From an uncultured Nitrososphaerales archaeon (GTDB lineage: Archaea > Thermoproteota > Nitrososphaeria > Nitrososphaerales > JAAOZN01), in assembly GCA_938029515.1 (NCBI GenBank), contig CALJAQ010000085.1, positions 1 to 11,601 of the forward strand: a stretch of DNA of 11,601 nucleotides. The letters run 5' to 3'. The notes below the pieces were generated by a model. The model searched no databases, was not told the DNA's origin, and was given only the letters and a program-made list of their open reading frames with translations. Each line of letters begins with the position of its first letter. Positions within the stretch are counted from its first letter, which is position 1. Position numbers and translations under genes: made by a program. Below are positions 1 through 11,601 of the stretch, one piece after another.

Positions 1-132
1 AAGGTCAAGAAGCATCTCAACGCAAAAAGCCTTCAAGAAGCGTTGAAGACCCTAAGCGAAGACCTCAAAGAAGGCAAGATCAGCAGAAGAACCTACCATA
101 GGGCAAAGAAGCTCCTAACTAAGCGCTTTTAG
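1..132 (+). CDS. C-terminal end of an unrecognised lysine-rich protein (partial)
   Basis: The frame is open from the first base to TAG at 130-132 and gives 43 residues, cut off by the window's left edge. The visible tail is highly charged and looks helical, with many Lys, Glu and Leu, a pattern EDLKEGKISRRTYHRAKKLL near the middle, and a basic end (TKRF). Short Leu/Lys/Glu helices containing 'EGKIS..TY' are common at the C-terminus of archaeal coiled-coil and zinc-ribbon proteins, but I cannot assign a family. It converges on the radical SAM gene to its right, whose stop lies 28 bases away. Coding is inferred from the open frame, the composition and the stop position. Confidence 0.5.
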   Translation, partial: KVKKHLNAKSLQEALKTLSEDLKEGKISRRTYHRAKKLLTKRF

Positions 133-151
133 GACAACACCGTGTAGTCCT
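131..151. terminator. Small inverted repeat between convergent genes
   Basis: AGGAC (131-135) pairs perfectly with GTCCT (147-151). Inside it ACA (137-139) can pair with TGT (143-145) around a CCG loop, with one A-A mismatch between the two stems. It lies between the stop of the left-edge gene and the stop of the convergent radical SAM gene, so it could shape 3' ends on either strand. Neither side carries a convincing T-run, so a terminator role is only inferred from position. Confidence 0.25.
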
Positions 152-160
152 CTATAGCTG

Positions 161-1717
161 TCAATTCGCTTTGATGAGTAGAGGTTTTTCCGGATCATAG
201 CCCATCGATTTGCCCCAAGCTCTTAACCTGTCTATAGCTACGTAAAGACTAAATCTTAGTATTGGGTAGAAGACTGCTTTGAAGGCTGGGTGCATACGGA
301 AGAAGTTTATAGAGAGCCTCTGAACTTCAAATAGGCTGTGTCGCCAGCATCTGTAGAGCAGGCAAAACATTGCTTCACTGAAGCCCTTTGGGTTATAGAA
401 TTCTTTCCCCCTTAGCGCGCCGACTGGAACAAAGCTTAATGGTGTGACAACGAAGTGAGCCTTTTCACCTATCATCTTGGGGAGCTTTTCTTCGAGGAAC
501 GCTATGAGTCTAACTGTATCCCATATATCTTCCTCTTCTTCTCCAGGTAGGCCTAATACAAGTGTGTATGCTGGAAACCAATAGTTTTCGTTAAAGGTCT
601 TTGTACCCTGCAGCGCTACTTCCCACCATTCTTCGACTGAGAATGGTTTCGCTTTTTGAGGCATATACTTCTTAAGCAGCCTAATTGAACCAGTCTCTAA
701 GCCTGGCTGTATGCCTACAAATCTATTCGGCCCGCTTCTAAGGATTTCTGATAGCTGCTTTATCATTAGGGGGTCTGCTGCTACTGGCGCTACGCTTCCG
801 TGTGTTGGATTACTATGTGTTATACCTTTGTGGAACATGATCGTTTTAAAGAGGTTGATTAGGCTCTCTCTGTTCGGTGTGAAACTACGTTTATCCTCAA
901 CATCGTAGAGGAAGATGTCGTCGCTCTGAACCCAAGCGTTGCTTAAACCGCTCGCTGTATTTACGTCAAGTTCCCTTTTGACGGTTTCTAGAGGGATGTA
1001 TCTTGCTATGCGAAGGTTTGCTTCACAGAATTGGCAGTTTCGACCACATCCCCGCATAACTTCGACTAAGCCGTGCAGACTGGGTTTCACAATAGGGACT
1101 ACTTCTTCAGGCTTAGGGTAGCTTCTTATCTTAATCAACTCAGGCAAATCATCGTTTTCGATCTGCTCAAAGAGCGTAGGTGCGATGTTATCGACTTCAC
1201 CCATCACAACGTGATCTATCTTAAAGAGCCTAACATCCTCTAACCTATTCTCAAACTGCCAGGCCCCACCTCCGCCTACAACAAGCTTGAACTTAGCCCC
1301 ACGCTGCTCCTTCACGCTTTGAATCTTTTTGACGAGCGTGTAGAAGCTTAGCATCGTGTAGGAGAGGTATGATCCACCCCATGTGAAGAGCTTGCTAACC
1401 GGACCTAAACCTAAAGGATCCATCGTGTTGACACCTACGATCTTCGTCTCAGGTCCTATGAACTCCTCTAAATGATCTGGGTGCGCAACGACTATATCCT
1501 CTTCCGGAAAGCCTTTTAGGAGCGCGGCTTCGAGTTTTCTGAGCCCATATGGGGCTCTTATGGCTAAACCGTTTTGGGAGGGCAGTTTTGGGGCTATAAA
1601 GTTGAAGAGGGCTGGCGGTAATCTGTTTGCTGGTGCGCAGCCTGCAAAGTCTCCTAATGGTATGTGGCGGTATTCGCTTATTAGAGTTCGATCGGTAGTA
1701 AGGACAATCCTAGCCAC
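161..1717 (-). CDS. Radical SAM protein, COG1032-like
   Basis: Predicted 518-residue radical SAM enzyme. The cluster motif CxxxCxxC is at Cys224, Cys228 and Cys231, within 'MRGCGRNCQFC', and would bind a [4Fe-4S] cluster that cleaves S-adenosylmethionine. The roughly 220 residues before it resemble the N-terminal part of archaeal B12-binding radical SAM proteins: 'APYGLRKLEAALL' near 55-67, 'VVAHPDHLEEFIGP' near 76-89, 'VVGGGGAWQ' near 146-154 and 'VMGEVD' near 171-176. I cannot confirm cobalamin binding. The barrel continues with 'GIQPGLETGS' and 'LVLGLPGEEEEDIWD'. The start is GTG, preceded by a GGTG/AAGG purine tract about 10 nt upstream. It lies 13 nt after the neighbouring radical SAM gene on the same strand, so the two are probably co-transcribed. 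The substrate is unknown. Archaeal members of this superfamily include methyltransferases, tRNA-modifying enzymes and lipid-cyclising enzymes. Confidence 0.88.
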   Translation of the reverse strand: MARIVLTTDRTLISEYRHIPLGDFAGCAPANRLPPALFNFIAPKLPSQNGLAIRAPYGLRKLEAALLKGFPEEDIVVAHPDHLEEFIGPETKIVGVNTMDPLGLGPVSKLFTWGGSYLSYTMLSFYTLVKKIQSVKEQRGAKFKLVVGGGGAWQFENRLEDVRLFKIDHVVMGEVDNIAPTLFEQIENDDLPELIKIRSYPKPEEVVPIVKPSLHGLVEVMRGCGRNCQFCEANLRIARYIPLETVKRELDVNTASGLSNAWVQSDDIFLYDVEDKRSFTPNRESLINLFKTIMFHKGITHSNPTHGSVAPVAADPLMIKQLSEILRSGPNRFVGIQPGLETGSIRLLKKYMPQKAKPFSVEEWWEVALQGTKTFNENYWFPAYTLVLGLPGEEEEDIWDTVRLIAFLEEKLPKMIGEKAHFVVTPLSFVPVGALRGKEFYNPKGFSEAMFCLLYRCWRHSLFEVQRLSINFFRMHPAFKAVFYPILRFSLYVAIDRLRAWGKSMGYDPEKPLLIKAN

Positions 1718-1730
1718 CTTCCTTCACCTT

Positions 1731-3224
1731 TTAGCGTTGAAGGCGGCTACTTGCCTTGCTATGTTTAGAAACTCTTATATGGTCTAAGCGTAGTGTAGGG
1801 ATGATGTAGTTTCTTAACAATACACCCAATATTGTAGGTAGCAACCTAATGTGCTTTAATACATAGCGCGGTCTGAGGTAGAAGTGTCTGTAAGCGTAGT
1901 TCAGCATCTTTTTAACCTGATTAGCTGTATATCCGAAGGCTTCATATTTTATTACAGGCTCCAATGTAGTATATTTATCCCAGTCCTCTGTTAGGAGAAG
2001 TCCTTTGCTCTTTAACTCATAGTATACGGGAGTCCCTGGGTAGGGTGTTAAGACGCAGAACTGTGCGTATTCCGTGTTTATTTCAGAGGCAAACTTGATT
2101 GTCTGCTTCATCTCATCAAGCGTTTCAGTAGGGTAACCTAGTATGAAGGATCCGAAAGGCTTTATACCCTCTTCACGCGTTACTCTGAAAGCCTCCCGAA
2201 TCTGCTCCAACCTAATCTTCTTTTTCATGAGATCCAAGATGCGTTGTGAACCAGATTCTACTCCGAAATAAAGCGTCTTCAGACCTGCGGAGAAGAGCGA
2301 TCTTAGAAGGTCTCTTGAGATAGTATTTACCCTTGACGATGCGTGCCACTCTACATCTAGCCGTAGGTTCTTAAGCTTCTGCGCGAATTCGAATGCACGC
2401 CTCTGGTTGAGTGTGAATATATCGTCTATGATCTCGATGTGCCTTAAGCGATATTTATAGTGTAGCTCCTGTATCTCAAGAAGAACGTTGTCAACACTTC
2501 TAGCCCTAAACTTTAGCCCACCTATCCTTGAAGACGAGCAGTATGTGCAGCCGTAGGGGCAGCCTCTACTAGTTATTATAGCACCTATTGAAGCATCCTT
2601 ACCTAGAACCTTATAGTGCTCAAACGGGACGAGGTCTCTAGCTGGAAGTGGAATAACATCAAGGTTATCGATGAATGCTCTAGGCGGGGTGTATCTGATT
2701 AGCTTGGGGTTTGAAGGGTCGCGATAGGCTATCCCATTCACTTTAGATACTCGCTCAGCAAACTCTTTTGCAGCCGAGTCTCTTTTCTCACCCCATTGGA
2801 AACCTTTCAGGGTTCTGGTGAGCTCGAGAAGTGTCTGCTCACCCTCTCCTATTACAACAATATCTAAAGCTTCACAGCTCTGAAGAGTCTCTTCAGGCAT
2901 AAAGGTGGAGTGCACACCGCCTACCACAGTGACCACTCCTCGATCCTTATCTCTTACAGAGCTTATGACCTTTAACGCATTCTTAACTGTAGGCGTAGTC
3001 GCGGTAACCCCAACTATACTAGGATGCCTACTGCAAACTTCTTTCGCAGCCTCTTCTACATCTAACTCAAGAAGGTCAGCATCTATAATCTCGACCCCCT
3101 CCCCTGCTTCCCTCAAAACCGCTGCTAAATACATAAGCCCCATGGGCGGAGCCTTTATACCTAATGCTCGCCCTATATCATTCCTTTGAGGCGGGTTTAC
3201 AAGAATTACAGTAATGTAAACCAC
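1731..3224 (-). CDS. B12-binding domain radical SAM protein
   Basis: Predicted 497-residue protein of the cobalamin-binding ('class B') radical SAM type. Residues about 5-140 form a Rossmann-like B12-binding domain: 'ILVNPPQRN' at the start, 'APPMGLMYLAAVLREAG', 'VVGGVHSTFMPEE' and 'DIVVIGEGEQTLLEL'. The radical SAM barrel follows, with Cys222, Cys226 and Cys229 in 'SRGCPYGCTYC', then 'FGVESGSQRIL' and 'FILGYPTETLDEM'. The C-terminal 'FYLRPRYVLKHIR' region is of the kind that follows the barrel in BchE-like members. Such enzymes often methylate or make C-C bonds at unactivated carbons; the substrate here is unknown. The start taken is GTG at 3224-3222, within 'GAGGTGG', so no separate Shine-Dalgarno site is clear. 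A TATA-like box about 25-30 nt upstream suggests a nearly leaderless transcript. It is the first gene of a two-gene minus-strand unit. Confidence 0.88.
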   Translation of the reverse strand: MVYITVILVNPPQRNDIGRALGIKAPPMGLMYLAAVLREAGEGVEIIDADLLELDVEEAAKEVCSRHPSIVGVTATTPTVKNALKVISSVRDKDRGVVTVVGGVHSTFMPEETLQSCEALDIVVIGEGEQTLLELTRTLKGFQWGEKRDSAAKEFAERVSKVNGIAYRDPSNPKLIRYTPPRAFIDNLDVIPLPARDLVPFEHYKVLGKDASIGAIITSRGCPYGCTYCSSSRIGGLKFRARSVDNVLLEIQELHYKYRLRHIEIIDDIFTLNQRRAFEFAQKLKNLRLDVEWHASSRVNTISRDLLRSLFSAGLKTLYFGVESGSQRILDLMKKKIRLEQIREAFRVTREEGIKPFGSFILGYPTETLDEMKQTIKFASEINTEYAQFCVLTPYPGTPVYYELKSKGLLLTEDWDKYTTLEPVIKYEAFGYTANQVKKMLNYAYRHFYLRPRYVLKHIRLLPTILGVLLRNYIIPTLRLDHIRVSKHSKASSRLQR

Positions 3225-3251
3225 CTCATTAATAAAGGAGAAAGCAGCGCC

Positions 3252-3260
3252 TATTAAAAA
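3252..3260 (-). promoter_or_regulatory. TATA-like box for the radical SAM pair
   Basis: On the minus strand this reads TTTTTAATA. Its centre is about 32 nt upstream of the GTG at 3224, so the archaeal TATA-to-start distance of about 26 nt puts transcription onset near 3230 and leaves only a few leader bases. This is inferred from sequence and spacing only. Confidence 0.4.
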
Positions 3261-3298
3261 CTTTTTCCACCGAGGCGGTTACAAGATTATTATTTTAA

Positions 3299-3333
3299 AA
3301 AAGTTTTCATAAATAAAGATGAGTTGCTGCTCA
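3299..3333 (-). terminator. Weak hairpin followed by T-rich tract (minus strand)
   Basis: On the minus strand TGAG (3333-3330) and CTCA (3323-3320) can form a 4-bp stem around a 6-nt loop. It is followed by TTTATTTATG and then a TTTTTT run down to about 3299. T-rich tracts terminate transcription in archaea, so this could end a transcript covering the small frame at 3540-3331. The stem is short and the region is AT-rich anyway, so support is weak. Confidence 0.25.
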
Positions 3334-3540
3334 CAAAAGTTCTAAACATTTACCCGTTAAGTCCAAATTTAAGAAGGCTGCATTCGCAAAAGCGGTGTAA
3401 ACAAAACCACTAAGATGGTTAAAGACGATTGTGTTAATCTCGCCTCCGCTGTATTTGATGAGTTTTCCATTGCCGTTGAGGATGTTACATAGGGTGTCAA
3501 TAAAGAACGTTATCCTGACAATTACCGTAGATCTCAGCAT
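3331..3540 (-). CDS. Doubtful small hypothetical protein (69 aa)
   Basis: An ATG-initiated frame of 69 codons fills the middle of the 415-base space between the radical SAM pair and queT. I do not recognise the product. It has no clear signal peptide, though 'STVIVRITFFIDTL' near the N-terminus is hydrophobic and 'GKLIKYSGGEINTIVFNHLSGF' looks like plausible beta-rich protein. Base composition is more AT-rich than the flanking genes. The only purine tract before the ATG (AAAGG, about 1-2 nt away) is too close for a normal Shine-Dalgarno site. A TTTAAA at 3560-3565 lies about 20-25 nt upstream, which would suit leaderless expression. It may be a small gene, the remnant of a longer one, or chance. 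Confidence 0.3.
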   Translation of the reverse strand: MLRSTVIVRITFFIDTLCNILNGNGKLIKYSGGEINTIVFNHLSGFVYTAFANAAFLNLDLTGKCLELL

Positions 3541-3543
3541 ACC

Positions 3544-3550
3544 TTTATTA
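3544..3550 (+). promoter_or_regulatory. TATA-like box for the queT transcript
   Basis: TTTATTA lies about 26 nt before position 3573, immediately 5' of a strong hairpin that begins at 3575. This would put the transcription start at the foot of the hairpin and give a leader of about 65-70 nt before the queT Shine-Dalgarno region. Assignment rests on sequence and spacing only. Confidence 0.4.
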
Positions 3551-3574
3551 GATGCTTCCTTTAAACCCTTATGC

Positions 3575-3639
3575 TAGGCGGGTGAGTGGGGGCACCTCCA
3601 CCCGTTCCGCCTAATAAACCCCGGGTTAAGGAGGTGGGT
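3575..3639 (+). promoter_or_regulatory. Structured queT leader, candidate translational riboswitch
   Basis: TAGGCGG (3575-3581) pairs perfectly with CCGCCTA (3607-3613). Inside it, 3586-3591 pairs with 3596-3601 (one G-U) around a GCAC loop, with G-C and wobble pairs and one A-C mismatch between the two stems, giving a nearly continuous hairpin. Its 3' arm contains CACCTCC (3593-3599), the exact complement of the downstream GGAGGTG (3630-3636) that serves as Shine-Dalgarno site. The hairpin and the anti-SD pairing are therefore mutually exclusive, or the CACC part could form a loop contact with the SD. A short second repeat, AACC (3617-3620) with GGTT (3624-3627), sits between them. Bacterial queT genes (COG4708) are often controlled by preQ1 riboswitches, but this leader does not resemble the classes I know. 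A queuosine-precursor sensor is inferred only. Confidence 0.45.
3630..3636 (+). promoter_or_regulatory. queT Shine-Dalgarno site (GGAGGTG)
   Basis: GGAGGTG matches the archaeal 16S 3' end (CACCTCC) fully. It lies 3 nt before GTG 3640, rather close, and before the reading frame's first conserved residues. The same seven bases are complementary to 3593-3599 in the leader, so access to it could be gated by RNA folding. Confidence 0.6.
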
Positions 3640-4133
3640 GTGTTAAAAGTAGGAGTGTTGCAGAAGCTTCGCTCTTCGCTTCTCTCTATGCTATTGGTGT
3701 TCTTGCGCTTCTGCCTATAAGCTTCGGTGTATTTCAAGTTAGGGTTGCTGATGCTCTTATCCCACTCTCTATTCTTAGGGGTTGGCCTGTGGTTTTAGGT
3801 GTGGCGTCGGGGAACTTGGTGGCGAACGCCTTGGGTAGCCCATTCGGTGCGGTAGATATTGCAGGCGGGACTGCTGCTAATCTCGTCGCATCTTACCTCG
3901 CTATGTGGGTTGCTCGGCTTCGATTCAGAGGCTCTTGGCTGCTCGGATGCACCTCTGCTAACATTGTGGTAAGCTTTATAGTAGGTGGGTATATAACTTT
4001 GCTCACCCAGATTCCTTTGAGTTCACCTTTGTGGGAGCTGCCTATCATAGGTGTGTTAATAGGTTCTACAGTTTCAATCAACTTTATAGGTTATCTTCTG
4101 GTGAAGGCGCTTAGGTTGCGGATGGTTAAGTAG
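3640..4133 (+). CDS. queT: QueT-family membrane transporter, start unresolved (possible frameshift)
   Basis: Small integral membrane protein resembling QueT, the presumed substrate-binding component for queuosine precursors; in archaea it may bring in bases for archaeosine (7-deazaguanine) modification of tRNA. The N-terminal signature 'LYAIGVLALLPISFGVFQVRVADAL' type segment (3684-3758) is clear, then 'NALGSPFGAVDIAGGT' and about five hydrophobic helices, ending 'LLVKALRLRMVK'. The full frame gives about 163 residues, normal for the family. Oddity: that frame opens after TAA at 3627-3629 but has no ATG, GTG or TTG until GTG at 3789, which would remove the conserved first third. GTG at 3640, just after GGAGGTG (3630-3636), lies in the other frame and joins the conserved frame only if one A is added at AAAA (3645-3648). 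Missing base, ribosomal slippage or a non-standard start are all possible. It ends 2 nt before the kinase gene. Confidence 0.8.
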
Positions 4134-4135
4134 AT

Positions 4136-4705
4136 ATGGTTAGTGGTATCATAGCGGTTGTAGGCACACCTGGTACAGGCAAGAAGACCGTTTCAAGCCT
4201 TCTATCTTCACATCTACAGATAGAGTATTTGGATGTTAATGAATTCTCGATTCAAAGGGGTGCTGTGATAGGTAAATATGGTGAAGAGTATGTGGTTTCA
4301 ACCAGCAAGCTGAGAAGGTTTCTGCTACCTATAACTAAAGGCAAACCTATTGTATTGAGTAGCCACCTTCTCCCATCTGTCTTAAAGAGGGGTGAGGTTG
4401 AGTTGGCTATACTCTTAAGGTGTGCACCTAACGTGCTTGAAAAGAGGTTGTCCGCTAGAGGGTACAGCCAAGATAAGGTTAGAGAGAATGTGGCTGCCGA
4501 GATTCTGGGTGTAGTGGCGGCTGAAGCGCTTAAGGCGTTTGGTGTGGAGAAGGTCAGCGAGCATGACACAACGAATAAGAGTGTTGCGGATACGGTTGAA
4601 GAAGTCTTGGCTGTGGTTTTAAGTAAGGCTCCCTTGAAGGCTCCTAGTATAGATTGGCTCGCTGAGGTTGCTGAAAAAGCTCTTCTCCAGAAGTATTTTC
4701 CGTGA
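4136..4705 (+). CDS. AK6/Fap7-like adenylate kinase (P-loop NTPase)
   Basis: A 189-residue P-loop protein of the archaeal adenylate kinase AK6/Fap7 group, which combines nucleotide phosphotransfer with a role in maturing the small ribosomal subunit. Walker A is GTPGTGKKT at residues 10-18. The LID-like stretch 'LSARGYSQDKVRENVAAEI' at 105-123 carries the conserved Arg, Tyr, Lys and Glu-Asn pattern of the family. The position of the usual Walker B-like DxH motif reads Ser75-Ser76-His77: the His is present, the acidic residue is not. The C-terminus (about 165-189) is a short helical extension. The start is ATG two bases after the queT stop, so the two are likely co-transcribed. Its stop is one base from the stop of the convergent ileS. 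Family assignment is firm; catalytic competence is open because of the missing Asp. Confidence 0.85.
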   Translation: MVSGIIAVVGTPGTGKKTVSSLLSSHLQIEYLDVNEFSIQRGAVIGKYGEEYVVSTSKLRRFLLPITKGKPIVLSSHLLPSVLKRGEVELAILLRCAPNVLEKRLSARGYSQDKVRENVAAEILGVVAAEALKAFGVEKVSEHDTTNKSVADTVEEVLAVVLSKAPLKAPSIDWLAEVAEKALLQKYFP

Positions 4706-4706
4706 C

Positions 4707-7700
4707 TCACTCTAACGCTATCTTTATCGGCGCCCCATCAACGTCGGTTTCAACCCATCGGAGCCTTGAATCGGTTTCTTTTATTATTTCTGCTCTTTTG
4801 ACTCTGACTAGGTACGCTAACCTATCAAGCAGTGGTGTAAGCGCATCTACCCACTCGTCGCTTAACCCATAGATCTTCGCTGAAGTCAACATTTCAGTAG
4901 GGTTGTAGCCCAGCTCCTTCCGCAGCGCTTGTATCCTCCGCGCGATATCTCTGAGCATACCTTCAGCCATCAGATCTTTATCTCTCTCGACAGTAAGGAA
5001 GACCATAACTTCGTCTTTTGAAGCGTAGGTGTAGCCTTGCTTAGGCTTCGCCTCTATCGCCACCATCTCCTTTTCGACTCTGTGTCTTACACCACTTACC
5101 TCCACTTCTATATACCCTTTAGATTTGATCTCGTTAAGGAGGAGTGAAGCCGGTTTATCAGCTAAGGCCTTCGCCACTAAAGGCGTTTTCTCTCTAAAAT
5201 TCTTCCGCAAAAGATCTATTCTAGGCTTAACCTCATATATTAGAGGGGCTTCCGCATCGTCTTCTCTTAACTCAACCTCCTTCACATTTACCATCTCCAA
5301 AAACGTGGTTCGATGCTTCTTCACAGCCTTAGCTGAGGTGCCGCGTGCGAAGATTAGAGCCTTCTTCAGAGGCCAGCGCCGCTTTATCTTCGCCGCCATC
5401 CTTGCGCTGTTAGCTAGGGAGACGAGTGTTCTCAGGGCGTCATACTCCTCCTCCAACTCTTCGTTCTCTAATTCTTCATCCACCTTGGGCCAGGACTCTA
5501 GCAGGATCGATTTAAGCTGACCCATCTTCGCTTTAAGGTAGAGGTATTCTGTGACATATGGGCAGACGGGATGTAGAAGTATGTCGAGTGTTGTTAAAGC
5601 CTCTCTCAGTACAGCGTATACAGCGAATCTAGCATTCAGCGTCTCTGGGCTATCGTCCCATATCACTGTTCTCGTCATCGGTATGTATGTCTGGCTTAGA
5701 TCATCTATTAGAAAAACCTCTACCGCTCTTAACCCCTCGTGGTAGCGCCCCCTCTCATACGCTTCTGACACCACCTTCTTAAGCTTCTGCAGCTTCGAGA
5801 GGAGCCAAAGGTCAGGTGGCTTCAGCAGCCCTTTAGCTCTAACCCAAGATAGGCTGTGTGATGCTGGATTATAGGAGTCGTAGCTGCTGTTCTGATGGTA
5901 GTAGATATGCAGGTGATAGAGTGTGTTTATAACTTGGTAAGGTCTCTTTTTAAGCTCCTCTGCTGAGAAGTTTATGCTGTCGATAGGTGAAGCCTTCCAC
6001 ATAAGGTAGAAGCGTAGAGCATCTACAGGGTAGTTGGTTAGAGCATCAGAAGCCTCTACTATGTTCCCAAGGCTCTTGCTCATCTTATTCCCTTTTTCGT
6101 CGAGGACATGCCCTTGAAAGAGGAAAGCCTTATAAGGCGCTTCTGGAGCGCCCTTCAATATAACATTCTCGATTAAAAGGGTGTAGGCCCACCCCCTAGT
6201 CTGATCTATACCCTCAGTCAAAAAATCTACAGGGACAAGTTCAGCGTATTCATCACCTAGGGAAGCGTAAGGCGCTGCACCGCTATTATGCCACGTATCT
6301 AAGACGAAGGGTTCACGCTCACACCTCCCTCCACACTTTGGGCAGCGGGTAATCACGCGGTCTATCCAAGGTCTATGTAGCTCAAAGTCCGGCCTATCTG
6401 GTAGCTCAATCGCATTCTCTAAAATCGCCTTTCTACTGAAGTAGCCCTGTTTATGGCCGCAGCTTCTGCAGACCCAGATAGGTAGAGGGGTGCCCCACAC
6501 CCTCTCCCGTGATATGCACCAAGGAACCTTCTCCTTTATTATCTCAAGGAATCTATTTCTAGGAGGCTCATAGAAGTATTCTACCTTGGATGCAGCATCA
6601 TAAGCCAAGTCGCCTAGCTTATCTACCCAGTAAAAATACTCTCTCCTAGCAAGCCAGACGATCTTGTGGTGTGAGCGCCAACAGAGAGGGTAGCTGTGTT
6701 TAACTGTTCCAAGCTTAAGTAAAGCTCCTTTCTCACGTAAAAGCTCACAAACCTTAACATCTGCATCTCTCACAAACATACCAGCGAAGACCCCTGCCTC
6801 TTCAGTAAACCTAGCTTGATCATCTATAGGGTTGAATATGGGTTGGCCACGCTTCACAGCGGTTTCAAAGTCCTCCTGACCATTAGCTGGAGACATATGA
6901 ACCAAGCCTGAGCCTGTTGTTGTGTCAACAAACTCTTCGGCAACAACAACATGCGCCTTTGGGTTCTGATCCAGTTCAAGCTGAGCTGGTATAAGATCTT
7001 GTAAGGGGTGTATGTAGCGTAAGCCTTCAAGTTCATAACCCTTCTTCACACCTTGCACCTGATAGTCTTTTACACCAAGCTCCCTCATCAACTCATCTAA
7101 CCTATCCCTTCCAACTATCCAACGCTCCCCTTCAACTGAAACAAGGCAGTATTCAGCCTCAGGCTTAACCCCAACCATAACATCAGTAACAACCGTGAAG
7201 GGCATCGTTGTCCATAGTATTAGATAGGCATCTAATTCACGCACCCTCACCTTATAATAGAGCGATAAATCCTCAACCACATCATAGCTCTGACTCACCT
7301 CAGCGTGGCTCAGCGAGGTCTGGCACCCTGGGCAGAACGCTACTACTCTGAACCCCTCTCCGAGCAGCCCACGCTTGAACGCTTCTTCAAGATAACGCCA
7401 CTCTCTCTCAATATACTCATCTTTATATGTCCAATAGGCCGCATCATAATCCATAGAAAGGCCTAGAAGCCTATCTGCTTCACGCCACTTCAAATAGTAG
7501 TGGTGTATCACCCTCTTACACGCTTCGACGAGCTTCTCCTCTCCTACAGCCTTAAGATTATCAGATTTGCTGCCCGTCAACCCAAGTTCCTTCTCAGCCT
7601 GCAGCTCAACAGGAAGCCCCTGTGTATCCCAACCAGCTCTAAATACCACATCAAACCATCTAAGCGTCATAAACCTGAACCAGAGGTCTTTTATGACCCT

Positions 7701-7928
7701 TCCTCTAACGTGCCCTATATGCGGCTCGCCATTTAAGGTAGGAGGGCCCTCTACAAACCCAATCTTCCTACACCCCCTCCTAGCATCCTTAACCAACTTC
7801 AACAAGCTTATAGCCTCCCATCTCTTCCTCACACTCTCCTCCAGATCCTTAGGTTTAAATCGGCTACTCATCTCAGGCAGGTCGATGCTCTCTGGTTCGT
7901 CAGCCAACTTCTTCCCGTATTGAGGCAT
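4707..7928 (-). CDS. ileS: Isoleucyl-tRNA synthetase
   Basis: Class I aminoacyl-tRNA synthetase that charges tRNA-Ile with isoleucine in the cytoplasm; 1073 residues, the usual size for the archaeal/eukaryotic type. The ATP-binding motif HIGH is at 70-73 ('NGEPHIGHVRGR') and KMSKS at 615-619. 'GWDTQGLPVELQAEKELGL' near 99-117 is typical of the archaeal branch. The editing domain (about 190-410) has 'TTMPFTVVTDVMVGV' and 'GLVHMSPANGQEDFE'. Zinc-ribbon-like Cys pairs occur at about 199-202 (CPGC), 487-490 (CRSC) and 529-536 (CPKCGGRC). A helical anticodon-binding domain follows and then a long C-terminal region. The start is ATG 7928; an alternative ATG at residue 20 ('MSSRFKPKDLEE') matches the usual family beginning. 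Neither has a strong Shine-Dalgarno site. It is last in a minus-strand run after trmB and the phosphoesterase, 30 nt behind the latter. Confidence 0.97.
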   Translation of the reverse strand: MPQYGKKLADEPESIDLPEMSSRFKPKDLEESVRKRWEAISLLKLVKDARRGCRKIGFVEGPPTLNGEPHIGHVRGRVIKDLWFRFMTLRWFDVVFRAGWDTQGLPVELQAEKELGLTGSKSDNLKAVGEEKLVEACKRVIHHYYLKWREADRLLGLSMDYDAAYWTYKDEYIEREWRYLEEAFKRGLLGEGFRVVAFCPGCQTSLSHAEVSQSYDVVEDLSLYYKVRVRELDAYLILWTTMPFTVVTDVMVGVKPEAEYCLVSVEGERWIVGRDRLDELMRELGVKDYQVQGVKKGYELEGLRYIHPLQDLIPAQLELDQNPKAHVVVAEEFVDTTTGSGLVHMSPANGQEDFETAVKRGQPIFNPIDDQARFTEEAGVFAGMFVRDADVKVCELLREKGALLKLGTVKHSYPLCWRSHHKIVWLARREYFYWVDKLGDLAYDAASKVEYFYEPPRNRFLEIIKEKVPWCISRERVWGTPLPIWVCRSCGHKQGYFSRKAILENAIELPDRPDFELHRPWIDRVITRCPKCGGRCEREPFVLDTWHNSGAAPYASLGDEYAELVPVDFLTEGIDQTRGWAYTLLIENVILKGAPEAPYKAFLFQGHVLDEKGNKMSKSLGNIVEASDALTNYPVDALRFYLMWKASPIDSINFSAEELKKRPYQVINTLYHLHIYYHQNSSYDSYNPASHSLSWVRAKGLLKPPDLWLLSKLQKLKKVVSEAYERGRYHEGLRAVEVFLIDDLSQTYIPMTRTVIWDDSPETLNARFAVYAVLREALTTLDILLHPVCPYVTEYLYLKAKMGQLKSILLESWPKVDEELENEELEEEYDALRTLVSLANSARMAAKIKRRWPLKKALIFARGTSAKAVKKHRTTFLEMVNVKEVELREDDAEAPLIYEVKPRIDLLRKNFREKTPLVAKALADKPASLLLNEIKSKGYIEVEVSGVRHRVEKEMVAIEAKPKQGYTYASKDEVMVFLTVERDKDLMAEGMLRDIARRIQALRKELGYNPTEMLTSAKIYGLSDEWVDALTPLLDRLAYLVRVKRAEIIKETDSRLRWVETDVDGAPIKIALE

Positions 7929-7958
7929 AAGATGCTTGATTTAAAGCCTTTAGCTCCT

Positions 7959-8645
7959 TTAGGTACCTGAGAACAGTCTGCTCGCTAGGAAGGTAGGTAG
8001 GCCGGATGCAAGTATCTTACTCGCAGCAGATTCGATGTCGTAAGGTATTAGCTTATGCTTTATTTGCAGAGTAGAGCCATCATATTCTAATACTGCGTAG
8101 CAGGCTTCTGAATGCCCAGAGCGTGGTTGACCGACAGAGCCAGGGTTAAAGACCAATCCTCTACCTGAGCGCCAAGCATATGGTATATGGGTGTGCCCCA
8201 TGCCAATTAGATCAACCCCCTCTCTATATAGGTAAATATCGAAGAGGTCGGCGTGAGTCTCAAGGTAGATATATTCGTTTATCGGATCGTCTGGGCTTCC
8301 GTGGACAAGTAGCGTCTTTAAGCCTGCTATCTTCAACTTCACTTTATCAGCTAGGTTATACAGAAAACGTAGGTTTTCAGGTTTGATTACCCTCTTAGTC
8401 CACATAATGGCTTTTGCCGCAGCTGGGTTGAAACAAGACACATCACCTGTTAACACCGCTGCTTCGTGGTTTCCTAGGATACAGACTTCAACATGTTCCT
8501 TCACCCATTCGACAACTTCGTTGGGGTTTGCACCGTAGCCTACTACATCCCCCAGGCAGTAGATGGGCGCATCAGGTAAGGTGGCTGCAACAGCGTTCAA
8601 CGCCTCTAAGTTACCGTGGATATCTGAGATGAAGACCGCCTGCAT
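7959..8645 (-). CDS. Calcineurin-like metallophosphoesterase (YfcE/COG0639 type)
   Basis: A 228-residue dimetal phosphoesterase with every block of the calcineurin-like fold: DIHGN (Asp8, His10), GDVVGYG (Asp33), GNHE (Asn59, His60), VHGS (His115) and GHTH (His151, His153), followed by 'NPGSVGQPR'. The 'GDVVGYGANPNEVVEW' block is typical of predicted prokaryotic phosphodiesterases; the natural substrate (phosphodiester, nucleotide or protein phosphate) is not evident. The ATG at 8645 is chosen; a TTG lies directly before it. The only good Shine-Dalgarno site, GAGGTG (8670-8665), directly follows the trmB stop and is about 19 nt from this ATG. It is better placed for an out-of-frame ATG at 8661 opening a 16-codon frame. 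A single T fewer in TTTT (8650-8647) would fuse that ATG to this gene. It sits between trmB and ileS, probably in one operon. Confidence 0.92.
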   Translation of the reverse strand: MQAVFISDIHGNLEALNAVAATLPDAPIYCLGDVVGYGANPNEVVEWVKEHVEVCILGNHEAAVLTGDVSCFNPAAAKAIMWTKRVIKPENLRFLYNLADKVKLKIAGLKTLLVHGSPDDPINEYIYLETHADLFDIYLYREGVDLIGMGHTHIPYAWRSGRGLVFNPGSVGQPRSGHSEACYAVLEYDGSTLQIKHKLIPYDIESAASKILASGLPTFLASRLFSGT

Positions 8646-8671
8646 CAAAAGGCTTAGGCATAAACACCTCT

Positions 8672-9928
8672 TTAAGGGTTAACTGCACTCTTAGCAGATA
8701 TCTTAGCCTGCAGTATATGCTTATGCTCATCTGGGTGGGGAGCGTTTTGCAGTATAATTAAAGGCGTTTCATTCTTCATCAGCACACCGCTTAATGCGAA
8801 GAACCAGATCGAAGCCGGTATGAGCATCTTCGCGTCAGGCGCTTCGATGTTTATCAGCTTCGTTAAGGGGTCAAATCTAACGAAGCTCTCTTCACCTAAG
8901 CTCTGAGTGAGTAGGCTGAGTATTATAGGTAAGGTTATATCTAGGGGCCTTCTGAATATGGTAACATTCATAGTGTTCTCAAGCTCCTCGATGAACTTTA
9001 AACCTATCCGACCTACCGTTTCTTCATCTTGTATGGTTGAAGCTACAGCTCTTACGAACGCTTGATTCACGCCATCTGGATCAAGAAGCTCAAGCGCGTC
9101 TTCACCATCCTTTAAAGATAAGATGGTTGATATGTTCTGCAGAGGCATAGAGATAGACCAGAGCCTTTTAAACAATCCGGTTGAAATTAATGTGTTAACT
9201 TCTGTTGAAGGTATAAAGACACCTCTACCAGTCACCTCCTCAGCTATAATGATAGTATGTTCGTCAAATAGGAAGACATTTAACCCAAGCGGGTATCTGA
9301 CTACCCTAACGTCAAAGCCTGGTAGCAACTCGCCTTCACGCCAATCTTCACCGTAGCTCCAAAGTCTAATTATCTGAAGTTTTACGTCGTTGAGGCGTGC
9401 GTTGAGCACAGCATCTTTGCACTCACTGAGTACCCTCAACCCCCAGCTACCAACGATACATCTTACAGACGTTCTGGAGAGCGCTATCATCTCCGAGACC
9501 TTCCCAGCCAACGCCTTAGCACCTATTCCCATATACTTGTAGTTCACATAGTCTACAGGCTTCCTAACCTCTTCATATATCTGTCTAAGCCTCCCTATCT
9601 CCTTCTTCATAGCCTTGACCCTCTTTTCTTCGAGTAAGACTAGATTCTCGAGGTTTTCTTCAGGGGGAAGCGCGCGACACCTAGTAGGCTTCTTATTCAG
9701 AAGCTCAGCTAACCCCTTTCTAACCAGCGATCTAACTACAGAATACGCTTTTGTCCGTGGGATCTGCGCGTGGTATGCCAGTTCACTCACTGTAAGCGAA
9801 TCCTGCTTTAGCAACGTGACGTAAGCCCTAGACTCATACTCGCTTAACCCAAAGTTCTCCAACGCCGATCTGACCAACCTAGCTGTCACTCCTCCTATTG
9901 TCACCGTGGTTACTTTATCTAGCAGCAC
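8672..9928 (-). CDS. TrmB-family transcriptional regulator
   Basis: Predicted DNA-binding regulator of 418 residues. Residues about 18-85 form the TrmB winged helix-turn-helix ('LENFGLSEYESRAYVTLL', 'LTVSELAYHAQIPRTKAYSVV', 'LVRKGLAEL'). A charged helix likely to form a dimerising coiled coil follows (about 92-125), then a PLD-like sensor region (about 130-265; 'GSWGLRVLSECKDAVL', 'EEVTGRGVFIP', 'LISTGLFKRLWS'). The last 150 residues are not a domain I recognise. The start taken is GTG 9928. TTG at residue 18 (9877) would match usual family N-termini and has GGAGG about 13 nt upstream, so the protein may be 401 residues. It is first in the minus-strand run with the phosphoesterase (27 nt to its ATG) and ileS, and divergent from the cdvB genes. 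Ligand and operators are unknown; autoregulation and control of the division genes are inferences from position. Confidence 0.85.
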   Translation of the reverse strand: MLLDKVTTVTIGGVTARLVRSALENFGLSEYESRAYVTLLKQDSLTVSELAYHAQIPRTKAYSVVRSLVRKGLAELLNKKPTRCRALPPEENLENLVLLEEKRVKAMKKEIGRLRQIYEEVRKPVDYVNYKYMGIGAKALAGKVSEMIALSRTSVRCIVGSWGLRVLSECKDAVLNARLNDVKLQIIRLWSYGEDWREGELLPGFDVRVVRYPLGLNVFLFDEHTIIIAEEVTGRGVFIPSTEVNTLISTGLFKRLWSISMPLQNISTILSLKDGEDALELLDPDGVNQAFVRAVASTIQDEETVGRIGLKFIEELENTMNVTIFRRPLDITLPIILSLLTQSLGEESFVRFDPLTKLINIEAPDAKMLIPASIWFFALSGVLMKNETPLIILQNAPHPDEHKHILQAKISAKSAVNP

Positions 9929-9975
9929 AGCCTCGATAAAAAAGAAGGTCGATAATATTCAACACGGTGCTTAAA
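9929..9975. promoter_or_regulatory. Divergent promoter region, trmB and cdvB cluster
   Basis: The 47 bp between the two divergent starts must hold both promoters. GATAAAAAAG (9935-9944) is a TATA-like box about 26 nt upstream of position 9966 and would give the plus-strand ESCRT-III gene a leader of about 10 nt with GGTG (9966-9969) as Shine-Dalgarno site. On the minus strand, AATATTAT (9957-9950) lies about 26 nt upstream of the GTG at 9928, which would make trmB leaderless. The boxes are nearly adjacent, so transcription in the two directions could compete, and a regulator bound here would affect both. Boxes are assigned by eye. Confidence 0.45.
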
Positions 9976-10620
9976 ATGTCCGAATTCGTATCCAAGTGGA
10001 ATAAACCGAGTGGTGGCGGTTTCGGAGAGAGGGTGCGTGAAGCGGTCCGCCCAGTCGGCCCACTGAAGCCAAGGTTAGAGGCAGCTGTGAGGCAGATTCA
10101 GATACAGATATCCAAGTTAGACGCAACATCACTTAAGTTGAAGGAGAGAGACACAGCTATCTTTAACAAGGTGGTCGCCTCCATACAGAAGCACGACATG
10201 CAGCACGCTGCGGTCTTTGCCAACGAGCTAGCCGAAATCAGAAAGATGAATAAAATGGTCACGTCGGCGAAGCTCGCGTTAGAGCAGATCGTCTTGAGGC
10301 TCAACACCGTTCAAGAACTCGGTGACATCGTGGTAACATTAGCTCCAGCGATGGGTGTGATTAGAAACATAAAGAGCGGCCTTGTTTCAGTGCTGCCTGA
10401 AGCTGAGAATGAGATAAGCGACATAAGCAACCTACTCGGAAGCATATTGGTCGATGCAGGTCAACTAGGTTCAAGCACAATCAACTTCGAGGCTGCTAAT
10501 GAAGATGCAGAGAAGATACTTGCTGAAGCGTCTGCTGTCGCCGAACAGAAGATGCGTGAAAGGTTCCCTGATCTACCAAGCTCTGTAAAGGCGGCAGACA
10601 CAGTCGAAGGCATCAGCTAA
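9976..10620 (+). CDS. cdvB1: ESCRT-III-like division protein (CdvB paralogue without winged helix)
   Basis: A 214-residue SNF7/ESCRT-III family protein strongly like thaumarchaeal CdvB paralogues. These polymerise on the membrane at the division site and are remodelled by the AAA ATPase CdvC. The order is a short polar N-terminus ('MSEFVSKWNKPSGGG'), the basic helix 1 ('PLKPRLEAAVRQIQIQISKLD' type, about 32-52), helix 2 ('LKERDTAIFNKVVASIQKHD', about 56-75), then 'FANELAEIRKMNKMV', 'AKLALEQIVLRLNTV' and 'LGDIVVTLAPAM'. The acidic C-terminal part has 'ANEDAEKILAEAS' and ends with 'ERFPDLPSSV', a proline-containing stretch that could be a MIM2-like contact for a Vps4/CdvC MIT domain. No winged helix follows. 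ATG 9976 is preferred over GTG 9967 because GGTG (9966-9969) is 6 nt upstream of it. First gene of the division cluster. Confidence 0.9.
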   Translation: MSEFVSKWNKPSGGGFGERVREAVRPVGPLKPRLEAAVRQIQIQISKLDATSLKLKERDTAIFNKVVASIQKHDMQHAAVFANELAEIRKMNKMVTSAKLALEQIVLRLNTVQELGDIVVTLAPAMGVIRNIKSGLVSVLPEAENEISDISNLLGSILVDAGQLGSSTINFEAANEDAEKILAEASAVAEQKMRERFPDLPSSVKAADTVEGIS

Positions 10621-10669
10621 GAGGATAGATAGCGGAGATGCAGATGCCACCACAGCTGCAGAAAGAAGC

Positions 10670-10699
10670 GGTTGTGGCGGCTCAACCACCTTTTTGTTT
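10670..10699 (+). terminator. Hairpin with T-run between the two cdvB genes
   Basis: GGTTG (10670-10674) pairs with CAACC (10683-10687) around an 8-nt loop, and TTTTTGTTT begins at 10691. This looks like a partial terminator or attenuator in the 107-nt spacer between the two ESCRT-III genes and might set unequal amounts of the two subunits. The stem is only five pairs; the same T-rich stretch could alternatively belong to an internal promoter. Confidence 0.3.
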
Positions 10700-10714
10700 A
10701 ACATTCCTCTATGT

Positions 10715-10718
10715 GGAG
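10715..10718 (+). promoter_or_regulatory. Shine-Dalgarno site that decides the second cdvB start
   Basis: GGAG lies 9 nt before ATG 10728, normal spacing. The in-frame upstream ATG at 10638 has GGAG directly abutting it and no room for initiation, so 10728 is preferred. Confidence 0.5.
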
Positions 10719-10727
10719 CTGGTTAGT

Positions 10728-11552
10728 ATGTTTGGGTTATTAAGAAGGGTCGTTGGATTTAGGCGGGCTGACCTTAAAGGTAGGATCGGGGCTGCCATCC
10801 TAAAGATTGAAGAGCGTAGGCATCAGCTTCATATTTTAAAGAGCAGGCTCGAAGCGAGGAGGCAGGCTCTAATCGAGGCTCTGGAAAAGGCGCGGGGATT
10901 AGATGACTCTGTCAGAACCACGCTTCTCTCAGATGAGTGTAGGGAGTTAAAGAAGGTGATAAACGTTGTCTCGCTATGTGAGGCTGCTCTAACCCAGATA
11001 ATAACGCGCTTCGAAAGCATACGTGACATAAGTGAAGCGATGAACCACATGTCTTCAGCAGCGGATGTAATGAAGCACATTTATGGAGATGGGGGGCCAA
11101 CACCAGCTCTTGAAAACCTAGCTTCTGAAGCGACTAGAACCTTATCACAGACCTTAGCAGACCTAAGCAACCTTTCCTGCGGCTTCATCTTCGATCCAAA
11201 CGGCAGTGTAGAAGGGCTTACCGAGGATGCTGAGAGGTACGCTCTATATTTGGCAAGCGAGGTAAACGAACCACTACCATCCTCTATCCAGCAAGCAGAG
11301 GGCGAATCCTTATTTAAGAAGATGCAGAGTCTTACGAGCCTAGCCGAATCAGACAACGCCATATACACGTTGAAGAAGGCTACCAGCAGCAAGGTGGAGG
11401 AAAGGGTTAGAAGATTCTTTAAAGAAAGTGGTGAATACAACATAATAGAGGCTTCGGTAGCGCTGAATCTACCTATAAACATAGTCGAGCAAGTAGCTCT
11501 AAAGATGATAGATGAGGAGAGCTACATGAAGTTACCGGCTGAGGTCGCGTAA
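10728..11552 (+). CDS. cdvB: CdvB, ESCRT-III division protein with C-terminal winged helix
   Basis: A 274-residue ESCRT-III protein. The N-terminal 'MFGLLRRVVGFRR' is an amphipathic helix of the kind that anchors SNF7 proteins to membrane. A basic helix-rich core follows (about 15-150; 'LKGRIGAAILKIEERRHQL', 'AALTQIITRFESIRDISEAM'), aligning with the preceding paralogue. An acidic region ('GLTEDAERYALYLASEV') and 'PLPSSI', which echoes 'DLPSS' of the first gene, come next. The last 53 residues (about 222-274; 'VEERVRRFFKESGEYNIIEAS', 'LPINIVEQVALKMI') form a winged helix like the one by which Sulfolobus CdvB binds CdvA. ATG 10728 is chosen because it has GGAG 9 nt upstream. A start at 10638 would add 30 non-conserved residues and has no usable Shine-Dalgarno spacing. 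It is followed at once by the likely cdvC start. Confidence 0.9.
   Translation: MFGLLRRVVGFRRADLKGRIGAAILKIEERRHQLHILKSRLEARRQALIEALEKARGLDDSVRTTLLSDECRELKKVINVVSLCEAALTQIITRFESIRDISEAMNHMSSAADVMKHIYGDGGPTPALENLASEATRTLSQTLADLSNLSCGFIFDPNGSVEGLTEDAERYALYLASEVNEPLPSSIQQAEGESLFKKMQSLTSLAESDNAIYTLKKATSSKVEERVRRFFKESGEYNIIEASVALNLPINIVEQVALKMIDEESYMKLPAEVA
11541..11545 (+). promoter_or_regulatory. Shine-Dalgarno site for cdvC
   Basis: GAGGT inside the last codons of cdvB lies 10 nt before TTG 11556, the first possible start after the in-frame TAA at 11550-11552. It supports translation of the edge gene directly after cdvB. Confidence 0.45.
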
Positions 11553-11555
11553 GAG

Positions 11556-11601
11556 TTGTCAGCAGCGCAAGAACTTGAGGAAGCGGCGAGAAGATACGCG
11601 T
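11556..11601 (+). CDS. cdvC: Start of likely CdvC (Vps4-type AAA ATPase), partial
   Basis: Only 15 complete codons are present, running off the right edge: TTG start, then S-A-A-Q-E-L-E-E-A-A-R-R-Y-A. This matches the beginning of an MIT domain ('ELEEAARRYA'), which opens archaeal CdvC/Vps4 ATPases and binds the C-terminal motifs of ESCRT-III subunits. The ATPase part would lie beyond the window. The start is forced: a TAA in the same frame sits one codon upstream, TTG is the first initiator after it, and GAGGT lies 10 nt before. Gene order (cdvB directly followed by cdvC) agrees with known archaeal cdv clusters. The call rests on a short peptide plus context. Confidence 0.65.
   Translation, partial: MSAAQELEEAARRYA

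Follow-up and report, generated by a model that had tools for sequence, protein, structure and literature searches.

A pseudoknotted leader of archaeal queT and related genes is a candidate riboswitch for 7-deazaguanine metabolism

The queT locus and its leader

The window, i.e., the whole stretch of DNA analysed here, is a complete 11.6-kb contig (G000:C85) of an archaeal MAG (G000) that is 72% complete, and features a gene that the first-pass annotation of this DNA had taken for a queuosine-precursor transporter. We confirmed this assignment with a clear match to the Pfam profile of QueT (Table 1). The gene is preceded by a short leader in which the hairpin previously proposed at 3575 to 3613 indeed has a perfect outer stem of seven base pairs (here called P1), while the loop of an inner stem (P2) contains the sequence CACCTCC, the exact complement of the gene's Shine-Dalgarno (SD) sequence GGAGGTG. 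The expected TATA-like box lies upstream of the hairpin, and from its position the transcript is predicted to start at ca. 3570 to 3575. The same annotation had suggested that two mutually exclusive folds are encoded in this leader, but P1 is compatible with the pairing of the SD and an overlap with this pairing is seen for P2 alone. The alternative folds are therefore P2 and a loop:SD pseudoknot, and their overlap in the window is small, comprising a single nucleotide (C3599).

Table 1. Elements of the queT leader in the window (positions refer to the full 11.6-kb stretch).
Feature	Position	Strand	Remark or evidence
TATA-like box A, TTTATT	3544..3549	+	34 nt upstream of P1
P1 5' strand, UAGGCGG (conserved core GGCGG, 3577-3581)	3575..3581	+	pairs with 3607-3613; G-C replaced by C-G, A-U and U-A in relatives
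Conserved unpaired junction, GUGA	3582..3585	+	first G in 135/135 and U in 133/135 parsed copies (the parser partly demands both)
P2 5' strand, GUG	3586..3588	+	covarying 3-bp inner stem with 3599-3601
Anti-SD, CACCUCC (P2 hairpin loop, 5' strand of the pseudoknot)	3593..3599	+	complementarity to the SD; energies with own and swapped SDs
P2 3' strand, CAC (C3599 shared with the pseudoknot)	3599..3601	+	covariation
Conserved unpaired CCGUU (CCGWU)	3602..3606	+	conservation in the alignment
P1 3' strand, CCGCCUA	3607..3613	+	covariation; pairs with 3575-3581
A-rich linker and CCCGG (consensus A-N-AAA...CCCGG; CCCC-AAAA in type 3)	3614..3624	+	conservation in the alignment
Shine-Dalgarno sequence, GGAGGUG (3' strand of the pseudoknot)	3630..3636	+	energies with own and swapped SDs
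queT reading frame, QueT transporter (PF06177)	3642..4133	+	Pfam profile, 78.3 bits

Taken by itself, the window sequence provides modest evidence. A 7-mer complementary to the SD arises in 0.7% of shuffled leaders, and single-sequence folding of the leader gives a result no better than that of its shuffles (z of -0.08, with 87 of 200 shuffles as good). Since folding of the single sequence gives no signal, the case for the motif is a comparative one, and the comparison with relatives described below raises it far above chance.

The start of the queT frame in the window is unusual in that no ATG, GTG, or TTG is found between the in-frame stop at 3627 and position 3789. A relative with 86% identity (L031) has one extra base between the SD and the gene as well as an in-frame GTG. 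The remainder of the window gene appears to be under selection, with 18, 9, and 57 differences by codon position, and its odd start may come from a consensus error, a rare start codon, or a frameshift.

A leader motif shared across one archaeal phylum

Across 300 sampled genomes of the order, we found QueT in 29 genomes and at a total of 30 loci, 25 of which have a full copy of the leader. Twenty-four of these were aligned with MAFFT (alignment A2) and used to train a covariance model, R1, while L017 was kept out of this first alignment because its leader duplicates that of L015. Among the other queT loci, L008 contains only the 3' half of the motif, L025 and L026 carry a variant type that was located by R1, and no motif was found at L004 and L010. 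The invariant columns of A2 spell GCGG, a U after the next G, CCG, U, CCGC, A-N-AAA, and CGG, with the G preceding the conserved U being nearly invariant. The window leader, itself part of the training set, matches R1 at 3574 to 3642 with 66.9 bits and an E-value of 2.0e-14 per genome.

We then used R1 on samples of a single archaeal phylum, that of the window, whose genomes are mostly MAGs in many contigs. At E <=1e-3, with E-values that are to be taken as rough, the motif of ca. 65 nt was detected in 56 of the 400 genomes sampled from the class and in 78 of the 398 sampled from the phylum, which amounts to 132 distinct genomes given that two (G000 and G012) are common to both lists. The 149 matches of the model (71 and 78) reduce to 141 distinct contexts, of which 136 could be parsed; four failed at the 5' stem (L062, L008, L078, and L081) and a second match in L070 (E of 1) was left unparsed as spurious. 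For counts of core conservation, we additionally removed a degenerate second copy in L019 (n = 135), and these counts rest on copies that had been selected by R1 and the parser. Six genomes have two copies of the motif each. The copies appear to fall into at least three structural types that are hallmarked by a GCGG-type P1, a GCGC-type P1, or a CCCC-AAAA variant (type 3).

Covariation supports both stems

The first-pass annotation had proposed to collect such leaders for a covariance model and had made its reading depend on conservation or covariation of the pairings among orthologues. Both are present, and compensatory changes are seen in P1, in P2, and in the pairing of the loop with the SD. 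In A2, 97.8% of the cells in P1 (5 bp) and P2 (3 bp) are paired, and the covariation score of 0.333 compares to 0.130 in shuffled alignments and at most 0.061 when the structure was slid along the alignment. A weaker measure in this alignment is how many pairs have changed on both sides (four), which 62 of 500 shuffles equalled, while all other measures were equalled in at most 5 of 500. RNAalifold predicted P1 and P2 unaided, together with a G-U pair closing the end of P1.

A further alignment (A4) comprises 78 copies from the phylum, 75 of them distinct, that are outside the training of R1 but were aligned by it and thus lean towards the modelled structure. Here, 97.5% of stem cells are paired and five pairs show two-sided changes; not a single one of 500 shuffles equalled any of five measures, the slid controls reached only 40% to 62% paired cells, and RNAalifold again recovered P1 and P2. 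The last pair of P1 is switched from G-C to C-G in 5 of the 75 distinct A4 copies and, when all 135 parsed copies are considered, in 9 of them. At L027/L058, one place that had been fetched twice, a change in column 27 is matched by compensating changes of its partners in P2 (C16-G27) as well as in the pseudoknot (G27-C). An additional helix of CCG with CGG was considered and rejected, because A2 shows no covariation for it and type 3 has lost its GG. The leader thus combines a conserved and covarying 5' structure with a conserved unpaired core like that of a ligand pocket, as would be expected of a riboswitch, though the parser partly demands the letters of this core.

The P2 loop follows the Shine-Dalgarno sequence of its own gene

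The loop of P2 complements the SD of its own gene even where both strands have changed, as seen for ACAUCUC/GAGAUGU (L012 and L013), ACCUCG/CGAGGU (L058), UUUCCGAC/GUCGGAAA (L143), CCAAC/GUUGG (L026), UUCCCU/AGGGAA (L080), and CCUCCCA/UGGGAGG (L005). Across 69 distinct loops, the mean pairing energy is -11.4 kcal/mol with the own SD and -9.1 kcal/mol with swapped ones, a difference that was reached in none of 5,000 permutations. A median of 23% of the SDs of other copies nevertheless pair better with a given loop than its own, because SDs are so alike. When we limited the comparison to 18 stringent, mutually different loops, own SDs still had the advantage (-9.3 versus -6.5 kcal/mol), with 0 of 20,000 permutations as good on energy and 2 and 3 of 20,000 on helix length, while no advantage of the own SD was found for three of these representatives (L076, L025, and L082). 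Swaps confined to single families gave the same picture, with 1 of 20,000 permutations as good in f25 (34 loci), 92 of 20,000 in f27 (13 loci), and 0 of 20,000 in f11 (28 loci, part of the copies of this family).

A helix of at least 4 bp between loop and SD region is possible in all 136 parsed copies. The best such helix covers none, one, two, or all three of the 3' nucleotides of P2 in 12, 75, 28, and 21 copies, respectively, and on the basis of these base-pairing patterns a competition between P2 and the pseudoknot seems plausible.

Promoter placement

Upstream of P1, the A+T content of 132 contexts peaks at 0.80 at a distance of ca. 30 nt. TATA-like hexamers in the 90 nt before P1 are similarly placed, with 91 of 124 matches in these contexts starting 26 to 40 nt upstream. 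Archaeal promoters keep a usual spacing between TATA box and transcription start, and this spacing together with the position of the boxes predicts that the transcript begins just before P1. In the window, the predicted start is therefore upstream of 3600, the position beyond which a start would have excluded the hairpin according to the first-pass annotation.

The motif precedes genes of 7-deazaguanine transport, synthesis, and processing

We assigned the first downstream gene of all 141 contexts using profiles built from representatives and verified these with Pfam and NCBIfam. The most common gene by far encodes QueT (105 contexts), followed by QueE (18), an orphan membrane protein family (10), a DUF5591/ArcS-like protein (4), and QueC (2), while two contexts stay without assignment due to a contig end (L162) or a spurious weak match (L070). 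Pfam and NCBIfam confirmed QueT for the window, L150, and L159. QueE models are the top NCBIfam matches for L036, L055, and L076, yet below their curated cut-offs; QueC was found at L121 with 212 bits; and L080 gave DUF5591 with 56 bits plus partial matches to ArcS. At L065, the motif heads an operon of queE followed by a fusion of a glutamine amidotransferase with QueC (GAT-QueC) of 488 aa. Where the genes can be named, those linked to the motif serve 7-deazaguanine transport, synthesis, or processing. QueT/QrtT proteins are described as salvage transporters of queuosine precursors (PMC11130926).

Wider gene content was searched in 48 of the 132 switch genomes picked to span the gene contexts. 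QueC (E <=1e-12) is present in 36 of them, and 29 of these have it on the strand of the motif with a start no more than ca. 1.5 kb further downstream (by hand count); the exceptions are G001, G037, G045, G051, G138, G080, and G052. QueC was not found at this threshold in the other 12 of the 48. Nine of these have queT behind the motif, namely G000, G002 (98% complete), G008 (99%), G022, G426 and G463 (both 100%), G512, G547, and G572, which fits salvage, and three have the DUF5591 gene there (G044, G027, and G014). A looser search for QueC in G000 gave four weak PP-loop-like matches marked as exceeding the Pfam cut-off, which three of them do only together with frame neighbours, and we read these as probable other PP-loop enzymes. 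TGT was detected in 45 of the 48 genomes, mostly in open frames of ca. 500 to 560 aa as is the length of the archaeal enzyme; it was not found in G026, G076, and G129, and it is weak or partial in G071 and G138. QueA was found in none of the 48, while 9 of 14 controls including E. coli and B. subtilis were positive. This gene content is consistent with preQ0 being imported or synthesised for archaeosine and not for queuosine.

The orphan membrane proteins are 239 to 245 aa long (L046:1568-2284, L032, L044, L051, and L052), and the L046 protein has no match to a Pfam or NCBIfam family. The family includes 65 homologues, one of which matches Pfam PF07155, and QueC is encoded ca. 1 kb downstream in all six genomes with this gene context that were covered. 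The protein is a candidate 7-deazaguanine transporter. Kinship with QueT was considered as well, but a profile comparison giving 13% probability over 19 columns is unconvincing. As a separate observation, G001 encodes a second, diverged QueT (33% identity; L004, G001:C30:4282-4734) directly before QueC that has no motif, and the other QueT copy of this genome carries it.

Comparison to known RNA families

The leader had been described as unlike the preQ1-I, -II, and -III riboswitches, and covariance model searches of 24 of the 132 switch genomes, again picked to span gene contexts, bear this out with no match above cut-off. None of the 24 reached the gathering score of RF00522 (preQ1-I) or RF01054 (preQ1-II), each of which was passed by one control genome, or that of RF02680 (preQ1-III), a weaker negative in that no control passed either. 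Weak matches at E <=1 occur in nine, four, and two genomes for the three models, respectively, and all of them, including 16 matches to RF00522, lie away from the motifs. The preQ1 families also gave no match at E <=10 in the window as a whole, in its leader, or in those of L005 and L150, and a search of the same sequences against Rfam at this threshold returned sub-threshold matches or none. Five such matches hit the window leader, all far under their gathering scores and none to TPP or crcB. In eight whole loci searched at Rfam gathering scores, the sole match was a tRNA of L020 that lies away from the leader, and none of the leaders was hit. No archaeal preQ0, archaeosine, or preQ1 riboswitch came up in a literature search whose coverage excludes most subscription journals.

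PreQ1-II (also known as COG4708 RNA) has a pseudoknot between hairpin loop and SD at the ribosome-binding site, and its bacterial copies likewise precede queT-type genes. The archaeal motif differs from it by its core, by having no visible P4 hairpin, and by residing in hosts without QueA (0 of 48). PreQ1-I is a very small aptamer that forms an H-type pseudoknot with an A-rich stretch before the SD strand, and the archaeal core of GCGGGUG...CCGWUCCGC...CCCGG departs from its consensus. PreQ1-III, another pseudoknot that senses 7-deazaguanines and occurs in the context of queT, has a model of 102 positions compared to the ca. 65 nt of the archaeal motif. As small pseudoknots that sequester the SD, preQ1-I and -II would work in a similar way, though the archaeal motif is no member of these families by the tests that we ran. 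Like TPP, the crcB riboswitch, whose ligand is fluoride, resembles the motif in being a leader element found beyond bacteria but has unrelated genes and ligands. In 2010, crcB was reported from both bacteria and archaea as only the second class, next to TPP, to extend beyond a single domain (PMC2864571). Bacterial queT sometimes lies behind preQ1 switches (PMC5372724).

A putative translational riboswitch and its alternatives

The first-pass annotation had envisioned a ligand- or temperature-sensing leader for 7-deazaguanine uptake. Its first half has gained support as a riboswitch candidate from the conserved core, the covariation, the SD pseudoknot, the promoter placement, and the gene context, while temperature sensing is less favoured in view of the many highly conserved positions that are not part of a stem. 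The window leader is probably one instance of an archaeal cis-regulatory RNA, a candidate riboswitch that would control translation in response to a 7-deazaguanine metabolite, with preQ0 as the likeliest ligand. We infer that preQ0 or a close relative would bind the conserved core (GU, CCGWU, and A-N-AAA...CCC) and stabilise both P1 (GCGG:CCGC) and the loop:SD pseudoknot so that the SD is hidden, ribosome binding blocked, and translation lowered in a feedback OFF response. The free RNA would instead form P2 and leave the SD exposed, enabling production of the import or synthesis proteins. It is the logic of feedback that makes us favour this direction of control, which is as conditional as the choice of preQ0. 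We further hold it to be reasonably likely that the motif represents an archaeal riboswitch class, the first one for preQ0/archaeosine metabolism, in which a ligand-stabilised pseudoknot sequesters the SD. Such a class would comprise no fewer than three structural types and occur in many families of a single archaeal phylum.

The same RNA could respond to another ligand of the pathway such as archaeosine base, preQ1, CDG, or guanine. Its genes span import, preQ0 synthesis (QueE and QueC), and DUF5591/ArcS-like functions, so that gene context pins down the pathway but not which of its metabolites is sensed, and the placement of some bacterial queT genes under preQ1 switches (PMC5372724) also speaks for this option. 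Against it, the lack of QueA in all 48 genomes makes queuosine synthesis via preQ1 unlikely, and genomes without a QueC match retain the switch on queT as fits an imported base; overall, we regard a ligand other than preQ0 as unlikely. Control by a protein is a different matter: the leader might be bound by TGT, ArcS, or a dedicated repressor, or be a tRNA-like substrate of TGT, given that a protein might recognise the conserved unpaired core and that a motif found before several genes and twice in six genomes might be served by a trans-acting factor. A regulator of the TrmB family is indeed encoded in the window (8672-9928, opposite strand), but this gene lies ca. 4.5 kb past queT with unrelated genes in between, and a compact pseudoknot that includes the SD is typical of translational switches for small ligands like preQ1-I and -II. 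We therefore consider protein-mediated control improbable.

An RNA thermometer or a leader that masks the SD constitutively without any ligand would be compatible with the helix of at least 4 bp between loop and SD region that is available to all 136 parsed copies. It would not need non-stem positions as conserved as P1, however, nor a gene context that, the orphan membrane protein aside, is confined to one pathway, and such a mechanism is thus very improbable. Even less would we expect the motif to be a DNA element like an operator or part of a promoter: some segments are nearly invariant in sequence, but the way in which both stems and the loop:SD helix are kept by compensatory changes, as well as the fixed place downstream of a TATA box and the end at the SD, point to RNA.

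To our knowledge, few riboswitch classes are known in archaea. If the preQ0 riboswitch is real, a compact class with more than 100 copies would offer a testable case of RNA-based control over archaeosine, a hallmark tRNA modification of archaea, and would mean that archaea sense 7-deazaguanines by means of an RNA that does not resemble the preQ1 families of bacteria. Membership in its regulon would then flag new genes of the pathway such as the one for the orphan membrane protein.

Variant, truncated, and tandem copies

Type-3 motifs, in which CCCGG is replaced by CCCC-AAAA, were seen at six loci. At L079 to L082 they precede a DUF5591 protein that stands alone and is related to one part of ArcS, and at L160 and L161 they precede QueT. 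Viral contigs contain 38 stretches that fit two patterns of the motif, but their top R1 score of 15.5 bits led us to take them as chance matches. Two copies from one genus (L008:1421-1486 and L078:1079-1143) have lost the 5' half of the motif and show an identical replacement, TTTGACGAAAGATTAAG, despite different downstream genes; this may be due to an insertion, recombination, or an assembly artefact. At L019, a full motif (1185-1248) is located ca. 175 nt upstream of a degenerate second copy (1360-1450) that has a long run of C ahead of queT.
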